Below, piece by piece: positions 1-64,000 of a stretch of DNA of 64,000 nucleotides. Below the pieces are notes generated by a model that made no database searches, was not told the origin of the DNA, and worked only from the letters and a program-made list of their open reading frames with translations. The DNA comes from Devosia rhizoryzae. GTDB lineage: Bacteria > Pseudomonadota > Alphaproteobacteria > Rhizobiales > Devosiaceae. Each line of letters begins with the position of its first letter. Position 1 is the first letter of the stretch. Location of the stretch: contig NZ_CP068046.1 of assembly GCF_016698665.1 (NCBI RefSeq), positions 2,108,001-2,172,000 of the forward strand, written 5' to 3'. The position numbers were made by a program, and so were the translations under genes.

Positions 1-472
1 TTTCGTCCTGGCGGCGCTGCGCGTCGACGGCGGCTTCATCGGAGGCGAAACGGCCTTCGGCCAGCGCGGCGGCGTCGGCGACGGTGACGACGCCGTCAAT
101 GGTGACCTGCGCCTTGATCTCGGGCCAGTTGAAGGCGCGGATCAGGGGCTGCGGCAAGGCAAGGCCAGAGGTTTCGATGACGATGTGATCGAACTTTTCC
201 TCGCGGGCGAGCAAGGCCTGCATGGTGGGAATGAACTCGTCGGCCACGGTGCAGCAGATGCAGCCATTGGAGAGTTCGACCATGTCCTCCTCGCGGCAGG
301 TTTCGTCGCCACAACCGGCAAGGATGTCCTTGTCGACGCCCAGATCACCAAACTCGTTGATGATCAGCGCGATGCGCTTGCCCTTGGGGGCATGGGCGAG
401 GAGATGGCGGACAAGCGTTGTCTTGCCGGCGCCGAGAAAGCCGGTGATCACGGTCGTTGGAATTTTGGTCAT
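1..472 (-). CDS. cobW: CobW-family GTPase, C-terminal part outside window
   Basis: N-terminal 157 residues of a COG0523 GTPase. The P-loop GFLGAGKTT lies at residues 11-19, followed by an INEFGDLGVD stretch and the family's metal-binding CxCC motif inside NGCICC. These proteins are metallochaperone-like GTPases; CobW is tied to cobalt handling in cobalamin synthesis. The start is the ATG at 472, giving MTKIPTTVITGF. The gene lies directly behind cbiM on the same strand, about 40 bp after its stop, and downstream of a cobalamin riboswitch, which favours cobW over the zinc-type paralogues. The protein runs off the window edge at base 1, so its length is unknown. Confidence 0.93.
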   Translation of the reverse strand, partial: MTKIPTTVITGFLGAGKTTLVRHLLAHAPKGKRIALIINEFGDLGVDKDILAGCGDETCREEDMVELSNGCICCTVADEFIPTMQALLAREEKFDHIVIETSGLALPQPLIRAFNWPEIKAQVTIDGVVTVADAAALAEGRFASDEAAVDAQRRQDE

Positions 473-514
473 GGCAAATCCTTGAGCCCGGCGCCCGAAG
501 GCGCCGGGGTTTGA

Positions 515-1186
515 TCAGGCATAAAGGCGCGAGGTGACGAGGCCGGTCTTGCCCAGGCCACGCACCAGCTTGGCGCCGGCAAGGACAAGGAGATCGACCA
601 GCGGCTCGAGCAGCACGACCAACATGTAGGCACCGCCGAAACTGGCGACGCTGGCGAGGTTTTCCGCGCCGAAACCTTGGCCATAGAGCGCCCAGAAGGC
701 GACCCAGAGGACGACGCCGCCCTGATAGGTGGCGGAGAGTGCAAGCGCCTGGCTGTAGCGCAGGTCGACATAGGCGGTATCCGGGCGGATGATCCGGTCG
801 GCCACGAATTTAATTGCAACTAGCGGGGCGACCAGCGTCGTGACATTGGCAAAATATTGCGGAAGGTCGAAAGGCGCGAAGAATAGGCCCTGCACCATAA
901 GGCCAAGCGCGAGACCAAAGGCAGCCGGGGCGGCGCCGAACAGCAGCAGCAGGGTCGAACCCAGGATCAGGTGCACCTCGCTGACACCCACGGCATAATG
1001 GGGGAAGACTTCGAAGAAAACGAAGACCGCGGCCGTGGCGATCGCGGTGCGAGCGAGCAGCGACAGGGCGCCGCGGGTGCGCACGGTGTCAACGGCAAAT
1101 TTGACGGCCATGGCACCGGCAGCAGCGGCGGTGGCGTAGGCAAGAAGCATTTTTTCGGGCGAAACGAGATCGGGTTCGATATGCAT
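515..1186 (-). CDS. cbiM: CbiM-like cobalt ECF-type permease
   Basis: 223-residue integral membrane protein with about six hydrophobic segments. It begins MHIEPDLVSP, the form typical of alphaproteobacterial CbiM-like proteins, in which an N-terminal Met-His takes part in cobalt binding. The segment VSEVHLILGST followed by LFFAPFDLPQY matches the CbiM family. I chose the ATG at 1186 because AGGA lies about 8 bases upstream; an ATG two codons earlier (1192) is possible. The gene is the first after the cobalamin riboswitch and is followed by cobW, so it probably imports cobalt or a corrin precursor. No CbiN, CbiQ or CbiO partner is visible in the window. Confidence 0.85.
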   Translation of the reverse strand: MHIEPDLVSPEKMLLAYATAAAAGAMAVKFAVDTVRTRGALSLLARTAIATAAVFVFFEVFPHYAVGVSEVHLILGSTLLLLFGAAPAAFGLALGLMVQGLFFAPFDLPQYFANVTTLVAPLVAIKFVADRIIRPDTAYVDLRYSQALALSATYQGGVVLWVAFWALYGQGFGAENLASVASFGGAYMLVVLLEPLVDLLVLAGAKLVRGLGKTGLVTSRLYA

Positions 1187-1328
1187 GGACATGTTCCTGA
1201 AGGGCGAAATGAAGGGTGTGCCGCGCAAGCGCGGGTATGCTATGGGGCCCTGCCCCACACGGCATCAGCCTGATGGCCTAATCATCTCGCCCCCTCCCTG
1301 TCCCACCGACAGTTGAGTGTTCCATACG

Positions 1329-1525
1329 GAGGCTGGCAGGTCTCCTGGCTCACGGCTCGAACGCGCTTTTCCCTCTTCCCGGCACAAGCCAGTGAGCCTT
1401 GGAAAGCACTCGCCGCTTACAGTTGCGGGGGCAGCCACGGAATCAGTCCCTAATGGGTACGCTTCACCGTGTTCCCTATTATTTCCCTTGTTCACCTGAA
1501 CGCCGGAAACCAGTCTCGAGGCAGA
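1329..1525 (-). ncRNA. Cobalamin (AdoCbl) riboswitch
   Basis: On the minus strand the B12 box AGCCAGGAGACCTGCC lies at 1335-1350. Upstream of it, in the right order, are the canonical conserved pieces GGGAA..ACGGTG, GCTGCCCCCGCAACTGTAAGCGG-like core segments, and a GGTGAA/AAGGGAA segment near 1490. The element ends about 145 bases before the cbiM start. In this class cobalamin binding represses transport and biosynthesis genes, so it should switch off cbiM-cobW when B12 is plentiful. The 5' limit is approximate. Confidence 0.95.
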
Positions 1526-1562
1526 GGGTACGCCCGCTGCCTCGACGGGTCAATCAGGGGTC

Positions 1563-2213
1563 TTAGTATTCGGGCTGAGGCAAGTCTTCGGGCCAGGCAT
1601 AGCCCAGCGTCAGGACTTGGAGGCGCGTGTCGAGAATTTCGAGCAGGCCCTCGTCGGAGGGAACCTCCACCTCGCCGGACACCGGCGTCACGTCGATGGC
1701 GGGCGAATATTCGTCCGCAGGCGAGAAGCGCAGGGAAAGGAAGCAAGTGGCATCGTCGGCATTGGCGAGCTTGCCCTTTTCGATCTGCGCATAGCCGCCA
1801 TAGTCCCACCAGAAGCCGCCGATGATGAAAGGCGTGTCGTTGAGTTTTTCGACTTCGGCCGGGGTCATGCCGATGCGGACGCCGCCGGGTGCGGTCTGGC
1901 TGGGCGAGAGCTCGACATAGGAGAGGTGAGTTAGGTTTTCCTCGTCGAACCAGCCGAATTCCATTTTGCGGTCTGGATCATCGCCAAAGACCGTGGTGGC
2001 CAGCATTTCGGTGCCCTCGGGGCCTGGAACCATGCCGGTAATCACGTTTTCGGCGCCGAAGGTTTCCTTGACCAGCTTTTCGGAACTGTCCGGACCAAAA
2101 ACGCCGTCACAGGTGACCTGTTCGGGTTGGGCTGCTGGCTTGGTCTTCGCGAAGGTGGGCGTGGCGAGCGCCGCGAAGGCGATGAGAGCGACAAGGCTTA
2201 GGCGGGCAAGCAT
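1563..2213 (-). CDS. Exported hypothetical protein
   Basis: 216-residue protein with a clear signal peptide (MLARLSLVALIAFAALATPTFA, cleavage near residue 22) and two cysteines in the mature part, one in VTCDGVFG and one in DATCFLSL, which could form a disulfide. The start at 2213 has AAGGGAG eight bases upstream; longer reading from further ATGs has no such site. The mature part is acidic and has the segments IGMTPAEVEKLN and GGFWWDYGGYAQ. I do not recognise a named family. It is transcribed away from the DUF2164 gene and ends just before the cobalamin riboswitch. Confidence 0.75.
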   Translation of the reverse strand: MLARLSLVALIAFAALATPTFAKTKPAAQPEQVTCDGVFGPDSSEKLVKETFGAENVITGMVPGPEGTEMLATTVFGDDPDRKMEFGWFDEENLTHLSYVELSPSQTAPGGVRIGMTPAEVEKLNDTPFIIGGFWWDYGGYAQIEKGKLANADDATCFLSLRFSPADEYSPAIDVTPVSGEVEVPSDEGLLEILDTRLQVLTLGYAWPEDLPQPEY

Positions 2214-2312
2214 GGCGAAAACTCCCTTGAGCGGCGTCATAATGACCCAAGCGCAGCCAGGCGACAAGGAACGACTCAGCGTATGAACCCCCCAGTTTTA
2301 GCGAGGTGCGCC

Positions 2313-2564
2313 ATGAAGCCGATCAAGTTCGACCGCGACGAGACAAAGGCGATCGTCGGGGAGATCCAGGACTATTTTCGCGAGGAGCTGGACCAGTCGA
2401 TCGGGGCCATGCCGGCGGAAATGCTGATGCAGTTTTTTGCCGAGCGGATGGGCGCTTATTTCTATAATCGCGGGCTGCACGATGCACAGGCGCTGGTGCG
2501 CAAGAAGCTCGACGATGTCAGCGACGAAATCTTTGGCCTCGAGCAGCCAACCAAGGCGCGGTGA
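2313..2564 (+). CDS. DUF2164 family small protein
   Basis: 83-residue protein beginning MKPIKFDRDE and containing IVGEIQDYFREELDQSIG, FFAERMGAYFYNRGL and the closing helix LVRKKLDDVSDEIFGLE. This pattern matches the DUF2164 family, whose function is unknown. The start at 2313 is supported by GAGG six bases upstream. An ATG 30 bases earlier lacks a binding site. It is divergent from the exported protein at 1563-2213 and precedes the DUF486 gene by 63 bases. Confidence 0.8.
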   Translation: MKPIKFDRDETKAIVGEIQDYFREELDQSIGAMPAEMLMQFFAERMGAYFYNRGLHDAQALVRKKLDDVSDEIFGLEQPTKAR

Positions 2565-2627
2565 TCCCCCTTTTCTGCAGCGAGGCGGCGGCGTAAGGAG
2601 AGCCGCCTTGTTCCCCAGGAGGAAGCC

Positions 2628-2984
2628 TTGGGCTTCAATTTCCCTTCGCTGGCGCCGATCGGCCTGTTGATCGCGTCCAACCTCTTCATGACCTTTGCCT
2701 GGTATTGGCATCTTAAATTTCACAGCCTGGCACTGTGGATGGTGGTGCTGATCAGCTGGGGCGTGGCGTTCTTCGAATACTGGCTGGCGATCCCCGCCAA
2801 CAGGATCGGCAGCGCGATGTATTCGGCTGCCGAACTCAAGACTATTCAGGAGGTCATTTCTCTTAGCGTCTTCGCGCTGTTTGCAGTGACCTATCTGGGG
2901 GAAAAGCTGACCTGGAACCACGCGGCGGGTTTTGGCTTCATCGGGCTTGGGGCATTCTTTATTTTCAAGGGGCCGTTTCGGTAA
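2628..2984 (+). CDS. DUF486 (DMT-like) membrane protein
   Basis: 118-residue protein with four predicted membrane segments (about residues 8-28, 34-52, 70-90 and 96-114), the size and layout of DUF486, a small relative of the drug/metabolite transporters. Sequence landmarks are NLFMTFAWYWHLKF, SWGVAFFEYWLAIPANRIG and a closing GLGAFFIFKGPF. The start is a TTG at 2628 with AGGAGG just upstream; no ATG fits. A 9-bp hairpin overlaps the stop codon. The transported substrate is unknown. Confidence 0.82.
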   Translation: MGFNFPSLAPIGLLIASNLFMTFAWYWHLKFHSLALWMVVLISWGVAFFEYWLAIPANRIGSAMYSAAELKTIQEVISLSVFALFAVTYLGEKLTWNHAAGFGFIGLGAFFIFKGPFR

Positions 2985-2991
2985 CGGCCCC
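2969..2991 (+). terminator. Hairpin at end of DUF486 gene
   Basis: Perfect 9-bp inverted repeat GGGGCCGTT / AACGGCCCC with a 5-base loop, overlapping the TAA stop of the DUF486 gene. There is no following T tract, so it may act as a weak or bidirectional terminator between the convergent DUF486 and aztD-like genes. Confidence 0.5.
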
Positions 2992-3002
2992 TCGCGACAC
3001 GT

Positions 3003-4175
3003 CTAGTGGACGGCGCCGGAACCGCCGGCGGCGACAATGGTATAGGGCGTGCCATCGACCGGGAGGTCACGGCTCGGCGTGAAGCTTTCGGCATCAATCA
3101 GGTGCACGACGCCGGCGAGTGGATCGGTGACGGCAATGTCGTTGCCGGCAACGGCTAGGCGCGGTCGCGGCAAGCTCCACTCGCCATCCATCGAATAGGG
3201 CTCGGTAACCTTTAGCGTCTTGGTAATTTCGCCCTTGACCACGTCAAGCTGATGCAGGTTGCCGTCTTCGGTGAAGATATAGGCCAGTTTTGGCCGCAGG
3301 TTATCGACCACGAAGTGGACGCGGCGGGTGGGCAGGTCGATGAGGCGGTAGGGTTCGGCTTCACTGGGATCAATCAGCACCACCTTGTCGGCCCCGTAAT
3401 TGCCGAGGAAATATTGAAGGCCAATGCCGCCGATCAGCGCCGTGACCTTGCCTTCGGGCAGGCCGGCATAATCGAGTTTTTCGATCTGCGGCACGCCGGA
3501 GTTGGTGACGACGAGGAGACCATCGCCGCAACCGACGATGACGGTGTTTCCGGAGCTTGCTTCGCCATGCAGGTCCGGGCAGGCATGGGTGTCGCCGACT
3601 TTTTCGCCGGATGCGTCGAGGACGTCGAGGCCGAGGCGGGGCTTCTTTTCGTCGTCTGCATTGGCGGCGGAGACGAGCGTGAAGTCGCCCCATGGCACGG
3701 CGACGCCATGATGGGCGGTGCCACTGTTGAATTCTGTGGTGTCGAGCGTGCCGCTGGCCCAGGCGGTCGGATCGAAGCGGGTGACGAGGCCGGAGCCGTC
3801 GAAGAACATGGCGGCTTGGCCACCGTGTTCGACGAAGTGGGCGGGCTTGGCGCCGCCAAGGGTTGCTTCGATAGCGGTGGGGTCGGTGATGGCGATGTCG
3901 CCGTGGTCGCCATGGTCGTCAATGGAAATGCCGGTGGTGAAGGCGGAGACCTGGTTGCCGGCACCCTGGATGGCGAAAACGGCGTCGCCGGTGGTGTAAA
4001 GGGTGGCGGGGCTTTTGAGCTGGAAGGTGGCGACGGCGTCACCGGTCGTCCAATCGAGAGCAGTGAGCTTGGGTTCGGTGTGGTCGCCGATGAAGAGGCG
4101 ATAGGCGGTGGTTTCGTCAGCGAGGGCTGGCGTGATGAAAGCCGTGGTGAGGAGCAGAGGCACGAGTTTATGCAT
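3003..4175 (-). CDS. aztD: AztD-like periplasmic zinc metallochaperone
   Basis: 390-residue secreted protein. It has a signal peptide (MHKLVPLLLTTAFITPALA), then beta-propeller-like repeats, and a DDHGDHGD stretch near residue 87 plus scattered His (HFVEHGG, TAHHGV, DLHGEA). Length, propeller pattern and setting fit AztD, a periplasmic zinc chaperone that loads zinc onto the cluster A-I solute-binding protein AztC in Paracoccus. Here it would serve the adjacent ZnuA. A Zur-box-like palindrome lies 10 bases upstream of the ATG, supporting zinc control. Assignment rests on pattern and neighbourhood. Confidence 0.75.
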   Translation of the reverse strand: MHKLVPLLLTTAFITPALADETTAYRLFIGDHTEPKLTALDWTTGDAVATFQLKSPATLYTTGDAVFAIQGAGNQVSAFTTGISIDDHGDHGDIAITDPTAIEATLGGAKPAHFVEHGGQAAMFFDGSGLVTRFDPTAWASGTLDTTEFNSGTAHHGVAVPWGDFTLVSAANADDEKKPRLGLDVLDASGEKVGDTHACPDLHGEASSGNTVIVGCGDGLLVVTNSGVPQIEKLDYAGLPEGKVTALIGGIGLQYFLGNYGADKVVLIDPSEAEPYRLIDLPTRRVHFVVDNLRPKLAYIFTEDGNLHQLDVVKGEITKTLKVTEPYSMDGEWSLPRPRLAVAGNDIAVTDPLAGVVHLIDAESFTPSRDLPVDGTPYTIVAAGGSGAVH

Positions 4176-4183
4176 GAAGTTTC

Positions 4184-4206
4184 CGATATGTTAGAACGTT
4201 ACGTTT
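4184..4206 (-). promoter_or_regulatory. Zur-box-like operator before aztD
   Basis: The sequence CGATATGTTAGAACGTTACG resembles the two palindromes between znuA and znuC (GATATGTTAT...TTAC and GTTATGCTATAACGTAT). It lies immediately upstream of the aztD start, where Zur binding would block transcription. Binding by the Zur encoded at 6967-7383 is inferred. Confidence 0.65.
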
Positions 4207-4274
4207 TAAGGCGGGAGTGACCCCCGCCCAAGTTTCACTGGGCGAGGAGCAAAGCACACAAGTCGTAAGGCGCT

Positions 4275-4327
4275 GCTCCACCCCACCCTAATTCCCTTCC
4301 CTAAGGGGAGGCAGGCAAGGGTGGAGC
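4275..4327. repeat. Palindromic intergenic repeat (family B)
   Basis: The outer arms GCTCCACCC and GGGTGGAGC enclose an inner hairpin around CCCTTCC/GGGGAGG. This is one copy of the family recurring at 8606, 50601, 51921, 56376, 58339 and 62881. It lies just behind znuA on the minus strand and could act as a terminator or mRNA-stabilising hairpin. Confidence 0.6.
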
Positions 4328-4340
4328 GGCTCGGTGGTGG

Positions 4341-5285
4341 CTAGCTCAGGCAGTCGACGAGGCCGGTAGCGAGATTGCGGAGCAGCTGGGAGTAAAGGTC
4401 GGGGCCTTCAGCGAGGGCGGAGCCTTCGGGGTCCAGGGTGCCGGCCTTGGCGCTGGTGCCTTCGACGATGGTCTGGACGATGGCCGGCTCGAAATTTGGT
4501 TCGGCGAAGACGCAGGTGGCGCCCAGTTCGGAGACCTTTGTGCGCAACTGATCGATGCGGGCGGCGCCTGGCATGGCCTCGGGGGAGACGGTGACGGTAC
4601 CGGCCACGGCGAGGTCGAAGCGGGCTTCGAAATATTGGTAGGCATCGTGAAAGACGATGAACGGCCTGTCAGCCAAAGGCGCCAGGGTCGCGGTGAGCTC
4701 GGTTTCGAGGTCCGTCAGGGTCGCCAGTTCGGCTTCGGCATTGGCCGCGTAGGTTTCGGCATTTTCCGGATCGGCTTCCATCAGCACGCGGGCGATTTCT
4801 CCGACCATAGCCTGGGCATTGCTCGGATCGAGCCAGAAATGCATGTCGCTGTCGCCTTCGTCGTGGTCATGATCGTGGTCGTGATCATGGCCCTCGTGAT
4901 CGTGGTCATGATCCTCATGTTCATGCGCTTCGAAGGCACCGCCTTCGCGGATGGGCAGGAGCGAGATGCCGGGCGCTTCGGAGAGTTCGACGACTTCGGC
5001 ATTGGTGCTGAGCGTCTCGAGCGCATCGGCGAGAAAGAGCTCCATGCCATGACCGGTCCAGAAGACGATGTCGGCTGATTCGAGCGATGCGGCGTCGGAT
5101 GGGCGGAGCGAATAGGTGTGTGGGGAGGCGGCGCCTTTGACGATGAGCGCTGGCCCGGCGACACCGGCCATGACGGCGGACACGAGGGAGTGGATGGGCT
5201 TGGTGGAGGCCACCACTTGCGGTGCGGCGGTGGCGAGGCTGGTGGATGCCAGGAGCGCCAGGGCGGCAAGGGTGAAGGTTTTCAT
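4341..5285 (-). CDS. znuA: Zinc ABC transporter substrate-binding protein
   Basis: 314-residue periplasmic binding protein of the cluster A-I metal family. It has a signal peptide ending ATAAP, the His ligand in the ASPHTYSLRPSD motif, DMHFWLDP and VFHDAYQYF with further conserved His, and ends with a GLVDCLS cysteine. Between them, at about residues 120-150, is a long His/Asp/Glu-rich loop (HEHEDHDHDHEGHDHDHDHDHD), the hallmark of ZnuA proteins that collect zinc. It is divergent from znuC across a 92-bp region holding two Zur-box-like palindromes. Confidence 0.96.
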   Translation of the reverse strand: MKTFTLAALALLASTSLATAAPQVVASTKPIHSLVSAVMAGVAGPALIVKGAASPHTYSLRPSDAASLESADIVFWTGHGMELFLADALETLSTNAEVVELSEAPGISLLPIREGGAFEAHEHEDHDHDHEGHDHDHDHDHDEGDSDMHFWLDPSNAQAMVGEIARVLMEADPENAETYAANAEAELATLTDLETELTATLAPLADRPFIVFHDAYQYFEARFDLAVAGTVTVSPEAMPGAARIDQLRTKVSELGATCVFAEPNFEPAIVQTIVEGTSAKAGTLDPEGSALAEGPDLYSQLLRNLATGLVDCLS

Positions 5286-5300
5286 GGGTCGCCTCGATCG

Positions 5301-5321
5301 GTGATATGTTATGTTATTACG
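5301..5321. promoter_or_regulatory. Zur-box-like operator 1 (znuA side)
   Basis: GTGATATGTTATGTTATTAC is an A/T-rich imperfect palindrome 16 bases upstream of the znuA ATG, in otherwise GC-rich DNA. Its core resembles alphaproteobacterial Zur boxes and the sites at 5331 and 4184. Zur with zinc would repress znuA from here. Confidence 0.7.
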
Positions 5322-5330
5322 CTTGCGGCG

Positions 5331-5351
5331 GTGTTATGCTATAACGTATTT
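5331..5351. promoter_or_regulatory. Zur-box-like operator 2 (znuC side)
   Basis: GTGTTATGCTATAACGTATT carries a GTTAT..ATAAC palindromic core and lies about 30 bases upstream of the znuC start. Together with operator 1, it would let Zur control both divergent transcripts. Confidence 0.7.
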
Positions 5352-5377
5352 GGAGACGTCAAGGAGCTTTAGGTCCG

Positions 5378-6169
5378 ATGCTCGAAAAGCCATCGAAGGA
5401 AACGCTGATCACGCTGTCCGGTGCGGGAGTGCGCAGCGGCGGACGAACGCTTGTCGAGGGCGTGGACCTGACGATTGGTCGGGGCGAGATCGTGACGCTG
5501 ATCGGGCCAAATGGATCGGGCAAGTCCACGACGGCGAAGATGGTGACGGGCGTGCTGAAGCCGAGCATGGGGACCGTTTGGCGCAAGGCCGGGCTCACCA
5601 TCGGCTATGTGCCGCAAAAGCTTTCGATCGACTGGACGCTGCCGCTCACCGTGGAGCGGCTGATGACGCTGACGGGACGGCATGAAGACCGCGAGATCGG
5701 CATGGCGCTCGAGGCGGTGGGTGCGACGCGTCTGCGGCGGGCGGCGGTGCAGGAACTTTCCGGGGGCGAGTTCCAGCGCGTGCTGTTTGCGCGGGCAATG
5801 ATCCGCAAGCCCGATCTTCTGGTTCTGGACGAGCCCGTGCAGGGCGTCGACTTTTCCGGGGAAGAAGCGCTCTACGCGCTGATCCGGCAGATCCGCGACA
5901 CGACCCAGGCCGGCATCCTGATGATTTCCCATGACCTTCATGTGGTGATGGCGGAGACCGACACGGTGCTGTGCCTCAATGGCCATGTATGCTGCCGCGG
6001 CACGCCGGGCATGGTGAAGCAAAGCCCGGAATATCTGCGGCTGTTCGGCGCGCGGAATGGGCTCGCGATCTATGAGCATCATCACGATCACGAACATCAT
6101 GCGGATGGATGCGTGGTGGGGGACGAGCATCATCGCCATAAGCATGAAGAGCACTCCCATGTTCGGTGA
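5378..6169 (+). CDS. znuC: Zinc ABC transporter ATP-binding protein
   Basis: 263-residue ABC ATPase with Walker A GPNGSGKST near residue 44, the Q-loop region GYVPQKLSIDWTLPLTVERL, signature LSGGEFQRV, Walker B LLVLDEP and switch His in SHDLHVVM. The last 40 residues are His-rich (EHHHDHEHHAD, then DEHHRHKHEEHSH), which suits a zinc importer subunit. It energises ZnuB for ZnuA-delivered zinc. It starts the znuC-znuB-zur operon and overlaps znuB by 11 bp. An A/T-rich Zur-box-like site lies just upstream. Confidence 0.96.
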   Translation: MLEKPSKETLITLSGAGVRSGGRTLVEGVDLTIGRGEIVTLIGPNGSGKSTTAKMVTGVLKPSMGTVWRKAGLTIGYVPQKLSIDWTLPLTVERLMTLTGRHEDREIGMALEAVGATRLRRAAVQELSGGEFQRVLFARAMIRKPDLLVLDEPVQGVDFSGEEALYALIRQIRDTTQAGILMISHDLHVVMAETDTVLCLNGHVCCRGTPGMVKQSPEYLRLFGARNGLAIYEHHHDHEHHADGCVVGDEHHRHKHEEHSHVR

Positions 6170-6977
6170 TTTCTTTTCCCGCGCGCTGATCGCTGGCGTG
6201 GGTCTTGCGGGCGTGACGGGGCCGCTTGGCTGTTTCGTCGTCTGGCGGCGCATGGCCTATTTTGGGGATACGATGGCGCATTCGGCGCTTTTGGGCGTGG
6301 CGCTTTCGATTCTGCTGTCGGTCAACATGACGCTCGGTGTCTTTGCCGTGGCGGCGCTGGTGGCGGGGGCGCTGTTCTTGCTGCAGCGGCAGAATACGCT
6401 TTCCACCGATGCGCTGCTCGGCATTTTGAGCCATTCGAGCCTTGCCGTCGGGCTGGTCATTGTCGGCTTCCTGACGCAGGTGCGCATCGACCTCCTGGGC
6501 TTTCTGTTCGGCGACCTCCTTGCCGTGTCGGCCGAGGATATCTTTGTGATCTATGGGGGGGGGATCGCCATAATCCTGATCCTGTTCCTCAATTGGCGAC
6601 CGCTGCTGGCGGCGACGGTGAGCCCGGAACTGGCGGAGGCCGAGGGGCTGAAGCCCGAAGTGAGCCGCATCATCCTCATGCTGCTGATGGCCTCGGTCAT
6701 CGCCATCGCGATGAAGCTCGTCGGCGTTTTGCTGATTACGTCTCTCCTGATCATTCCGGCGGCCACGGCGCGCCGCCTGAGTGCGACGCCGGAAATGATG
6801 GCGTTGGTCGCGGCCGTGCTGGGGGCAGTGGCGGTGATCGGTGGCCTTTTCGGGTCGCTGACCTGGGACACTGCATCCGGCCCTTCGATCGTGGTGATGG
6901 CGCTGGCTGTGTTCCTGGTGTCGCTGGCGGTGCCGACGGAACGACTTTTTGGCAGGAGAGAAATCAATGGCGCATGA
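6159..6977 (+). CDS. znuB: Zinc ABC transporter permease
   Basis: 272-residue ABC-3 family permease with about eight hydrophobic segments. It opens MFGDFFSRALIAGVGLAGVTGPLGCFVVWRRM and contains YFGDTMAHSALLGVAL, the family's conserved motif after the second helix. I placed the start at the ATG at 6159, inside the znuC end, because GAAGAG lies 7 bases upstream; upstream in-frame ATGs would read through the znuC His-rich tail. Its 3' end overlaps zur by 11 bp. Confidence 0.94.
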   Translation: MFGDFFSRALIAGVGLAGVTGPLGCFVVWRRMAYFGDTMAHSALLGVALSILLSVNMTLGVFAVAALVAGALFLLQRQNTLSTDALLGILSHSSLAVGLVIVGFLTQVRIDLLGFLFGDLLAVSAEDIFVIYGGGIAIILILFLNWRPLLAATVSPELAEAEGLKPEVSRIILMLLMASVIAIAMKLVGVLLITSLLIIPAATARRLSATPEMMALVAAVLGAVAVIGGLFGSLTWDTASGPSIVVMALAVFLVSLAVPTERLFGRREINGA

Positions 6978-7383
6978 GCACACGATCCCTGCAGACCTGA
7001 CGCGCAATCAGGGCCTGGTGCTCGCGGCGCTCAATCATGCCCCTGCCCCGCTTTCCGCCTACGACATTTTGGACCGGTTGCGCGGCGACGGCTTGCGGGC
7101 ACCATTACAGGTCTATCGCGCTTTGGAGAAGTTGGTTGAGCGTGGGCTGGCGCATCGGCTGGAGTCGCTCAATGCCTTTGTCGCCTGTGCGGACGTCCAT
7201 TGCCACCGCAAGGGCCTGATCGCCTTCGCCATCTGCGAAAGCTGCGGGAAGGTCGACGAGTTTGCCGATGCGGTGATCGAGGAGCGCGTCGGCGGCTGGG
7301 CGAAAGGCACCGGATTCAAGGTCGAGCAGACCACGATGGAAATCCGCGGACGGTGTGCGGAGTGCCTTAAGGCGGCCGCCTGA
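6967..7383 (+). CDS. zur: Zinc uptake regulator, Fur family
   Basis: 138-residue Fur-family repressor. The N-terminal winged helix (LTRNQGLVLAALNHAPAPLSAYDILDRL ... QVYRALEKLVERGLAHRLES) precedes a metal-binding domain with VHCHRKG, ICESCGKVDEF and CAEC near the C terminus, i.e. two CxxC zinc sites. Position as third gene of the znuCB operon makes it Zur, the zinc-dependent repressor, and the operon autoregulated. The start at 6967 is preceded by GGAGAG 6 bases upstream. Confidence 0.95.
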   Translation: MAHEHTIPADLTRNQGLVLAALNHAPAPLSAYDILDRLRGDGLRAPLQVYRALEKLVERGLAHRLESLNAFVACADVHCHRKGLIAFAICESCGKVDEFADAVIEERVGGWAKGTGFKVEQTTMEIRGRCAECLKAAA

Positions 7384-7384
7384 A

Positions 7385-7431
7385 CCCCTCACCCGGCGCT
7401 GCGCGCCGACCTCTCCCCGGAGGGGCGAGGT
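7385..7431. repeat. Palindromic intergenic repeat (family A)
   Basis: CCCCTCACCCGGCGCTGCGCG followed by CCTCTCCCC/GGGGCGAGG forms a nested hairpin in the gap between convergent zur and the GFA gene. Related copies occur at 7886, 11977, 49231, 53731 and 63842. Confidence 0.65.
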
Positions 7432-7438
7432 AAGTCAG

Positions 7439-7816
7439 TCACGGATCTCTGGGAAACATCGGCACGCTGGGGATGACCGGGAGCCAGGGTTCGCGGCGGA
7501 TGGCCCAGCCTTCGATTTCGGGCCTGATCTTGTTGGGTGCCTCGTCGAGCGTGCCGAGATGGATCTCGACCTGATCGTCGCTGAGATTGAATGTGTGCGA
7601 CCCGCAGGTGGGGCAGAACGAGCGCCCTGCAAAGGTCTTGTACTCGCCAGTGCTGGTGAACTGATGCGGGCGCCAGTCGGCATAATGTAAGAAGGCCGAG
7701 CCTGTGACTTTGCGGCAATCGGCGCAGTGGCAGAGACCGCTTTTATAGGGTTCGCCACGCACTTCGTAGCGCAGCGCGCCGCAGAGGCAGCCGCCGGATC
7801 GTGTGATTTCTGACAT
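7439..7816 (-). CDS. GFA family (glutathione-dependent formaldehyde-activating-like) protein
   Basis: 125-residue zinc-binding protein of the GFA/DUF636 fold. The cysteine motifs are in order: GGCLCGALRYE near residue 9, LCHCADCRK near 30 and FCPTCGSHTF near 70, followed by the typical tail HLGTLDEAPN. Members bind two zinc ions; most have no assigned reaction, and true glutathione-formaldehyde activity is shown for only a few. The ATG at 7816 has AAGGAGAA six bases upstream. Convergent with zur. Confidence 0.88.
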   Translation of the reverse strand: MSEITRSGGCLCGALRYEVRGEPYKSGLCHCADCRKVTGSAFLHYADWRPHQFTSTGEYKTFAGRSFCPTCGSHTFNLSDDQVEIHLGTLDEAPNKIRPEIEGWAIRREPWLPVIPSVPMFPRDP

Positions 7817-7885
7817 GAAATTCTCCTTACAGAGGAGAACACGAGCGGGGCCGGGATGGTTCGAACACAGCGTCGTGGCCAAACG

Positions 7886-8014
7886 CCCCCTCATCCGTCT
7901 CGCTGCGCGAGCCACCTTCTCCCGCGAGGGGAGAAGGGAGAGCCGGTGGTTGGTCGCGCAAGGTGCCCCCTTCTCCCCTTGCGGGAGAAGGTGCCCGAAG
8001 GGCGGATGAGGGGA
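7886..8014. repeat. Two head-to-head family A palindromes
   Basis: CCCCCTCATCCG...CTTCTCCCGCGAGGGGAGAAGG and an inverted second copy (CCTTCTCCCC...GAAGGGCGGATGAGGGG) fill the gap between rsmD and the GFA gene. The sequence of the two copies is about the same in reverse, so the whole block can fold into one long hairpin. Confidence 0.65.
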
Positions 8015-8016
8015 GC

Positions 8017-8571
8017 TTAACCGAAGCGCAGAAAGCGCACCGAGGCGGCACCATATTCTCGGGTGTCGTCCAGGGTGAAGCCCGGCGGCACCTCGACTTC
8101 TGCCGTGGCGGCTTCTTCCCAAACGATCGTTGCCCCGGGAGCAAGCCAGCCATTGTTCGCGAGTTCGACGAGGGCCTTTTCACCGAGCGACTGTCTGTAG
8201 GGGGGATCGAGGAAGACGAGGTCGAACTGGCCAAAGGTGCCGGGCACGCCGAGCGCGGTGGCGTCGCGGCGGAGGAGCTTGGTAATGCCGGCAGCACCAA
8301 AGGCTTCGATGTGGTCGCGGATGAGGCCCCGTGCTTCAACGCCGGTATCGACGAAGGTGACGTGCGCAGCGCCGCGAGAGAGCGCTTCGAGCCCGAGCGC
8401 ACCCGTGCCGGCGAAAAGGTCGAGGACGCGGAGGCCGTCGAGATTGGGACCGAGCCGGGAGCCCAGGATGTTGAAGATGGATTCGCGGGCGCGGTCGGAG
8501 GTGGGGCGGATGCTGTCGTCCGACGGCGAGATCAGGGTCTTGCCGCGAAACTTGCCGGCGACGATGCGCAT
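8017..8571 (-). CDS. rsmD: 16S rRNA (guanine-966-N2)-methyltransferase
   Basis: 184-residue SAM-dependent methyltransferase. MRIVAGKFRGKTL and RPTSDRARESIFNIL are diagnostic of RsmD. The SAM motif is DLFAGTGALGLEALSRG, and the catalytic LDPPY sits near residue 130. It methylates G966 of 16S rRNA in the 30S subunit. The ATG at 8571 was chosen over an upstream ATG at 8592 because AAGGA lies 7 bases before it and homologues begin MRI. It lies 118 bases downstream of rluB on the same strand, making a small RNA-modification pair. Confidence 0.95.
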   Translation of the reverse strand: MRIVAGKFRGKTLISPSDDSIRPTSDRARESIFNILGSRLGPNLDGLRVLDLFAGTGALGLEALSRGAAHVTFVDTGVEARGLIRDHIEAFGAAGITKLLRRDATALGVPGTFGQFDLVFLDPPYRQSLGEKALVELANNGWLAPGATIVWEEAATAEVEVPPGFTLDDTREYGAASVRFLRFG

Positions 8572-8605
8572 TTGTTGATCCTTCAGAGACAAGGGTCTGC
8601 TGCGG

Positions 8606-8673
8606 CTAACCCCACCCTAGTTTCGCTATGGCCTGCGGCCTAGCTGCACTACCCTCCCCCTTCGGGGGGAGGG
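8606..8673. repeat. Palindromic intergenic repeat (family B)
   Basis: CCCACCCTAGTTTCGCTATGG, then GCCTAGCTGCACTACCCTCCCC and a CCCCTTCGGGG hairpin. One copy of family B between rluB and rsmD on the minus strand. Confidence 0.65.
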
Positions 8674-8689
8674 AACGCACACTATTGGC

Positions 8690-10453
8690 TCAGCGACCGG
8701 TTGGACGGCGTGGACCCGAGGACGGGCGACCGCCTGTCGGGCGTCCACCGGGTGGACGGCCACCCTCAGGACGACCGCCGGTCGGACGACCACCTTGCGG
8801 ACGCTGGCCTGTGGGGCGTGAGCCACTCGGCTTGCCGCCGAAGGGCTTGCTGCCCGGACGACCGCCAAAGGATTTGGCGCCGGGAGCGCCGTCGCGGCGC
8901 TGGGGACGATCACCATAAGGCTTGTCGGTCGGACGCGGACCGGTTCTCGGCTTGTCACCAAAGGACCGCTGCGGACGATCGCCGAAGTCGCGCTTGGGCC
9001 GATCGTTAAGACCGCCTTCGGGACGGGGACCGCGGTTGGGCCGGTCGCCGGACGGGCGCTGCGGGCGATCACCGAAGTCGCGCTTCGGGCGATCAGAAAA
9101 ACCACCCTCGGGACGGGGACCACGGTTCGGTTTGTCGCCATAGGGCCGCTGCGGACGATCGCCAAAATTACCGCGCGCCGACTTGTCGCCATAGGGGCGT
9201 TGCTGGCGATCGCCATATGGGCGCTGCGGCTTGTCGCCATACGAACGCTGCGGCCGATCGCCGGTCGGACGCTGCGAACGGTCACCGAAACTGCGCTGTG
9301 GCTTATCGCCAAAGTCGCGCTTGGGCTTGTCACCAAAATCGCGTTTGGGGCGATCACCAAATCCACCGCGGGCTGGTTTGTCGCCGAAGCTGCCGCGCTC
9401 AGGACGATCGCCGCCCGGCTTACCGAAGCTGCTTGCTGGCTGATCGTCGCGATCGGTGCGGCCGCGGCTCTGCGGCTTGGGCGTATAGGCTTCGGGCGCG
9501 CGGCCATCGTCCTCGAAGTGGACACGGCGCGGACGGCTGCTCGAGCGCTCTTCCTCGCCGCGGCCAGGAGCCGTGCGGGTGGCGCCACGGGCGGGGTTGG
9601 GCCGCGAACTGTCGCGATCGCGTGGCGAGCGAACGCGGAAGCCTTCTTCGCGCGGCTGCTGGGCGAAGGGATCGGGCATTTCGCTTTCGAAATCGACGCC
9701 GGCCTCGGCAGCGAGCTTCTTGCCGAGCTGATCGCGCAGCATGCGAGCCTTGACCATTTCGACGCCGTTTTCGGGCAGATCGCCAAGCTGGAACGGACCA
9801 TAGGAAACGCGGATCAGGCGATTGACCTCCAGACCGAGCGAGCCGAGGACATTCTTGACTTCGCGGTTCTTGCCTTCGCGCAGGCCAAGCACGAGCCAGA
9901 CATTGGCGCCCTGCTCGCGCTCCAGCGTCGCCGTGATCGGGCCATACTGGATGCCCTCGACGGTGATGCCATCCTTGAGGCCATCGAGCTGCGCCTGGGT
10001 CACCGAGCCATGGGCGCGGACACGATAACGGCGCAGCCAGCCGGTGGAGGGCAGTTCGAGGACGCGCTTGAGGCCGCCATCATTGGTGAGCAGCAGCAGG
10101 CCTTCGGTGTTGATATCGAGGCGGCCGACGGTGAGGACGCGCGGCAGGCCCTTCTTCTCGAATTCCTCGAAGATGGTCGGGCGGCCTTCGGGGTCGCGCT
10201 CGGTCACAACGAGGCCGGCCGGCTTGTGGTAGAGCCAGACGCGGGTGCCCTGACGCGCGGCCAGCGGCATGCCGTCGACTTCAATCTTGTCCTTGTCGGT
10301 AACGTTGAAGGCCGGGGTGATGACCTTCTTGCCGTTGACGCTGATGCGGCCATCGGTGATCCAGCCTTCGGCATCGCGGCGCGAGCAGAGGCCGGCGCGG
10401 GCAATGACCTTGGCAAGGCGGTCGATGGTTTCAGGCTGTTTATCGTCGCTCAT
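8690..10453 (-). CDS. rluB: Pseudouridine synthase RluB-type with long repetitive tail
   Basis: 587-residue RsuA-family 23S/16S rRNA pseudouridine synthase. An S4 RNA-binding domain (residues 10-55, RLAKVIARAGLCSRRDAEGWI) precedes the catalytic domain with GRLDINTEGLLLLTNDG, whose catalytic Asp is D113. The core ends near residue 260. The remaining ~320 residues are disordered and built from roughly 8-10-residue units of the form GDKPQRPYGDR, DFGDRPKR and GGRPTGGRP, rich in G, R, P, D and K. Typical RluB proteins are about 250-300 residues, so this tail more than doubles the protein. Start: ATG at 10453. Confidence 0.92.
   Translation of the reverse strand: MSDDKQPETIDRLAKVIARAGLCSRRDAEGWITDGRISVNGKKVITPAFNVTDKDKIEVDGMPLAARQGTRVWLYHKPAGLVVTERDPEGRPTIFEEFEKKGLPRVLTVGRLDINTEGLLLLTNDGGLKRVLELPSTGWLRRYRVRAHGSVTQAQLDGLKDGITVEGIQYGPITATLEREQGANVWLVLGLREGKNREVKNVLGSLGLEVNRLIRVSYGPFQLGDLPENGVEMVKARMLRDQLGKKLAAEAGVDFESEMPDPFAQQPREEGFRVRSPRDRDSSRPNPARGATRTAPGRGEEERSSSRPRRVHFEDDGRAPEAYTPKPQSRGRTDRDDQPASSFGKPGGDRPERGSFGDKPARGGFGDRPKRDFGDKPKRDFGDKPQRSFGDRSQRPTGDRPQRSYGDKPQRPYGDRQQRPYGDKSARGNFGDRPQRPYGDKPNRGPRPEGGFSDRPKRDFGDRPQRPSGDRPNRGPRPEGGLNDRPKRDFGDRPQRSFGDKPRTGPRPTDKPYGDRPQRRDGAPGAKSFGGRPGSKPFGGKPSGSRPTGQRPQGGRPTGGRPEGGRPPGGRPTGGRPSSGPRRPTGR
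8700..9420. repeat. Internal codon-level repeats in the rluB tail
   Basis: This part of rluB consists of degenerate units of about 24-30 bp. On the plus strand GCGATCGCCATA / GGACGATCGCC / GCGCTTGGG variants recur many times, encoding the GDKPQRPYGDR-like units. The units are imperfect and vary in length. They are the source of long spurious reading frames on the opposite strand. Confidence 0.85.
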
Positions 10454-10565
10454 GGGCGAGGCTTTCTGTCATGCGGGACCCTTCTTTGCTGGTCGCGCTT
10501 CCGAAGCGGAAAACCGGTTTCCACTTTTCGTCGAAGCGCTCCGTCGGGCGGCGCGGTAAATGGAA

Positions 10566-10589
10566 AGCGGCCGGATGGCTCCGGCCGCT
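10566..10589 (-). terminator. Intrinsic terminator after lipoprotein gene
   Basis: Perfect 10-bp stem AGCGGCCGGA / TCCGGCCGCT with a 4-base loop. Read on the minus strand it is followed by TTTCCATTT. It lies 25 bases beyond the stop of the lipoprotein gene and ahead of rluB. Confidence 0.75.
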
Positions 10590-10613
10590 GGAATGCTTGG
10601 GAGGCGCCAGAGC

Positions 10614-11312
10614 CTAGCGGCTGAGCCGCGTTTCCTGCCGGGTCAGGCCAGCGCCGGCGCCGGAGCTGATCGAGTTCGATGGCTGCAATGCGGTGCCGGA
10701 GCCGCGCTGGATGGCAGCACGGACATCGGCCGGGCAGCGCTCGTCGCGCAAGGAAACGAACTCGCCGGAAGCCGAGCGGCAGACCAGCTGGGCGTCGCCG
10801 ACCTGGGTGAAGTATTCGGCCGGAGGCAGGTAAAGCGGGCGCTGGCTGTTGGCGGTAACCGGCATATTGGCGCGCTGCATCTGTGCGGTGAGCTGACGGG
10901 CCTCGGTCTCGGTCAGCGGACGGCCACCAAGGGTGCGCATATCGACAACCCGCGCCCGGCGCATGATCTCGATATCGTTGGCGCTGAGGCCGGTCGTGTC
11001 GATCTGAACCGTGTCGCTGTTGACCGGCAGGGAAGCGGCGGCGACCTGGGTGGTCGGAGCCGGCAGGGCATTGGTTCCACCGCGCGGCAGAACCAGCGGC
11101 GCACGGGCGGCGGTCAGGTCTTCCTTGGGCGCTGCGCCGGGGATGAGGCCAACGCCACGGGCGGTGTCGTTGAGAACTTCGCGCTCGAAGGTGCCAAAAT
11201 CGGTGAACGCATTATTGCCTTCGACGGTGGTGCAGGCGCCCAGCGCGAGCGTCGCAAGCAGTCCCAGCGCCATGAGCCCCGAGCGGGCGGCGGTCGACAA
11301 TGCAATGTGCAT
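10614..11312 (-). CDS. Putative lipoprotein
   Basis: 232-residue exported lipoprotein. A signal sequence (MHIALSTAARSGLMALGLLA) ends in the lipobox LALGAC with the lipidated Cys at residue 27, followed by TTVEGNNAFTDFGTFEREVLNDT. The mature part has a central segment MRTLGGRPLTETEARQL and two further cysteines in LVCRSASG and ERCPADV, spaced about 19 residues apart. I do not recognise a named family. Start at 11312: AAGGGA lies 7 bases upstream, and the earlier in-frame start gives a poor signal peptide. It is followed by a strong intrinsic terminator. It lies next to lspA, which would process it. Confidence 0.78.
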   Translation of the reverse strand: MHIALSTAARSGLMALGLLATLALGACTTVEGNNAFTDFGTFEREVLNDTARGVGLIPGAAPKEDLTAARAPLVLPRGGTNALPAPTTQVAAASLPVNSDTVQIDTTGLSANDIEIMRRARVVDMRTLGGRPLTETEARQLTAQMQRANMPVTANSQRPLYLPPAEYFTQVGDAQLVCRSASGEFVSLRDERCPADVRAAIQRGSGTALQPSNSISSGAGAGLTRQETRLSR

Positions 11313-11387
11313 GCACTCATCCCTTAAGATAACGGCGCTTCTATAGCGCATTGTGTGCGCTAAGACCAGATTCTGGCAGCAAGGTGA

Positions 11388-11960
11388 TTATGCCGGCTTT
11401 TTTTCTTTCCTGCGGCCAAGGCCGAGAAGATCGGCGAAGAGCAGGATGACGCCCAGGGTAATCGCCATGTCGGCGATGTTGAAGATGTAGAACGACCAGC
11501 TTCCCCAGTGGAAGTGGAAGAAATCGGCCACTGCGCCATAGATCAGCCGGTCGAGGGCATTGGAGAGAGCACCACCGATGCAGAAGGCAAGGCCGAGCCG
11601 GACCAGGAAGACACTAGTCCGCCACCACCAGACCGATAGGGCGACGATGGCAACCAGCATGACGGCGCCGAGGGTCCAGACGGGAAGACCATCGAGCAGG
11701 CCATAGGAAATGCCGGTATTCCAGACGAGGACGTAGTCGAAGAATGGCGTGACGCTGATCACCTCGCCGCCGCGCCAGCCGGTGAGCGTCAAGGGATTAT
11801 AGGCATAAGGGATCTGGACGCAGAGCGCCTGGCCGAAGGCATAGCATTCGGCGGCGATGTGGAAGCCTTTTTGCGCGCGATCGATCCCGAAGGCGATGAT
11901 TGCCGCCATTAGGGAGGCGATGATGGTCGGGTTGCGAAGGGAGTGAGCCGGAATTGTCAC
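11388..11960 (-). CDS. lspA: Lipoprotein signal peptidase (signal peptidase II)
   Basis: 190-residue inner-membrane aspartic protease with four hydrophobic segments. The catalytic aspartates are D137 in GGALSNALDRL and D164 in FNIADMAI; the motif WNTGISYGLL near residue 80 is the family's NxGxAFG equivalent. It removes the signal peptide of prolipoproteins after diacylglyceryl transfer. It follows ileS on the same strand, as in many proteobacteria, separated by a family A repeat of about 135 bp. Confidence 0.95.
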   Translation of the reverse strand: MTIPAHSLRNPTIIASLMAAIIAFGIDRAQKGFHIAAECYAFGQALCVQIPYAYNPLTLTGWRGGEVISVTPFFDYVLVWNTGISYGLLDGLPVWTLGAVMLVAIVALSVWWWRTSVFLVRLGLAFCIGGALSNALDRLIYGAVADFFHFHWGSWSFYIFNIADMAITLGVILLFADLLGLGRRKEKKPA

Positions 11961-11976
11961 CGAAATCTTCTCCGTC

Positions 11977-12091
11977 TTCCTTCTCCCCTCGCGGGAGAAG
12001 GTGGCGCGCAGCGCCGGATGAGGGGTCTATGGACGTTGAGGACCACCCCTCACCCGCCCTTCGGGCACCCTCTCCCGCAAGGGGAGAGGGG
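11977..12091. repeat. Pair of family A palindromes
   Basis: CTTCTCCCCTCGCGGGAGAAGG, then a GGCGCGCAGCGCCGGATGAGGGG arm, then an inverted CCCCTCACCCGCCCTTCGGG copy ending in GGGAGAGGG. The block fills the gap between ileS and lspA. Confidence 0.65.
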
Positions 12092-12096
12092 AAGTG

Positions 12097-15096
12097 CTAG
12101 AGACCAGCCGCGGCGCGTTCGCGGAGGGCTTGGGCGTCGCGCAGGGTGACGTCCGGGTAGTCCTTGTCGGTGCCGACTTCGGGCAGGACTTTCCAGGAGC
12201 GGGCGCAGCGGTTGCCGGTGGCGAGGGCGGGCACGACCGAGATGCCGGGCACGTCGTCGAGGCGGAAGGCTTCGTGGGGGCCTTCGTTCTGCTTGAGTGC
12301 GACAGCCGAGGTGATGGCGATTTCGGCAAGGTCCTGACCTTCGAGCGCCACGAGGTAGCGGGCGTCGGCGACAAAGACTTGCGGTGCAGCCTCGAGCGAG
12401 GAGCCGATGCGCTTTTCGCGGCGCTCGATTTCGAGAGCACCGGTGACGACGCGGCGGACGGCGCGGATGAGCTGCCACTTTTGCGCCAGGTCATCATCGA
12501 GCCAGTCGGCGGGGATCTCGGGGAAGAGACGCAGGTGGACGGACTCGGTTTCGCCGGGGTGCCGTTCGAGCCAGCATTCCTCCATGGTGAAGACCAGGAT
12601 CGGGGCGAGCCAGGCGGTCAGCGCATTGAAGAGGTAATCGAGCACGGTGAGCGCAGAGCGGCGGCGGATCGAGCTGATCGGGTCGCAATAAAGCGCGTCC
12701 TTGCGAATATCGAAGTAGAAGGCCGAAAGCTCGATATTCATGAAGTTGGTGAGGAGGGTCACCACCTTGCGGTAGTCGTATTCCTTGTAGGCGTTGCGCA
12801 CACCGGCATCGAGCTGGGCAAGGCGATGCAGCATCAGCCGCTCCAGCTCGGGCATGTCCCTGGCGTCGACCACATCCTCGGCCTTGAAGTGGGCGAGGTT
12901 GCCGAGGAGCCAGCGCAGGGTGTTGCGCAGCTTGCGGTAGCTGTCGACGGTGGTCTGGATGATTTCCTTGCCGAGGCGGAGGTCTTCCGAATAGTCGGAG
13001 GAGGCGACCCAGAGGCGGAGGATATCGGCGCCGTATTGCTTGATGATGTCCTGTGGGGCGACGGTGTTGCCCAGGGACTTGCTCATCTTCTTGCCATCGC
13101 CATCCATGGTGAAGCCATGGGTCAGCACGCTGTCATAGGGCGCGTAGCCGTTGGTGGCGCAGCTTTCGAGCAGCGAAGAGTGGAACCAGCCGCGGTGCTG
13201 ATCCGAGCCTTCGAGATACATCGAGGCCGGGAATTTCAGGTGCGGCCACTTCTGCTTGTTGCGGAGCACGAAGGCGTGGGTGGAGCCACTATCGAACCAG
13301 ACGTCAAGGACGTCCTTGATCATCTCGTAGTCGGAAGCGGCATAGTCCGAGCTGAGGTAGCGCTCGGCCGCGCCGGGCTTGTACCAGGCGTCGGCGCCTT
13401 CTTCCTCAAAACTTTGCGCAATGCGGTGATTGACCGCTTCGTCGCGGAGGATTTCGCCGCTTTCCCGGTGCACGAAAACGGTGATCGGCACGCCCCAGGC
13501 GCGCTGGCGTGAGAGGACCCAATCGGGGCGATCGGCGATCATGGCACGCAGACGGTTCTGGCCGGCAGCGGGGTAGAATTTGGTCGCGTCGATGGCGTTG
13601 AGCGCGCGGTGGCGCAGGGTGTCGCCCTCGGCGCCTTCGGTGGCTTTGTCCATGTAGACGAACCATTGCGGCGTGTTGCGGTAGATTACCGGCTTCTTGG
13701 AGCGCCATGAGTGCGGGTATGAATGCTTGACGCGGCCGCGGGCGACCATGGCGCCGCGCTCGGCAAGGGCGGTGATGACGCGCTGGTTGGCGTCGCCCTT
13801 CTTGCCGTTGTCGTCGATGACGCGGGCGCCGTCGAAGCCGGGCGCATCCTTGGTGTAGAAACCGTCGTCGCCGACCGGGAAGGGGATGGTCGGATCGATG
13901 CCGCGATCCTGCAGCAGGCGGGTCGAGGTCATCCAGATGTCGAAGTCGTCGAGGCCGTGCGAGGGCGCGGTATGGACGAAGCCGGTGCCGGCATCGTCGG
14001 TAACATGTTCGCCATCGAGAAGCGGGACGTCAAATTGGTAGCCATCGGCGAAACCGCGAAGCGGATGGGCCGTGGTGATGCCGTCGAGCTCGTCGGCGGT
14101 GACGCTTGCGCGCTTTTCATAGCCGCTGACCTTGGCCTTGGCGAAGACTTCGGCAGCGAGCTTGTCGGCGATGATGTACTTTTCACCGACCTTGGCCCAG
14201 TTTTCGGCCGGGGCCTCGGTGACCTCGTAGAGGCCATAGCTGATGCGGCTCGAAAACGAGATCGCGCGGTTGGCCGGAATGGTCCAGGGCGTCGTGGTCC
14301 AGATCAAGACGGAAGCGCCGGCGAATTGCTGTTCGCCGCCCGCCGTATAGGAGACGGACGGGCCTGCGATGGGCGTATAGGTGCCCGAGCGCTGGGGGGC
14401 GGCGGAGGTCAGGATCGGGAATTTGACCCAGATCGTGTCGCTCTCGTAGTCGGCATATTCGATTTCGGCTTCGGCGAGCGCGGTGCGCTCAACCACCGAC
14501 CACATGACGGGCTTGGAGCCGCGATAAAGCTGTCCCGACATCGAGACCTTCATCAGCTCGCGCGCGATCTGGGCTTCGGCATCAAAGCTCATGGTGAGGT
14601 AGGGGTTGTCCCACTCGCCCAGAATGCCGAGGCGCTTGAATTCCTCGCGCTGGATGTCGACCCATTGTTCGGCGAAGCTACGGCATTCCTGGCGGAATTC
14701 GACCACCGGGACGTCGTTCTTGTCCTTGCCCTTGGCGCGGTACTGCTCTTCGATCTTCCATTCGATCGGCAGACCGTGACAATCCCAGCCGGGAACATAG
14801 GCGGCGTTGTGGCCCAGCATCTGCATGGACCGGCTGACCATGTCCTTGAGCGTCTTGTTGAGCGCGTGGCCGATATGGATATTGCCATTGGCGTAGGGCG
14901 GGCCGTCATGGAGCGTAAAAAGCGGGCGATCCTTGGCCTGCTCGCGCTGCATTGCGTAAATGTCCATGTCCGCCCAGCGCTTGAGCCAGATGGGCTCGCG
15001 ATCCGGCAGGCCGGCGCGCATCGGGAATTCGGTTTCCGGCAGGAAGAGCGTCGACGAGTAATCGGTTTCGGTCGCGCCGGTTGCGGTGTCGTTCAT
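12097..15096 (-). CDS. ileS: Isoleucyl-tRNA synthetase
   Basis: 999-residue class I aminoacyl-tRNA synthetase. [19 protein letters not shown] carries the HIGH motif at residues 74-77, the editing domain follows, and KKMSKSLGN carries KMSKS. The anticodon-binding domain follows. The usual C-terminal CxxC...CxxC zinc finger is degenerate: only the first Cys remains in RCARSWK and no second pair is present. It charges tRNA-Ile with isoleucine. I chose MNDTATG at 15096; the longer reading upstream has no good ribosome-binding site. It is followed by lspA. Confidence 0.95.
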
Positions 15097-15254
15097 GGAA
15101 GAAAAGGCTTTCGGGGAAGATTTGCGGCGGGTTGTAGCAAGGGAGGCGGATCGGGGCAAAGAAAATTGGGCGCATGGCAGGCTGGCTTGCCCCTGCCGCT
15201 GCGGATCGAAAGCTTCGGCAAAGCATTTCTCCTGTCGAACACAGGAGCTCTTCC

Positions 15255-15491
15255 ATGCAATTGTCCGACCAGGCGCTCTCCATCCTCGCTTTTGCCGCCT
15301 ACCATCAGCTGGAAAGCGGCGACGCCGTCAGCGAGGTGGCTCTCGATGACGGTCAAGGTCACAAGGCGAGCGCAAAAGGCGTCGAAGAGCTACAAGAGGC
15401 CGGCTTGCTGACGGTCAATGGCAGCCGCGGCACGTTCACCGATGAAGGCGCGGCAAAGCTCAAGGCCGTGGTGGATTCCCTCCGCCACTAA
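15255..15491 (+). CDS. Hypothetical protein, winged-helix-like
   Basis: 78-residue cytosolic protein, [16 protein letters not shown]..., with helix-helix-strand spacing ending in [16 protein letters not shown] and [16 protein letters not shown], which resembles a winged-helix fold (a recognition-helix-like segment followed by a small wing and a helix). I do not recognise a named family and no DNA target is known. ATG at 15255 with GGAG about 8 bases upstream. It is divergent from ileS and convergent with ribF, separated by only 8 bases from the ribF stop. Confidence 0.65.
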
Positions 15492-15499
15492 AGCCTGGT

Positions 15500-16474
15500 T
15501 CAGCGTGCGAAAAAGCCCAGCCGCTCGTCCAGAGTGCTAAGCGGCTCTGCTGCAGCGATCATCTCGCGGGCCTTCTTGCCGTCGCGATCCATGGCGGCGA
15601 TCAGTTCGTCCAGCCCATTGAATACTTCCTGCCCGCGAATGTGCCCGACCAGCGCCACCTGGATGGTCTGGCCATAAATATCTTCGTCGAAGTCGAAGAG
15701 GTGGGTTTCAAAGGGCGGCAGCTGATTGTCGAACATGGGCTTGCCGTAGGCGGCGACGCCGTCGAGCAGGCGATCCCCGAGGCGAGCGCGGACGGCGTAG
15801 ACGCCCTGCGCGAGCTGGAAGCCGTTGGCCGTCTGAGTATTGGCCGTCGGATAGCCAAGCTCGCGGCCGCGCTGGTCGCCTTTCACCACGCAGCCATCGA
15901 AGAACCAGTGATAGCCAAGCAGCCTATTGGCAGCAGTGACGGCGCCTTCGCTCAGCGCAGCACGGATGCGCGAGGAGGAAATCGGCTCGTCGCCCTCGTC
16001 CATTAGGTCCAACGTTTCGACGGCAAAGCCAAGGCGCTCGCCTTCGGCGCGGAGGAATGCCGGTGTGCCACGGCGCTGGCGACCGAAGTGGAAGTCGGAG
16101 CCGGTGATGACGCCGCGCACGCCGAGCTGGTCGACGAGAATGGTCTGAACGAAGTCCTCGGCCTCGGTCTGCGAGAAGGCGCGATCGAAAGGAAGGACAA
16201 TGATGCCATCGAGACCCAAGGCTTCGGCCAGCCGGACCTTGGCGTCGGCATGGGTCAGCCGGAACATAAAGGGCGCAGGCGCAAAAACGTCGCGCGGATG
16301 GGGCTCGAAGGTCAAAAGGAGCGCCGGGGCGTTGGCGGCGCGGGCGCGTTCGCGGAGGGCCGCAATGATGGATTGATGACCGCGATGAAGACCGTCGAAA
16401 TTGCCGATGGCGACATGGGCGCCGCGGAGGTGGGCGGGCAGGTCGGCGGTGGTGGAGAGGCGGGTGAAGGTCAC
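15500..16474 (-). CDS. ribF: Bifunctional riboflavin kinase / FAD synthetase
   Basis: 324-residue two-domain enzyme. The N-terminal FAD synthetase domain shows IGNFDGLHRGHQSII (HxGH-type nucleotidyl motif) and GSDFHFGRQRRG; ISSSRIRAAL ends this domain. The riboflavin kinase domain has KGDQRGRELGYPTAN and AYGKPMFD...FETHLFDFDEDIYGQ. It phosphorylates riboflavin to FMN and adenylates FMN to FAD. The start is uncertain: I used a GTG at 16474 giving (V)TFTRLSTT as in homologues; a GTG at 16507 reads into a repeat. Confidence 0.92.
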   Translation of the reverse strand: MTFTRLSTTADLPAHLRGAHVAIGNFDGLHRGHQSIIAALRERARAANAPALLLTFEPHPRDVFAPAPFMFRLTHADAKVRLAEALGLDGIIVLPFDRAFSQTEAEDFVQTILVDQLGVRGVITGSDFHFGRQRRGTPAFLRAEGERLGFAVETLDLMDEGDEPISSSRIRAALSEGAVTAANRLLGYHWFFDGCVVKGDQRGRELGYPTANTQTANGFQLAQGVYAVRARLGDRLLDGVAAYGKPMFDNQLPPFETHLFDFDEDIYGQTIQVALVGHIRGQEVFNGLDELIAAMDRDGKKAREMIAAAEPLSTLDERLGFFAR

Positions 16475-16499
16475 GGCAGGCTCGGGGTTTGGTTGAAGT

Positions 16500-16617
16500 A
16501 CCCCCACCCGGCCTCCCCCTGCAGAAGGGGGAGGAGAAGGTCAGTGCGAGCCCACGATCCAGCGTTGAGCACAACGCCGCTCCTCCCCCGCCTTACGGGG
16601 GAGGTTGGGTGGGGGTC
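16500..16617. repeat. Pair of family C palindromes
   Basis: CCCACCCGGCCTCCCCCTGC followed by AGAAGGGGGAGGAGAAGG and then an inverted copy ending CCGCCTTACGGGGGAGG and TTGGGTGGGGGT. Similar blocks occur at 30220 (single arm) and 61250. It sits between the HAD phosphatase gene and ribF. Confidence 0.65.
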
Positions 16618-16640
16618 TTCCGAGACGAAAAGCACTGGAG

Positions 16641-17507
16641 CTACCACGTCAGCCGCGGCAGGTAGCCGGCGGTGCGGGCGCGGCTGGGGGCGATGAGGTC
16701 GGCAATGGCGCGGGGATCGGGTTTGCCGAAGGCGTCGAGCTCGGCGGCGTGGATCGAGCCGGTGACGAAAAGGAGATCGATGCCGAACTGGGCGGCGCCG
16801 GCCGCGTCGGTGCGGACGCTGTCGCCGATGGCCAGAACGCGGGACTTTGTCAGCCCCTGCCCTGCGGCGCGTTCAGCCAGGCGGAAAGCTTCTTCGTAGA
16901 TCGGCTGGTAGGGCTTGCCGGCCATGTGGACCATGCCGCCCATGGCCGAATAAAGGTCGCCCAAGGCACCGCCGCAATAGATGATCTTGTCGCCATGCTC
17001 GACGACGCGATCGGGATTGGCGCAGATCATCGGCAGCTTGCGGCTGAGCCACTGGCGCGCCCGATCGCGATACATTTCCGGCGTATCGTCGTCGGTGTCG
17101 AGATCGGTGACGACCACGACTTCGGCCTCGTCGGCGCCGGTACGGCGAAGGTCAAAACCTTCGTAAAGGGCATCGTCCTCGGTGGGCGGACCGACGTGGT
17201 GGATGGCCCGGCCCTGATACTTGGCGATCATGTTGCGGGTGACGTCACCGGACGACACGATGGCGTCATATGTGTCGCGCGGGACGTCGAGGCGATCGAG
17301 CATGGCGATGATCGGGCCGGAGGGGCGCGGTGCATTGGTGATCAGCACCACCCTGCCCCCGTCGCGTCGAAAATTGCGCAGCGCCTCGACGGCTTCGGGA
17401 AAGGCATGGACGCCATTGTGGATGACGCCCCAAACGTCGCTCAGGACTGCGTCGTAGCGGCCGGAAAGATCGGAAAGGCCGGCAATGGTGGGCAGGGGCG
17501 AGGGCAT
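16641..17507 (-). CDS. TIGR01459-type HAD-like hydrolase
   Basis: 288-residue HAD superfamily IIA protein. The catalytic motif is LSDVWGVIHNG at about residue 21. Motif II is LITNAPRPSG. The closing motif is AIGDSVRTDAAGAAQFGIDLLFV, which carries the Mg-binding acidic pair. The family is annotated as pyridoxal-phosphate-like or p-nitrophenyl phosphatases with unknown natural substrate, and is commonly found beside ribF in alphaproteobacteria, suggesting a link to flavin cofactor metabolism (inference). ATG at 17507 with AGGAGAG 8 bases upstream. Confidence 0.85.
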   Translation of the reverse strand: MPSPLPTIAGLSDLSGRYDAVLSDVWGVIHNGVHAFPEAVEALRNFRRDGGRVVLITNAPRPSGPIIAMLDRLDVPRDTYDAIVSSGDVTRNMIAKYQGRAIHHVGPPTEDDALYEGFDLRRTGADEAEVVVVTDLDTDDDTPEMYRDRARQWLSRKLPMICANPDRVVEHGDKIIYCGGALGDLYSAMGGMVHMAGKPYQPIYEEAFRLAERAAGQGLTKSRVLAIGDSVRTDAAGAAQFGIDLLFVTGSIHAAELDAFGKPDPRAIADLIAPSRARTAGYLPRLTW

Positions 17508-17575
17508 GGCGGCATCTCTCCTAGGCGAGGGTCCTGCCCTATGTGGCACTTTGCGCCGATCGATCAAGCGAAAAG

Positions 17576-18892
17576 CTATTCGGCGCGGCGCAGCGGCTGC
17601 GTCACCGGGCGGCCGGACTCGAGCACGAGGTCCTGGCGAACGGGCCCGGGCGCCGCGATATAATTGCCCTGGACCAGGATGATGTCGTTGTCGAGCAGTT
17701 CGACGATCTGCCGCTCGGTGGCAACGCCGGTGGCCAGCAGCGAGACTTCGAAGCGCGCCAGATAATTGGCGATGTCCGAGATGTGGAAATCGGTGAAGAC
17801 CTCGGGCGTGTCGAGGAAGCGGGTGGCATCAACCCGCAGCGAGCGGACGCCGAGGGCGGCCAATTCGGCAATGTCGAGGCGAAGGGAGCGAAGGTTGGAG
17901 ATCGAAAAACCGGCGCCCTTGCGCGCCACGGCTTCCACCACGGCGCGCTCGCGCGTGGTGAGGCTCTGCCAGTCGCTTTCCGGAACAAGAAAGGTCAGGC
18001 CCGAGGCAATGGCGCGGTTGGCATCGAGCGTTACCAGCAGCTGTTCGGCGGAAAATTCATCGCCCAGAGTGGCTCGCGTCAGAGGAATATGGAGCACGAC
18101 GGGCTGGCCGCCGGTTCTCGAGCGACGGGCGATGGCCACGGCTTCGACAAGGCCGACGCCTTCGATCTGGCGGATCAGGTCCTGTCCGCCGCGGCGCGGC
18201 ATGAAATCGGGTGCCCCGGCGAGTTCGCCATCTTCAAGCATCAGGCGCGGCAGCATGTCGTATGCGGCGGCGCGGCGTTGCGGCAGGCGGGCTATGGGCT
18301 GGATATGGTGGACGAGGCGATTGTCGAGCAGCGCCTGGCGCAGCATTTCGAGCGGGATTATCGGCTCGGGCTCGCTGATCACCGTGATCTGGGTGGCAGC
18401 GCGCGGTGGCGGTGCGGCAATGATGCGCTCATTGGCATAAGGGCTGGGGCGAACTTGATCGGCCTTGGCAACCTTGTCCTCCATTTCGGCAACCGCTTCG
18501 GCGACCTGGCGGATGACGGTGCCGAGGACGGAAATGTCCGCTTCGACGGTTTCAAGGCGCTGGCCCGGATTGGTGTCGGCGATGGCATTGATGCGCTGGC
18601 CGAGCACGGCGCCCGCCTGGGCATCGGTGGCAAGAAGACGGGACAGGTCTTCGATGGCGCGTTCGAGCCGGTTTTCGGCGCGCTGGCGCAGGGAGCGTTC
18701 GAGAAAGACGATGCAGACACAGCCGAACACGGCCGCGAGCAGGATGGCATTGGCGGGGGTGAAGGTCAGCCCGAAATAGGCCAGTGCGCCCAGACTTGCC
18801 GCCGACAGCGTGATGAACGAATAAACCAAAGCCTGCACGGGCGGACCTGCATCCCTCTCGAGCGCCGGGATTCGGCCTTTCCCCTGTAGCAT
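17576..18892 (-). CDS. Membrane protein with degenerate EAL domain
   Basis: 438 residues: two hydrophobic segments at about 20-42 and 46-65, a coiled coil-like linker to residue 150, then a domain of EAL size. The EAL signature position reads DML (residues 212-214, in AAYDMLPRLML), the usual DDFGTG reads GAGFSISN, and the later Lys/Glu positions are also not kept. The C-terminal LLATGVATERQIVELLDNDIILVQGNYIAAP keeps the layout of A.GVET..Q......QG in EAL domains. It is therefore most likely not a c-di-GMP phosphodiesterase, but may bind nucleotides or a partner. It is divergent from a sigma-54 activator. Start at 18892 is uncertain. Confidence 0.7.
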   Translation of the reverse strand: MLQGKGRIPALERDAGPPVQALVYSFITLSAASLGALAYFGLTFTPANAILLAAVFGCVCIVFLERSLRQRAENRLERAIEDLSRLLATDAQAGAVLGQRINAIADTNPGQRLETVEADISVLGTVIRQVAEAVAEMEDKVAKADQVRPSPYANERIIAAPPPRAATQITVISEPEPIIPLEMLRQALLDNRLVHHIQPIARLPQRRAAAYDMLPRLMLEDGELAGAPDFMPRRGGQDLIRQIEGVGLVEAVAIARRSRTGGQPVVLHIPLTRATLGDEFSAEQLLVTLDANRAIASGLTFLVPESDWQSLTTRERAVVEAVARKGAGFSISNLRSLRLDIAELAALGVRSLRVDATRFLDTPEVFTDFHISDIANYLARFEVSLLATGVATERQIVELLDNDIILVQGNYIAAPGPVRQDLVLESGRPVTQPLRRAE

Positions 18893-19027
18893 CTGGGCCG
18901 GAGCGGCAAAAGCTCGGCCGGCAAACTCTCCCGGTCTATTTAGACGGAATATTTACCCTAATCGGAAAACAATCGCAGCCAACCAGAACAACGGTCCGGC
19001 TGCGGACGAACCAGGGTGCATTTCTTG

Positions 19028-20458
19028 ATGACGATGACGGCAGGCAGCGAAACGGCGTTAAGCGGTCAGCTTCTGTTGATCGACAGCGATGCCGATTGCG
19101 CGCGCCGTGTCGGCGAAGCGCTGAGCGAAGCGCTGCTGGTTTCGCCTGAAGTCACCATTGCCGAGAGCGGACGCGGCGGCATCGAAAAGCTACGACAGAC
19201 GCGCTTCGACATCATCATTGCCGATCTGACGAGCCTTGTTGACCTCGCGCCGGGCATCGAAGACGCCATGGGTCGGCTGGTGCGTCTGGCAGATGGGGCA
19301 TTGGTGCTCGCGATGGCCGATAGCGGTTCGGTCAGCGCCGCGCTTGGCGCAATGCGGGCCGGGGCGCATGATTATGTGGCAAAGCCGGTCAGCGGAGCAG
19401 CCCTGGCTTCCCGCATCGGCGAATTGGCGCAGCGGCATGGGCGGCCGCGGTCGCTGGGCTGCGAATCGGGTCCGGAAGCCGTGGTCGCCGACTTTGCCGG
19501 CTTTGTGGGCGCATCGAGCGCCATGCAGTTCCTTTATGAACAGATCGGGCGGGTGGCGACATCTTCGGCGCCGGTGTTCATTACCGGCGAAAGCGGCACC
19601 GGCAAGGATGTGTGCGCCGAGGCGCTGCACGAAAAGGGGCCGCGCAGCGCCGGGCGATTCGTGGCCATCAATTGCGCGGCGATCCCGCGCGACCTCATGG
19701 AAAGCGAGTTGTTCGGCGTGGTGCGCGGCGCCTTGACCGGTGCGCATGAGGATCGCAAGGGCGCGGCGGAACTGGCGGATGGCGGCACGCTATTCCTCGA
19801 TGAAGTGGGGGAAATGGACCTCTCGCTCCAGAGCAAGCTTTTGCGCTTTCTGCAGACCGGGACGATCTCGCGCGTCGGCGAGACCAGCGTGCGCAAGGTT
19901 GATGTGCGGGTGATCTGCGCCACCAATCGCAACCCGATGCAGATGATTGCGGAGCGCAAGTTCCGCGAGGATCTGTTCTACCGGCTGCACGTCTTGCCGG
20001 TGCATTTGCCGCCGCTGCGGCAGCGGCCGAGCGACATCATGGTGCTGGCCCGACATTTCCTTCATCGCTATGCGCGCGAAGAGCATAAGAGCTTTGCCGG
20101 TTTCAGCCCGGAGGCCAGCCAGCAGCTGACGGCGGCCGATTGGCCGGGCAATGTGCGGCAGTTGCAGAACCTCATCCGCCGCCTGGTGGTGATGTTCGAT
20201 GGCGGCGAGATCAGCGCGCACATGCTTGCGGCAGCCGATATCGAGGCGAAAACGGCAGCGCCGTCGGGCGTCGAAGCGCCCCGAAGCGAAGGCCGGCGAT
20301 CGGTGCTGCCGATGTGGCGGCAGGAACAGCGGATCATCGAGGATGCGGTCGCGGCGTTCGGCGGCAATATTTCGATGGCGGCAGCCGCGCTCGAGATCAG
20401 CCCGTCGACGATTTACCGCAAGCGCCAGAGCTGGGCGGAGATGCAGGCTGCCAGCTAA
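19028..20458 (+). CDS. Sigma-54-dependent response regulator, GALTGA variant
   Basis: 476-residue NtrC-type activator. The N-terminal receiver-like domain has LLIDSDADCARRVG and D66 in IIIADLTSL as likely phosphoacceptor, and VAKPVS as switch Lys. The AAA+ domain carries Walker A GESGTGKD, Walker B GGTLFLDEVGEMDL and the arginine finger region FREDLFYRLHVLPV. The sigma-54 contact loop reads GALTGA instead of GAFTGA (Leu236, codon TTG at 19733-19735). A Fis-type helix-turn-helix ends the protein (ISMAAAALEISPSTIYRKRQSW). Start at 19028 or 19034 cannot be separated. It is divergent from the degenerate EAL gene. Confidence 0.85.
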   Translation: MTMTAGSETALSGQLLLIDSDADCARRVGEALSEALLVSPEVTIAESGRGGIEKLRQTRFDIIIADLTSLVDLAPGIEDAMGRLVRLADGALVLAMADSGSVSAALGAMRAGAHDYVAKPVSGAALASRIGELAQRHGRPRSLGCESGPEAVVADFAGFVGASSAMQFLYEQIGRVATSSAPVFITGESGTGKDVCAEALHEKGPRSAGRFVAINCAAIPRDLMESELFGVVRGALTGAHEDRKGAAELADGGTLFLDEVGEMDLSLQSKLLRFLQTGTISRVGETSVRKVDVRVICATNRNPMQMIAERKFREDLFYRLHVLPVHLPPLRQRPSDIMVLARHFLHRYAREEHKSFAGFSPEASQQLTAADWPGNVRQLQNLIRRLVVMFDGGEISAHMLAAADIEAKTAAPSGVEAPRSEGRRSVLPMWRQEQRIIEDAVAAFGGNISMAAAALEISPSTIYRKRQSWAEMQAAS

Positions 20459-21414
20459 GGCGTATTGGCCTCGCGCGCGCGGCGGCGATCGAGGCCGAGC
20501 CAGCGCTCGCGCAGGATCACGGCGATGCCGGAGCCGACGATGATGATGGCGCCGACGACCATCGGAATGGTCGGCACATCGGCGAAGATGACCATGCCGA
20601 TGATGATGGTGAGAATCAGCGACACATATTCGAAGGGCGCGATGACCGACATGTCGGCATAGCGATAGCAGGAGGTCAGCAGCAGCTGGCCGATGCCGCC
20701 GAAAAAACCGGCGCCGATTAGAAGCGCCGCCTGTGCCGGCGTGGGCCAAACCCAGCCGAAGGGCAACGTCAGCAGGCTCAGAATGCTGGCGCTGATGAAG
20801 AAGTAGGTGACGATGGCTTCCGTGCGTTCGGTCTGCACCAGGGTGCGGACCTGCAGCATGGCAAAAGCGGACAGGATGGCGCCGCCCAAAGCCGTTAGCG
20901 CGCCTACCGCTTCTGCGCCGCCCAGCGCTTCGCCGCTGGAAAACACGGTAAGCCTGGGCCAGAGGATGATGCAGACGCCAAGGAGGCCCACCAGCACCGT
21001 GGTCCAGCGGAAGATCTGTACGCGCTCATGGAGAAGGAGCGCCGAAAGCATCACGATGATCAGCGGCGAAGCATAGCCGAGAGCTGTGGCTTCAGGCAGT
21101 GGCAGCCGGGTCAGGGCAAAAAAGCCCAGGCTCATCGAGGACACGCCGATAAGGCCGCGCAGAATGTGTCCCAGCGGACGGTCTGTTTGGAAAGCGCGGT
21201 TAAGCCGTCCCCGCCACGCCAGGAAAGCAAGAACCGGAAGCAGCGCAAAGAAGGAGCGGAAGAAGACCATCTGCCCCGAGGGGATGGTTTCGGTGGCCTT
21301 GAGCAGGGTCGCCATGACCACGAAGCACCCGACCGACAAAACCTTGAGCAGGATGCCCCGCATCGGCGATGGCGGGGCTGCTAACTCGACTTCGGTCTCG
21401 GCGGCGCTGGCCAC
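20455..21414 (-). CDS. EamA/DMT family transporter
   Basis: 319-residue integral membrane protein with ten hydrophobic segments arranged as two EamA repeats. Landmarks are VVMATLLKATETIPSGQMVFFRS, SLGFFALTRLPLPEATAL and, in the second repeat, TSCYRYADMSVIAPFEYVSLIL. Such proteins export metabolites or drugs; the substrate cannot be read from sequence. Its 3' end overlaps that of the sigma-54 regulator by 4 bp, tail to tail. A conserved Arg-rich tail is seen at the C terminus. Confidence 0.85.
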   Translation of the reverse strand: MASAAETEVELAAPPSPMRGILLKVLSVGCFVVMATLLKATETIPSGQMVFFRSFFALLPVLAFLAWRGRLNRAFQTDRPLGHILRGLIGVSSMSLGFFALTRLPLPEATALGYASPLIIVMLSALLLHERVQIFRWTTVLVGLLGVCIILWPRLTVFSSGEALGGAEAVGALTALGGAILSAFAMLQVRTLVQTERTEAIVTYFFISASILSLLTLPFGWVWPTPAQAALLIGAGFFGGIGQLLLTSCYRYADMSVIAPFEYVSLILTIIIGMVIFADVPTIPMVVGAIIIVGSGIAVILRERWLGLDRRRAREANTP

Positions 21415-21431
21415 GGCAATCCTAACGGCGG

Positions 21432-21620
21432 TTACTTGCCGGCTTCGAGCTTTTCCTTGGCGATGCGCGCAGTGGCGAATGCCTTATGCTCTTCGCCCAC
21501 GGCGCTGCCGGTCTTCACGGCCTTGCCGGTCGAGTCCTGGACTTCCCAGTGCCAGTTGGTGTTGGCGCCCATGCCGCCCTTGCGGGTCAGCTTGATTTCG
21601 TAGGTTGGTTGTTCGCTCAT
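21432..21620 (-). CDS. Small hypothetical protein
   Basis: 62 residues: MSEQPTYEIKLTRKG, NTNWHWEVQDSTGKAVKTGSAVGEEHKAFATARIAKEKLEA. Looks like a small beta-hairpin plus helix protein; I do not recognise a named family. Start at 21620 is the first in-frame ATG and the gene lies 17 bases upstream of the EamA gene on the same strand, so they may be co-transcribed. Confidence 0.6.
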   Translation of the reverse strand: MSEQPTYEIKLTRKGGMGANTNWHWEVQDSTGKAVKTGSAVGEEHKAFATARIAKEKLEAGK

Positions 21621-21697
21621 GAGAGGCCTTATGGACCAGAGTGGGTGGAGGGGAAAGAGATAAGTTGCTCGTCGAGTTACATGCGAGTCGTCGTCGA

Positions 21698-21783
21698 GAC
21701 CTCATGGTGAGCCTGTCGAAGCACGAGGTCGGTCACGCAGTTGGTGCCACGACCTCGTCCTTCGACAGGCTCAGGATGAGGTC
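21698..21783. repeat. Palindromic repeat (family E)
   Basis: GACCTCATGGTGAGCCTGTC with CGAAGCACGAGGTC is followed by an inverted copy GACCTCGTCCTTCGACAGGC and TCAGGATGAGGTC. The CCTTCGACAGGCTCAGGATG type palindrome is a widespread repeat in alphaproteobacterial genomes. It lies between the DUF427 gene and the small gene at 21432, both on the minus strand. Confidence 0.7.
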
Positions 21784-21798
21784 TACTGGTTGATAGTT

Positions 21799-22146
21799 TT
21801 AGACCTCGGTGGTGCTGATCTTGATCCGGTCGCCGCCGAAGGTCAGGAGGTCACGGAGCGGCTCGTACCGGCCTTCGGCATAGGGGTGGTACCAGGCTTC
21901 GTCGACGCCGTCGGCGGTCAGCGTCTTGATGGTGTAGTAATGCGCAGCACCGAGGCCCTCGTCCTCGCTCGTCGTGTCCGAGGCTTCAAGGATTTGCGGA
22001 TGCACGTCTTCGAGCGGCAGGTAGACGCGGGGTTCGCGGCCGGGGCGTTCGAGGCGCATGGCCCGGATGGAGCTCGCAATTTCGCCATCGTCGAAATAGA
22101 TATGCACGCGACCGTCGACAGGCGTGATAGTGGCGGTTTCGAACAT
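21799..22146 (-). CDS. DUF427 family protein
   Basis: 115-residue protein beginning MFETATITPVDGRVHIYFDDGEIASSIRAMRLE. It matches DUF427 by GREPRVYLPLEDV, LEASDTTSEDEGLGAAHYYTI and WYHPYAEGRYEPLRDLLTFGGDRIKI. The function of the family is unknown; it is a small beta-rich fold often found alone. The ATG at 22146 has AAGGAGA 5 bases upstream and fits homologues; an upstream in-frame start is weaker. It is divergent from groES across a region holding the heat-shock control elements. Confidence 0.78.
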   Translation of the reverse strand: MFETATITPVDGRVHIYFDDGEIASSIRAMRLERPGREPRVYLPLEDVHPQILEASDTTSEDEGLGAAHYYTIKTLTADGVDEAWYHPYAEGRYEPLRDLLTFGGDRIKISTTEV

Positions 22147-22213
22147 CGAAGTCTCCTTTGACGCAGTCATCTTTGCGTCTTCAACGCGTGAGAAAAAACT
22201 TCGGTTCACGCTT

Positions 22214-22243
22214 CTTGACTCTTCTCCGCCCTGCTCCCTATAT
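22214..22243 (+). promoter_or_regulatory. RpoH (sigma-32)-like promoter of groESL
   Basis: CTTGACT (22214-22220) with CCCTATAT (22236-22243) at a spacing close to the alphaproteobacterial RpoH consensus CTTG-N17-CCTATAT. Being just upstream of CIRCE it can be used by heat-shock sigma factor or by housekeeping sigma-70. Confidence 0.7.
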
Positions 22244-22255
22244 CCGGCCAGCCTG

Positions 22256-22282
22256 TTAGCACTCCTTCGATTTGAGTGCTAA
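22256..22282 (+). promoter_or_regulatory. CIRCE operator (HrcA site)
   Basis: Perfect copy of the consensus TTAGCACTC-N9-GAGTGCTAA, located between the promoter and groES. The HrcA repressor binds here and itself needs GroEL for activity, coupling groESL expression to free chaperonin. Confidence 0.98.
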
Positions 22283-22328
22283 ACGGTCCGAGATTGCATT
22301 CAGAAATGATGCCAAGAGGAAATTTATC

Positions 22329-22619
22329 ATGGGCTTCCGTCCCCTGCATGACCGCGTGGTCGTCCGTCGCGTCGACAGTGAAGAAAAGACCAAAGGCGGG
22401 ATCATCATCCCCGACACCGCCAAGGAAAAGCCCTCCGAGGGCGTGATCGTTTCCGTGGGCCCTGGCGCCCGTGACGAACAGGGCAAGATCAACGCGCTCG
22501 ACGTCAAGGCCGGCGACCGCGTGCTGTTCGGCAAGTGGAGCGGCACCGAAGTCAAGCTCAACGGCGAAGACCTCATCATCATGAAAGAGTCCGACATCAT
22601 GGGCATCGTCGAAGCCTAA
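22329..22619 (+). CDS. groES: Co-chaperonin GroES
   Basis: 96-residue co-chaperonin: [41 protein letters not shown], with the mobile loop in [12 protein letters not shown] and the conserved end ESDIMGIVE. It caps the GroEL ring during protein folding. The start at 22329 is the ATG before the family's conserved FRPLHDR. CIRCE and an RpoH-like promoter lie upstream, and groEL follows after 53 bp, so the two are co-transcribed. Confidence 0.99.
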
Positions 22620-22660
22620 GCTTCGCTGCCCATCCTGGTCGTCCTCATCCCACTCTTTAA

Positions 22661-24313
<1,653 letters not shown>

Positions 24314-24373
24314 TCCACGCCCAGCACGCAAAGCTTCAAAGATCGTTTCTTCCCAGTCACGATCTTTGTGGAA

Positions 24374-24409
24374 GGCCTCGGTGGAAACGCCGGGGCCTTT
24401 TTCTTGGAC
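24374..24409 (+). terminator. Intrinsic terminator after groEL
   Basis: AAGGCCTCGG and CCGGGGCCTT form a 10-bp stem with one G-U pair and an 8-base loop, followed directly by TTTTTCTT. It lies 61 bp past the groEL stop. Confidence 0.9.
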
Positions 24410-24451
24410 CCTAGCAGAGCTAGTCTGAGACACTTAACGCACGAGGATAAT

Positions 24452-24688
24452 ATGCGCAGACCTGGACGCGGAAATGCCTTTGACGAAGCGGAGGCGGTGT
24501 TTAAGAGCGCTGCGCCTAAGCCAGCCTTTGCGGCGCCGGCAAAGTCGGCCAGCCCGCCGGAGGGGAAGGAGCTGGTTTCGATCAGGCTCGACCGCGCCGT
24601 GCTCGAGCATTTCCAGGACGATGGACCGGGTTGGCAGGAGCGGATCAATGCGGCGCTGCGCCAAGCCGCGGGGCTGGATCCCGCCTAA
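24452..24688 (+). CDS. BrnA-like antitoxin, apparently orphan
   Basis: 78-residue protein: low-complexity Ala/Pro/Lys start, then VSIRLDRAVLEHFQDDGPGWQERINAALRQAAGL, matching the DNA-binding RHH domain of the BrnA family (COG3514). BrnA normally neutralises the BrnT RNase and represses its operon, and brnT usually lies just upstream. Here groEL with its terminator is upstream and no BrnT-like frame is seen, so the antitoxin seems unpaired. ATG at 24452 with GAGGATAAT just upstream. Confidence 0.75.
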   Translation: MRRPGRGNAFDEAEAVFKSAAPKPAFAAPAKSASPPEGKELVSIRLDRAVLEHFQDDGPGWQERINAALRQAAGLDPA

Positions 24689-25437
24689 GGGAAGAAGATC
24701 AGTTTCAGCGCCAGGGCGATGGAGACGACAACCACCAGCGGGCGGATGATGGTGGCGCCGTAGCGAATGCCGGTGCGGGCGCCGATATAGGCGCCGATGA
24801 TCTGGCCACTGGCCATGGCGGCGGCGACGGGCCAGACGACCTGCCCCTGCGGGATGAAGATTGCAAGGGCCGCCAGGTTTGAGGTGAAGTTCAACGCCTT
24901 GGTGCTGCCGGTGGCGCGGGTAAGCCCGAGACCAAAAAGCACCACGAAGCCGACGGTGAAGAACGAGCCGGTGCCCGGGCCGAAGATGCCGTCGTAAAAG
25001 CCGATTGCGAAACCCAGGACCGGCACGAAGGGGCCGAAGGGCAACCGCGCGGCGCGGTCGGCATCGCTGAGTTTTGGCGCGAAGAGGAAGTAGAGCGCGA
25101 TTGCAATCAGCGCCACCGGGACGGCGACGTTGAGGAGCGAGATGTCGATGCGGCTGACCGTCAAGGCGCCGAGGAAGCTGCCCGCAAAGGTTGCAGCGAT
25201 GGCGGGCAAGAGGCGGCGGAGATCGACGAAGCCGCGGCGCCAATAGGTTGTTACCGCCATGGCCGTGCCGACGATGGACTGCATCTTGTTGGTGGCGAGC
25301 GCTGCGACCGGCGGCAGGCCGGCGGACAGCAATGCGGGAAGCGACAGCATGCCTCCGCCCCCGGCTATGGCGTCGACAAATCCGGCAAGCAGGCCAACGA
25401 AGCCGAGCGCCAGGAGAATGAGGGGATCGACGATCAT
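24685..25437 (-). CDS. TauE/SafE (TSUP) family permease
   Basis: 250-residue membrane protein with about eight hydrophobic segments. The family motifs are GLLAGFVDAIAGGGG near residue 15 and GFYDGIFGPGTGSFFTVGFV near residue 150, two repeats of the TSUP fold. TSUP proteins export sulfite, sulfonates or other organosulfur anions; the substrate here is not resolvable. Its first four bases overlap the GT2 gene stop (ATGA), and its end overlaps the brnA-like gene by 4 bp on the opposite strand. Confidence 0.88.
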   Translation of the reverse strand: MIVDPLILLALGFVGLLAGFVDAIAGGGGMLSLPALLSAGLPPVAALATNKMQSIVGTAMAVTTYWRRGFVDLRRLLPAIAATFAGSFLGALTVSRIDISLLNVAVPVALIAIALYFLFAPKLSDADRAARLPFGPFVPVLGFAIGFYDGIFGPGTGSFFTVGFVVLFGLGLTRATGSTKALNFTSNLAALAIFIPQGQVVWPVAAAMASGQIIGAYIGARTGIRYGATIIRPLVVVVSIALALKLIFFP

Positions 25438-26654
25438 GTGTTTGTCAGGTCCGAATGGCGCCGCTGGCGATCAACCGGCTCGGTGTCGGCGACGCGGCGT
25501 TCGTAGATGGGAATGTTGATCATCGAGGACATGAAGCCGCTCATCATCAGCTGGAATCCGGTGACCAATGCGGTCATCGAGAGAATGACAGCGCGCAGGG
25601 TCGCATGAGAGGTCAACGGGCCAAAGTCGCGGGCGGCCCACTGGATTAATCCCCAGACCAGGGCGGAAAGACCGGCAAGCATCAGGAGGATGGCGATCAG
25701 GAGGATGCGTTCGAGCGTCAGCCATTCAAGCAGGCGATCATAGGTGCCGGAACGCGGGATGAAGCCATAGCGGGAGGCGAAACGCCGGCCGATGATGGCG
25801 AAGGCGATGGACTGGACACCCGTAATAACGCAAAGGGCGGCGACGAGCAGGGTGTGCACGTCGAACGTGATGGCGCCAATGGTGACTGGGCCGCGGACCA
25901 GCTGAGAGCCGACGACGATGCCGGTCCAGACCAGCGCGACGCCGGGATAAAGAAAGAGCCAGCGGGGCGAGAACAGCAGCAGGAAGCGCAGGTGGCGCCA
26001 GCCGTCTCGGAAGGAGCGCAGATGCGGCGGGCGGGAGCGACCGTCCTTCTTGAGCGTCGTCGGCACTTCGCGCACGTCGAGCTGGCTGAGCGTCGCCTTG
26101 ACCACCATTTCGGAGGCGAATTCCATACCAGTGGTGCGCAGGTTTAGATCTCGGATGGCGTCGCGGGAAAACCCGCGCAGGCCGCAATGGAAATCGCGGA
26201 TGGGGGTGCGGAAGAACAGCCGGCCGAGGAAGCTCAGCACCGGATTGCCGATGTAGCGGTGGTGCCAGGGCATGGCGCCAGGAGCGACGCCGCCGGCGAA
26301 ACGGTTGCCCATGACGAGATCGGCGCCATTGCGTAGCGCGGCGACGAAGAGGTCGAGATTGGCAAAATCATAGCTATCGTCGGCGTCACCCATGATGACG
26401 AAGCGGCCGCGGGCATTGACGATACCGGTGGCAAGCGCTGCGCCATAACCCCGTTGATCGGCATGGACGACGCGGGCGCCGTGGGCGGCGGCTATTGCCT
26501 GTGAGCCGTCGGTCGAGCCATTGTCGGCGATCAGCACTTCGCCGGCGATGCCAGTGCGAGCGAGGAAGCTTTGCGCCTTGTCGATGCAGGTGGCGAGTGT
26601 TTCCGCCTCGTTGAGGCAGGGCATCAGGATGGTCAGTTCGAGCGTATCAGCCAC
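25434..26654 (-). CDS. GT2 family glycosyltransferase with C-terminal membrane helices
   Basis: 406 residues. The catalytic domain has LTILMPCLNEAETL, EVLIADNGSTDGS and a DxD motif in GDADDSYDF, followed by VMGNRF and FHCGLRGFSRDAI, typical of polyprenol-phosphate hexose transferases (DPM1/ArnC-like). After about residue 225 there are three or four membrane segments and a long hydrophobic C terminus. It probably moves a sugar from a nucleotide donor to a lipid or membrane-bound acceptor. I used the GTG at 26654, giving (V)ADTLELTILMPCLN; a longer start has no ribosome-binding site. It overlaps the TSUP gene by 4 bp. Confidence 0.88.
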   Translation of the reverse strand: MADTLELTILMPCLNEAETLATCIDKAQSFLARTGIAGEVLIADNGSTDGSQAIAAAHGARVVHADQRGYGAALATGIVNARGRFVIMGDADDSYDFANLDLFVAALRNGADLVMGNRFAGGVAPGAMPWHHRYIGNPVLSFLGRLFFRTPIRDFHCGLRGFSRDAIRDLNLRTTGMEFASEMVVKATLSQLDVREVPTTLKKDGRSRPPHLRSFRDGWRHLRFLLLFSPRWLFLYPGVALVWTGIVVGSQLVRGPVTIGAITFDVHTLLVAALCVITGVQSIAFAIIGRRFASRYGFIPRSGTYDRLLEWLTLERILLIAILLMLAGLSALVWGLIQWAARDFGPLTSHATLRAVILSMTALVTGFQLMMSGFMSSMINIPIYERRVADTEPVDRQRRHSDLTNT

Positions 26655-26716
26655 ATGCGCCCCCAGGCGGACATAAAGTCTTGTGCCGTGATTTGGCCGC
26701 AAGAGGCAATGGCGGC

Positions 26717-26908
26717 TCAGTCGCCGCCGCCGCCCCCGTCGCCACCGCCGTCGGAAGTGTCTGTCGCGCTTTGATCGCGGTCGAAGGCAACGGAGGATCC
26801 GCCGTCGCTGCCGTCGGATGGACGCCTGGTCTTCGGATTGTGCATGCCGGCATAAGCGATGACGCCGACACCGACCACTACCACTAGAAAGATGAAAGCC
26901 AGTTCCAT
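26717..26908 (-). CDS. Small membrane protein with Gly/Asp-rich tail
   Basis: 63 residues: one hydrophobic segment (MELAFIFLVVVVGVGVIAYAGM), then a polar linker and a Gly-rich tail ending SDGGGDGGGGGD. The start is 1 base after the hisG stop (TAAGATG), which suggests translational coupling. I do not recognise a family. It lies between hisG and the glycosyltransferase gene on the same strand. Confidence 0.6.
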   Translation of the reverse strand: MELAFIFLVVVVGVGVIAYAGMHNPKTRRPSDGSDGGSSVAFDRDQSATDTSDGGGDGGGGGD

Positions 26909-26909
26909 C

Positions 26910-27602
26910 TTATAACACGAGGCGCGAGAGCAGATCGTCCAGCGCAGCCTTGCGGGGAGAGGACCAGCCGGCCGTTTTGCTGACGATCAGATTGGCTTCG
27001 CTCTTTAGCATTACGCCATCTTCGAGGACACGAAGGCCGTTGGCGGCGAGGGTCGAGCCGGTTGAAGTAATGTCGACCACGATATCTGCCACGCCGGAGG
27101 CGGGCGCGGCTTCAGTAGCACCGAGGCTTTCGACAATGCGGTATTCGGCAATGCCGGCGCGGGCAAAATGCTGGCGGGTGATGGTGATGTATTTGGTTGC
27201 GATGCGCAGCCAGCGGCCATGGCGGGAGCGAAAATCGGAGGCGACATCGGCCAGGTCATGCATGTGCGTGACGTCGATCCAGGCATCGGGCACGGCCACG
27301 ACGACATCGGCGTGGCCGAACTGGAGGTCGCGCGCGAAGTCGACAGAGGCGGGGCCGGTTTCGCTGGTTTCATGGATCAAATCGCGGCCGGTGACGCCGA
27401 GATCGATATTGCCGCGGATCAGTTCGCGGGCGATTTCGGATGCAGGGTAGAAGCGGACGGTCACGTCCGGCAGGCCTTCAATGGCGCCGAGATAGGACCG
27501 GGCGCCGCCGGGGCGGGTGATGGTGAGACCGCGTTCGGCGAACCAGGCGCGAGTCAGCTCTTCAAGGCGGCCCTTGGAGGGAACGGCGAGGGTCAGGTTC
27601 AT
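26910..27602 (-). CDS. hisG: ATP phosphoribosyltransferase (short form)
   Basis: 230 residues, the short HisG form that lacks the C-terminal regulatory domain and so needs HisZ. Landmarks are LAVPSKGRLEEL, RFYPASEIARELIRGNIDLGVTGRDLI and a C-terminal DIVVDITSTGSTLAANGL nucleotide-binding loop. It makes phosphoribosyl-ATP, the first step of histidine synthesis. The ATG at 27602 overlaps the hisZ stop as ATGA, which fixes the start against the GTG three codons upstream. Confidence 0.96.
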   Translation of the reverse strand: MNLTLAVPSKGRLEELTRAWFAERGLTITRPGGARSYLGAIEGLPDVTVRFYPASEIARELIRGNIDLGVTGRDLIHETSETGPASVDFARDLQFGHADVVVAVPDAWIDVTHMHDLADVASDFRSRHGRWLRIATKYITITRQHFARAGIAEYRIVESLGATEAAPASGVADIVVDITSTGSTLAANGLRVLEDGVMLKSEANLIVSKTAGWSSPRKAALDDLLSRLVL

Positions 27603-28663
27603 CGCGTCCACTCCGCTTCGAGGCGATCGACCCAGAGGGCGCAGCCGGAGGCGGCGATTGGCGCTGTTGCACCCAAGCGCTCCAAAAGGCGATCATATTG
27701 GCCCCCGGAGGCGAGCACGGTGCCGCCCTGCCCGCGCATTTCGAAGACGATGCCGGTGTAGTAATCGAGGCGCGGCGAAAAGCTGGCGTCGAAGGTCACA
27801 CGCGCTTCGCCCAGGCTTTCGAGATGCCTGCGGATGGTGCGAAGCGGGGCGCCGAGAAAGAGCCGGTGCTGCTCGCCAAGCGTTTCAAGCTGGCGCAAAG
27901 CAGAGAGGGCATCGCCCTTGATGGCGAGATAGGCGCGCAGGAGTTTCAGTGTTGCGGCCGGAACGTGAGCGGCATCAAGGGCTTGCTGCTCGAGGAAACG
28001 GTCGGCGATCTCGGCGGGGGTGCGGCCTTCGGACAGGCTGAGGCCAGCAGAGACCATGCGGGCGGTGACGTCCTCTACCAGATCGTCACGGCTCGGCTGC
28101 TCGCTGCGCGGCAGATCGGGCGCAGCTTCGAGGCGCGTCAGAAGACGATCCATGGCCTCGGTGTGACCGAAGCGATGGCGAATGCGGGAGCGCCAGGCAT
28201 CGGGCATATTGGCCTGCTGCAGCAGCGCTTCGAAGAGGCCGACGCCGCCGAGGTGAACGTTGGGTGCTACCCCATAAAGCGAAAGCGCCGCGCGGGCGAA
28301 GGTCAGCACCTGATCGAGGGCGAGGTCACCATCGGGCTGGGCGAGAAGCTCGATGCCGGCCTGATCGAACTCGGCTGGGCCGGTGTCGCGCTGGCGGAAG
28401 ATCGGTCCAAGATAGGAGAATGCCGCGGCGTCGCGGGTTCCAGCGGCAATGTAATCGGCGACGATGGGCAGGGTGAAATCGGGGCGCAGGCAGTATTCGG
28501 CGCCGGTCTGGTCGGTGGTGAGCAGGAGGCGGCGCCCGAACTCTTCGCCGGCGAGATCGAAATAGGGATCGGCGGAAAGCAGCAGGGGCGGCTTGGCGCG
28601 ATAGCCGCCCTGGGCCTCGACCAGCGTCTCGAGCTGCGCGCGGCGCATCGCGGCGTTGGTCAT
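27599..28663 (-). CDS. hisZ: ATP phosphoribosyltransferase regulatory subunit
   Basis: 354 residues, a class II synthetase-like paralogue of HisRS that has lost charging activity. It keeps [39 protein letters not shown] and [14 protein letters not shown], but without the HisRS anticodon-binding tail. It pairs with short HisG and gives feedback control by histidine. ATG at 28663 overlaps the hisS stop by 4 bp, and hisG follows by 4-bp overlap. Confidence 0.95.
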
Positions 28664-30156
28664 TGCTCGCTCAGCAACTTCTTGACCGCGTCCACAAGCT
28701 CACTGCGCTTGATCTCGAACTGACCGGGACGAGCAGCCTTCCATTCGGCGTTGTCGGTTATGGCTTGCGCCGCAAGCTTGCCGGCGATGAGATCCTTGAC
28801 CTGCAGCACGCCCTGTTCGCGCTCCTGCGATCCTTCGATAATGGCGATCGGCGAGTTGCGCTTGTCGGCGTAAGCGACCTGCTTGCCGAAGTTCTTGGTG
28901 TTACCCAGAAACATTTCGGCCCGGATGCCGGCACTGCGGAGTTCGGAGACCATGGCCTGGTAGCCGGCCATCTGCTCCTTGTCCATGACGAGGACTACGA
29001 CCGGGCCAAGGGGCTCGGTGGCACCGAGATTGCCGGTGAGTTTAAGGGCGTTGGCAAGGCGCGAAACGCCGATGGAAAAACCGGTAGCGGGCACCGGTTC
29101 GCGGCGGAAGCGGGAGACGAGGCCGTCATAGCGGCCACCGCCACCGACGGAGCCGAAGACGACGTCCTGGCCCTTTTCGTTCTGGACCTTGAAGGTGAGT
29201 TCGATTTCGAAGACCGGGCCGGTGTAATATTCGAGGCCGCGGACGACGGAGGGGTCGAGAATGACGCGACCGCCAAAGCCTGCGGCGCTGACGAGACCGA
29301 AGATGGAGGCGAGTTCCTGGACGCCCTGGAGGCCGGTCTCGGAGCCACCGATCAGGCCAGCCAGCGTATTGATGGTCGCGACAACATGAGCATTGCTGCC
29401 CTTTTCGATGCCGTCGGCGGGAAGGCCGCTATCGACATAGGCGAGGATCGGCTCGATCTGCTCCGGCGGTAGACCGGCGCCCTTGGTGAAGTCGCCGCTT
29501 TCGTCCTTGCGGCCGGCGCCGAGCAGCAGGCGAACGCCCTCGGGACCAAACTTGTCGAGCTTGTCGATGGCGCGAAGGACGGTGAGCTTCTGCTCGTCAG
29601 TGCTGACACCCGCGGTCGCAAGAACACCGTCGAGCACCTTGCGGTTGTTGACGCGGACGACGTACTGGCCCTCCAGGCCCAGTGCATCCATGACGTCGGC
29701 CATCATCATGCACATTTCGGCGTCGGCTTCCGGGCCGCCTGCCCCGACGGTGTCGGCGTCGAATTGCATGAACTGGCGGAAGCGGCCGGGGCCGGGCTTT
29801 TCGTTGCGGAAGACATAGCCCTGGCGGTAGGAGCGATAGGGCTTTGGCAGGCTCTCGAGATTTTCAGCGAAAAAGCGAGCGAGCGGCGCGGTGAGATCGT
29901 AGCGCAAGCTCATCCACTGTTCGTCATCGTCCTGCAGCGAGAAAACGCCGGCATTGGGCCGGTCGGTGTCAGGCAGGAATTTGCCAAGGGTCTCGGTGTA
30001 TTCAAAAAGCGGCGTTTCGACGGGATCGAAGCCATAGCGCTCATAGACCGTGCGGATCTTGTTGATCATGGCGCCCACAGCGGCGATTTCGCCGGGGGTG
30101 CGATCTTCAAAACCACGCGGCAGACGCGGCGTGATGAGCTTGGTCTTTTCGGACAT
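28660..30156 (-). CDS. hisS: Histidyl-tRNA synthetase
   Basis: 498-residue class II synthetase of the alphaproteobacterial type. Motif 1/2 regions are [28 protein letters not shown] and [24 protein letters not shown]. The histidine-specific motif is [12 protein letters not shown]. The anticodon domain follows with [19 protein letters not shown]. Because tRNA-His in this group lacks G-1, this enzyme must recognise A73; the partner tRNA is at 33658-33734. Start at 30156: GAAGG lies 7 bases upstream and the protein begins [19 protein letters not shown]. Confidence 0.97.
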
Positions 30157-30219
30157 TTTTGGGCCTTCGGTGATCGCGCCGTTCCTAGACGATTGGCTTG
30201 AGGGAGACAACAGCGAAGG

Positions 30220-30255
30220 CCCCCACCCGGCCTCCCCCGTTAGACGGGGGAGGAG
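30220..30255. repeat. Single family C palindrome
   Basis: CCCCACCCGGCCTCCCCCGT with AGACGGGGGAGGAG forms a hairpin upstream of hisS, in the minus-strand direction. Confidence 0.6.
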
Positions 30256-30291
30256 AAGAGAGGCGGCTCACATGGAGACTGGAGAAAGTCG

Positions 30292-30314
30292 GCGGCCGGG
30301 TGGTGCCCGGCCGC
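30292..30314 (-). terminator. Hairpin after the small gene at 30324
   Basis: 9-bp stem GCGGCCGGG / CCCGGCCGC with a 5-base loop, followed on the minus strand by CGACTTTCTCC. It lies 10 bases beyond the stop of the DUF1127-like gene and therefore supports its transcription. Confidence 0.6.
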
Positions 30315-30323
30315 TATCCTATC

Positions 30324-30587
30324 TCAAGGCGATCTCCGGCCCGGCGGTTGGAGCCTGAAGGTGTGGAGATCGACGCCGGTCCAATGTGCCGGCACTGCTG
30401 CCGGGTCTAAGCCGACATCGGCCCGCAGACTTGCCGGCACTTCGCTATAGCGGGCAGGCTTCTGGGCCCACCAGGCGCCGATTGCGGCAAACATAACGGG
30501 CACAAGGCCGCGCTGGCGCACGGCGTCGGCGATGGAGAATTCGAGGCGCAGCACGACGCTGGCTTCGCTGAGCACGTTTGAAGACAT
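30324..30587 (-). CDS. Small DUF1127-like protein
   Basis: 87 residues from an ATG at 30587. A TTG at 30608 with AGGAGG about 10 bases upstream would give 94 residues, beginning (L)CPPDIAMSSN; I cannot decide between them. The centre AWWAQKPARYSEVPASLRADVGLD resembles the tail of DUF1127 proteins (x-x-L-R-x-D-I/V-G-L-D), with a hydrophobic helix before it. DUF1127 proteins in Hyphomicrobiales are RNA-binding or stress-linked regulators, so the role here is inferred. A 19-codon frame lies about 160 bp upstream and a terminator just behind. Confidence 0.55.
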   Translation of the reverse strand: MSSNVLSEASVVLRLEFSIADAVRQRGLVPVMFAAIGAWWAQKPARYSEVPASLRADVGLDPAAVPAHWTGVDLHTFRLQPPGRRSP

Positions 30588-30747
30588 TGCGATATCCGGC
30601 GGGCACAACGCCAGCCGGCCTCCTGTTGAGACGGTTGGAGAACATGCGGATTCCGGACGCAGTGCGACCCGGTTTCAGCAGATGGGCGTTGGGGGTTTAA
30701 AGAAGTTCGCGGGCCGGTCAGGGCCGCGGGCACATCAGGCGCGAGCG

Positions 30748-30807
30748 TTAGGCTCGGACGGTATGATGGCGTGTGGGACCCGAGCGGCGGAACATCACAT
30801 TAGTCAT
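30748..30807 (-). CDS. Possible 19-residue leader peptide
   Basis: ATG at 30807 preceded by GGGAGG at 7-base spacing, coding for MTNVMFRRSGPTRHHTVRA and a TAA stop. It ends about 140 bases ahead of the DUF1127-like gene on the same strand. The strong ribosome-binding site makes translation likely, but no family is known. A 14-bp palindrome lies about 45 bases upstream of it. Confidence 0.4.
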   Translation of the reverse strand: MTNVMFRRSGPTRHHTVRA

Positions 30808-30853
30808 TGAGTGCCTCCCTCGGGTTGGCAGTTGCGAACGAGGACTGGATACA

Positions 30854-30867
30854 TCACGCCGGCGTGA
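30854..30867. promoter_or_regulatory. 14-bp palindrome upstream of leader peptide
   Basis: TCACGCCGGCGTGA is a perfect palindrome between the DUF1127-like locus and the L,D-transpeptidase gene. On the minus strand TTGCAA and TACACT 15 bases apart lie upstream and could be a weak promoter. It could be an operator for either divergent transcript. Confidence 0.4.
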
Positions 30868-31111
30868 GCCGCAAGCAGGACATGTGGCAGCGTGTCGCAG
30901 AGTGTAGTTGTTGTTGCAGCATTGCAACGCTCGCAATTGCCGCGCTCAGCGCATGCGAGACGCTACGGGGATAGGTAATGCGGTTTTCCTCCAGCGCCCG
31001 CGTCACCGTTTCTTAACCTACCTTGATTGCGTGGGATTAACCACGCGGCTTGACCTCTCCTTGGTGCTTCTGCGGCACATTGCCCGGCAAGCATTTTGGG
31101 GATGCAGAAGC
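30868..31111. other. Intergenic stretch with divergent promoters
   Basis: About 245 bases between the DUF1127-like locus and the L,D-transpeptidase gene, leading in both directions. I see an A/T-richer stretch near 30905-30950 but no clear -10/-35 pair on the plus strand and no RNA gene signature. Confidence 0.4.
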
Positions 31112-31741
31112 ATGAGCATACGTTTCACCCGCAGTCTTGTTGCCGCGCTTGCGGCACTGCCCGTTGTTTTCTCCACGCTACCTGCCAACGCGCAGACTTT
31201 TTACCCCGGCTGGCGCTTCGCTCCGCCTCCGGGTGTCACCATTGTCCAGGGCCGCCCGCGCCATGCCCTGGCCATGCAGGCTAATACGCAAGTGTCGTCG
31301 GTCTACCTGCGCCAGGTCGTTGCCTACCAGACCAGCGAGAGCAGCGGCACGATCGTGGTCGATAGCCAGGCGCACTTCCTTTATTTCGTGCTCGGCGGCG
31401 GCCAGGCTCTGCGTTACGGCATTGGCGTTGCCCGCGATGGTTTTGAATGGAGTGGCACGCATCGCGTGACGCGCAAGGCCGAGTGGCCGAGCTGGACGCC
31501 ACCGGCCGAGATGCGCCGCCGCCAGCCGGGGCTTCCCACCTTCATGGAAGGCGGACGCGCGGACAATCCGATGGGCGCTCGCGCGCTTTACCTCGGCTCG
31601 ACGCTTTACCGCATTCACGGCACGATTGAGCCCTGGACCATCGGCACCAATGTGTCATCGGGCTGCATCCGCATGGTCAATGAAGATGTCATCGACCTTT
31701 ACGAGCGCGTGCAACTTAATACCAAAGTGGTCGTCCTTTAA
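31112..31741 (+). CDS. L,D-transpeptidase (YkuD domain)
   Basis: 209-residue exported protein with a signal peptide (MSIRFTRSLVAALAALPVVFSTLPANAQ). The YkuD catalytic region has YRIHGTIEPWTIGTN followed by SSGCIRMVNEDVIDLYERV, with the nucleophile Cys in SxGCxR and the His upstream. These enzymes make 3-3 peptidoglycan cross-links or attach proteins to peptidoglycan. The ATG at 31112 is supported by the signal peptide; upstream frames lack one. The next gene on the strand is the TadG-like protein. Confidence 0.92.
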   Translation: MSIRFTRSLVAALAALPVVFSTLPANAQTFYPGWRFAPPPGVTIVQGRPRHALAMQANTQVSSVYLRQVVAYQTSESSGTIVVDSQAHFLYFVLGGGQALRYGIGVARDGFEWSGTHRVTRKAEWPSWTPPAEMRRRQPGLPTFMEGGRADNPMGARALYLGSTLYRIHGTIEPWTIGTNVSSGCIRMVNEDVIDLYERVQLNTKVVVL

Positions 31742-31803
31742 TAAGGACTTTGCGCCAGACTTGCCCCGATGCCCCGCAAGGGGCCTTCGGGGTTGCGCGT
31801 CCT

Positions 31804-33639
31804 ATGTCCCAGTTCACAAGACTTCTCCGCCGTTTTGGTCGGGACGAAAGCGGCGTCTTTGCCGTCATCTTCGGGCTCATGGCCATTGTGCTCATCGCGC
31901 TGGGTGGCGCGGTGGTCGATTATGTGTCGTTGGAGCAGACGCGGGCGCGGGCGCAGACAGCGCTCGATGCTGCGGCACTGGCGCTGCAGCGCGATATCGA
32001 CAGGGTGGGCGTTACCAAAGAAGACATCCGCCTTCGCGCCGAAAACATCGTCAAAGAACGGATCGGCGACACGCGGGTATCGGTCAAGGTGGACCGCATA
32101 AGCATCGAGCCAGAATCGGGCCGGCTGCTGCTGGGCGGCGATTTCACGCTACCAACGATGTTCGTGAGCCTCGTCGGCGTCAATCAGCTTGGCGCCAGCT
32201 TCACCTCGGAAGCGATGCAGGGTGCGGTGAACATGGAGGTGGCCATTGCGCTCGACATCACCGGTTCGATGGAGGGCAGCCGCATCACCGACCTTCAAAA
32301 TGCAAGCTACGAACTGATTGAAACGATCCTTGCCAATAACGGCGGCGACACAACCGCCAGGGTTGCGCTTGTTCCCTATGCGCAGTCCGTCAACGCCGGA
32401 ATCTATGCCGATGCGCTGCGTGGGCCGATCCGCCTGCCGCGCACGATCCAGAACATCACCTGGAGCAGCGGATCCGCCAAGACTATCTCAAGCATCGACA
32501 AGAACAATCCAGCCAAGGTAAACGTCACCAACCACGGCTTTCTGGTCAATGACTGGGTTTATATCACCGGCGTCAGCAGCATGACGCAGGTGAACAACAA
32601 ACCTTTCAGAGTTTCGACAATCGGCAACGGGTTTTTCACGCTGGCTGGGGTTGATGCGCGCAATTACAGCAAGGGTACCGGCGGCTCGGTCATCAAGTGT
32701 CTCGCGGCCAATTGCGACCCGGTGATCACCTCTCCCGGCCATGGCTATGCGGAAGGCGAGCAGATCATCATCACCGGTGCCCGCGGCATCACAGATTTCA
32801 ACAACATTGCGTTCAACATCTCAACGGTGACGGCAAACTCGTTCGTGCTGCCTGGCGCCAGCTTCTCGCGCACCAGCACCTATTCAACCAATAGCGGACG
32901 ATTTTATTGCAACTGGCAGAGCGCGACAGTGGGGTGCTCGGAATATCAATTCCGCAATATCTGGAATCAGACCCGCACCAATGCGTACACGACCTGCGTA
33001 ACGGACCGGGTTGCCCCGATTAACGACCGGGCGCCCAGCACAACCTTTGCCAGCCGCAATTATCCTGAGCCGAAAAATGGCTGCATCAGCAACAGCATCG
33101 TGCCGCTGACTACCGATGAGGGGGCGCTTGACAACGCGATCAAGGCGTTCGAGGCATCCGGTTCTACAGCGGGCAGTCTGGGCATCTTGTGGAGCTGGTA
33201 TATGCTGGCGCCCAACTTCGGCAATGTCTGGCCCGACAACCGGCCGGCGCCCTACAATGAGGACGACCTGCTCAAGGCCGTTATCATCATGACGGACGGT
33301 GCCTTCAACACGGTGCATTGCAACGGCGTCGTTGCCAAGAACTCGGGACCTGGCAGCTCGATCTATTCCTACGGTGATTTTGACTACATCAACTGCGATG
33401 CCGCCAATGGAGATGCGGAAAAGCAGGCCAAAGCCTACTGCGCCGCGATGAAGAATGGCACCGGGATCGTGGTTTACACCGTTGGCTTCGGGATCACCAA
33501 AGGCAGCGATGCGGCCAAGCTCCTGGAAGGCTGCGCCACCTCCACCAGCAACGCTTTTCTTGCAGAAAACGGGGACGCCCTTATCGGTGCCTTCCGCCAG
33601 ATCGCGCGCAACATCTCGGCCTTACGCCTGACGCTATGA
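31804..33639 (+). CDS. TadG-like VWA protein with inserted repeat modules
   Basis: 611 residues. The N terminus FGRDESGVFAVIFGLMAIVLIALGGAVVDYVSLEQTRARAQTALDAAAL is the TadE/TadG-type single membrane anchor. A VWA domain has MIDAS residues in IALDITGSMEGSR and a later MTDGAFN. Inside the VWA region, two copies of a ~65-residue module lie at roughly 32503-32700 and 32704-32910: NVTNHGFLVNDWVYITGVSSMTQVNNKPF and ITSPGHGYAEGEQIIITGARGITDFNNIAF, each followed by a [FN]xV/IS/TTV...F.L core. They resemble phage-tail/E1-FCCH-type repeats. TadG proteins are Flp-pilus pseudopilin-like; no tad cluster is nearby. Start at 31804 has a weak ribosome-binding site. Confidence 0.82.
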   Translation: MSQFTRLLRRFGRDESGVFAVIFGLMAIVLIALGGAVVDYVSLEQTRARAQTALDAAALALQRDIDRVGVTKEDIRLRAENIVKERIGDTRVSVKVDRISIEPESGRLLLGGDFTLPTMFVSLVGVNQLGASFTSEAMQGAVNMEVAIALDITGSMEGSRITDLQNASYELIETILANNGGDTTARVALVPYAQSVNAGIYADALRGPIRLPRTIQNITWSSGSAKTISSIDKNNPAKVNVTNHGFLVNDWVYITGVSSMTQVNNKPFRVSTIGNGFFTLAGVDARNYSKGTGGSVIKCLAANCDPVITSPGHGYAEGEQIIITGARGITDFNNIAFNISTVTANSFVLPGASFSRTSTYSTNSGRFYCNWQSATVGCSEYQFRNIWNQTRTNAYTTCVTDRVAPINDRAPSTTFASRNYPEPKNGCISNSIVPLTTDEGALDNAIKAFEASGSTAGSLGILWSWYMLAPNFGNVWPDNRPAPYNEDDLLKAVIIMTDGAFNTVHCNGVVAKNSGPGSSIYSYGDFDYINCDAANGDAEKQAKAYCAAMKNGTGIVVYTVGFGITKGSDAAKLLEGCATSTSNAFLAENGDALIGAFRQIARNISALRLTL

Positions 33640-33657
33640 TCCGTTGTCTGAGGGAAG

Positions 33658-33734
33658 TGGTACCGCCTCCCCGGATTGAACGGGGGACCTCTAGATCCAC
33701 AATCTAGCGCTCTAACCAACTGAGCTAAGGCGGC
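33658..33734 (-). tRNA. tRNA-His (GTG anticodon)
   Basis: 77 bases on the minus strand: acceptor stem GCCGCCT with AGGCGGT, D arm GCTCAGTTGGTTAGAGC, anticodon stem CTAGA-TTGTGGA-TCTAG with anticodon GTG, T arm CCCCG-TTCAATC-CGGGG, and an encoded ACCA end. The discriminator is A73 and the tRNA starts with G1:U72, with no extra G-1. This is the alphaproteobacterial form; most other organisms have G-1 and C73. It sits 18 bases after the TadG-like gene, on the opposite strand. Confidence 0.98.
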
Positions 33735-33778
33735 AAAGGGTTTTGAGGGCGGCAAAAGCTCTGCCCGAAAACGCGCGG

Positions 33779-33807
33779 AACATAGGTCGAGTTGATCGGG
33801 ATGACAA
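33779..33807 (-). promoter_or_regulatory. Promoter of tRNA-His
   Basis: TTGTCA (33802-33807) and TATGTT (33779-33784) with a 17-base spacer, read on the minus strand, about 45 bases upstream of the tRNA. Near-consensus sigma-70 promoter. Confidence 0.75.
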
Positions 33808-34026
33808 GCAGTGATTTTGCGTCCTGTGGACAGCCCAGCCACGCAAGGCAGTTGCGTGACCAAACGTTAGGGAAAGCAGCTTAACCATGGGGAGCGATGC
33901 TCGCACCGCCGGTCCAGGCCGCTCTGGATTCGAGGGCACGCGCACTATATTGAAGAACACTTAAGGAACCTTGGGCGTTTGTGCCGTTATGGAACAAACA
34001 CCGCGTCGACCCTTCAAAGGCTGTCT
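33808..34026. other. Intergenic stretch between tRNA-His and PAS gene
   Basis: About 220 bases, presumably holding the promoter of the PAS protein gene. I see no repeat or RNA signature in it. Confidence 0.4.
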
Positions 34027-36423
34027 ATGAATGAGCGCTGGAGCACATTGCCGGATGCACGCCGCGTTCTGCCTTTGGCGGAAGACGCGCGCCCGGCTTG
34101 GCTTTGGTCGCAGGACGGGCAGAGGCTGATCTGGTCCAACCGGGCCGCAGAGCTGTTTGCTGCCAAGATCAAGAAGGGCGCGCTCAAGCTGGCGCCAGCG
34201 GCGGTGCCGATCAAGGGACAGATCAACCGGATCATGCGGCTCGGCACGACGGGCCGCAGCAGCCTGGCACGTATCCAGTTCCTGACCGGCGAGCGGCCGG
34301 TTTCCGCCACGTGTTCGACAACGCCGTTGGTTTGGGAAGAAAGCGAGCCGGTCCTCCTGATCACGGCAGTCGATCCGATCGCCGACGACATTTTGGCTTT
34401 GGCGCGCGGGGAAGCCGAGCCAGAGCTGGTGCAGCCCATCGAAGAGCCGGTACGCGACGAGCCCGCACCCGACGCGGCCTATGAGCATGAGCTTGAAAGC
34501 TGGCGCGACGCCGATGCCGAGACCGTCTATGAGCCGGCGCCGGCAATGGAGCCCGACCCTGAGGCAGATGCGCCGGAGCAGTGGAGCGCGGCGCTGGCCG
34601 AAGATGAGCCCGTTGCTCCCGTTATCGAGCCCGTAGAGCCAGTCGTCGCCGCTGTCGAAGACAGTCAGGGCTCCAACCGGCTCAGCAGCCTGATCGATCG
34701 CCTGGCGGCAGACGACGCGCTGTTTTCGCCTTTGACCGAGGCGGATGACGTGGCACCTGCCCTGGCGACCGAAGTTCCGGAGCCGGCGCCGCTGCTGTTC
34801 AAGGTCACGGGGCGAGGCTTTACGCCAAACGTCGTCGAATCAGCCGAGCCCGTCGTGGAAGAGGCCGCAGTGCCCCCGCCACCCGATGCCGAAACTGTGG
34901 AGCGGGTGTCGCGCTACAATTTCGACGAGCTTTCCCGCATTTTGTCCGATCGCGTCGGCAACCAGCCGCCGGCCACGACCAAGACGGAGACATCGACACC
35001 GGGCGCGCTGATCAATCTGGGCGGCGAAACGCTGGTGCTGAACCGGCTGCCGCTCGGCATCCTGGTGTTTCGAGACCAACAAATCCTTTTTGCAAACCGC
35101 GCCATCACCGAAATGGTGGGCTACGAGTCCGTCGAAAGCCTGCGCAAAGCGGGGCTTGCGGCCATGTTCCCCTCGGCAGGGGGCGATGACCAGAGTGCGG
35201 GACCGGTCAATCACCTGGTGCAGCGCGACGGTACGCTGGTGCCCGTGACGGCGCGGTTGCAGTCGATCTCCTGGCAGGGCCGCCCTGCCCTGATGTTGTC
35301 GGCGAGCACGACTGAAGTGCGCACCGGCCACGAAGATGCGGTCAAGGCCTTCGCACAAAGCTTTGCCGATATCCGCGGCGATGGTTTTATCGACGCCAAT
35401 CGCGCCGGCGTCGTCAACTTCGGCAGTGAGCAGGCAGCGAACCTGCTGGCGGGCGGCAAGGTCTTGGCCGGAAGGCCGATTGCCGATCTTGTTGGCAGTG
35501 CCGATGTCGTCGCACTGCGCGCTTTTCTCGAGCGCCCGGCACGCTTTGCCGAAACGGCGCGGCCATGCCTCACCTTGCGCTCCGCCGATGGTCGCAGCGA
35601 GATTCTGCTCTTTGCGCTTGGTCAGGCTGGGGTCCTGTCCGGCTATTTCGGGCTGGTGCGCGGCCGCGAAGCGGCTCCCGCGCGGATCAGTGCCGCAAGC
35701 GACGTCGATCCGGCGCTGCTCGGACGCATCAGCCGCGGCGTGCGGCGGCCGCTCAACACCATTGTCGGCTTCTCCGACCTCATCCGCTCCAAGGCCTTCG
35801 GCGCTCTCAACAACGAGCGCTATGAAGGCTATGCCGACGACATCGCCCGCGCGGCGCAGGAGATTGCAGCGCTTGTCGACGAACTCGACGACTATGCGCG
35901 GCTGCGCGACGGACGCTATCTGCCGCAGCGGGCAAGCCTCGATCTCACCGCGCTTCTCGAAAGCTGCGTGCTGCGCATTCGCGACCAGGCCAATGCGAAC
36001 CGCGTCATCGTCCGCAATGCGATTTCGGAAACCCTGCCCAGGATCACCGCCGATCGCGCGTCGCTGGCACAAGCGGTGCTGAACCTTCTTGCCAGCGCCA
36101 TCGACCAGACGCCGGTCGGCGGCGCCGTGGTCATCTCGGCACAGCGGCACGACGATGGCGCCATCGTCATCCAGGTGCGCGACAGCTCGGCCGGCGCGGT
36201 CGACATGTCCGAGCGCTTCGTGGTCTTCCGCGACGGTGTCGGGCGGGACGGGCAGGCGCTGGCGCCGGTGCGGTCAAGCGTTGGCCTTGCGTTGACGCGC
36301 TCGCTCCTGGCGGTCAATACGGTGTCCTTGTCGGTCGATCCGGCGGGTGCGGAAGGGCTGTTGTTCAGCCTCAAGATCCCGGCCGACCTCGTCGACGAAC
36401 GCTCGGCCGTTCGCGACAACTAA
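34027..36423 (+). CDS. PAS protein with degenerate histidine kinase domains
   Basis: 798 residues. Residues 1-300 are acidic and proline-rich with an N-terminal module (RPAWLWSQDGQRLIWSNRAAELFAA). A PAS domain at about 345-460 has LGILVFRDQQILFANRAITEMVGYE and a second PAS-like region follows. The HisKA-like helix reads ISRGVRRPLNTIVGFSDLI, so the phosphoacceptor His of the S-H-E-x-R-x-P-L-N box is Arg570. In the HATPase region the N-box reads NLLASAIDQTP with Ser690 at the catalytic Asn, and the G-boxes are also degraded (DSSAGAVD, SVGLALTRSLL). It is therefore unlikely to phosphorylate itself. The start at 34027 has AAGG upstream. No response regulator lies next to it. Confidence 0.8.
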   Translation: MNERWSTLPDARRVLPLAEDARPAWLWSQDGQRLIWSNRAAELFAAKIKKGALKLAPAAVPIKGQINRIMRLGTTGRSSLARIQFLTGERPVSATCSTTPLVWEESEPVLLITAVDPIADDILALARGEAEPELVQPIEEPVRDEPAPDAAYEHELESWRDADAETVYEPAPAMEPDPEADAPEQWSAALAEDEPVAPVIEPVEPVVAAVEDSQGSNRLSSLIDRLAADDALFSPLTEADDVAPALATEVPEPAPLLFKVTGRGFTPNVVESAEPVVEEAAVPPPPDAETVERVSRYNFDELSRILSDRVGNQPPATTKTETSTPGALINLGGETLVLNRLPLGILVFRDQQILFANRAITEMVGYESVESLRKAGLAAMFPSAGGDDQSAGPVNHLVQRDGTLVPVTARLQSISWQGRPALMLSASTTEVRTGHEDAVKAFAQSFADIRGDGFIDANRAGVVNFGSEQAANLLAGGKVLAGRPIADLVGSADVVALRAFLERPARFAETARPCLTLRSADGRSEILLFALGQAGVLSGYFGLVRGREAAPARISAASDVDPALLGRISRGVRRPLNTIVGFSDLIRSKAFGALNNERYEGYADDIARAAQEIAALVDELDDYARLRDGRYLPQRASLDLTALLESCVLRIRDQANANRVIVRNAISETLPRITADRASLAQAVLNLLASAIDQTPVGGAVVISAQRHDDGAIVIQVRDSSAGAVDMSERFVVFRDGVGRDGQALAPVRSSVGLALTRSLLAVNTVSLSVDPAGAEGLLFSLKIPADLVDERSAVRDN

Positions 36424-36553
36424 GGCAGTGGGCAAATATGCCCTAAGCGTCTCCGGCAAGGGAAAAGTTTGGCCCGCGCAAAGGGTGCACGCGGCGGCAG
36501 TTTTGCCTATAGCTACGCGCGCGAGCGACTGCCGACTCGGTTGGAGAAAAGCC

Positions 36554-38032
36554 ATGAGCCTCAAGACCTCCCTCACCCTGGCCCTTGCCGGCCTCATGAT
36601 GACCAGCGCGGCAGCCTTGGCTCAGCCGACCGAGATCAAGATCGGCGTTGCCTTCGAGCCGCCCGCACTCGATCCGACCGCCGGCGCGGCCGAAGCGATC
36701 GACGTCGTTGTCTACCAGAACATCTTCGAGGGCCTTGTCCGCATCGACAAGGACGGCGCCGTGCAGCCGGGGCTCGCCGAGAGCTGGACGGTGAGCGATG
36801 ATGGGCTCAACTACAGATTCAAGCTCCATGACGGCGTCACCTTCCACGATGGCAGTGCCTTCGATGCCGAGGACGTAAAGTTCACCTTCGACCGCATCCT
36901 GGCCGAAGATAGCGTCAATGCGCAAAAGGCGCTTTATGCGCCGATCGCAGCGGTCGAGGTTGTCGATCCGCTGACCGTCGATATCACCCTATCGCGGCCC
37001 GATGGGCTGTTCTTGTTCAATATCGGGCGCGGCGATGCGGTGATCGTGGCGCCGGAAAGCGCCGACAACAATGCCACCGATCCGATCGGCACCGGGCCGT
37101 TTGCCTTCGTGCAGTGGGACCGCGGCAGCCGCGTGATCCTTGAGCAATATGGTCCCTATTGGGGTGACAAGCCGGCGCTGACCCGCGCCAGCTTCGTCTT
37201 TATCGGCGATACCGGGGCGATGACCAATGCGCTCCTGGCCGGCGACATCGACGGCACCAACAATTTTGCCGCCGAAGCGCTGCCGGTATTCGAGGGCAAT
37301 CCGCAGTTCAAGGTCCTGGTGGGCCTGACCGAGGGTGAAACCATCCTTGCGACCAACAACAGGAAAGCGCCCTTCGACAACCTGCTGGTGCGGCAGGCCA
37401 TGGCGCATGCGCTCGATCGCGAGGAGATCATCGAAGGCGCGACCTATGGATATGGCGCGCCGATCGGCACGCATTTTGCGCCGCAAAACCCCGACTATCT
37501 CGACCTCACCGGCACCTATCCCCATGACGTCGAAAAGGCAAAGGCGCTGCTCGCCGAAGCTGGCTATCCCGACGGCTTTTCGGCAACGCTGAAGCTGCCG
37601 CCCGTGGCCTATGCGCGGCTTTCCGGGCAGATCATCGCCAGCCAGTTCGCCGAGGTCGGCATCAAGCTCGAACTGGTCAACTCCGAATTCGCCCAGTGGC
37701 TCGAAGATGTGTTTGCCAACAAGGACTTCGACCTCACCATCATCGCCCATGTCGAGCCGTTCGATATTGGCATCTATGCCAACCCCGACTACTACTTCGG
37801 CTATGACAATCCCGAGTTCCAGGCGCTCAACGAGACCCTCACCGCGACCCTGGACGCGGCCGAGCGCACCAGGCTCGTGCAGCAAATGCAGACCATCATC
37901 GCCGAAGATGCGGTCAACGGCTACCTGTTCGAACTGGCGCAGACCGGCGTCTGGAACGCCAAGCTTGAGGGCATGTGGCCGAACTCGCCCGTCGAAGGCG
38001 TGGTTCTGCGCGATATCCACTGGACGGAATAG
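36554..38032 (+). CDS. Peptide/nickel-type ABC transporter substrate-binding protein
   Basis: 492-residue periplasmic SBP_bac_5 family protein with signal peptide MSLKTSLTLALAGLMMTSAAALA. Family motifs are YQNIFEGLVRIDKDGAVQPGLAESWTVSDDGLNYRFKL, GVTFHDGSAFDAEDVKFTFDRI and DPIGTGPFAFVQWDRG, with a C-terminal YDNPEFQALNETL. Start at 36554 with GGAG about 8 bases upstream. It opens a four-gene operon with two permeases and one double ATPase. The ligand (peptide, nickel, opine or sugar acid) cannot be read from sequence. Confidence 0.93.
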   Translation: MSLKTSLTLALAGLMMTSAAALAQPTEIKIGVAFEPPALDPTAGAAEAIDVVVYQNIFEGLVRIDKDGAVQPGLAESWTVSDDGLNYRFKLHDGVTFHDGSAFDAEDVKFTFDRILAEDSVNAQKALYAPIAAVEVVDPLTVDITLSRPDGLFLFNIGRGDAVIVAPESADNNATDPIGTGPFAFVQWDRGSRVILEQYGPYWGDKPALTRASFVFIGDTGAMTNALLAGDIDGTNNFAAEALPVFEGNPQFKVLVGLTEGETILATNNRKAPFDNLLVRQAMAHALDREEIIEGATYGYGAPIGTHFAPQNPDYLDLTGTYPHDVEKAKALLAEAGYPDGFSATLKLPPVAYARLSGQIIASQFAEVGIKLELVNSEFAQWLEDVFANKDFDLTIIAHVEPFDIGIYANPDYYFGYDNPEFQALNETLTATLDAAERTRLVQQMQTIIAEDAVNGYLFELAQTGVWNAKLEGMWPNSPVEGVVLRDIHWTE

Positions 38033-38056
38033 TCTGGACCCGGGCAGGAGGGAGGC

Positions 38057-39004
38057 GTGCTAGCCTTTCTCCTGCGCCGCTTTGCCGGCTTCGTGCTGAT
38101 GCTTCTGGCATCGGCAGCGGTGATCTTCCTGCTGCTCGACCTTTTGCCGGGCGACCCCGCCCGGTTCATCCTCGGCATCAATGCCAGCCCCGATGCGGTA
38201 GCTGCGCTGCGCCTGCAGATGGGGCTCGATGCGCCTGCCCTGGAGCGGTTCTTGCAGTGGCTGGGCGGCATGCTTGGGGGCGACTTCGGCACCTCCGTCA
38301 CACAGCGTTTGCCGGTGGCGCAGCTGATCGTCGAGCGGCTCGCGGTGACCTTGCCGCTGACCATTCTTGCCATGCTGATTTCCATGATCGTGGGCCTGCC
38401 GCTCGGCATTTTGGCGGCCAGGCGGCGGGGAAAGCCGGCGGATACGGCGCTGATGATCTTGGCGCAGACCGGGGTGGCCGTGCCGAATTTCTGGTTTGGC
38501 ATGCTGCTGACGCTGGTATTTGCGGTGACGCTGCGCTGGCTGCCGACCGGCGGCTTCGTGCCCTGGCATGAGGATTGGGTGGGGTCCTTGCGCAGTCTCA
38601 TCCTTCCCAGCCTGGCGCTGGCGCTGCCGCAGGCATCGATCCTGGCCCGGGTGATGCGCACGGCTCTGGTCGACGTCATGGGCCAGGATTTCATCCGCAC
38701 GGCGCGGGCCAAGGGCATGACCATGGATGAGGCGATCTGGCGGCATGGGGTCCGCAATGCGCTCTTGCCGGTGCTGACGATCTTGGGCCTGCAGTTCGCT
38801 TTTCTTGTTGCCGGGACGATCATCGTCGAAAACGTCTTCTTCCTGCCCGGACTGGGCCGGCTGATCTTCAACGCGGTTACCGAGCGCGACCTGATCCTGG
38901 TGCGCGGCGCCACGATGGTGCTGGTTGTCGTGGTAACGGCGACCATGCTGATCACCGACTTGACCTATGCCTGGGTCGACCCGCGCCTCAGAGTGCGCGC
39001 ATGA
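38057..39004 (+). CDS. ABC transporter permease, DppB-like
   Basis: 315 residues, six membrane segments. LGIDCLLGPARFI-type features: the opening FAGFVLMLLASAAVIFLLLDLLPGDPARFILGINAS is the DppB/OppB start, and the EAA loop is at ...QDFIRTARAKGMTMDEAIWRHGVRNALLPVLT. The gene starts with GTG at 38057, preceded by AGGAGGGAGGC. It overlaps the next permease by 4 bp. Confidence 0.92.
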   Translation: MLAFLLRRFAGFVLMLLASAAVIFLLLDLLPGDPARFILGINASPDAVAALRLQMGLDAPALERFLQWLGGMLGGDFGTSVTQRLPVAQLIVERLAVTLPLTILAMLISMIVGLPLGILAARRRGKPADTALMILAQTGVAVPNFWFGMLLTLVFAVTLRWLPTGGFVPWHEDWVGSLRSLILPSLALALPQASILARVMRTALVDVMGQDFIRTARAKGMTMDEAIWRHGVRNALLPVLTILGLQFAFLVAGTIIVENVFFLPGLGRLIFNAVTERDLILVRGATMVLVVVVTATMLITDLTYAWVDPRLRVRA

Positions 39005-39840
39005 GCTGGCGGCACAATCCCGGCCTCGTCGGCGGGCTGATCGCGATCTTGATTCTTGCAGCTCTTGGGCTCACCTCGCTATGGTGGACCCCCCACCCCA
39101 TCGAAGCGATCAGCGTCGCCGATCGTTTTCAGTCACTTGGGCCGGAACACTGGCTCGGCACCGACCATTTGGGGCGGGACCTCCTGTCCATGGTGATGCA
39201 CGGCATCCTCACGAGCCTAATCGTCGCCGCGTCTGGCGTCGTCATCGGCATCGGCGTCGGGGTGCCGATGGGACTTGCGGCAGTGGCCTGGGGCGGCTGG
39301 GTCGAATGGCTGGTGCTGCGCCTTTCGGACCTGGCTTTCGCTTTTCCCGCATTGATCGTCGCCATTCTGATCGCGACGCTTCTCGGACCGGGCGAGCTCA
39401 ACGCCATCATTGCCATCGGCATCTTCAACATCCCGGTCTTCGCTCGGGTCGCGCGCGGCGGGGCGCTGGCGATAGCAACCCAGGACTATGTCGCAGCGGC
39501 GCGGCTGGCGGGCCTCGGCAATGCAGCAATCGCGGCGCGACATTTGCTGCCGAACATCGCAAGCCTCATCATCGTCCAGGGCACGATCCAGCTGTCGCTC
39601 GGCATCCTGGCGGAGGCGGCGCTTTCCTATGTTGGCATCGGCACGCAGGCTCCGGAAACAAGCCTTGGCCTGATGCTGCGCGACGTGCAGGGCGTGTTCC
39701 TGATCCACCCATGGCTCAGCGTGCTGCCGGGGCTGACGATCGTTTTTCTGGTCATAGCGCTCAACATTGCAGGGGACGGCTTGCGCGATGCCATCGATCC
39801 GCGCCTTCGTCGCCAGGGGATGAACCATGGCGCTGGTTGA
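39001..39840 (+). CDS. ABC transporter permease, DppC-like
   Basis: 279 residues with six membrane segments and the DppC/OppC layout: GTDHLGRDLLSMVMHGILTSLIVA near residue 55 and the EAA motif ATQDYVAAARLAGLGNAAIAARHLLPNI. It starts at ATGA, overlapping the previous gene by 4 bp, and the next gene overlaps it by 14 bp. Confidence 0.93.
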   Translation: MSWRHNPGLVGGLIAILILAALGLTSLWWTPHPIEAISVADRFQSLGPEHWLGTDHLGRDLLSMVMHGILTSLIVAASGVVIGIGVGVPMGLAAVAWGGWVEWLVLRLSDLAFAFPALIVAILIATLLGPGELNAIIAIGIFNIPVFARVARGGALAIATQDYVAAARLAGLGNAAIAARHLLPNIASLIIVQGTIQLSLGILAEAALSYVGIGTQAPETSLGLMLRDVQGVFLIHPWLSVLPGLTIVFLVIALNIAGDGLRDAIDPRLRRQGMNHGAG

Positions 39841-41371
39841 GATCGAGAACCTTTCGATCAGCTTTGGCGGCCGGCCGGCGGTGCGGGAGCTCTCTCTAAA
39901 CATCGAGCGTGGCGATCGCTTCGGGATTATCGGCGAAAGCGGTTCGGGCAAGTCGCTGACCGCTTTGGCGATCACCGGGCTGTTGCCGGAGACCGCGAAG
40001 GTCTCGGGACAAGTGCGCTTCGATGGCGACCCATTGCCGCCAAACGAACGGGAAATGGCGCGCCTGCGTGGCAAGCGCATCGGCATGGTGTTCCAGGAGC
40101 CGATGACGGCGCTCAACCCGTTGATGACCATTGGTGACCAGATCGGCGAAGCGGGCACCCTCGCCGATGTATCCACGGACATTGATGGCCTCCTGCGGGA
40201 GGTCGGGCTGCTGCCGCTCCATGCCGCTCGATTTCCGCATGAGCTTTCCGGCGGGCAGCGGCAGCGGGCTATGATTGCCATGGCATTGGCGAGCCAGCCG
40301 GAGCTGATGATCGCAGACGAGCCGACATCGGCGCTCGATGCCATCACCCAGCGCAAGGTGCTCGACCTTATCGGCGACATCTGCGAGCGGCGGCAGATGA
40401 CGCTGATCTTTATCAGCCATGACATTCGCGCCGTCGCCGCGCTTTGCACCAAGGTCGCGGTGATGCGCGCGGGCGAAATCGTGGAGCAGGGTTCGATCGA
40501 CGCGGTGCTTCAATCCCCGAAGGCGGAGTACACGCAGCGTTTGCTGGCCGCGAGCCGCGTGGAGCGGCGGCACCGGAGCCCCCAAGCCCGCGAGGCTTTG
40601 CTGACGGTCGATGCCGTCAGCCGCGATTATGGTAATGGGGGCTTCTGGCTCTGGCGCCAAAAACCAGTGCGCGCCGTGGATCGCGTTAGTTTCAGCCTGG
40701 GACGAGGCGAAAGTGTTGCACTGGTGGGACCGTCCGGCTGCGGCAAGAGCACGCTGGCGCGCATGATCGTAGGCCTCGACAGCACGACCGAAGGCCAGTT
40801 TAGACTGGACGGCACGCTCTATCATGGGCGCAACCTTCCGCCTTTGTTGCGCGGGGGCGTATCGCTGGTGTTCCAGGACCCGTTCAGCAGCTTTGACCCC
40901 CTCATGACGGTGGGCACTTCGCTCGGCGAACCGCTCCGTTTGCTGCGACAAATGACGCGCGAAGAACGGGGGCGTCGCCTGGTGGAAGCGATTACATCCG
41001 TTGGCCTCGACCCCGCCATGCTCTCGCGGTATCCGCATGAATTTTCAGGCGGGCAGCGGCAGCGGCTGGCCATTGCCCGCGCCATGGTGACCAAGCCACG
41101 GCTTCTGGTGCTGGATGAACCGGTGTCAGCGCTTGATGTGTCGGTGCGCGGCGATGTGCTCAACCTGCTTGGGCGCCTGCAGGAAGAGCACGGCCTTACC
41201 TACCTCATCATCAGCCACGACCTCGACATGGTCGCCGCAATGGCCGACCGGGTGCTGGTGATGGAAGCGGGCAGGATCGTCGAACAGGGACGGCCGGACG
41301 ATCTTTTCGCCCGGCCGCAACATGAGCTGACGCGCGCCCTCATGGCCGCGCGCCTGCCGGATGTCGTTTAG
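39827..41371 (+). CDS. ABC transporter dual ATP-binding protein (DppD-DppF fusion type)
   Basis: 514 residues carrying two complete ABC ATPase domains in tandem. Walker A motifs are GESGSGKS and GPSGCGKS; signatures are LSGGQRQRAM and FSGGQRQRLA; Walker B motifs are LMIADEPTSALD and LLVLDEPVSALD. In peptide importers the two ATPases are usually separate genes (DppD, DppF), so this is a fused form found in many alphaproteobacteria. It drives the two permeases upstream. Confidence 0.93.
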   Translation: MALVEIENLSISFGGRPAVRELSLNIERGDRFGIIGESGSGKSLTALAITGLLPETAKVSGQVRFDGDPLPPNEREMARLRGKRIGMVFQEPMTALNPLMTIGDQIGEAGTLADVSTDIDGLLREVGLLPLHAARFPHELSGGQRQRAMIAMALASQPELMIADEPTSALDAITQRKVLDLIGDICERRQMTLIFISHDIRAVAALCTKVAVMRAGEIVEQGSIDAVLQSPKAEYTQRLLAASRVERRHRSPQAREALLTVDAVSRDYGNGGFWLWRQKPVRAVDRVSFSLGRGESVALVGPSGCGKSTLARMIVGLDSTTEGQFRLDGTLYHGRNLPPLLRGGVSLVFQDPFSSFDPLMTVGTSLGEPLRLLRQMTREERGRRLVEAITSVGLDPAMLSRYPHEFSGGQRQRLAIARAMVTKPRLLVLDEPVSALDVSVRGDVLNLLGRLQEEHGLTYLIISHDLDMVAAMADRVLVMEAGRIVEQGRPDDLFARPQHELTRALMAARLPDVV

Positions 41372-41595
41372 TTATCGAGGCCAACTTCGCCGCGGAGGGC
41401 GTCGATGCGTTTGGAGGCTTCGGCTTTGCTGAGGTCTTCGGCGAACTGTTCGGGCTGGTGAGCCTGCTCGGACAGGGTCTTGAGGTAGGAGGCCTGGGCA
41501 TCGGTCATCGGGTCGTCGCCGGTGGTCCAGGTGTCGGGATCCTTCTCAAGATTGGAATGCTCGCTCGGTTCGATCTTCTGCGTGGGGGTGGACAT
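41368..41595 (-). CDS. DUF3072 family small protein
   Basis: 75 residues. The diagnostic segment is DPMTDAQASYLKTLSEQAHQPEQFAEDLSKAEASKRIDALRGEVG, matching DUF3072. Function unknown. It overlaps the ABC ATPase gene by 4 bp on the opposite strand. Behind it lies a hairpin that could terminate the Bug gene. Confidence 0.85.
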   Translation of the reverse strand: MSTPTQKIEPSEHSNLEKDPDTWTTGDDPMTDAQASYLKTLSEQAHQPEQFAEDLSKAEASKRIDALRGEVGLDN

Positions 41596-41630
41596 GAGAG
41601 AACTCCTTGTTGTTCTCTAAATGTTCGCAA

Positions 41631-41653
41631 GCCCCTTCCGTTCCCGAAGGGGC
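41631..41653 (-). terminator. Hairpin after the Bug-family gene
   Basis: GCCCCTT and AAGGGGC form a 7-bp stem with a 9-base loop, about 24 bases beyond the Bug stop on the minus strand. There is no clear T run, so its strength is uncertain. Confidence 0.4.
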
Positions 41654-41676
41654 CGGACTTTCACCCGGCCGTGATG

Positions 41677-42651
41677 CTATTGGATGGAGACACCGGCTTC
41701 CTTGATGACCGGAGCCCAGCGGGCGACTTCGCTTTGAACATGGGCGGCCAAGTCTTCGGCGCTGGAGCCAACGACGACGGCACCGGCTTCGGCGAGCCGC
41801 GCCTTGACGGCAGGATCGTTGACGGCAGCGACGGCGGCTTCATTGAGCTTGGCGATCACTTCGGGCGGCGTGCCGGCGGGTGCGAAGAGGGCGTTCCAGG
41901 TGTTGGTTTCGTAGCCCGGCACCCCGGCTTCATCCATGGTCGGCAGATCGGGGAAGCTGGCGCTGCGTTCGAGCGTCGTCACAGCCAGGGGCTTGAGCGT
42001 TCCGGCCTTCATGTGTTCGCTGGCGGAAGGAAGGTTGTCGAAGATGATCGGCACGGCGCCGGAGAGCGCATCGACCAGAGCCGGGCCTGAGCCCTGATAG
42101 GGCACATGGACCATGTCGGTGCCGGTCATCGACTTGAAAAGTTCGCCGGAAAGATGAAGCGGCGTGCCGTTGCCGGACGAGGCATAGGCGTGCTGCTCGG
42201 GCTCCGCCTTGAGCTTGGCGATCAGTTCTTCGACTGAATTGGCCGGAAATGCGGGATTGACCAGCAGGACGTTGGGGACAGTCACCAGCAAGGAAATGGG
42301 CTCGAAGTCGGCGCTCGGATCAAAGGGCGGCGTGGCGTAAAGGGAGGCGCTGAGGGCATGGGTCGCAATGGTGCCCATGAGGATCGTATAGCCGTCAGGC
42401 GCTGCGTCGGACACGGCCGTAGCGCCAACGACGCCGCCGGCACCCGCCTGATTCACCACGAGAACATTCTGGCCCAGCTGCGCGGTCATGGCTTCGGCGA
42501 CGATGCGGCCGACAAGATCGGTCGAGCCGCCGGCAGCAAAGGGCACAACGAGATTGATCGGCTGGGTGGGGAAATCCGACTGCGCAGCAGCGGGCGCGGC
42601 AAGTGACAGCGCTCCCGCGATGAAGGCGGGCACAACAAAAGCGAGCTTCAT
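41677..42651 (-). CDS. Tripartite tricarboxylate-type (Bug) binding protein
   Basis: 324-residue periplasmic binding protein with signal peptide MKLAFVVPAFIAGALSLAAPAAAQ. It shows the Bug family opening QPINLVVPFAAGGSTDLVGRIVAEAM and the central segments NQAGAGGVVGATAV, AYASSGNGTPLHLSGELF and VPYQGSGPALVDAL, which close around an organic acid. No tctA or tctB membrane partner is present in the window, so the cognate importer is elsewhere, or it is an orphan sensor-type binding protein. Confidence 0.93.
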   Translation of the reverse strand: MKLAFVVPAFIAGALSLAAPAAAQSDFPTQPINLVVPFAAGGSTDLVGRIVAEAMTAQLGQNVLVVNQAGAGGVVGATAVSDAAPDGYTILMGTIATHALSASLYATPPFDPSADFEPISLLVTVPNVLLVNPAFPANSVEELIAKLKAEPEQHAYASSGNGTPLHLSGELFKSMTGTDMVHVPYQGSGPALVDALSGAVPIIFDNLPSASEHMKAGTLKPLAVTTLERSASFPDLPTMDEAGVPGYETNTWNALFAPAGTPPEVIAKLNEAAVAAVNDPAVKARLAEAGAVVVGSSAEDLAAHVQSEVARWAPVIKEAGVSIQ

Positions 42652-42747
42652 GACAATGTTCTCCTCCTGTGGCGCATTTTCGCGCCCGGCCGAATTGAGA
42701 CGGCTCGGGCACGAGGCTATCTGCGCGGGGAGATCAGAACAAGCGGA

Positions 42748-44064
42748 CTACTTGGTGTTGTGCAAGAGGCCCTGGAAGGAGCGATAGCTGGCCTTGGGCG
42801 TGCGCTTTTGCGTGGCGTAGTCGACATGGACGAGGCCGAAGCGCTTGTTGTAGCCCTCGGCCCATTCGTAGTTGTCGAGCAGCGACCAGGCGAAATAGCC
42901 GCGCACATCCGCGCCTGCCGCGCGCGCCGCGAGAACGGCCTTGAGGTGATCGTCGTAATATTTGACGCGGCGCGGATCGTCATTGCCTTCGGCTTCGGCC
43001 ATGCCGTTCTCAGTCACATAGACCGGGATCTTGGTGTATTCGTTGGAGACCCGGATCAGCAGGTCCTTCAGACCCTGAGGATAGATTTCCCAGCCGATGT
43101 CGGTCTTTTCCAGCGGACCCTTGACCTGGTCAACCGGACGGCCGGGCTCGGTCGAAGCCTTGTAGAGGCCGCGGGTATAGTAGTTGATGCCCAGCCAGTC
43201 GAGCGGGCGCGACACTGTCTCCATGTCGGCCTGGTAGTTGGCGGGCAGATAGGGCTCGAGCCATTGGGTGAGCACTTCGGGATATTGTCCCTTGAAGACA
43301 CCGCCGAGATACCAGCGGTTGAAGAGCGCATCGCCGAAATCGACGGCCTGTCTGTCTTCCTCGCTCTCGGTCGCCGGCTCGGACTTTTCGAGGTTGAGGA
43401 CGATGCCTAGGTTCTTGGCGCCGCCGGCACGCAGGGCATCGATGGCGGTGCCATGAGCGAAGAGCACATGGTGCATGGCGCGGGCTGCTGCACGGAGGTC
43501 GCGATAGCCGGGCGCGTGGATGCCCAGATAATGGCTGAGGAAGGCAACGCACCAGGGTTCGTTGATGGTGGCGGTGGCCTGGAGGCGATCGCCGAACTTG
43601 TCGGCGACGAGGCTCGCATAGTCGGCGAACCAGTTGGCAATGTCGCGGTTCATCCAGCCGCCGCGATCCTGGAGGGCTGAGGGGAGATCCCAGTGGTAGA
43701 GCGTGGCATAGGGCTTGATGCCGCGCTCGAGCATGCCATCGATCAGGCGATCGTAAAAATCGATACCTTCCTGGTTGGTCGCGCCGGTGCCTTCAGGAAT
43801 GAGCCGCGGCCAGGCGAAGGAGAAGCGATAGGCATCGAAACCGCCGTCGCGGATGAGATCGAGATCCTGCGGCCAGAGTTCGTAGTGATTGCAGGCGTTG
43901 AGGCCGGTATCGCCGTTGTGGACGTTGCCGGGAGTGGCCGAAAAAGTGTCCCAGATCGACTGGCCGCGACCGTGGCTCTGCGTAGCGCCCTCGATCTGGT
44001 AGGCGGCCGTGGCGACACCAAAGGTGAATTCAGGACCGAAATCCTTGCGATCGAACGTGAACAT
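42748..44064 (-). CDS. GH1 beta-glucosidase
   Basis: 438 residues of glycoside hydrolase family 1. FTFGVATAAYQIEGATQSHGRG is the family's start, the acid/base Glu is in TINEPWCVAFLSHYLG and the nucleophile Glu in VYVTENGMAEAEGN. It hydrolyses beta-glucosides in the cytoplasm; no signal peptide is present. I used ATG at 44064, with GGGAGG four bases upstream, over an earlier in-frame start. The Bug-type gene lies downstream. Confidence 0.95.
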   Translation of the reverse strand: MFTFDRKDFGPEFTFGVATAAYQIEGATQSHGRGQSIWDTFSATPGNVHNGDTGLNACNHYELWPQDLDLIRDGGFDAYRFSFAWPRLIPEGTGATNQEGIDFYDRLIDGMLERGIKPYATLYHWDLPSALQDRGGWMNRDIANWFADYASLVADKFGDRLQATATINEPWCVAFLSHYLGIHAPGYRDLRAAARAMHHVLFAHGTAIDALRAGGAKNLGIVLNLEKSEPATESEEDRQAVDFGDALFNRWYLGGVFKGQYPEVLTQWLEPYLPANYQADMETVSRPLDWLGINYYTRGLYKASTEPGRPVDQVKGPLEKTDIGWEIYPQGLKDLLIRVSNEYTKIPVYVTENGMAEAEGNDDPRRVKYYDDHLKAVLAARAAGADVRGYFAWSLLDNYEWAEGYNKRFGLVHVDYATQKRTPKASYRSFQGLLHNTK

Positions 44065-44147
44065 ATGCCCTCCCAACCGGCGCCTTTGCCGCTTGTCTAA
44101 GGCGGATAGCACCGGCAGGATCGCGGTTGCAATCGATTTAAGGGGCT

Positions 44148-45206
44148 CTATGTCAAGGTTGCGATCAGGCGCTGAGCGATGGCGCGGTAGGCGGCGGCTT
44201 CGGGGCCGGTGGGGGCGGCGATGACCGGGGGCGTGCCGGCGTCGGAGTTTTCGCGGATGGACATGACCAGCGGGACCGGGCCGAGGAAGGGGATGGCGAG
44301 GTCTGCGGCGGCTTGTTCGGCGCCGCCGGTGCCGAAAATGTCGTAGCGGTTGCCAGTGTCTGGGGCGATGAAATAGCTCATGTTTTCGATGAGGCCGAGC
44401 ACGGGCACGGACATGCGGCGAAGCATGTCGATGGCTTTCTGCGCGTCGATCAGGGCGAGGTCCTGCGGGGTCGAGACGATGACGACGCCGTCGACCACGG
44501 TCTGCTGGAAGAGGGCGATATGGATGTCGCCGGTGCCGGGCGGCAGGTCGATGACGAGGACGTCGAGTTCGCCCCAGGCGGTTTCGCGCAGCAGCTGGCG
44601 GAGGCCGGAGGTGGCCATGGGACCGCGCCAGACCACGGCCTGGCCGGGGACCAGCATGGAGCCGATGGAAATGGCTTTGAGACCGAAGGCTGCATGCGGC
44701 GTGAAGATGCCGTCGTCGCGAATGGCGGGCTTTCCTTCGAGGCCGAGGAGCTTGGGCAGGGAGGGGCCGTAGAGGTCGGCGTCGAGGAGACCAACTTTGA
44801 GGCCTTCGGCGGCGAGCGAGAGCGCGAGATTGACGGCGGTGGTGGACTTGCCGACGCCGCCCTTGCCGGAGCCGACGGCGACGATGCGGCGTACGCCCTT
44901 GACCGGGGTTTTGCCGGCAGGGACCGGCGCGCCATGGGAGAATTTTGGAGAATTGCCCTTTTCGGCAGTGATGGAGACCATCACCTTGCGGGCACCTCCG
45001 AGCGCTTGCGCGGCTTTTTGCGCTTCGTCCCGGGCGGGGCCGAAGGCGGCTTCCATGCCGGTGGCGACAGCTATGGCAAAGGCGATGGCGCCGGGTGTGA
45101 CGATGATTTCGGAAAGGCCGGCATAGGTCGCAAGGTCCCCGCCTCCGGGGATTTCAACCCTGGCGAGGGCGGTTCTTATTTGAGCTGCGAGATCAGTGTC
45201 GGCCAT
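44148..45206 (-). CDS. apbC: Mrp/ApbC-type P-loop ATPase, no CxxC
   Basis: 352 residues of the Mrp/Nbp35 family. The N-terminal DUF59-like domain precedes the P-loop AVGSGKGGVGKSTTAVNLALSLA near residue 110, then VDLLDADLYGPSLPKLLG-type motifs and GTGDIHIALFQQ. In most members a CxxC in MSYFICPHC binds an Fe-S cluster; here the place reads MSYFIAPDTGNRYDIFG, without cysteines. It should still be an ATPase assembling or trafficking Fe-S clusters, but Fe-S binding by the usual motif is lost. ATG at 45206. Confidence 0.9.
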   Translation of the reverse strand: MADTDLAAQIRTALARVEIPGGGDLATYAGLSEIIVTPGAIAFAIAVATGMEAAFGPARDEAQKAAQALGGARKVMVSITAEKGNSPKFSHGAPVPAGKTPVKGVRRIVAVGSGKGGVGKSTTAVNLALSLAAEGLKVGLLDADLYGPSLPKLLGLEGKPAIRDDGIFTPHAAFGLKAISIGSMLVPGQAVVWRGPMATSGLRQLLRETAWGELDVLVIDLPPGTGDIHIALFQQTVVDGVVIVSTPQDLALIDAQKAIDMLRRMSVPVLGLIENMSYFIAPDTGNRYDIFGTGGAEQAAADLAIPFLGPVPLVMSIRENSDAGTPPVIAAPTGPEAAAYRAIAQRLIATLT

Positions 45207-45238
45207 GGTTGTTGGGCACAAGCGTGCCGCAACTCCGC

Positions 45239-45325
45239 TGTCATGCCGGCGCAGGCCGGCATCCATCCTGAGGACGATCCCCGCACATGCATCTCAGGAT
45301 GGACCCCGGCCTGCGCCGGGTGACA
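45239..45325. repeat. Palindromic repeat (family D)
   Basis: TGTCATGCCGGCGCAGGCCGGCATCCATCC and the inverted GGATGGACCCCGGCCTGCGCCGGGTGACA enclose a central GAGG/CCTC hairpin. A second copy is at 47365. It sits between mrp and the transaldolase gene. Confidence 0.7.
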
Positions 45326-45350
45326 TCGCGTATGCGGGAATATGTGCGTG

Positions 45351-46004
45351 CTAGAGAATGCTCTGCCCGGTGCCGGCCCAGTCCTTGACGAAGCCGTCGA
45401 TGCCCGAATTGGTCAGCGGGTGGTTAACGAGCTTCTTGATTACGTCGGGCGGGATGGTGGCGACGTCGGCGCCGGCGAGGGCGGCTTCGGTTACGTGGTT
45501 GGGGGAGCGGATCGAAGCAGCCAGGATCTGGGTCTCGAACTGGTAGTTGTCGTAGATGGTGCGGATGTTTTCGATCAGCTCCATGCCATCGAGATTGATG
45601 TCATCGAGGCGGCCGATGAAGGGCGAGATGTAGGTGGCGCCAGCCTTTGCGGCGAGCAAAGCCTGGTTGGCCGAGAAGCAGAGGGTGACGTTGGTCTGGA
45701 TGCCGGCGTCCTTGAAGTGCTTGGTGGCCTTGAGGCCATTGAGCGTCAGGGGAAGCTTGATGACGACGTTCTTGGCGATCTTGGCGAGGTGCTCGCCTTC
45801 GGCGACCATGCCGTCATATTCAAGGCTCGCGACTTCGGCGGAGACCGGGCCGGGGGTGATGCCGGCGATTTCCTTGATGACTTCCTTGAAGTCACGGCCG
45901 GACTTGGCGATCAGCGACGGATTGGTGGTGACGCCATCGACGAGGCCGGCTTCATGAAGTTCCTTGATGGCGGCGGTATCAGCAGTATCGACAAAGAACT
46001 TCAT
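45351..46004 (-). CDS. tal: Transaldolase (short, Fsa-like form)
   Basis: 217-residue transaldolase of the small subfamily. It opens [32 protein letters not shown]; the Schiff-base lysine is in [14 protein letters not shown], and further motifs are [34 protein letters not shown]. The enzyme moves dihydroxyacetone units in the pentose phosphate pathway. The family also includes fructose-6-phosphate aldolases, so the exact reaction is open. ATG at 46004 with a GGAGGGA ribosome-binding site. Confidence 0.93.
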
Positions 46005-46083
46005 CGTTCCCTCCTAAAAGACGTTTCACTCCGGCCAGTTAGCCTGAATGTAATCATGGTGGCAGAGCGCCGCAAGCTTGCGC

Positions 46084-47268
46084 TCAGCGGACGGCGCCCA
46101 GGAATGCATCGGCGAGATCGCCGACGCGATCTTCCGGGATGCCTGCAACATTGATGCGACTATCTCCAGTCATATAGACGCCATTGGTGGCCTTAAGATG
46201 TTCGACGGCGTCATTTGTCAGCCCGAGCAGCGAAAACATGCCGCGGTGGTCGGCGACAAAGTCGAAATCGGTGGAGTTGGAGCGATCGCGGATTGCGTCA
46301 GCCAACTTTTTCCGCAGCGAGATCATGCGGTTGCGCATGAGGGCCAGCTCTTCCTCCCATTCGGCGCGCAGGGAGGCGTCTTCGAGAATGGTGCGGATGA
46401 TTTCGGCGCCATGATCGGGCGGCTGCGAGTAGGCGCCGCGAATGATGTTGAGCAGTTGCGAGTTGGTGGTTTCCGCCTGCTCGGCGTTACGCGCGACGAG
46501 AATGGCCGCGCCGACGCGTTCGCGGTAGAGGCCGAAATTCTTGGAGCCCGAGAAAGCTATCAGAGCTTCGGGAACCGAGGATAGAATCTTGCGCGTGCCA
46601 TAGGCGTCGGCCCCGATACCGTCACCGAAGCCGAGATAGGCCAGATCGACGAAGGGCAGCGCGCCGGTGCGAACAAGGCTTTCGGCGACCTGATCCCACT
46701 GCGCATCCGTGAGATTTGCGCCGGTCGGATTATGGCAGCAGCCATGGAGCAGGACGACGTCTTCCGCGCCCATTCGGTCAAGCGCCGCAAGCATTTGCTC
46801 GAATTTGACGCCGCGGGTTTCGGGGTCGAAATAGGGATAAGTCGCGACCTTGAGGCCGGAATTGGTGGCGATCGGGTTGTGATTGGCCCAGGTCGGATCG
46901 GAGACGTAAACCGTGGCGCCGGGGCGGGCGCGGTTGATCAGCTGCATTAACACCCAGAGCGAACCGGTGCCACCGGGCGCCTGGGCGATGCGGACGCGGG
47001 AACGATCGATGCTGTCGGCAAGGACCAGGTCGAGCACGGCTGCGCCATAGCCCATGTTGCCAGCAATGCCGAGGTAAGTCTTTGTTTTTTCGTTCGAAAG
47101 AATGCGCTCTTCGGCCTTGCGAACGGATCGCATGACCGGGGTCACGCCCTGTTCGTCCTTATAGACGCCGACACCGAGGTCGATCTTGGTCGAGCGGCTA
47201 TCGGCCGCGTATTCGCCCATCAGCGCCAAAATCTTGTCGCCAGGAGCCTTGGTGAGGTTTTCGAACAT
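46084..47268 (-). CDS. tyrB: Aromatic amino acid aminotransferase
   Basis: 394-residue class I PLP aminotransferase. DLGVGVYKDEQGVTPVMRSVRKAE is the family's opening; LLHGCCHNPTGANLT contains the conserved Asn. The PLP lysine lies in AFSGSKNFGLYRERVGA. It transaminates tyrosine, phenylalanine or aspartate. No other aromatic pathway gene is near. A family D repeat precedes it. Confidence 0.94.
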   Translation of the reverse strand: MFENLTKAPGDKILALMGEYAADSRSTKIDLGVGVYKDEQGVTPVMRSVRKAEERILSNEKTKTYLGIAGNMGYGAAVLDLVLADSIDRSRVRIAQAPGGTGSLWVLMQLINRARPGATVYVSDPTWANHNPIATNSGLKVATYPYFDPETRGVKFEQMLAALDRMGAEDVVLLHGCCHNPTGANLTDAQWDQVAESLVRTGALPFVDLAYLGFGDGIGADAYGTRKILSSVPEALIAFSGSKNFGLYRERVGAAILVARNAEQAETTNSQLLNIIRGAYSQPPDHGAEIIRTILEDASLRAEWEEELALMRNRMISLRKKLADAIRDRSNSTDFDFVADHRGMFSLLGLTNDAVEHLKATNGVYMTGDSRINVAGIPEDRVGDLADAFLGAVR

Positions 47269-47364
47269 GGTCGGAAAGTCCGGTCAGGGAAGCGGGTTGG
47301 TTATAGGCGGAAAGACGATTTTTGCAATTGGATGTTGGGCTTGATGCGACCCCAAACACCGGCG

Positions 47365-47433
47365 GTCATCCCCGCGCAGGCGGGGATCCATCCTGAGATC
47401 TCAGGATGGGCCCCGGCCTTCGCCGGGGTGACA
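47365..47433. repeat. Palindromic repeat (family D)
   Basis: GGTCATCCCCGCGCAGGCGG and its inverted copy ending CCGGCCTTCGCCGGGGTGACA enclose GAGATCTC. Between the aminotransferase and etfA genes, both on the minus strand. Confidence 0.7.
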
Positions 47434-47451
47434 TTCAGTGGGTAGTTAAAC

Positions 47452-48372
47452 TCATCTGCCCAGTTGCAGTTTTTCCAGTTCAGCAGTCAATCGTGGAAGG
47501 ATTTCAAAGAGATCGCCGATGAGGACGACGTCGGCGATCTTGACGATGGGAGCTTCGGGGTCGCTGTTGATGGCGATGATCTTCTTGGCGCCCTGGATGC
47601 CGGCGAGGTGCTGGAGGGCGCCGGAGATGCCGACGGCGATGTAGAGGTCGGGGGCGATGATCTTGCCGGTCTGGCCAACCTGCCAATCGTTGGGGGCATA
47701 GCCGGCGTCGACGGCGGCGCGGGTGGCGCCTACTGCGGCGCCCAGGGTTTTGCCGAGTTTTTCGATCAGCGCAAAGCCTTCGGCGGAGCCGACGGAGACG
47801 CCACCACCGACGACGATCTGCGCGGTGGAAAGATCGGGTATGTCGCTTTCGCTGCGGTGCTGGGCGATCAGCTTGACGGCAGAAACAACAGTGTTTTCAA
47901 TGTTTTCGACGGGGGCAGGACCACCCTGCCCGGCTGGCTGGAAGGCCGAGGCACGGAAGGTGAGGACGTGCTTTGGCTGATTGTCGGTCACCGTTTCAAG
48001 CGCGTTGCCGGCATAGATGGGGCGGGTGAAGCGGGTCGGTCCGTCGACGGCGACGATGTCGGTGACCGGTTGGATATCGAGCTTGGCGGCGAGGCGGGGC
48101 ATGACGTCCTTGCCCAGCGTCGAGGCGCCGGCGACGAGATAATCGTAACGCGCGGACAGATCGAAGAGCGCGTTTGCGAAGCCATCTGCCAGATCGGCGA
48201 TATCGCTGACGAGGATTTTGGTGACACCTGCGATAGCAGAAGCAGCCTCTGCTGCTGCGGAAGTGCTAACCAACACGTCCACGGGCCCGAGCTTGGCCGC
48301 AGCGGCAACGATGCGGGCGGTGGCGGGCGACAGCTTGTGGTTGTCGAGTTCGGCGAGGACCAGGACGCTCAT
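47452..48372 (-). CDS. etfA: Electron transfer flavoprotein alpha subunit
   Basis: 306 residues. The C-terminal FAD-binding region has [33 protein letters not shown], diagnostic of EtfA. The N-terminal domain starts [11 protein letters not shown]. The start ATG at 48372 overlaps the etfB stop as TGATG. It shuttles electrons from acyl-CoA and related dehydrogenases to the membrane. ETF-quinone oxidoreductase is not in the window. Confidence 0.97.
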
Positions 48373-49130
48373 CAAATCGCCTCCATCTCGTTGACGACCG
48401 TGACGATGACGCCAGCAAGGTCGGAGACCGAGCCGACGGTCTTGCCGGCGAGACGCTCGGCAGGCGGGGATATCTTTTCCACGGTTAGACGCGGGCTAAG
48501 GTCAACGCCGAACTCTGCCACGGGACGGACGGCGAGCGGCTTGGAACGCGCCTTCATCACCATGGGGAGGGCGGCGTTGCGGGGGGTGTTGAGGCGAAGG
48601 TCGGCTGTGATGATGGCGGGGAGCGGCAGGGCTATGGTCTCGCGGCCATAGTCGACTTCGCGGGTCACTTCGAGCTCGGTGCCGCTAAGCTTGATCTCGG
48701 AAGCAAAGGTGGCCTGGGGGCGATCGGTCAAGGCAGCGAGCATCTGGCCGACATGATTGCTGTCGTCGTCCACCGCCTGCTTGCCGAGAAGCACAAGGTC
48801 GGGCTGCTCTTCGGCCACGACCTTGGCCAGGAGCTTGGCGATGGCAAGGGTTTCGAGCGGCTGATCGGTTTCCACCAGGATGCCGCGATGCGCACCCATG
48901 GCGAGGGCGGTGAGGATCACGTCGTTGGAGGTCTTGGGGCCGATGGACACGACGACGATTTCGTCGGCCTGACCCTTCTCGGCGAGCTGAACCGCGGCTT
49001 CCACCGCATGCTTGCAGAAAGGGTTCATCGACATGCGGACGCCGGTGGTTTCGACGCCGGTGCCATCGGGGCGGACGCGGATGCGGACGTTGTGATCGAC
49101 CACGCGCTTGACCGCGACGAGGATTTTCAT
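48372..49130 (-). CDS. etfB: Electron transfer flavoprotein beta subunit
   Basis: 252 residues, starting MKILVAVKRVVDHNVRIRVRPDG. The AMP-binding and electron-transfer motifs are DLVLLGKQAVDDDSNHVGQMLAALTDRPQATFA. The ATG at 49130 follows the family's start MKILVAVKRV. It forms a two-gene operon with etfA; the order is etfB-etfA. Confidence 0.97.
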   Translation of the reverse strand: MKILVAVKRVVDHNVRIRVRPDGTGVETTGVRMSMNPFCKHAVEAAVQLAEKGQADEIVVVSIGPKTSNDVILTALAMGAHRGILVETDQPLETLAIAKLLAKVVAEEQPDLVLLGKQAVDDDSNHVGQMLAALTDRPQATFASEIKLSGTELEVTREVDYGRETIALPLPAIITADLRLNTPRNAALPMVMKARSKPLAVRPVAEFGVDLSPRLTVEKISPPAERLAGKTVGSVSDLAGVIVTVVNEMEAI

Positions 49131-49230
49131 GAGCTGCTCCACGAAGTTGGGGCTTCCATCGCAAAAAGGGGTGGGTGGGGCAAGGGAGCGAGGGGGAAAA
49201 AGGGTGCGGTTGGGGAGGAAATATTGGTTC

Positions 49231-49343
49231 TTCCTTCTCCCCTTGTGGGAGAAGGTGCCCGAAGGGCGGATGAGGGGGCCTCGATAACCCCTCACCCGTC
49301 TCGGCCTTTCGGCCGATCCACCCTCTCCCGCAAGGGGAGAGGG
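49231..49343. repeat. Pair of family A palindromes
   Basis: TTCTCCCCTTGTGGGAGAAGG, GAAGGGCGGATGAGGGG and then an inverted CCCCTCACCC...CTCTCCCGCAAGGGGAGAGGG copy. Between divergent etfB and the M20 amidohydrolase. Confidence 0.65.
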
Positions 49344-49420
49344 AAAGGTGGGTTCGCGCTCTTGACCCTGCCACGCGCGGCAGTGACACTGTAGGGGTCT
49401 TTGTCTTTCTGGTAGAGTTT

Positions 49421-50590
49421 ATGCCTGTTCTTAACCGCGTCGCCGAGTTTCAAGCCGAGGTCGCCGAATGGCGGCAGGATTTGCATCGGCATCCGGAGGT
49501 GCTGTTCGAGGTGCATCGGACGGCCGGCGTGGTGGCGGAGAAGCTTCGGGCGTTCGGCTGCGACGAGGTCGTGACCGGCATCGGACGGACGGGAGTGGTC
49601 GGGATCATCAACGGAAGGGGCGGCGCCGGTGGGCGCACGATTGCGCTGCGGGCCGACATGGACGCGCTGCCGATGACGGAAAAGTCGGGCGCCCTCTATG
49701 CCTCGGTCAATCCGGGCAAGATGCATGCCTGCGGACATGACGGGCATACGGCCATGCTTTTGGGCGCAGCCAAGTATCTGAGCGAAACGCGCAACTTCAA
49801 TGGCAAGGTCGTGCTGGTGTTCCAGCCGGCTGAAGAAGGCGGCGGCGGCGGCAAGGTGATGCTCGAGGACGGGCTGGTCGAGCGCTTCGGCATCGACGAG
49901 TTCTATGGCATGCACAATTGGCCGGGCATTCCGGTCGGACAATTCGGGATACGCGCCGGCGGCATCATGGCGGCGACGGATCGCTTTTATATCGACGTCG
50001 AGGGTGTCGGCGGGCATGCGGCACGGCCGCAGACGACGGTGGACCCGATCATCGTCTCGGCGCAGCTGGTGACGGCTTTGCAGACGATCGTCTCGCGTAA
50101 TCTCGATCCGCTGGAAAGCGCCGTGCTCAGCGTCACCATGGTGGAAGCGGGCGAAGCAGACAATGTGATTTCGCGCACGGCCAAGATCACGGGCACGGTG
50201 CGCACGCTCGATGGCGCGGTGCAGGATTTCATCGAGGCACGGCTTGGCGAGTTCGTGCCTCAGTTTGCCCAAAGCTTTGGGGCCAAGGCGTCGATCCGCT
50301 ATGCACGTGGTTATCCGGTGACGGTCAATTCGCCGGAGCAGACCGCATTTGCCGCGGACGTGGCGCGCGATGTGGTCGGCGCAAGCAATGTCGATGACGA
50401 CGCGGCGCCGTCGATGGGCGGGGAGGACTTTTCCTTCATGCTCAACGAGAAGCCAGGCGCTTATATTTTTATCGGCAATGGCCCGACGTCGGAGCTGCAT
50501 ACGGATACGTATGATTTCAACGACGAGGCGATCCCGGTGGGGGTGAGCTATTGGGTCAGGCTGGTAGAACGGGCTTTGCCAGTTCGCTGA
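49421..50590 (+). CDS. M20 family amidohydrolase
   Basis: 389-residue M20D peptidase/amidohydrolase of the hippurate hydrolase (HipO) and N-acyl-amino-acid hydrolase type. Metal ligands are in MHACGHDGHTAMLLGA and PAEEGGGGGKVML and HNWPG; the dimerisation domain has GGHAARPQTTVDPI. Substrates of the family include N-acyl and N-acetyl amino acids. The start ATG at 49421 is close to a family A repeat. No signal peptide. Confidence 0.92.
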   Translation: MPVLNRVAEFQAEVAEWRQDLHRHPEVLFEVHRTAGVVAEKLRAFGCDEVVTGIGRTGVVGIINGRGGAGGRTIALRADMDALPMTEKSGALYASVNPGKMHACGHDGHTAMLLGAAKYLSETRNFNGKVVLVFQPAEEGGGGGKVMLEDGLVERFGIDEFYGMHNWPGIPVGQFGIRAGGIMAATDRFYIDVEGVGGHAARPQTTVDPIIVSAQLVTALQTIVSRNLDPLESAVLSVTMVEAGEADNVISRTAKITGTVRTLDGAVQDFIEARLGEFVPQFAQSFGAKASIRYARGYPVTVNSPEQTAFAADVARDVVGASNVDDDAAPSMGGEDFSFMLNEKPGAYIFIGNGPTSELHTDTYDFNDEAIPVGVSYWVRLVERALPVR

Positions 50591-50600
50591 GCGAAGAAGA

Positions 50601-50780
50601 CACCCCCTCCCTACCTTCGCTACAGCTCTTCGAGCTTAGCTTCGGTACCCTCCCCTCTGAGGGGGAGGGTCGGTGCGGTGGTTGGGCAGGATATTGCAAC
50701 AAACTGGATGCCCCACCTTCCCCCTTGAGGGGAAGGCAAGCGGAGCTTAGCCGACAGGCTTAGCGCAGCTCGGAAGGGGG
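50601..50780. repeat. Multiple family B palindromes
   Basis: CACCCCCTCCCTACCTTCGC, GAGCTTAGCTTCGG and CCTCCCCTCTGAGGGGGAGG, followed by a further CCTTCCCCCTTGAGGGGAAGG copy and its GGAGCTTAGCC-type arms. Fills the gap between the M20 gene and the AbrB gene. Confidence 0.65.
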
Positions 50781-50866
50781 TCGCGTTGTGTGGGCACCCT
50801 CTTGCGCATGGGGCATTGCCCGGCTAGCGCCTGTTCGATCGCGGCGTAGGGGCGTAAGAGGCTCCT

Positions 50867-51934
50867 ATGGCTTCGATGTTTTCCCTCCCCTCACCCCGCA
50901 TGCTGTTTGCGGTTTTCCTGACCATTGCCATTTCCGCTGCGGGTGGGGGTGCGGCCAGCGCGCTTGGCCTGCCTGCCGCGTGGTTGATGGGTGGTGCCTT
51001 GGCGGTGACCGTTGCGGCGATGTTGGGCGTGCCGGTCAGCATGCCGGATGGGCTGCGCAATGTCGTGTTCGTTCTGATCGGCATGTCGATGGGCGCCAGC
51101 GTTGCGCCGGACAGTCTGACGCTGCTGGCAAGTTGGCCGATCAGCCTTGCCGCTCTGGCGCTGGAACTGGTGATCATTGTCGCAATCACGGGCTGGATGC
51201 TGACGAAAGTGTTCAAGCTCGATCCGGGCACCGCTTATCTGAGCTCGTTTCCGGGGCACCTCTCCTTCGTGATGGGGATTGCCGCGACGGGTGTCGGCAA
51301 TGCACGGCAGATCGTTATCATCCAGGTCATTCGCATTCTTATGCTGACGATTGCGGTGCCTGTCGGGGCGGTGTTTCTGCCGATCGAGCATTTCGATCCA
51401 CCGGTGGCGACGGCGTTTTTGAACCCGTTGCAGCTTGCGCTACTGGCGGTCGGCTGTGTGGTGACGGGGCTGCTGTTTATCCGGCTCAAAGTGCCCGCCG
51501 GCATGGTCCTGGGTGCCATGGCCGCGGCGACGGCAGCCAAGCTTGGCGGCTTTTATACGGAGGCCATGCCCGGGCCCCTGGTGATCATCACCTTCATTTT
51601 GACCGGCGCGATGATCGGGTCGCGCTTCGTCGGGATCACGCGATCGGAGTTCGTGGCGGCGGCCAAGGGCGGGTTGATCGCGACGGGAATGACGGTGGGG
51701 ATCGTGACGCTGGTGACGCTTGGCGTGTCCCAGCTGGTGGACATGCCGTTCGGGCAGCTGTGGCTGGGCCTGTCGCCGGGTGCGCTCGAGGGCATGGGGG
51801 CACTGGGGATCGCGCTGGGTTATGACACGGCGTTCATCGCAGCGCATCATGTGGTGCGCTTGCTGATGCTGAGCTTTGCGATACCGGTGGTGGTGTGGTG
51901 GGTAAAGCGCAGGGAGCGGCTACCCCCACCTTAG
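50867..51934 (+). CDS. AbrB family transporter (ammonia monooxygenase-like)
   Basis: 355-residue integral membrane protein with about ten to twelve hydrophobic segments, matching the AbrB/COG3180 family: GLPAAWLMGGALAVTVAAMLG and IGMSMGASVAPDSLTLLASWP in the first half, then AYLSSFPGHLSFVMGIAA and, in the second half, the repeated FLVIGFxSG-like signature region GMGALGIALGYDTAFIAAHH. The family's function is unknown; it is not an ammonia monooxygenase. The first in-frame ATG was used. Confidence 0.85.
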   Translation: MASMFSLPSPRMLFAVFLTIAISAAGGGAASALGLPAAWLMGGALAVTVAAMLGVPVSMPDGLRNVVFVLIGMSMGASVAPDSLTLLASWPISLAALALELVIIVAITGWMLTKVFKLDPGTAYLSSFPGHLSFVMGIAATGVGNARQIVIIQVIRILMLTIAVPVGAVFLPIEHFDPPVATAFLNPLQLALLAVGCVVTGLLFIRLKVPAGMVLGAMAAATAAKLGGFYTEAMPGPLVIITFILTGAMIGSRFVGITRSEFVAAAKGGLIATGMTVGIVTLVTLGVSQLVDMPFGQLWLGLSPGALEGMGALGIALGYDTAFIAAHHVVRLLMLSFAIPVVVWWVKRRERLPPP

Positions 51935-51990
51935 TTTCGCTACGGCCTCTGGCCTAGCTTCACTATCCTCCCCCTGAGGAGGGGGAGGAT
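51921..51990. repeat. Palindromic repeat (family B)
   Basis: ACCCCCACCTTAGTTTCGC, GGCCTCTGGCCTAGCTTCAC and CCTCCCCCTGAGGAGGGGG form a hairpin between the AbrB gene and the alpha-glucosidase gene, which are convergent. Confidence 0.65.
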
Positions 51991-52002
51991 ACGCATGAGC
52001 GG

Positions 52003-53634
52003 CTAAGCCGAGTAGCTCACTTTGCCCTCGCCTGCTGGCGCCGGGACGACGGCCGAGCCGTTGGGGCCGAGGACTAACGAGGAGCCGTCGAGCGCCGCGT
52101 TGTGGCTGACGGGTTCGAGGGTGAGCTCGATGTCATTGAGCGCAACCGTGCGCTCTTCGGCGGAGAGGTTGAAGACGCAGATGAGGTCCTTGTTGCCGGC
52201 GGAGCGGCGGTAGGCGAGGACGGGTTCGTCGGTGTCGAAGAATTGGATGTCACCGGTGACGAGGGCCGGGTGGGATTTTCGCCAGCTCAGGATTTGGCGG
52301 TAATAGTTGAGGGTCGAGTTCGGATCGGCATTCTGGGTTTCGACGCTGAGCGCGGCGGCGGCGTGCTTGACCGGGAGCCATGGGGTGCCGGTGGTGAAGC
52401 CGGCATGGAGCATGCCGTGCTCCCAGGGCATGGGCGTGCGGCAGCCGTCACGACCCTTGTCTTCGGGCCAGAAGCGTTTGCCGCGCGGATCGGTCAGTTC
52501 CTCATACAAGATATCGGCTTCGGGCAGGCCCAGTTCCTCGCCCTGGTAGAGGCCGACCGAGCCCTTTAGCGTCATGATCAGCGCGGCGGCCTGGCGGGCG
52601 AGATCGTGGGCGGAAACGCTGTGGGGCGCCCAGCGCGTCATGTGGCGGATGACGTCGTGGTTGGAAAAGCTCCAGCAGGGCCAGCCAGTTTCGCCGCCCG
52701 CAAAGAAGGCTTCGACCTTGCCGCGGAAATGGGCGGCGGTGAATTTGGGTCCGAGGAAATCGAAGGAATAGCACATGTGCAGCAGGTCGCTGCCGGACGT
52801 GTATTGGCGCATCAGCTCGACGCCGCGCTCGTCATCGCCGACTTCGCCGACCGTGGTGGTGCCGGGATAGTCGTTGAGGAGTGCGCGAACCTTGCGGAGC
52901 CAATCGACGTTTTCGGGCTGGCTCTTGGAGAAGCGGTGGCTCTGCATGTCGTAGGGGTTGACCGCCGGCTTGCCGTTGAGCGCCGCCAGCGGCGGGTTGG
53001 AGCGCAGCTTGGCGTCGTGAAAATAGTAGTTGACGGTGTCGAGGCGAAAGCCGTCGAGGCCACGATCGAGCCAGAAGCGCATGACGTCGAGCACGGCGTC
53101 CTGGACCTTGGGATTGTGGAAGTTAAGGTCGGGCTGCGAGGTCAGGAAATTGTGGAGGTAGTATTGCTTGCGCGCCGTATGCCATTCCCAGGCCGAGCCG
53201 CCGAAGACCGAGAGCCAGTTGTTGGGCGGGGTGCCGTCGGGATTGGCATCGGCCCAGACATACCAGTCGGCTTTGGTGTTTTCGCGGGAGAAGCTCGATT
53301 CGGCGAACCAGGGATGCTGGTCGGAGGTGTGGCTGACGACCTGGTCCATGATGACCTTGATGCCAAGCGCATGGGCGCGTTCGATCAGGACGTCGAAATC
53401 GCGCAGGGAGCCGAAGAGCGGATCGACCTGCATGTAATCGGAAACGTCATAGCCCATGTCGGCCTGGGGCGACTGGGTAATAGGCGAGAGCCAGATGCAG
53501 TCGACGCCGAGGCTCGCAATGTGGTCCAGGCGATCGATGATGCCGGCCAGATCGCCGACGCCGTCGCCGTTGCTGTCCTGAAAGGAGCGTGGATAGACTT
53601 GGTAGATTACGCCGCCGCGCCACCATTCAGTCAT
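52003..53634 (-). CDS. GH13 alpha-glucosidase
   Basis: 543 residues with the GH13 catalytic set: VYPRSFQDSNGDGVGDLAGI, WLSPITQSPQADMGYDVSDY, the nucleophile Asp in GFRLDTVNYYFHD, the acid Glu in TVGEVGDDERG, and the stabiliser Asp in FSNHDVIRHM. Length and the C-terminal beta domain fit alpha-glucosidase (AglA-like) rather than amylase. It frees glucose from maltose/trehalose-type oligosaccharides, probably in the cytoplasm. No transporter is next to it. Confidence 0.95.
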   Translation of the reverse strand: MTEWWRGGVIYQVYPRSFQDSNGDGVGDLAGIIDRLDHIASLGVDCIWLSPITQSPQADMGYDVSDYMQVDPLFGSLRDFDVLIERAHALGIKVIMDQVVSHTSDQHPWFAESSFSRENTKADWYVWADANPDGTPPNNWLSVFGGSAWEWHTARKQYYLHNFLTSQPDLNFHNPKVQDAVLDVMRFWLDRGLDGFRLDTVNYYFHDAKLRSNPPLAALNGKPAVNPYDMQSHRFSKSQPENVDWLRKVRALLNDYPGTTTVGEVGDDERGVELMRQYTSGSDLLHMCYSFDFLGPKFTAAHFRGKVEAFFAGGETGWPCWSFSNHDVIRHMTRWAPHSVSAHDLARQAAALIMTLKGSVGLYQGEELGLPEADILYEELTDPRGKRFWPEDKGRDGCRTPMPWEHGMLHAGFTTGTPWLPVKHAAAALSVETQNADPNSTLNYYRQILSWRKSHPALVTGDIQFFDTDEPVLAYRRSAGNKDLICVFNLSAEERTVALNDIELTLEPVSHNAALDGSSLVLGPNGSAVVPAPAGEGKVSYSA

Positions 53635-53730
53635 GGGGAATGCTCCGGGAGAGGGTGAGTTGGGGAGGGTTTAGCGGGTTTGGGGGTCGATGGGAATCTG
53701 CGGGTGGTGCATGGGTGCTAGGAAGAAAGG

Positions 53731-53829
53731 CCCCTCACCCGGCGCTGCGCGCCGACCTCTCCCCAGAGGGGCGAGGTGAAGACCCCCTCATCCGCCCTTC
53801 GGGCACCTTCTCCCGCGAGGGGAGAAGGA
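53731..53829. repeat. Pair of family A palindromes
   Basis: CCCCTCACCCGGCGCTGCGC...CTCTCCCCAGAGGGGCGAGG and a second CCCCCTCATCCGCCCTTCGGG...CTTCTCCCGCGAGGGGAGAAGG. Between the alpha-glucosidase and 2-hydroxyacid dehydrogenase genes, both on the minus strand. Confidence 0.65.
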
Positions 53830-53841
53830 GGCATCGGTGCA

Positions 53842-54771
53842 CTAGACCACCGCGCTGATCAGGGGTTCGCCTGCAAAGTGTTTTTCGAGGTTCTTCACCA
53901 CCAGAGCGCCCATGGCGTCGCGGGTGGTTTGGGTGGCGCTGGCGTAGTGGGGGGTGAGGACGACGTTGTCGAGGTCGCGCAGCGACTGGGGCACACGTGG
54001 CTCATCGGCGAAGACGTCGAGGCCGGCGCCGCCGAGCTGGCCGGATTGGAGGAGGTCGATCATGGCGGGTTCGTCGACCAGCGAGCCGCGGCCGACATTG
54101 ACGAGGTAGCCATCTGGTCCAAGTGCTTCGAGCACGGCGCGGGAGACGATGCCCTCGGTTTCCTTGCCGCCGGGGGCCACCAAGACCAGCCAATCGCTGT
54201 AGCGCGCCATGTCCTCAAGGCTTTCGTAGTAGACATGCGGCTCGGTCGGCTGGCGGTGGCGTCCATGGTAGACGACGCGCATCTTGAAGGCCTGAGCCCG
54301 GGCGGCGATTTCCTTGCCGATGCGGCCAAGGCCTAAGATTCCGACGGTCTTGCCGCGCAGTTCCTGGACGAAGGGGAAGTTGCCCCCCTCCCACTTACCT
54401 TCGCGAATGTAACGGTCGGCGTGGGGGAGTTTACGGGCAAGGCCGATCATCAGCGCCAGGGCGGTTTCGGCGACGGCGTCGTTGAGGACGTCCGGCGTGT
54501 TGGTGACTCGGACATTGCGGGCCTTGGCGGCCTTGGTATCGATCGTGTCGTAGCCGACGCCAAAATTGGCGATGATTTCGAGCTTGGGGAGCTTGTCGAG
54601 CAGCGCCGCATCGACATTGCCGCCGGCCACGGCGCGGATGCGTGTGCCGCTTTCGGCGAGCCAGGCGGCTTTGTCGGATTGCTCATGCAGCTTGTGGACG
54701 GTGTAGCGCTCGGCCAGCGCCTTTTCGCAGGTGTCGAGCAGCTTGTGGGTTTGAAGGATTTCGATGGTCAT
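53842..54771 (-). CDS. 2-hydroxyacid dehydrogenase (glyoxylate/hydroxypyruvate reductase-like)
   Basis: 309-residue NAD(P)-dependent D-isomer-specific dehydrogenase. The Rossmann motif is VGILGLGRIGKEIAARAQ, preceded by IANFGVGYDTID and the catalytic Arg region NVGRGSLVDEPAMIDLL with a following GLDVFADEP and a catalytic His in TPHYASAT. It probably reduces glyoxylate or hydroxypyruvate. Start at 54771 gives MTIEILQTHKLL. Confidence 0.93.
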   Translation of the reverse strand: MTIEILQTHKLLDTCEKALAERYTVHKLHEQSDKAAWLAESGTRIRAVAGGNVDAALLDKLPKLEIIANFGVGYDTIDTKAAKARNVRVTNTPDVLNDAVAETALALMIGLARKLPHADRYIREGKWEGGNFPFVQELRGKTVGILGLGRIGKEIAARAQAFKMRVVYHGRHRQPTEPHVYYESLEDMARYSDWLVLVAPGGKETEGIVSRAVLEALGPDGYLVNVGRGSLVDEPAMIDLLQSGQLGGAGLDVFADEPRVPQSLRDLDNVVLTPHYASATQTTRDAMGALVVKNLEKHFAGEPLISAVV

Positions 54772-54928
54772 AGGCGCTCCGTATCTGCGTCGCGAAGCTT
54801 AAGCACATGATCCTGCTGCACAAGTGTTTATTCCGTCAAAGCCGTTCGGCGGGATGGCTGGACGGGATTGGATAAACGTGTAGCAATAAGAAGGCGATGG
54901 GACAGCCGTATGACAAAAGCGGAGCGTA

Positions 54929-56350
54929 ATGGGCGACACAACGCCGTTTGACGAAATGTACAACCCGGACGGGTCGGTCCGTGAACCTTACCGCGCTCTG
55001 GCGGGCTGGCTCAGCGAGCAGCCGGATAAGGCGCTGGGGCTGATGCAGGCCGATGCCGAAGCGATCTTTCGCCGGCTGGGCATTACCTTTGCGGTTTATG
55101 GTTCGGACGAGGGCACCGAAAAGGTCATCCCGTTTGATGTCATCCCCCGCATCATCGCGGCGCAGGAATGGCGCAAGCTTTCGAAGGGCATCGAGCAGCG
55201 GGTCAAGGCACTCAACGCTTTCCTTTATGACGTCTACCACCGCCAGGAGATTCTGCGCGCCGGGCGCGTGCCGGAAAAGCTGATCCTCAACAATGCAGCC
55301 TTCTGCCCGCAAATGATGGGGCTGGAGCCGGCCAAGGGCGTCTATGCCCACATCATCGGGGTCGACCTCGTGCGGGTCGGGGCCGATGGCTATTACGTGC
55401 TCGAGGACAATCTGCGGACGCCGTCGGGGGTCAGCTATATGCTGGAGGACCGCGAGGCGATGATGATCCTTGCGCCGGACCTGTTCCAGCGCTCAAAGGT
55501 CGCGCCGGTCGAGAATTATCCGGAAAACCTGCGGCGGACGCTCGAGAGCGTGGCGCCGGTCAATTCGCGCGGCACGCCAGTGATCGCAGTGTTGACGCCG
55601 GGCATCTACAATTCGGCCTATTTCGAGCACTCGTTCCTTGCCGACCAGATGGGCGCGCAGCTTTGCGAGGGGCATGATCTCTTTGTCGATGGCGGCAAGG
55701 TCTATATGCGGACGACCACGGGGCCCGAGCGGGTGGATGTCGTTTATCGGCGCATCGACGATGATTATCTCGATCCCTTGACGTTCCGGCCCGATTCCAT
55801 GCTGGGCGTGCCGGGGATTTTCGATGCCTATCGGGCGGGGAACGTGACGCTGGTCAATGCACCCGGCACCGGGATCGCCGACGACAAGGCGGTTTATACC
55901 TATGTACCGGAGATCATCGAATTCTACCTCGGCGAAAAATCGCTGCTGCAGAACGTGCCGACCTATAACTGCACCGATGAAGACGAGCGCGAATGGGTGC
56001 TGAAAAACATCGGCGATCTCGTGGTCAAGGAGGTTCACGGCTCGGGCGGCTACGGCATGATGGTGGGGCCGACGGCGACCGAGGAAATGCACGAGGAGTT
56101 CAAGCGCAAGATTTTGGCGCGGCCGGACAATTACATCGTGCAGCCGACCTTGGCGCTTTCCACCTGCCCCACACACATCAATGGCGACGTGGCGCCGCGG
56201 CATGTCGATTTGCGGCCCTATGTGCTGGTGGGCGACGAAGTGCGGATCACGCCCGGCGGGCTGACGCGCGTGGCGCTGAAGCAGGGCTCGCTGGTGGTCA
56301 ATTCGTCCCAGGGCGGCGGGACGAAGGATACGTGGGTGCTGGAAGATTGA
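54929..56350 (+). CDS. Circularly permuted ATP-grasp protein
   Basis: 473 residues of the CP-ATPgrasp family (DUF404/DUF407). Landmarks are PFDEMYNPDGSVREPYRALAGWL, DVIPRIIAAQEWRKLSKGIEQRVKALN, EDNLRTPSGVSYMLEDREAMM, DVVYRRIDDDYLDPL and VVKEVHGSGGYGMMVGPTATEEM. The family is predicted to ligate peptides or amino acids with ATP. It is first of a three-gene set with the alpha-E and transglutaminase-like genes, a widely conserved group whose product is unknown. Confidence 0.9.
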   Translation: MGDTTPFDEMYNPDGSVREPYRALAGWLSEQPDKALGLMQADAEAIFRRLGITFAVYGSDEGTEKVIPFDVIPRIIAAQEWRKLSKGIEQRVKALNAFLYDVYHRQEILRAGRVPEKLILNNAAFCPQMMGLEPAKGVYAHIIGVDLVRVGADGYYVLEDNLRTPSGVSYMLEDREAMMILAPDLFQRSKVAPVENYPENLRRTLESVAPVNSRGTPVIAVLTPGIYNSAYFEHSFLADQMGAQLCEGHDLFVDGGKVYMRTTTGPERVDVVYRRIDDDYLDPLTFRPDSMLGVPGIFDAYRAGNVTLVNAPGTGIADDKAVYTYVPEIIEFYLGEKSLLQNVPTYNCTDEDEREWVLKNIGDLVVKEVHGSGGYGMMVGPTATEEMHEEFKRKILARPDNYIVQPTLALSTCPTHINGDVAPRHVDLRPYVLVGDEVRITPGGLTRVALKQGSLVVNSSQGGGTKDTWVLED

Positions 56351-56375
56351 TGATGCAGCACAAGCGGAAGGACGA

Positions 56376-56551
56376 CACCCCCTCCCTACCTTTGCTACGG
56401 CCCTTTGGACCTAGCGTCGGTACCCTCCCCTCAAGGGGGAGGGTAAAATCGGGGGTGTTGATCGAATTTGCCAAGCGCACCGGCTTCACCCTCCCCCTAG
56501 AGGGGAGGGTAGCGGAGCTTAGCCGAAGGCTTAGCGGCGCTAGGGAGGGGG
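56376..56551. repeat. Family B palindromes inside the trio
   Basis: ACACCCCCTCCCTACCTTTGC, GGACCTAGCGTCGG, CCTCCCCTCAAGGGGGAGGG, then CCTCCCCCTAGAGGGGAGGG and GGAGCTTAGCCGAAGGC. It separates the ATP-grasp gene from the alpha-E gene by about 220 bp. Confidence 0.65.
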
Positions 56552-56570
56552 GAGTTTCCCTTTCTTCTAC

Positions 56571-57521
56571 ATGAGGATGCTTGGACGCACGGCGCAGAAC
56601 CTGTTTTGGTTGTCCCGCTATGTGGAGCGGGCAGAGAATATGGCGCGGCTGCTCGAGGTCGGGTATCGCATGAGCCTGACGTCGCGGCGTGAGGGTGGGG
56701 CGAGCGAGCATCTGGTGTCGATGATGCAGGCGGCGGAGGTTGATGAGGGCTTTGCCGAAAAGCACGACGTGGCCGATGTGGATACCGTCGCCCATTACAT
56801 GATGTTCGACCCGGACAATCCGAACTCGGTTTACTCGTGTTTGCAGGCGGCGCGCACCAATGCGCGGTCGGTGCGCACGGCTATCACCACCGATATGTGG
56901 GAGAGCATGAACGAGGCCTGGCTCGAATATAGCCAGATCAGGCCTCGCGACGTGCGGGGCGCCAAGCTTTTGGAACTCTTGCAATGGGTCAAGCAGCGCA
57001 GCCATGAGTTCCGCGGCGCGCTGCTCGGCACCATCCTCCGCGATGACGGGTTTTCGTTTCTGCAGATGGGTAATTTCGTCGAGCGGGCCGACAATACGGC
57101 GCGCATTCTCGACATGAAATATTATGTGCTCTTGCCGCGAGCGACGCTGGTGGGCGGGGATCTCGACATCCAGCAATGGACGCTGATCCTGCGCGCGGCT
57201 TCGGCACACCGGGCTTATCGGCACGTTTATCATGACCGCTACAAGGCCCATAACATTGCCGATTTCCTGATGCTGCGCCCCGAAATGCCGCGTTCGCTAG
57301 TCTATTGCGCGCGCTTTGTACAGCAGAACATGGATACCTTGACGACGCTTTATGGGCGTAAGGAGGCGTGCCACGAGGTGGCGCAGGGCATGGTCGACAT
57401 GGTGGCGAATACCGACATGGACGCGATCTTTGCCCATGGCCTGCATGAATTTTTGACCGAGTTCATCGCGCGCAACAACCGCGTCACCGACGCCCTTTCC
57501 GAGAGCTATAACTTTTACTGA
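56571..57521 (+). CDS. Alpha-E domain protein
   Basis: 316-residue all-helical alpha-E (DUF403) protein: LGRTAQNLFWLSRYVERAENMARLLEVGYRMSL, then NPNSVYSCLQAARTNARSVRTAITTDMWESMNEAW and MGNFVERADNTARILDMKYY. It is always found with CP-ATPgrasp genes and is predicted to act together with them in a peptide-forming or peptide-modifying pathway. It overlaps the next gene at its stop (TGATG). Confidence 0.9.
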   Translation: MRMLGRTAQNLFWLSRYVERAENMARLLEVGYRMSLTSRREGGASEHLVSMMQAAEVDEGFAEKHDVADVDTVAHYMMFDPDNPNSVYSCLQAARTNARSVRTAITTDMWESMNEAWLEYSQIRPRDVRGAKLLELLQWVKQRSHEFRGALLGTILRDDGFSFLQMGNFVERADNTARILDMKYYVLLPRATLVGGDLDIQQWTLILRAASAHRAYRHVYHDRYKAHNIADFLMLRPEMPRSLVYCARFVQQNMDTLTTLYGRKEACHEVAQGMVDMVANTDMDAIFAHGLHEFLTEFIARNNRVTDALSESYNFY

Positions 57522-58306
57522 TGCGCATCGAGATCGAGCATAATCTGAGCCTTTCTCTTTCGCCCGGCAGCGGGCAATTGCTGCTGCATCTCTTGCTGAC
57601 GCCGGGCTCGGGGCCAACGCAGACGGTGGAAAGCTGGAGCGTCGAGGCGCAGGGAATCGGCAATGCCGGACGCTTCACCGATGCCTATGGCAATGGCGTG
57701 CATCTGGTGAACCAGGGTCGCATCGAGGGCGATGTAACGGTTGCGGCGCGTGGCGTGGTGGTGACGCGGGATACCCATGGCGTGCTGGGACGGCCCGAGG
57801 GCGAACCGGTGGTGGCGCTCTACAAGCGGGTGACGCCGCTGACACCGCCACCGGCCGAGCTGCTTGCCGGCTTCGAAGCCGGGGGCAATAGGCTCGATAT
57901 GTTGCACCGGTTGATGGCACTGGTCGGCGAGCCCCGCTCGGCGGCGCAGCAGACGCAGATGCAGGCCGATGGTGGGCAATCGCAGTCACAGTCACAGGGC
58001 GAGGACCCGGCGACGGCCGAGAACCTGGCGCACCGGTTTATCGGCGCGGCGCGCAGCCTCGACATTCCGGCGCGGTTCGTCGCGGGATATCTCGTCGGCG
58101 ATGACGAGCATGAGGGTGGGCTCCACGCCTGGGCCGAAGCGTTCGACGACCGGCTCGGCTGGATCGGCTTCGACCCGGTGCTGCAGCTTTGTGCGACCGA
58201 GCGGCATGTGCGGCTAGCGGTAGGGCTCAATGGAGCGGCAGCCGTGTCGCTGCGGACGGTGCCCGTGGGCGAGATCAGCCAGAGCGCCGTGGTGACGGGC
58301 ACGTAG
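57521..58306 (+). CDS. Transglutaminase-like protein lacking catalytic Cys
   Basis: 261 residues. The N-terminal transglutaminase-associated domain is about residues 1-110, and the core follows. The family normally has a Cys-His-Asp triad in GVCxDFAH...HAWxE...FDP. Here His202 (GGLHAWAEAFDD) and Asp218 (GWIGFDPV) are kept, but the Cys place reads TAENLAH with Ala166 (codon GCC at 58016-58018). A Gln/Ser-rich insert lies just before it. It probably binds substrate without hydrolysing it. Start overlaps the alpha-E stop. Confidence 0.85.
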   Translation: MRIEIEHNLSLSLSPGSGQLLLHLLLTPGSGPTQTVESWSVEAQGIGNAGRFTDAYGNGVHLVNQGRIEGDVTVAARGVVVTRDTHGVLGRPEGEPVVALYKRVTPLTPPPAELLAGFEAGGNRLDMLHRLMALVGEPRSAAQQTQMQADGGQSQSQSQGEDPATAENLAHRFIGAARSLDIPARFVAGYLVGDDEHEGGLHAWAEAFDDRLGWIGFDPVLQLCATERHVRLAVGLNGAAAVSLRTVPVGEISQSAVVTGT

Positions 58307-58338
58307 GTTGTTGAGCGTGGATCCGGGAGATCACTAAC

Positions 58339-58648
58339 ACCCCTCCCGACTTTCGCTAAGGCCTTGCAGGCCTAGCTACAGTACCCTCCCCTCAAGGGGG
58401 AAGTGTTCAGATTGGACGCTTCTTGGCGAGCGAAGCCATCATTTCCAGCCCTCCCTCCCCTTGAGGGGGCGGGTAGCGAAGCTTGGCCGGCAGGCATTAG
58501 CGAAGCTGGGTGGGGTGGGGTGAGGCAAAGCACACAAGTTAAGGGCGCGGCCCCACCCCACCCTCATTCCCTCCCCATCAAGGGGAGGGAGGCGATGAAC
58601 ACTTACGTCGCGCATCTTTTTTGAACAGTGTCCCTCAAGGGGGAGGGT
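58339..58648. repeat. Cluster of family B palindromes
   Basis: About 310 bases made of several family B units: ACACCCCTCCCGACTTTCGC, GCCTAGCTACAGTACCC, CCTCCCCTTGAGGGGGCGGG and CCCTCCCCATCAAGGGGAGGG. It fills the gap between the transglutaminase-like and AEC genes and holds no supported reading frame. Confidence 0.65.
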
Positions 58649-58676
58649 GGGCAGGAGCTGAAAGTCTGCACTTGTC

Positions 58677-59612
58677 TTAAAGCGAGAGCACGTAGAGCCA
58701 GAAGGTGATCGTCAGGGCCGAAATGACGGTGCTGATCAGCAGGGTGTTGGCGGCGACGCTGACGCCGCGGTCATAATAGGTGGCAAAAACGTAGATATTG
58801 ATGCCGGCGGGCATGGCCGAAAGGAGGATGCCGTAGCGGGCGATCTCCATCGGAACGTGGAGCACCCAGATCATCAAGGCATAGGCGATGGCAGGATGGA
58901 TCAACAGCTTGATCAGCGAGGCGCAGAGGGCCTGTTTCCAGTTTTCGCTGAGCTTGAATTCGGTGAGCGCACCGCCGATGCCGAAAAGCGCTACCGGGAC
59001 CACGGCGCTGCTCATCATGATGAAAAAGGCCTCGGCGGGCTCGATGAACTGGAGGCCGATGGTCGAGCCGATGAGGCCCGCGGCAATGCCCCAGATCAGG
59101 GGATTGGAAATGACGCGGCGGATGGCGACGACCAGCGTCTTGCCCAGGCTTTGGCCGTCGCGGCGGACGATCTCCATGGTGACCATGCCGATGGTGAGGA
59201 GAATGGCGCCGTGAAGACCGACAATGGAAAGGACGACCGGCAGGGCGCCATCGCCATAGGCGCGCGCCATGACGGGGAGGCCCACCAGAACGGTATTGGT
59301 GAAGGTGCCCGAAAAGCCGACCGAGACACTTTCGCCGGGACGGTTCTTGAACACCTTGCGGGCGACCACGATGCCGACCACGAAACAGACGATCGCCCCG
59401 ATGTAATAGGGAGCGATAATGCCGATGTTGAAGGCGGCGCGAAAATCGCTGGTGGTGATGGAATAAAACAGAAGGCAGGGCGTGGCGAAATTGTTGACGA
59501 AACCGATCAGCGACTTGATGCCGTCGGCCGGAAACATCCGGAAATGCACCGCCAGATATCCCAGGCAGATGAGGGCGAAGATCGGCGCGATGACGGCGAG
59601 AATGGACAGCAT
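58677..59612 (-). CDS. AEC family transporter
   Basis: 311-residue auxin efflux carrier family protein with about ten hydrophobic segments, starting MLSILAVIAPIFALICLGYLAVHFR. The family's repeats are visible (FVNNFATPCLLFYS; later GIAAGLIGSTIGLQFIEPAEAFF). It probably exports an organic acid; the substrate is unknown. It is divergent from glpD. Confidence 0.88.
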   Translation of the reverse strand: MLSILAVIAPIFALICLGYLAVHFRMFPADGIKSLIGFVNNFATPCLLFYSITTSDFRAAFNIGIIAPYYIGAIVCFVVGIVVARKVFKNRPGESVSVGFSGTFTNTVLVGLPVMARAYGDGALPVVLSIVGLHGAILLTIGMVTMEIVRRDGQSLGKTLVVAIRRVISNPLIWGIAAGLIGSTIGLQFIEPAEAFFIMMSSAVVPVALFGIGGALTEFKLSENWKQALCASLIKLLIHPAIAYALMIWVLHVPMEIARYGILLSAMPAGINIYVFATYYDRGVSVAANTLLISTVISALTITFWLYVLSL

Positions 59613-59750
59613 GAGCCGCGGGCCTGGGATAGGTGACCCCTGCCCTAGCCGCTTGGCGGGGCCGGGTCAACTCGCACTTGTATGGAAGATCAACACGAAG
59701 CCTTGCGTGTTTGGTTTTCCCGATCTCTGCGTATAAACACAGGACTGAAT

Positions 59751-61244
59751 ATGGAGCGCGGCATGCTGGACGTTTTCGTCATTGGCGGTGGGATTAACGG
59801 CGCGAGCGTGGCCCGGGACGCGGTGGGCCGCGGCTTCAAGGTTGGCCTCGCCGAGATGAACGATCTTGCCTCCGGCACGAGTTCCGCGGCGACAAAGCTC
59901 GTCCATGGCGGCTTGCGTTATCTTGAGCATTACGAGTTCCGGCTGGTGCATGAAGCCCTGGCGGAACGCGAAGTGCTGTGGGCCTCGGCGCCCCATATCA
60001 TCTGGCCGCTGCGCTTCGTGTTGCCGCATCACAAGGGGCTGCGCCCGGCCATGGTGCTGCGGGCGGGGCTAGCCATGTACGACTATATGGGTGGCAGGCG
60101 CCTCCTGCCGCCGACCAAGACGCTGGATTTGAGCAAGGACGAGGCGGGCAAGCCGCTGAAGCCGGGTTACAAGCTCGCCTTCGAGTACTCGGACTGCTGG
60201 GTCAACGATGCGCGTTTCGTGGTGCTCAATGCCCGCGACGCGGCAGACCGGGGGGCGCAGATCCACGTTCGAACCAAGGTCATGTCGGCGCGGCGCGAGG
60301 ATGGCGGCTGGACGGTGGAACTCGACGGCGAGGAAGGCCGCCAGAGCGTGCGGGCGCGCATGCTGGTCAATGCGGCGGGGCCGTGGGTCGACACTGTCAT
60401 CAACGGCGTCATGGGCAAGAATGGGCCGGCCAATGTGCGGCTAGTCCAGGGCAGCCATATCGTCACCAAGAAACTTTTCGATCACGACCGCTGCTATTTC
60501 TTCCAGAACAGCGACGGGCGCATTTTCTTTGCCATTCCCTATGAGGAGGATTTCACGCTGATCGGCACCACGGATCGCGATTACCATGGCGACCCCAAGG
60601 ACGTGCGGATCAGCGAGGAAGAAACCGATTACCTCCTCAAGGGCGCCAGCGAATATTTCCGCCGGCCGGTGATGCGCGACGATATCGTCTGGACCTATTC
60701 GGGCGTGCGGCCGCTGTTTGACGATGGGGCATCGGCGGCGCAGGAAGCGACGCGCGACTATGTGCTCAAGGTCGAGGGCGATGCCGCGAGCGGCGCGGTT
60801 GTCAACGTTTTTGGCGGGAAGCTCACGACGTCTCGGCGGCTGGCGGAGTCGGTACTCGAAAAGATCGAAGAGGTCTTGGGCAAGAAGGGCGCGGCCTGGA
60901 CCAAGGACGGCACGCTGCCGGGCGGCGATTTCGGGGTGAAGAGTTTCGATGCCGAAGTGCGGCGGCTAGGCCTGGATTATCCGGGCTTCGAGCAGCGCTT
61001 CCTCAAGCGGCTGATGCGGCTTTATGGGACGCGGGCGCGGGCGATCCTGGGCGATGCGCGGAGCGTTGCCGATCTCGGGCAGCATTTCGGGTCCAATCTT
61101 TACGCGGCAGAGGTCGTCTATCTGGTCGAGGTCGAGTGGGCGCGGACGGCGGAGGATGTGTTGTGGCGCCGGACCAAGCAGGGGTTGCGGGTGGGCGCCG
61201 AGGATGTGGCGCGGTTGGAGGCTTATATCAGGAGCCGGAAGTAG
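59751..61244 (+). CDS. glpD: Glycerol-3-phosphate dehydrogenase, FAD-dependent
   Basis: 497 residues. FAD-binding start MLDVFVIGGGINGASVARDAVGRGFKVGLAEMNDLASGTSSAATKLVHGGLRYLE; further DAO-domain motifs are RDYHGDPKDVRISEEE and YSGVRPLFDDG, and the C-terminal domain closes with the YAAEVVYLVEVEWARTAEDVLWRRTKQGL segment. It oxidises glycerol-3-phosphate to dihydroxyacetone phosphate at the membrane. Start at 59751 has AGGA 6 bases upstream. glpK follows on the same strand across a family C repeat. Confidence 0.97.
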   Translation: MERGMLDVFVIGGGINGASVARDAVGRGFKVGLAEMNDLASGTSSAATKLVHGGLRYLEHYEFRLVHEALAEREVLWASAPHIIWPLRFVLPHHKGLRPAMVLRAGLAMYDYMGGRRLLPPTKTLDLSKDEAGKPLKPGYKLAFEYSDCWVNDARFVVLNARDAADRGAQIHVRTKVMSARREDGGWTVELDGEEGRQSVRARMLVNAAGPWVDTVINGVMGKNGPANVRLVQGSHIVTKKLFDHDRCYFFQNSDGRIFFAIPYEEDFTLIGTTDRDYHGDPKDVRISEEETDYLLKGASEYFRRPVMRDDIVWTYSGVRPLFDDGASAAQEATRDYVLKVEGDAASGAVVNVFGGKLTTSRRLAESVLEKIEEVLGKKGAAWTKDGTLPGGDFGVKSFDAEVRRLGLDYPGFEQRFLKRLMRLYGTRARAILGDARSVADLGQHFGSNLYAAEVVYLVEVEWARTAEDVLWRRTKQGLRVGAEDVARLEAYIRSRK

Positions 61245-61249
61245 GGAGA

Positions 61250-61368
61250 CCCCCACTCGGCCTCCCCCATAAGAAGGGGGAGGAGTCAGGCCGGTGGGCG
61301 GTCGCAAGATAAAGCCACAAGCAAGATGTGGCTCCTCCCCCGTCTTCCGGGGGAGGTTGGGTGGGGGC
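61250..61368. repeat. Pair of family C palindromes
   Basis: CCCCACTCGGCCTCCCCCAT...GGGGGAGGAG and an inverted CTCCTCCCCCGTCTTCCGGG...GGGAGGTTGGGTGGGGG. Between glpD and glpK, same strand, so it does not mark a transcript end in an obvious way. Confidence 0.65.
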
Positions 61369-61379
61369 TTGGAGGAACG

Positions 61380-62864
61380 ATGACGAAATACATTCTGGCG
61401 ATCGATCAGGGGACGACGTCCAGCCGGGCCATCGTGTTCGATGCGGAGCGCAGGATTGCCGGGGTGGGGCAGCGGGAGTTCACGCAGCATTTTCCGCAGG
61501 ATGGCTGGGTGGAGCATGATCCCGAGGAGATCTGGGAAAGCGTCGTCTGGTCGGTGAAGACCGCGCTCGGGGAAGCGGGGATCGGGGCCGGGGATGTGGC
61601 CGGGATCGGGATCACCAACCAGCGCGAGACTGCGATCATCTGGGATCGGGCGACGGGCAAGGCGATCCACAATGCCATCGTGTGGCAGGACCGGCGGACG
61701 GCAGGCTATTGCGCCGAGCTCAAGCGCGACGGCCACGAGGAAATGGTGACACGCAAGACCGGGCTGCTGCTCGACCCCTATTTTTCCGGCACCAAGGTCA
61801 AATGGTTGCTGGACCATGTCGAGGGTGCGCGGGCCAAGGCCGAGGCAGGCGAGCTGGCCTTCGGGACGGTGGATGCCTTTCTGATCTGGCGGCTGACGGG
61901 CGGCAAGGTGCATGCGACCGACGCTACCAATGCCGGGCGGACGCTGCTGTTCGAGATCGGCGCGAACCGCTGGGACGAGGAGCTCCTGGCGCTGTTTAAT
62001 GTGCCGGCGGCGATCCTGCCCGAGGTCAAGGACTGCGCCGACGATTTCGGCGTGACGGAAGAATTCGGCGCAGCGATCCCGATCCTGGGCGTTGCCGGCG
62101 ACCAGCATGCGGCAACGATCGGACAGGCGTGCTTTGAGCCCGGCATGGTCAAATCGACCTATGGCACGGGGTGTTTTGCGCTGCTCAATACCGGCAAGGA
62201 CATGGTGCGCAGCGACAACCGGCTGCTGACGACCATCGCCTACCGGCTGGATGGCGAAACGGTTTATGCGCTCGAGGGCGCGATCTTTATCGCTGGCGCC
62301 GCCGTGCAGTGGATCCGCGATGGGCTCAAGCTCGTCAAGCATGCCAGCGAAACCGGGCCTTTGGCCGAGTCGGCGGACCCCAGCCAGAACGTTTACATGG
62401 TGCCGGCCTTTGTGGGGCTCGGCGCGCCATGGTGGGATGCCGAGGCGCGGGGCGCCATCTATGGGCTGACGCGTAATTCGGGGCCGGCGGAGATCGCCAA
62501 GGCCGCGCTCGAGGCGGTTTGCTACCAGACGCGCGACCTGCTGACGGCCATGCGCAAGGACTGGAAGACCGAGAGCGGCGACACGGTGCTGCGGGTCGAT
62601 GGCGGCATGGTGGCGTCGGACTGGACCATGCAGTTTTTGGCCGATGTGCTGGACGCGCCGGTGGATCGCCCGGTTATCCTCGAGACCACGGCGCTGGGGG
62701 CGGCGTGGCTGGCAGGGATGAAGGCGGGGATCTGGCCCCCTATGGCGGAGTTTGCCGAGAGTTGGGCGCGGGATCGGCGGTTCGAGCCGGAGATGGCGGA
62801 CGAGGTGCGGGCGCGCAAGGTCAAGGGGTGGGATGAGGCGGTGAGAAGGACGCTCAGCGCCTGA
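61380..62864 (+). CDS. glpK: Glycerol kinase
   Basis: 494 residues of the FGGY family. The first motif is [19 protein letters not shown]; further are [46 protein letters not shown] and [11 protein letters not shown]. It phosphorylates glycerol. Start at 61380 with GGAGG three bases before it. With glpD it converts glycerol to dihydroxyacetone phosphate; glpF or a glycerol transporter is not seen in the window. Confidence 0.97.
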
Positions 62865-62880
62865 GTGCGCTGAAACTCCA

Positions 62881-62948
62881 CACCCCCTCCCTAGCTCTGC
62901 TACGGCCTGCCGGCCTAGCGACGCTACCCTCCCCTCAAGGGGGAGGGT
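62881..62948. repeat. Palindromic repeat (family B)
   Basis: CACCCCCTCCCTAGCTCTGC, GGCCTAGCGACGC and CCTCCCCTCAAGGGGGAGGG. Between convergent glpK and the DUF1499 gene. Confidence 0.65.
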
Positions 62949-62959
62949 GAAGAAAGTGG

Positions 62960-63763
62960 TTACTCTTCGGCGGGGCCGGTTTCGACGTCGGGGGCGGCGT
63001 CTTCCTGGGTGACGACGGGGCCGGAAATGGTGGGGTTGTCGCGCAGGAATGCGGTGACTTCGTTGTCGAGGGCGACCAGGAAGTCGCTGATGCGATTGCC
63101 ATTGGAGCCGAAATCGTGCGGCGCACCGATGGAAGCGGAGCGCATGTCGACGGCGGCGCCTTCGGCCGTGGGCGTGACGCGGAGCACGGCTTCTTCGCGC
63201 CAGCCCGGAATGGTGACGATGCGCGCATTGATGCGGCCGATCTCACCCAGTTCGATCGGCTCGCGGCGCTGCCGGACATCCCAGCCCTGAGCGGTGACCA
63301 GGCGATCGACCAGGGCAAAAAGCTGGATGATATCGAGCGGGTAATCGCGGGTCGTGGCGTTGGGGAAAAGCCGCTGCTGCTCGGCCGGGGTCAGGAGGCT
63401 GGGCGGCGGAATGGTGGGCGTATCGGGCTCAAAGACCAACGGGAGTTCGCCGCGGGCGACGGTGGCGATATCGGTGACCGGCGGGTATTCGAGCCCCAGG
63501 CTGCCGTAATAGGCGAAGGGGAAAAGACAGAGCGTGCCGATGAGGAGGCCGGAGAGCGCCCTGCCCCAGCCCTGGTCGCCCGTGTACCAGAGGCGCACGA
63601 GCGCAATGACCGAGACGATGACGGTCAGTGCAGCAACGGCGCCGGCAAAGAGGATGACGGCGAGGAATGCTGGCGAATCCAGAAGGCGCTCGCGATGCAT
63701 GATCACGGGCAGGATCAGAAGCGGCAGCGCCAGGCTCGCCAGGCGGCGCGCCCAGATGGCCAT
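62960..63763 (-). CDS. DUF1499 family membrane protein
   Basis: 267 residues. Three hydrophobic segments lie in the first third (residues 8-22, 33-56 and 72-90), then a DUF1499 domain: DYPLDIIQLFALVDRLVTAQGWDV, REPIELGEIGRINARIVTIPGWREEAVLRVTPT and DMRSASIGAPHDFGSNGNRISDFLVALDNEV. Function unknown. I used the ATG at 63763; a GTG at 63790 would add nine residues and cannot be ruled out. pdxH precedes it on the same strand. Confidence 0.85.
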   Translation of the reverse strand: MAIWARRLASLALPLLILPVIMHRERLLDSPAFLAVILFAGAVAALTVIVSVIALVRLWYTGDQGWGRALSGLLIGTLCLFPFAYYGSLGLEYPPVTDIATVARGELPLVFEPDTPTIPPPSLLTPAEQQRLFPNATTRDYPLDIIQLFALVDRLVTAQGWDVRQRREPIELGEIGRINARIVTIPGWREEAVLRVTPTAEGAAVDMRSASIGAPHDFGSNGNRISDFLVALDNEVTAFLRDNPTISGPVVTQEDAAPDVETGPAEE

Positions 63764-63841
63764 TTTCGATGTTCTGATGACTATCCGCACGGAAAGCGTG
63801 ATCCTCGTTCGGCGGGAAGTTTAGGCTGGAGAAGTGAAGAA

Positions 63842-63865
63842 CCCCTCATCCGCTCTTTAGGCACC
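63842..63865. repeat. Truncated family A repeat
   Basis: CCCCTCATCCGCTCTTTAGGC is one arm of family A, without its partner arm. It lies just beyond the pdxH stop. Confidence 0.5.
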
Positions 63866-63867
63866 GG

Positions 63868-64000
63868 TTAGGGATAAAGCCGTGTGCTGGTCCAGCTGTC
63901 GCCATCGCGGGTGAAGCGGACGCGGTCATGGAGGCGGTATTGGCCGTCTTTCCAGAACTCGATCTGGGTGGGGATGATGCGGTAGCCGGACCAATGGGCA
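63868..64000 (-). CDS. pdxH: Pyridoxamine 5'-phosphate oxidase, C-terminal end
   Basis: Last 43 residues of PdxH, including [20 protein letters not shown] and [13 protein letters not shown], ending TSTRLYP and TAA at 63868. The WxGYRIxPxxIEFW motif is diagnostic of the C-terminal FMN- and substrate-binding part of this flavoenzyme, which oxidises pyridoxamine phosphate to pyridoxal phosphate. The rest lies beyond the window edge. Confidence 0.9.

Follow-up and report, generated by a model that had tools for sequence, protein, structure and literature searches.

What can a protein built like a histidine kinase do when the residues of its H-box and N-box have changed? The question is raised by a gene of Devosia rhizoryzae that lies in a window of 64 kb, i.e. 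the whole stretch of 64,000 nucleotides that was analysed, and that was described in a first-pass annotation as coding for a pseudokinase which would serve as the scaffold of another kinase or else inhibit a phosphorelay. Only a small number of pseudo-histidine kinases, DivL among them, appear to have been studied in depth. The literature searched, which left most subscription papers outside, contained no paper pairing Devosia with PdhS, DivK or pseudokinase and none joining three of the terms CbrA, PdhS, pseudokinase, 'catalytically inactive' and Hyphomicrobiales.

Domain layout and catalytic residues of the 798-aa protein

The features of the locus are collected in Table 1. Pfam recognizes HisKA (residues 565-629) and HATPase_c (residues 676-786) in the 798-aa protein at scores marginally over the cut-off, and no receiver-domain family was found in it with the same models. 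The annotation had also described an acidic, proline-rich N terminus of 300 residues. This description holds for the linker at residues 119-327, which contains 23% of Asp plus Glu and 13% of Pro, is mostly of low AF2 confidence and is the fastest-evolving part of the protein, but not for residues 1-118, which form a folded PAS-type domain (AF2 pLDDT 92.8) whose eight Foldseek matches at E<=1e-3 are PAS/LOV structures or the PAS protein PpsR. In the AF2 model of the whole protein the confidence is low at residues 242-367 and in parts of PAS2, and the CA fold is predicted with a block pLDDT of 73-94. The third PAS-like domain is collinear in hhalign with the stretch of PdhS1 that lies N-terminal to HisKA.

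Table 1. Features of the pseudokinase locus (positions in the 64-kb window).
Feature	Position	Strand	Basis or remark
TTAACCAT, published CtrA half-site sequence	33881..33888	+	146 bp 5' of start codon
Gene of the 798-aa protein, probable PdhS1-type pseudo-histidine kinase	34027..36423	+	ATG start
N-terminal PAS-type domain, residues 1-118	34027..34380	+	AF2 and Foldseek
Acidic proline-rich linker, residues 119-327	34381..35007	+	AF2, composition, dN/dS
Second PAS domain (PAS2), residues 328-430, common to PdhS1	35008..35316	+	Pfam PAS_8 at 337-371; hhalign
Third PAS-like domain (PAS3), residues 436-547	35332..35667	+	AF2 secondary structure; hhalign
DHp (HisKA) helical hairpin, residues 560-630, H-box now RGVRR	35704..35916	+	
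Arg570 codon, phosphoacceptor His position	35734..35736	+	
Arg574 codon, phosphatase Thr position	35746..35748	+	
CA (HATPase_c) fold, residues 635-790, damaged N, G1 and G2 boxes	35929..36396	+	
Ser690 codon, N-box Asn position	36094..36096	+	

The two substitutions on which the annotation was founded are both confirmed in the translation. The H-box reads ISRGVRRPLNT from residue 568, which places Arg570 at the position of the acceptor His, and the N-box reads LNLLASAIDQT from residue 685, with Ser690 at the position of the Asn. The comparison with 22 active PdhS1 sequences agrees with the changed G-boxes noted before, the G2 glycines 749 and 751 being lost and the G1 glycine 721 being replaced by Ser, and shows that Lys693 of the N-box is changed to Asp and Thr574 of the HExxT motif to Arg. 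The loss of this Thr, absent from the annotation, adds a predicted loss of phosphatase activity. Asp719, Gly723 and Gly753 are still present in the D. rhizoryzae protein, and 2 of the 12 catalytic positions (D719 and G753) are kept in the Devosiaceae rows. For PdhS2, the accessible part of PMC7003649 gives the His and the Thr as the predicted kinase and phosphatase residues and describes a complementation in which the Thr mutant failed, the His mutant succeeded and changing both residues together had minimal effect. Since both residues are changed in the Devosia protein (Arg570 and Arg574), the direct prediction is a K-P- protein, in which the kinase and the phosphatase activities would both be lost, and we consider it very probable that this protein is a pseudokinase.

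Conservation in the Devosiaceae and its exceptions

Arg570 and Ser690 were found in 120 of 120 of the sequences listed (query included; 850 were found), so their occurrence is not a matter of chance. The family profile matches the gene in 128 of 136 Devosiaceae genomes and in 14 of 16 genera (E<=1e-60). Three of the eight genomes without a match contain N-terminal fragments (G300, G301 and G396), and the remaining five give kinase-core matches only, which resemble other kinases. The core could be read in 126 of the 128 genomes, G384 and G403 yielding none. Position 570 is occupied by Arg in 121 of these 126, by His in 3 and by Gln in 1 (1 unread); position 571 by Gly in 105, Glu in 13, Ser in 4 and Ala in 3 (1 unread); and position 574 by Arg in 120, Gly in 3 and Glu in 2 (1 unread), Thr being found there in 0 of 125 genomes. 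At position 690, Ser is present in 122 genomes and Asn in 4, and the N-box Lys at position 693 is replaced by Asp in 99, Lys or Arg never being found. This conservation across 14 genera, together with the low dN/dS described below, upholds the view of the annotation that the protein is a pseudokinase and not the product of a recent mutation. The orthologue alignment that it had proposed shows both residues to be nearly, but not strictly, fixed, and orthologues of the kind it had named as a refutation do occur in a few genomes: His is kept in 3 of the 126 genomes, Asn in 4 and both in 2.

These exceptions count against a simple 'always dead' statement. His570 is kept in one g124 genome (HELRGP) and in two g133 genomes (HALREP), Asn690 in one g125 genome and three g133 genomes, and both residues in G416 and G418. 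Because Thr574 is absent in all of them, the members that keep His or Asn are not predicted to be ordinary kinases either. In G418, a g133 genome, a second and divergent pseudokinase copy (L277, G418:C69:4251-5957) has Arg and Ser at these positions; it could be a paralogue or come from a mixed assembly. In the case where the family would be an unconventional active enzyme, with another mode of ATP binding and another residue phosphorylated, one could cite the two genomes keeping His and Asn, the predicted CA fold with its pLDDT and the Asp719 and Gly753 that remain in nearly all rows; however, the N-box Asn and Lys, most of the G1/G2 glycines and the HExxT motif are lost in most members, and this explanation is very unlikely. 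On the core tree (see below), one change is needed for Thr574, three for His570 and three for Asn690. The Thr was likely lost before the His, according to these reconstructed changes, but the three His changes possibly represent one loss and two reversions, so this order is unproven.

The selection acting on each domain was estimated by the median pairwise dN/dS of 63 pairs of 29 sequences that are 70-97% identical, 59-63 pairs being usable. The medians were 0.096 for the N-terminal PAS-type domain, 0.311 for the linker, 0.063 for PAS2, 0.145 for PAS3, 0.050 for the DHp and 0.069 for the CA domain. With medians of 0.05-0.07, the dead core is strongly constrained by purifying selection.

The gene is preceded by what we take, from the likeness of the translations, to be hisS, LD-transpeptidase-like and TadG-like genes, and is followed by a presumed dipeptide-type ABC transporter; a tRNA-His is found near it in the window. 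The hisS, LD-transpeptidase and TadG-like neighbours adjoin the gene in 8 of the 9 readable loci of other genera. A decaying, functionless gene could be argued from the copy of D. aurantiaca H239 (L063), whose reading frame departs from that of the window copy, but the kept neighbours, the presence in 128 of 136 genomes and the dN/dS of the core make this hardly credible. Compared with the copy in the window, that of H239 (L063 8001-10425; L249) has gained an insertion of 33 bases and shows a gap of 2 bases, and it is split into frames of 525 and 459 aa, by a sequencing error or a real loss; its upstream region has no match to the hisS, LD-transpeptidase and TadG-like genes of the window copy. 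As stated in the annotation, the gene does not stand beside a response regulator: none of the 50 receiver-domain matches of the genome is located inside the window. Among the 26 HisKA matches of the genome, the sole one in the window is that of the 798-aa protein.

Relationship to PdhS1/CbrA and H-box erosion in the order

According to the accessible text of PMC3577659, PdhS1, CbrA and Brucella PdhS belong to a large class without transmembrane domains and PdhS2 to a small membrane class; CbrA is presented as a DivK kinase in the available portion of PMC11500502. The best NCBIfam match of the Devosia protein is PdhS, but it is partial and, with 154.5 bits for an equivalog cut-off of 2000, below that cut-off. 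When 12 Devosiaceae rows were compared by hhalign with ten active PdhS-type proteins from other families, 442 columns were aligned with 29% identity (E 1.3e-69, residues 333-790), and the order PAS2-PAS3-DHp-CA was collinear with active PdhS1. Block 538-638 of the PdhS model is matched beside the kinase block 797-966 at this gene only in the genome (E<=1e-5), and three short PdhS-type paralogues of the same genome outscore the 798-aa protein with this model.

The core tree was computed on 60 rows (28 Devosiaceae rows from the 126 genomes read, 22 active PdhS1 and 10 Devosiaceae paralogue rows), nine catalytic columns being dropped and L258 and L262 left out. The pseudokinase rows form one clade (100/100) with a long stem of 1.47, which joins the 22 active PdhS1 rows and is split from the 10 paralogue rows at 96/85, the support of the active PdhS1 group being only 85/75. 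In the AU test a grouping of this clade with the PdhS2-like rows was not rejected (p 0.078) and groupings with the PleC-like (0.0485) and DivL (0.0445) rows were only marginally rejected. Since a PdhS2-like grouping is permitted, the descent from PdhS1 rather than from a PdhS2-type kinase leans partly on the architecture. PdhS1 was found at E<=1e-130 in 275 of 397 genomes of the order and in none of family f1 (20 f1 genomes listed without it). The active-PdhS1 profile at E<=1e-60 gave matches in 135 of 136 Devosiaceae genomes which, among those listed, were open frames of 274-697 aa only, corresponding to PdhS2/PleC-like paralogues; no intact large PdhS1 was found among these listed matches of the Devosiaceae searches. 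Synteny with the PdhS1 of other families was found in 0 of 9 loci (L165-L166 read in part). Taken together, the profile, the domain order and, less firmly, the tree suggest with good probability that PdhS1/CbrA is represented in the Devosiaceae by this gene.

The PdhS1 cores outside the Devosiaceae were then a reference for the H-box. They came from 129 distinct genomes, i.e. sets of 22 and 120 with 13 shared, the set of 120 not being random (30 best matches, 30 mostly of low score or from unsampled families, and 60 from the listing). The His is kept in 125 of the 129 and the Thr in 124, and the N-box Asn and both G1 glycines in 120/120 of the larger set. Six loci are exceptions (Table 2), in all of which the N-box Asn and the G1 glycines are intact. 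Erosion of the H-box thus recurs in the order, with a CA domain less damaged than in the Devosiaceae. Most of the order has an H-box resembling HEIRTP; three Devosiaceae genomes have HELRGP or HALREP, and nearly all others of that family have an SRGVRRP-like box.

Table 2. PdhS1 loci outside the Devosiaceae with a changed H-box.
Locus	Genome	Family, genus	H-box	Residue lost	G2	Docking positions kept
L395	G468	f23	QEIRDP	His (Q)	changed	5/7
L403	G462	f42 g85	DQIRAP	His (D)	changed	2/7
L404	G437	f42 g85	QTLQAP	His (Q)		0/7
L453	G012	f12	LEVRTP	His (L)		7/7
L402		f42 g85	HQVRAP	Thr alone		2/7
L387		f35	HEVRMP	Thr alone	changed	7/7

Putative DivK-docking surface, CtrA half-site and proposed role

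For the docking of DivK~P by DivL, models or experiments point to R553, T557, G561, Y562, L565, H579 and A582 (PMC4211667), which map via the 4q20 alignment to R573, N577, G581, F582, L585, Y602 and D605 of the Devosia protein. Six of these seven positions are equal to the active PdhS1 residue in more than 90% of the Devosiaceae rows, and the seventh is a conservative change, mostly Leu for Val. The docking positions are better kept than the catalytic ones (6/7 versus 2/12, Fisher p 0.006). They are also better kept than the positions invariant in active PdhS1, of which 30 of 83 persist in 90% or more of the 135 Devosiaceae rows (these contain repeats of some genomes) versus 6 of 6 for the invariant docking positions (p 0.0016). 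The docking positions are lost in L402-L404, where the H-box has decayed, so keeping the docking face is not automatic. The sites derive from DivL and not from a PdhS1-DivK structure, and R573, N577, G581 and F582 are common among HisKA kinases, as seen in the other kinases of this genome; the docking residues therefore do not single out DivK. We infer that the pseudokinase may bind DivK.

If the partner were not DivK, a different response regulator could be docked, or the PAS domains could act on CckA or on polar proteins. PAS2 is indeed as constrained as the DHp (medians above), the genome offers its 50 receiver-domain matches, and the PAS domains of DivL are required for CckA binding according to the accessible part of PMC11500502. 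The PdhS likeness and the kept Y602 and D605 nevertheless speak for DivK, the gene shows no link to any other regulator, and such a partner seems rather improbable.

The sequence TTAACCAT, which occurs only once in the 64-kb window when both strands are counted, is termed a CtrA half-site in the accessible text of PMC3692519, and in that of PMC11527210 it serves as a CtrA motif. It was found upstream of the pseudokinase in 70 of the 70 loci checked, 66/66 anchored on the start codon and 4/4 further ones, although many loci are repeats of the same or near species, with fewer independent cases (11 genus codes covered). The loci without a start anchor were L063, L165 and L171-L173, four being then checked by the open frame; in L063 the corresponding place holds at least TTAACC. 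In an alignment of 13 upstream sequences TTAACCAT is the longest invariant stretch. It is not commoner in the 3.5-Mb genome than its reversed control (21 versus 25 copies), so its weight rests on the conserved place. The exact full CtrA site TTAA-N7-TTAA was found in 0 of 28 upstream stretches of Devosia loci, with one looser match (L048). In nine active PdhS1 loci, TTAACC is located 5' of the open frame in six, TTAACCAT being present in three of these, and just inside the frame in one more; a full-type site occurs in four of the nine (L176, L177 and L182 before the frame, L180 inside). Most of the 13 upstream regions also share a well conserved block, CTATATTGAAGAA (33945-33957 in the window), which lies 3' of TTAACCAT and ahead of the start codon and is perhaps the -10 region of the promoter.

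Other candidate members of the circuit are present in the genome: a 123-aa DivK-like receiver directly 5' of a PleD-like receiver-GGDEF gene, a ChpT-family match and a Tyr-type DivL-like protein (L005, G000:C1:2730041-2730736, strand -) with SYELRSP and Ser for Thr. The names DivK, PleD and DivL are our assumption, from likeness, for the proteins of this genome. Two His-less kinase-like proteins, the pseudokinase and L005, are thus found in one genome, and both may belong to the DivK-CtrA circuit.

The scaffold or phosphorelay inhibitor of the annotation can be kept in a narrower form, as the PdhS1 likeness, the docking surface and the half-site would place it in the DivK-CtrA circuit. We give an even chance to the hypothesis that this K-P- protein is still wired into that circuit, probably as a reader or sink of DivK~P comparable to DivL. 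DivL has neither kinase nor phosphatase activity, binds and protects DivK~P and, by genetics, tunes CckA (PMC4211667). It illustrates the functions open to a HisKA-CA protein of K-P- type, and for this reason a DivL-like reader or sink is favoured. In such a mechanism, a DivK kinase of the PdhS1/CbrA type would have been converted into a pseudokinase in the Devosiaceae, neither phosphorylating nor dephosphorylating. Its DHp surface would still dock DivK or DivK~P, and the docking would be read out via the PAS and CA domains, or DivK~P would merely be titrated. The pseudokinase, itself under CtrA control, would tune CckA/CtrA in the manner of DivL, and the phosphorylation of DivK would be set by the remaining PleC/DivJ/PdhS2-type kinases.

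In a different role, the DHp would pair with an active PleC/DivJ/PdhS2-type kinase or with CckA and switch it, as in RetS-GacS. The nearest solved sequences are indeed RetS kinase regions, one of them complexed with the DHp of GacS (7n0e), the DHp ranks with the most constrained domains, and the three short PdhS-type paralogues are available in the genome. The RetS match, however, is of merely 61.7 bits and generic for HisKA, and the positions kept are those that dock a response regulator. Such a modulator of heterodimers is unlikely.

Returning to the DivL-like reader of DivK~P, a more far-reaching and tentative proposal would be that the whole family made a DivK kinase into a DivK reader, the phosphatase Thr being lost before the last His and the docking face being kept. 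L395 and L453 suggest that such a conversion may be a recurrent route, of which DivL is maybe an older case. The different H-box states preserved among relatives allow the passage from a bifunctional kinase to a putative non-catalytic part of the DivK-CtrA circuit to be tested. Several of these proteins are entered in databases as 'sensor histidine kinase', a name that should not be taken at face value, and the CtrA-circuit models of Caulobacter or Sinorhizobium should likewise not be transferred to the Devosiaceae without question.

Among known systems, RetS of Pseudomonas, a kinase-like core acting on another kinase, GacS, is the best sequence match of the Devosia protein among solved structures. 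The aligned RetS chain differs in keeping HEIRTP, and no receiver-domain family was found in the Devosia protein. The pseudokinase version of ChrS (Corynebacterium) and RocA (Streptococcus) are described as further histidine-kinase-like pseudokinases or accessory proteins, from other lineages. PdhS1 of Agrobacterium, CbrA of Sinorhizobium and PdhS of Brucella, which are soluble DivK kinases of large size, share with the Devosia protein the order PAS2-PAS3-HisKA-CA and the PdhS-type C terminus, with the identity given above for Hyphomicrobiales PdhS-type proteins, and several of those have TTAACC near the start. In contrast to them, the Devosia protein is shorter, scores below the equivalog cut-off, lacks the acceptor His, the Thr and the N-box Asn and Lys, and has an N-terminal third that hhalign leaves unaligned. 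DivL of Caulobacter resembles it by the HisKA-CA fold, several PAS domains, the docking equivalents of R553, G561 and the aromatic Y562, and the absence of kinase and phosphatase activity, predicted for the Devosia protein. DivL has a Tyr acceptor and intact N, G1 and G2 boxes (PMC4211667), whereas the Devosiaceae family has Arg, damaged boxes and no Thr, and the Devosia genome holds, besides the pseudokinase, a separate Tyr-type DivL-like protein.
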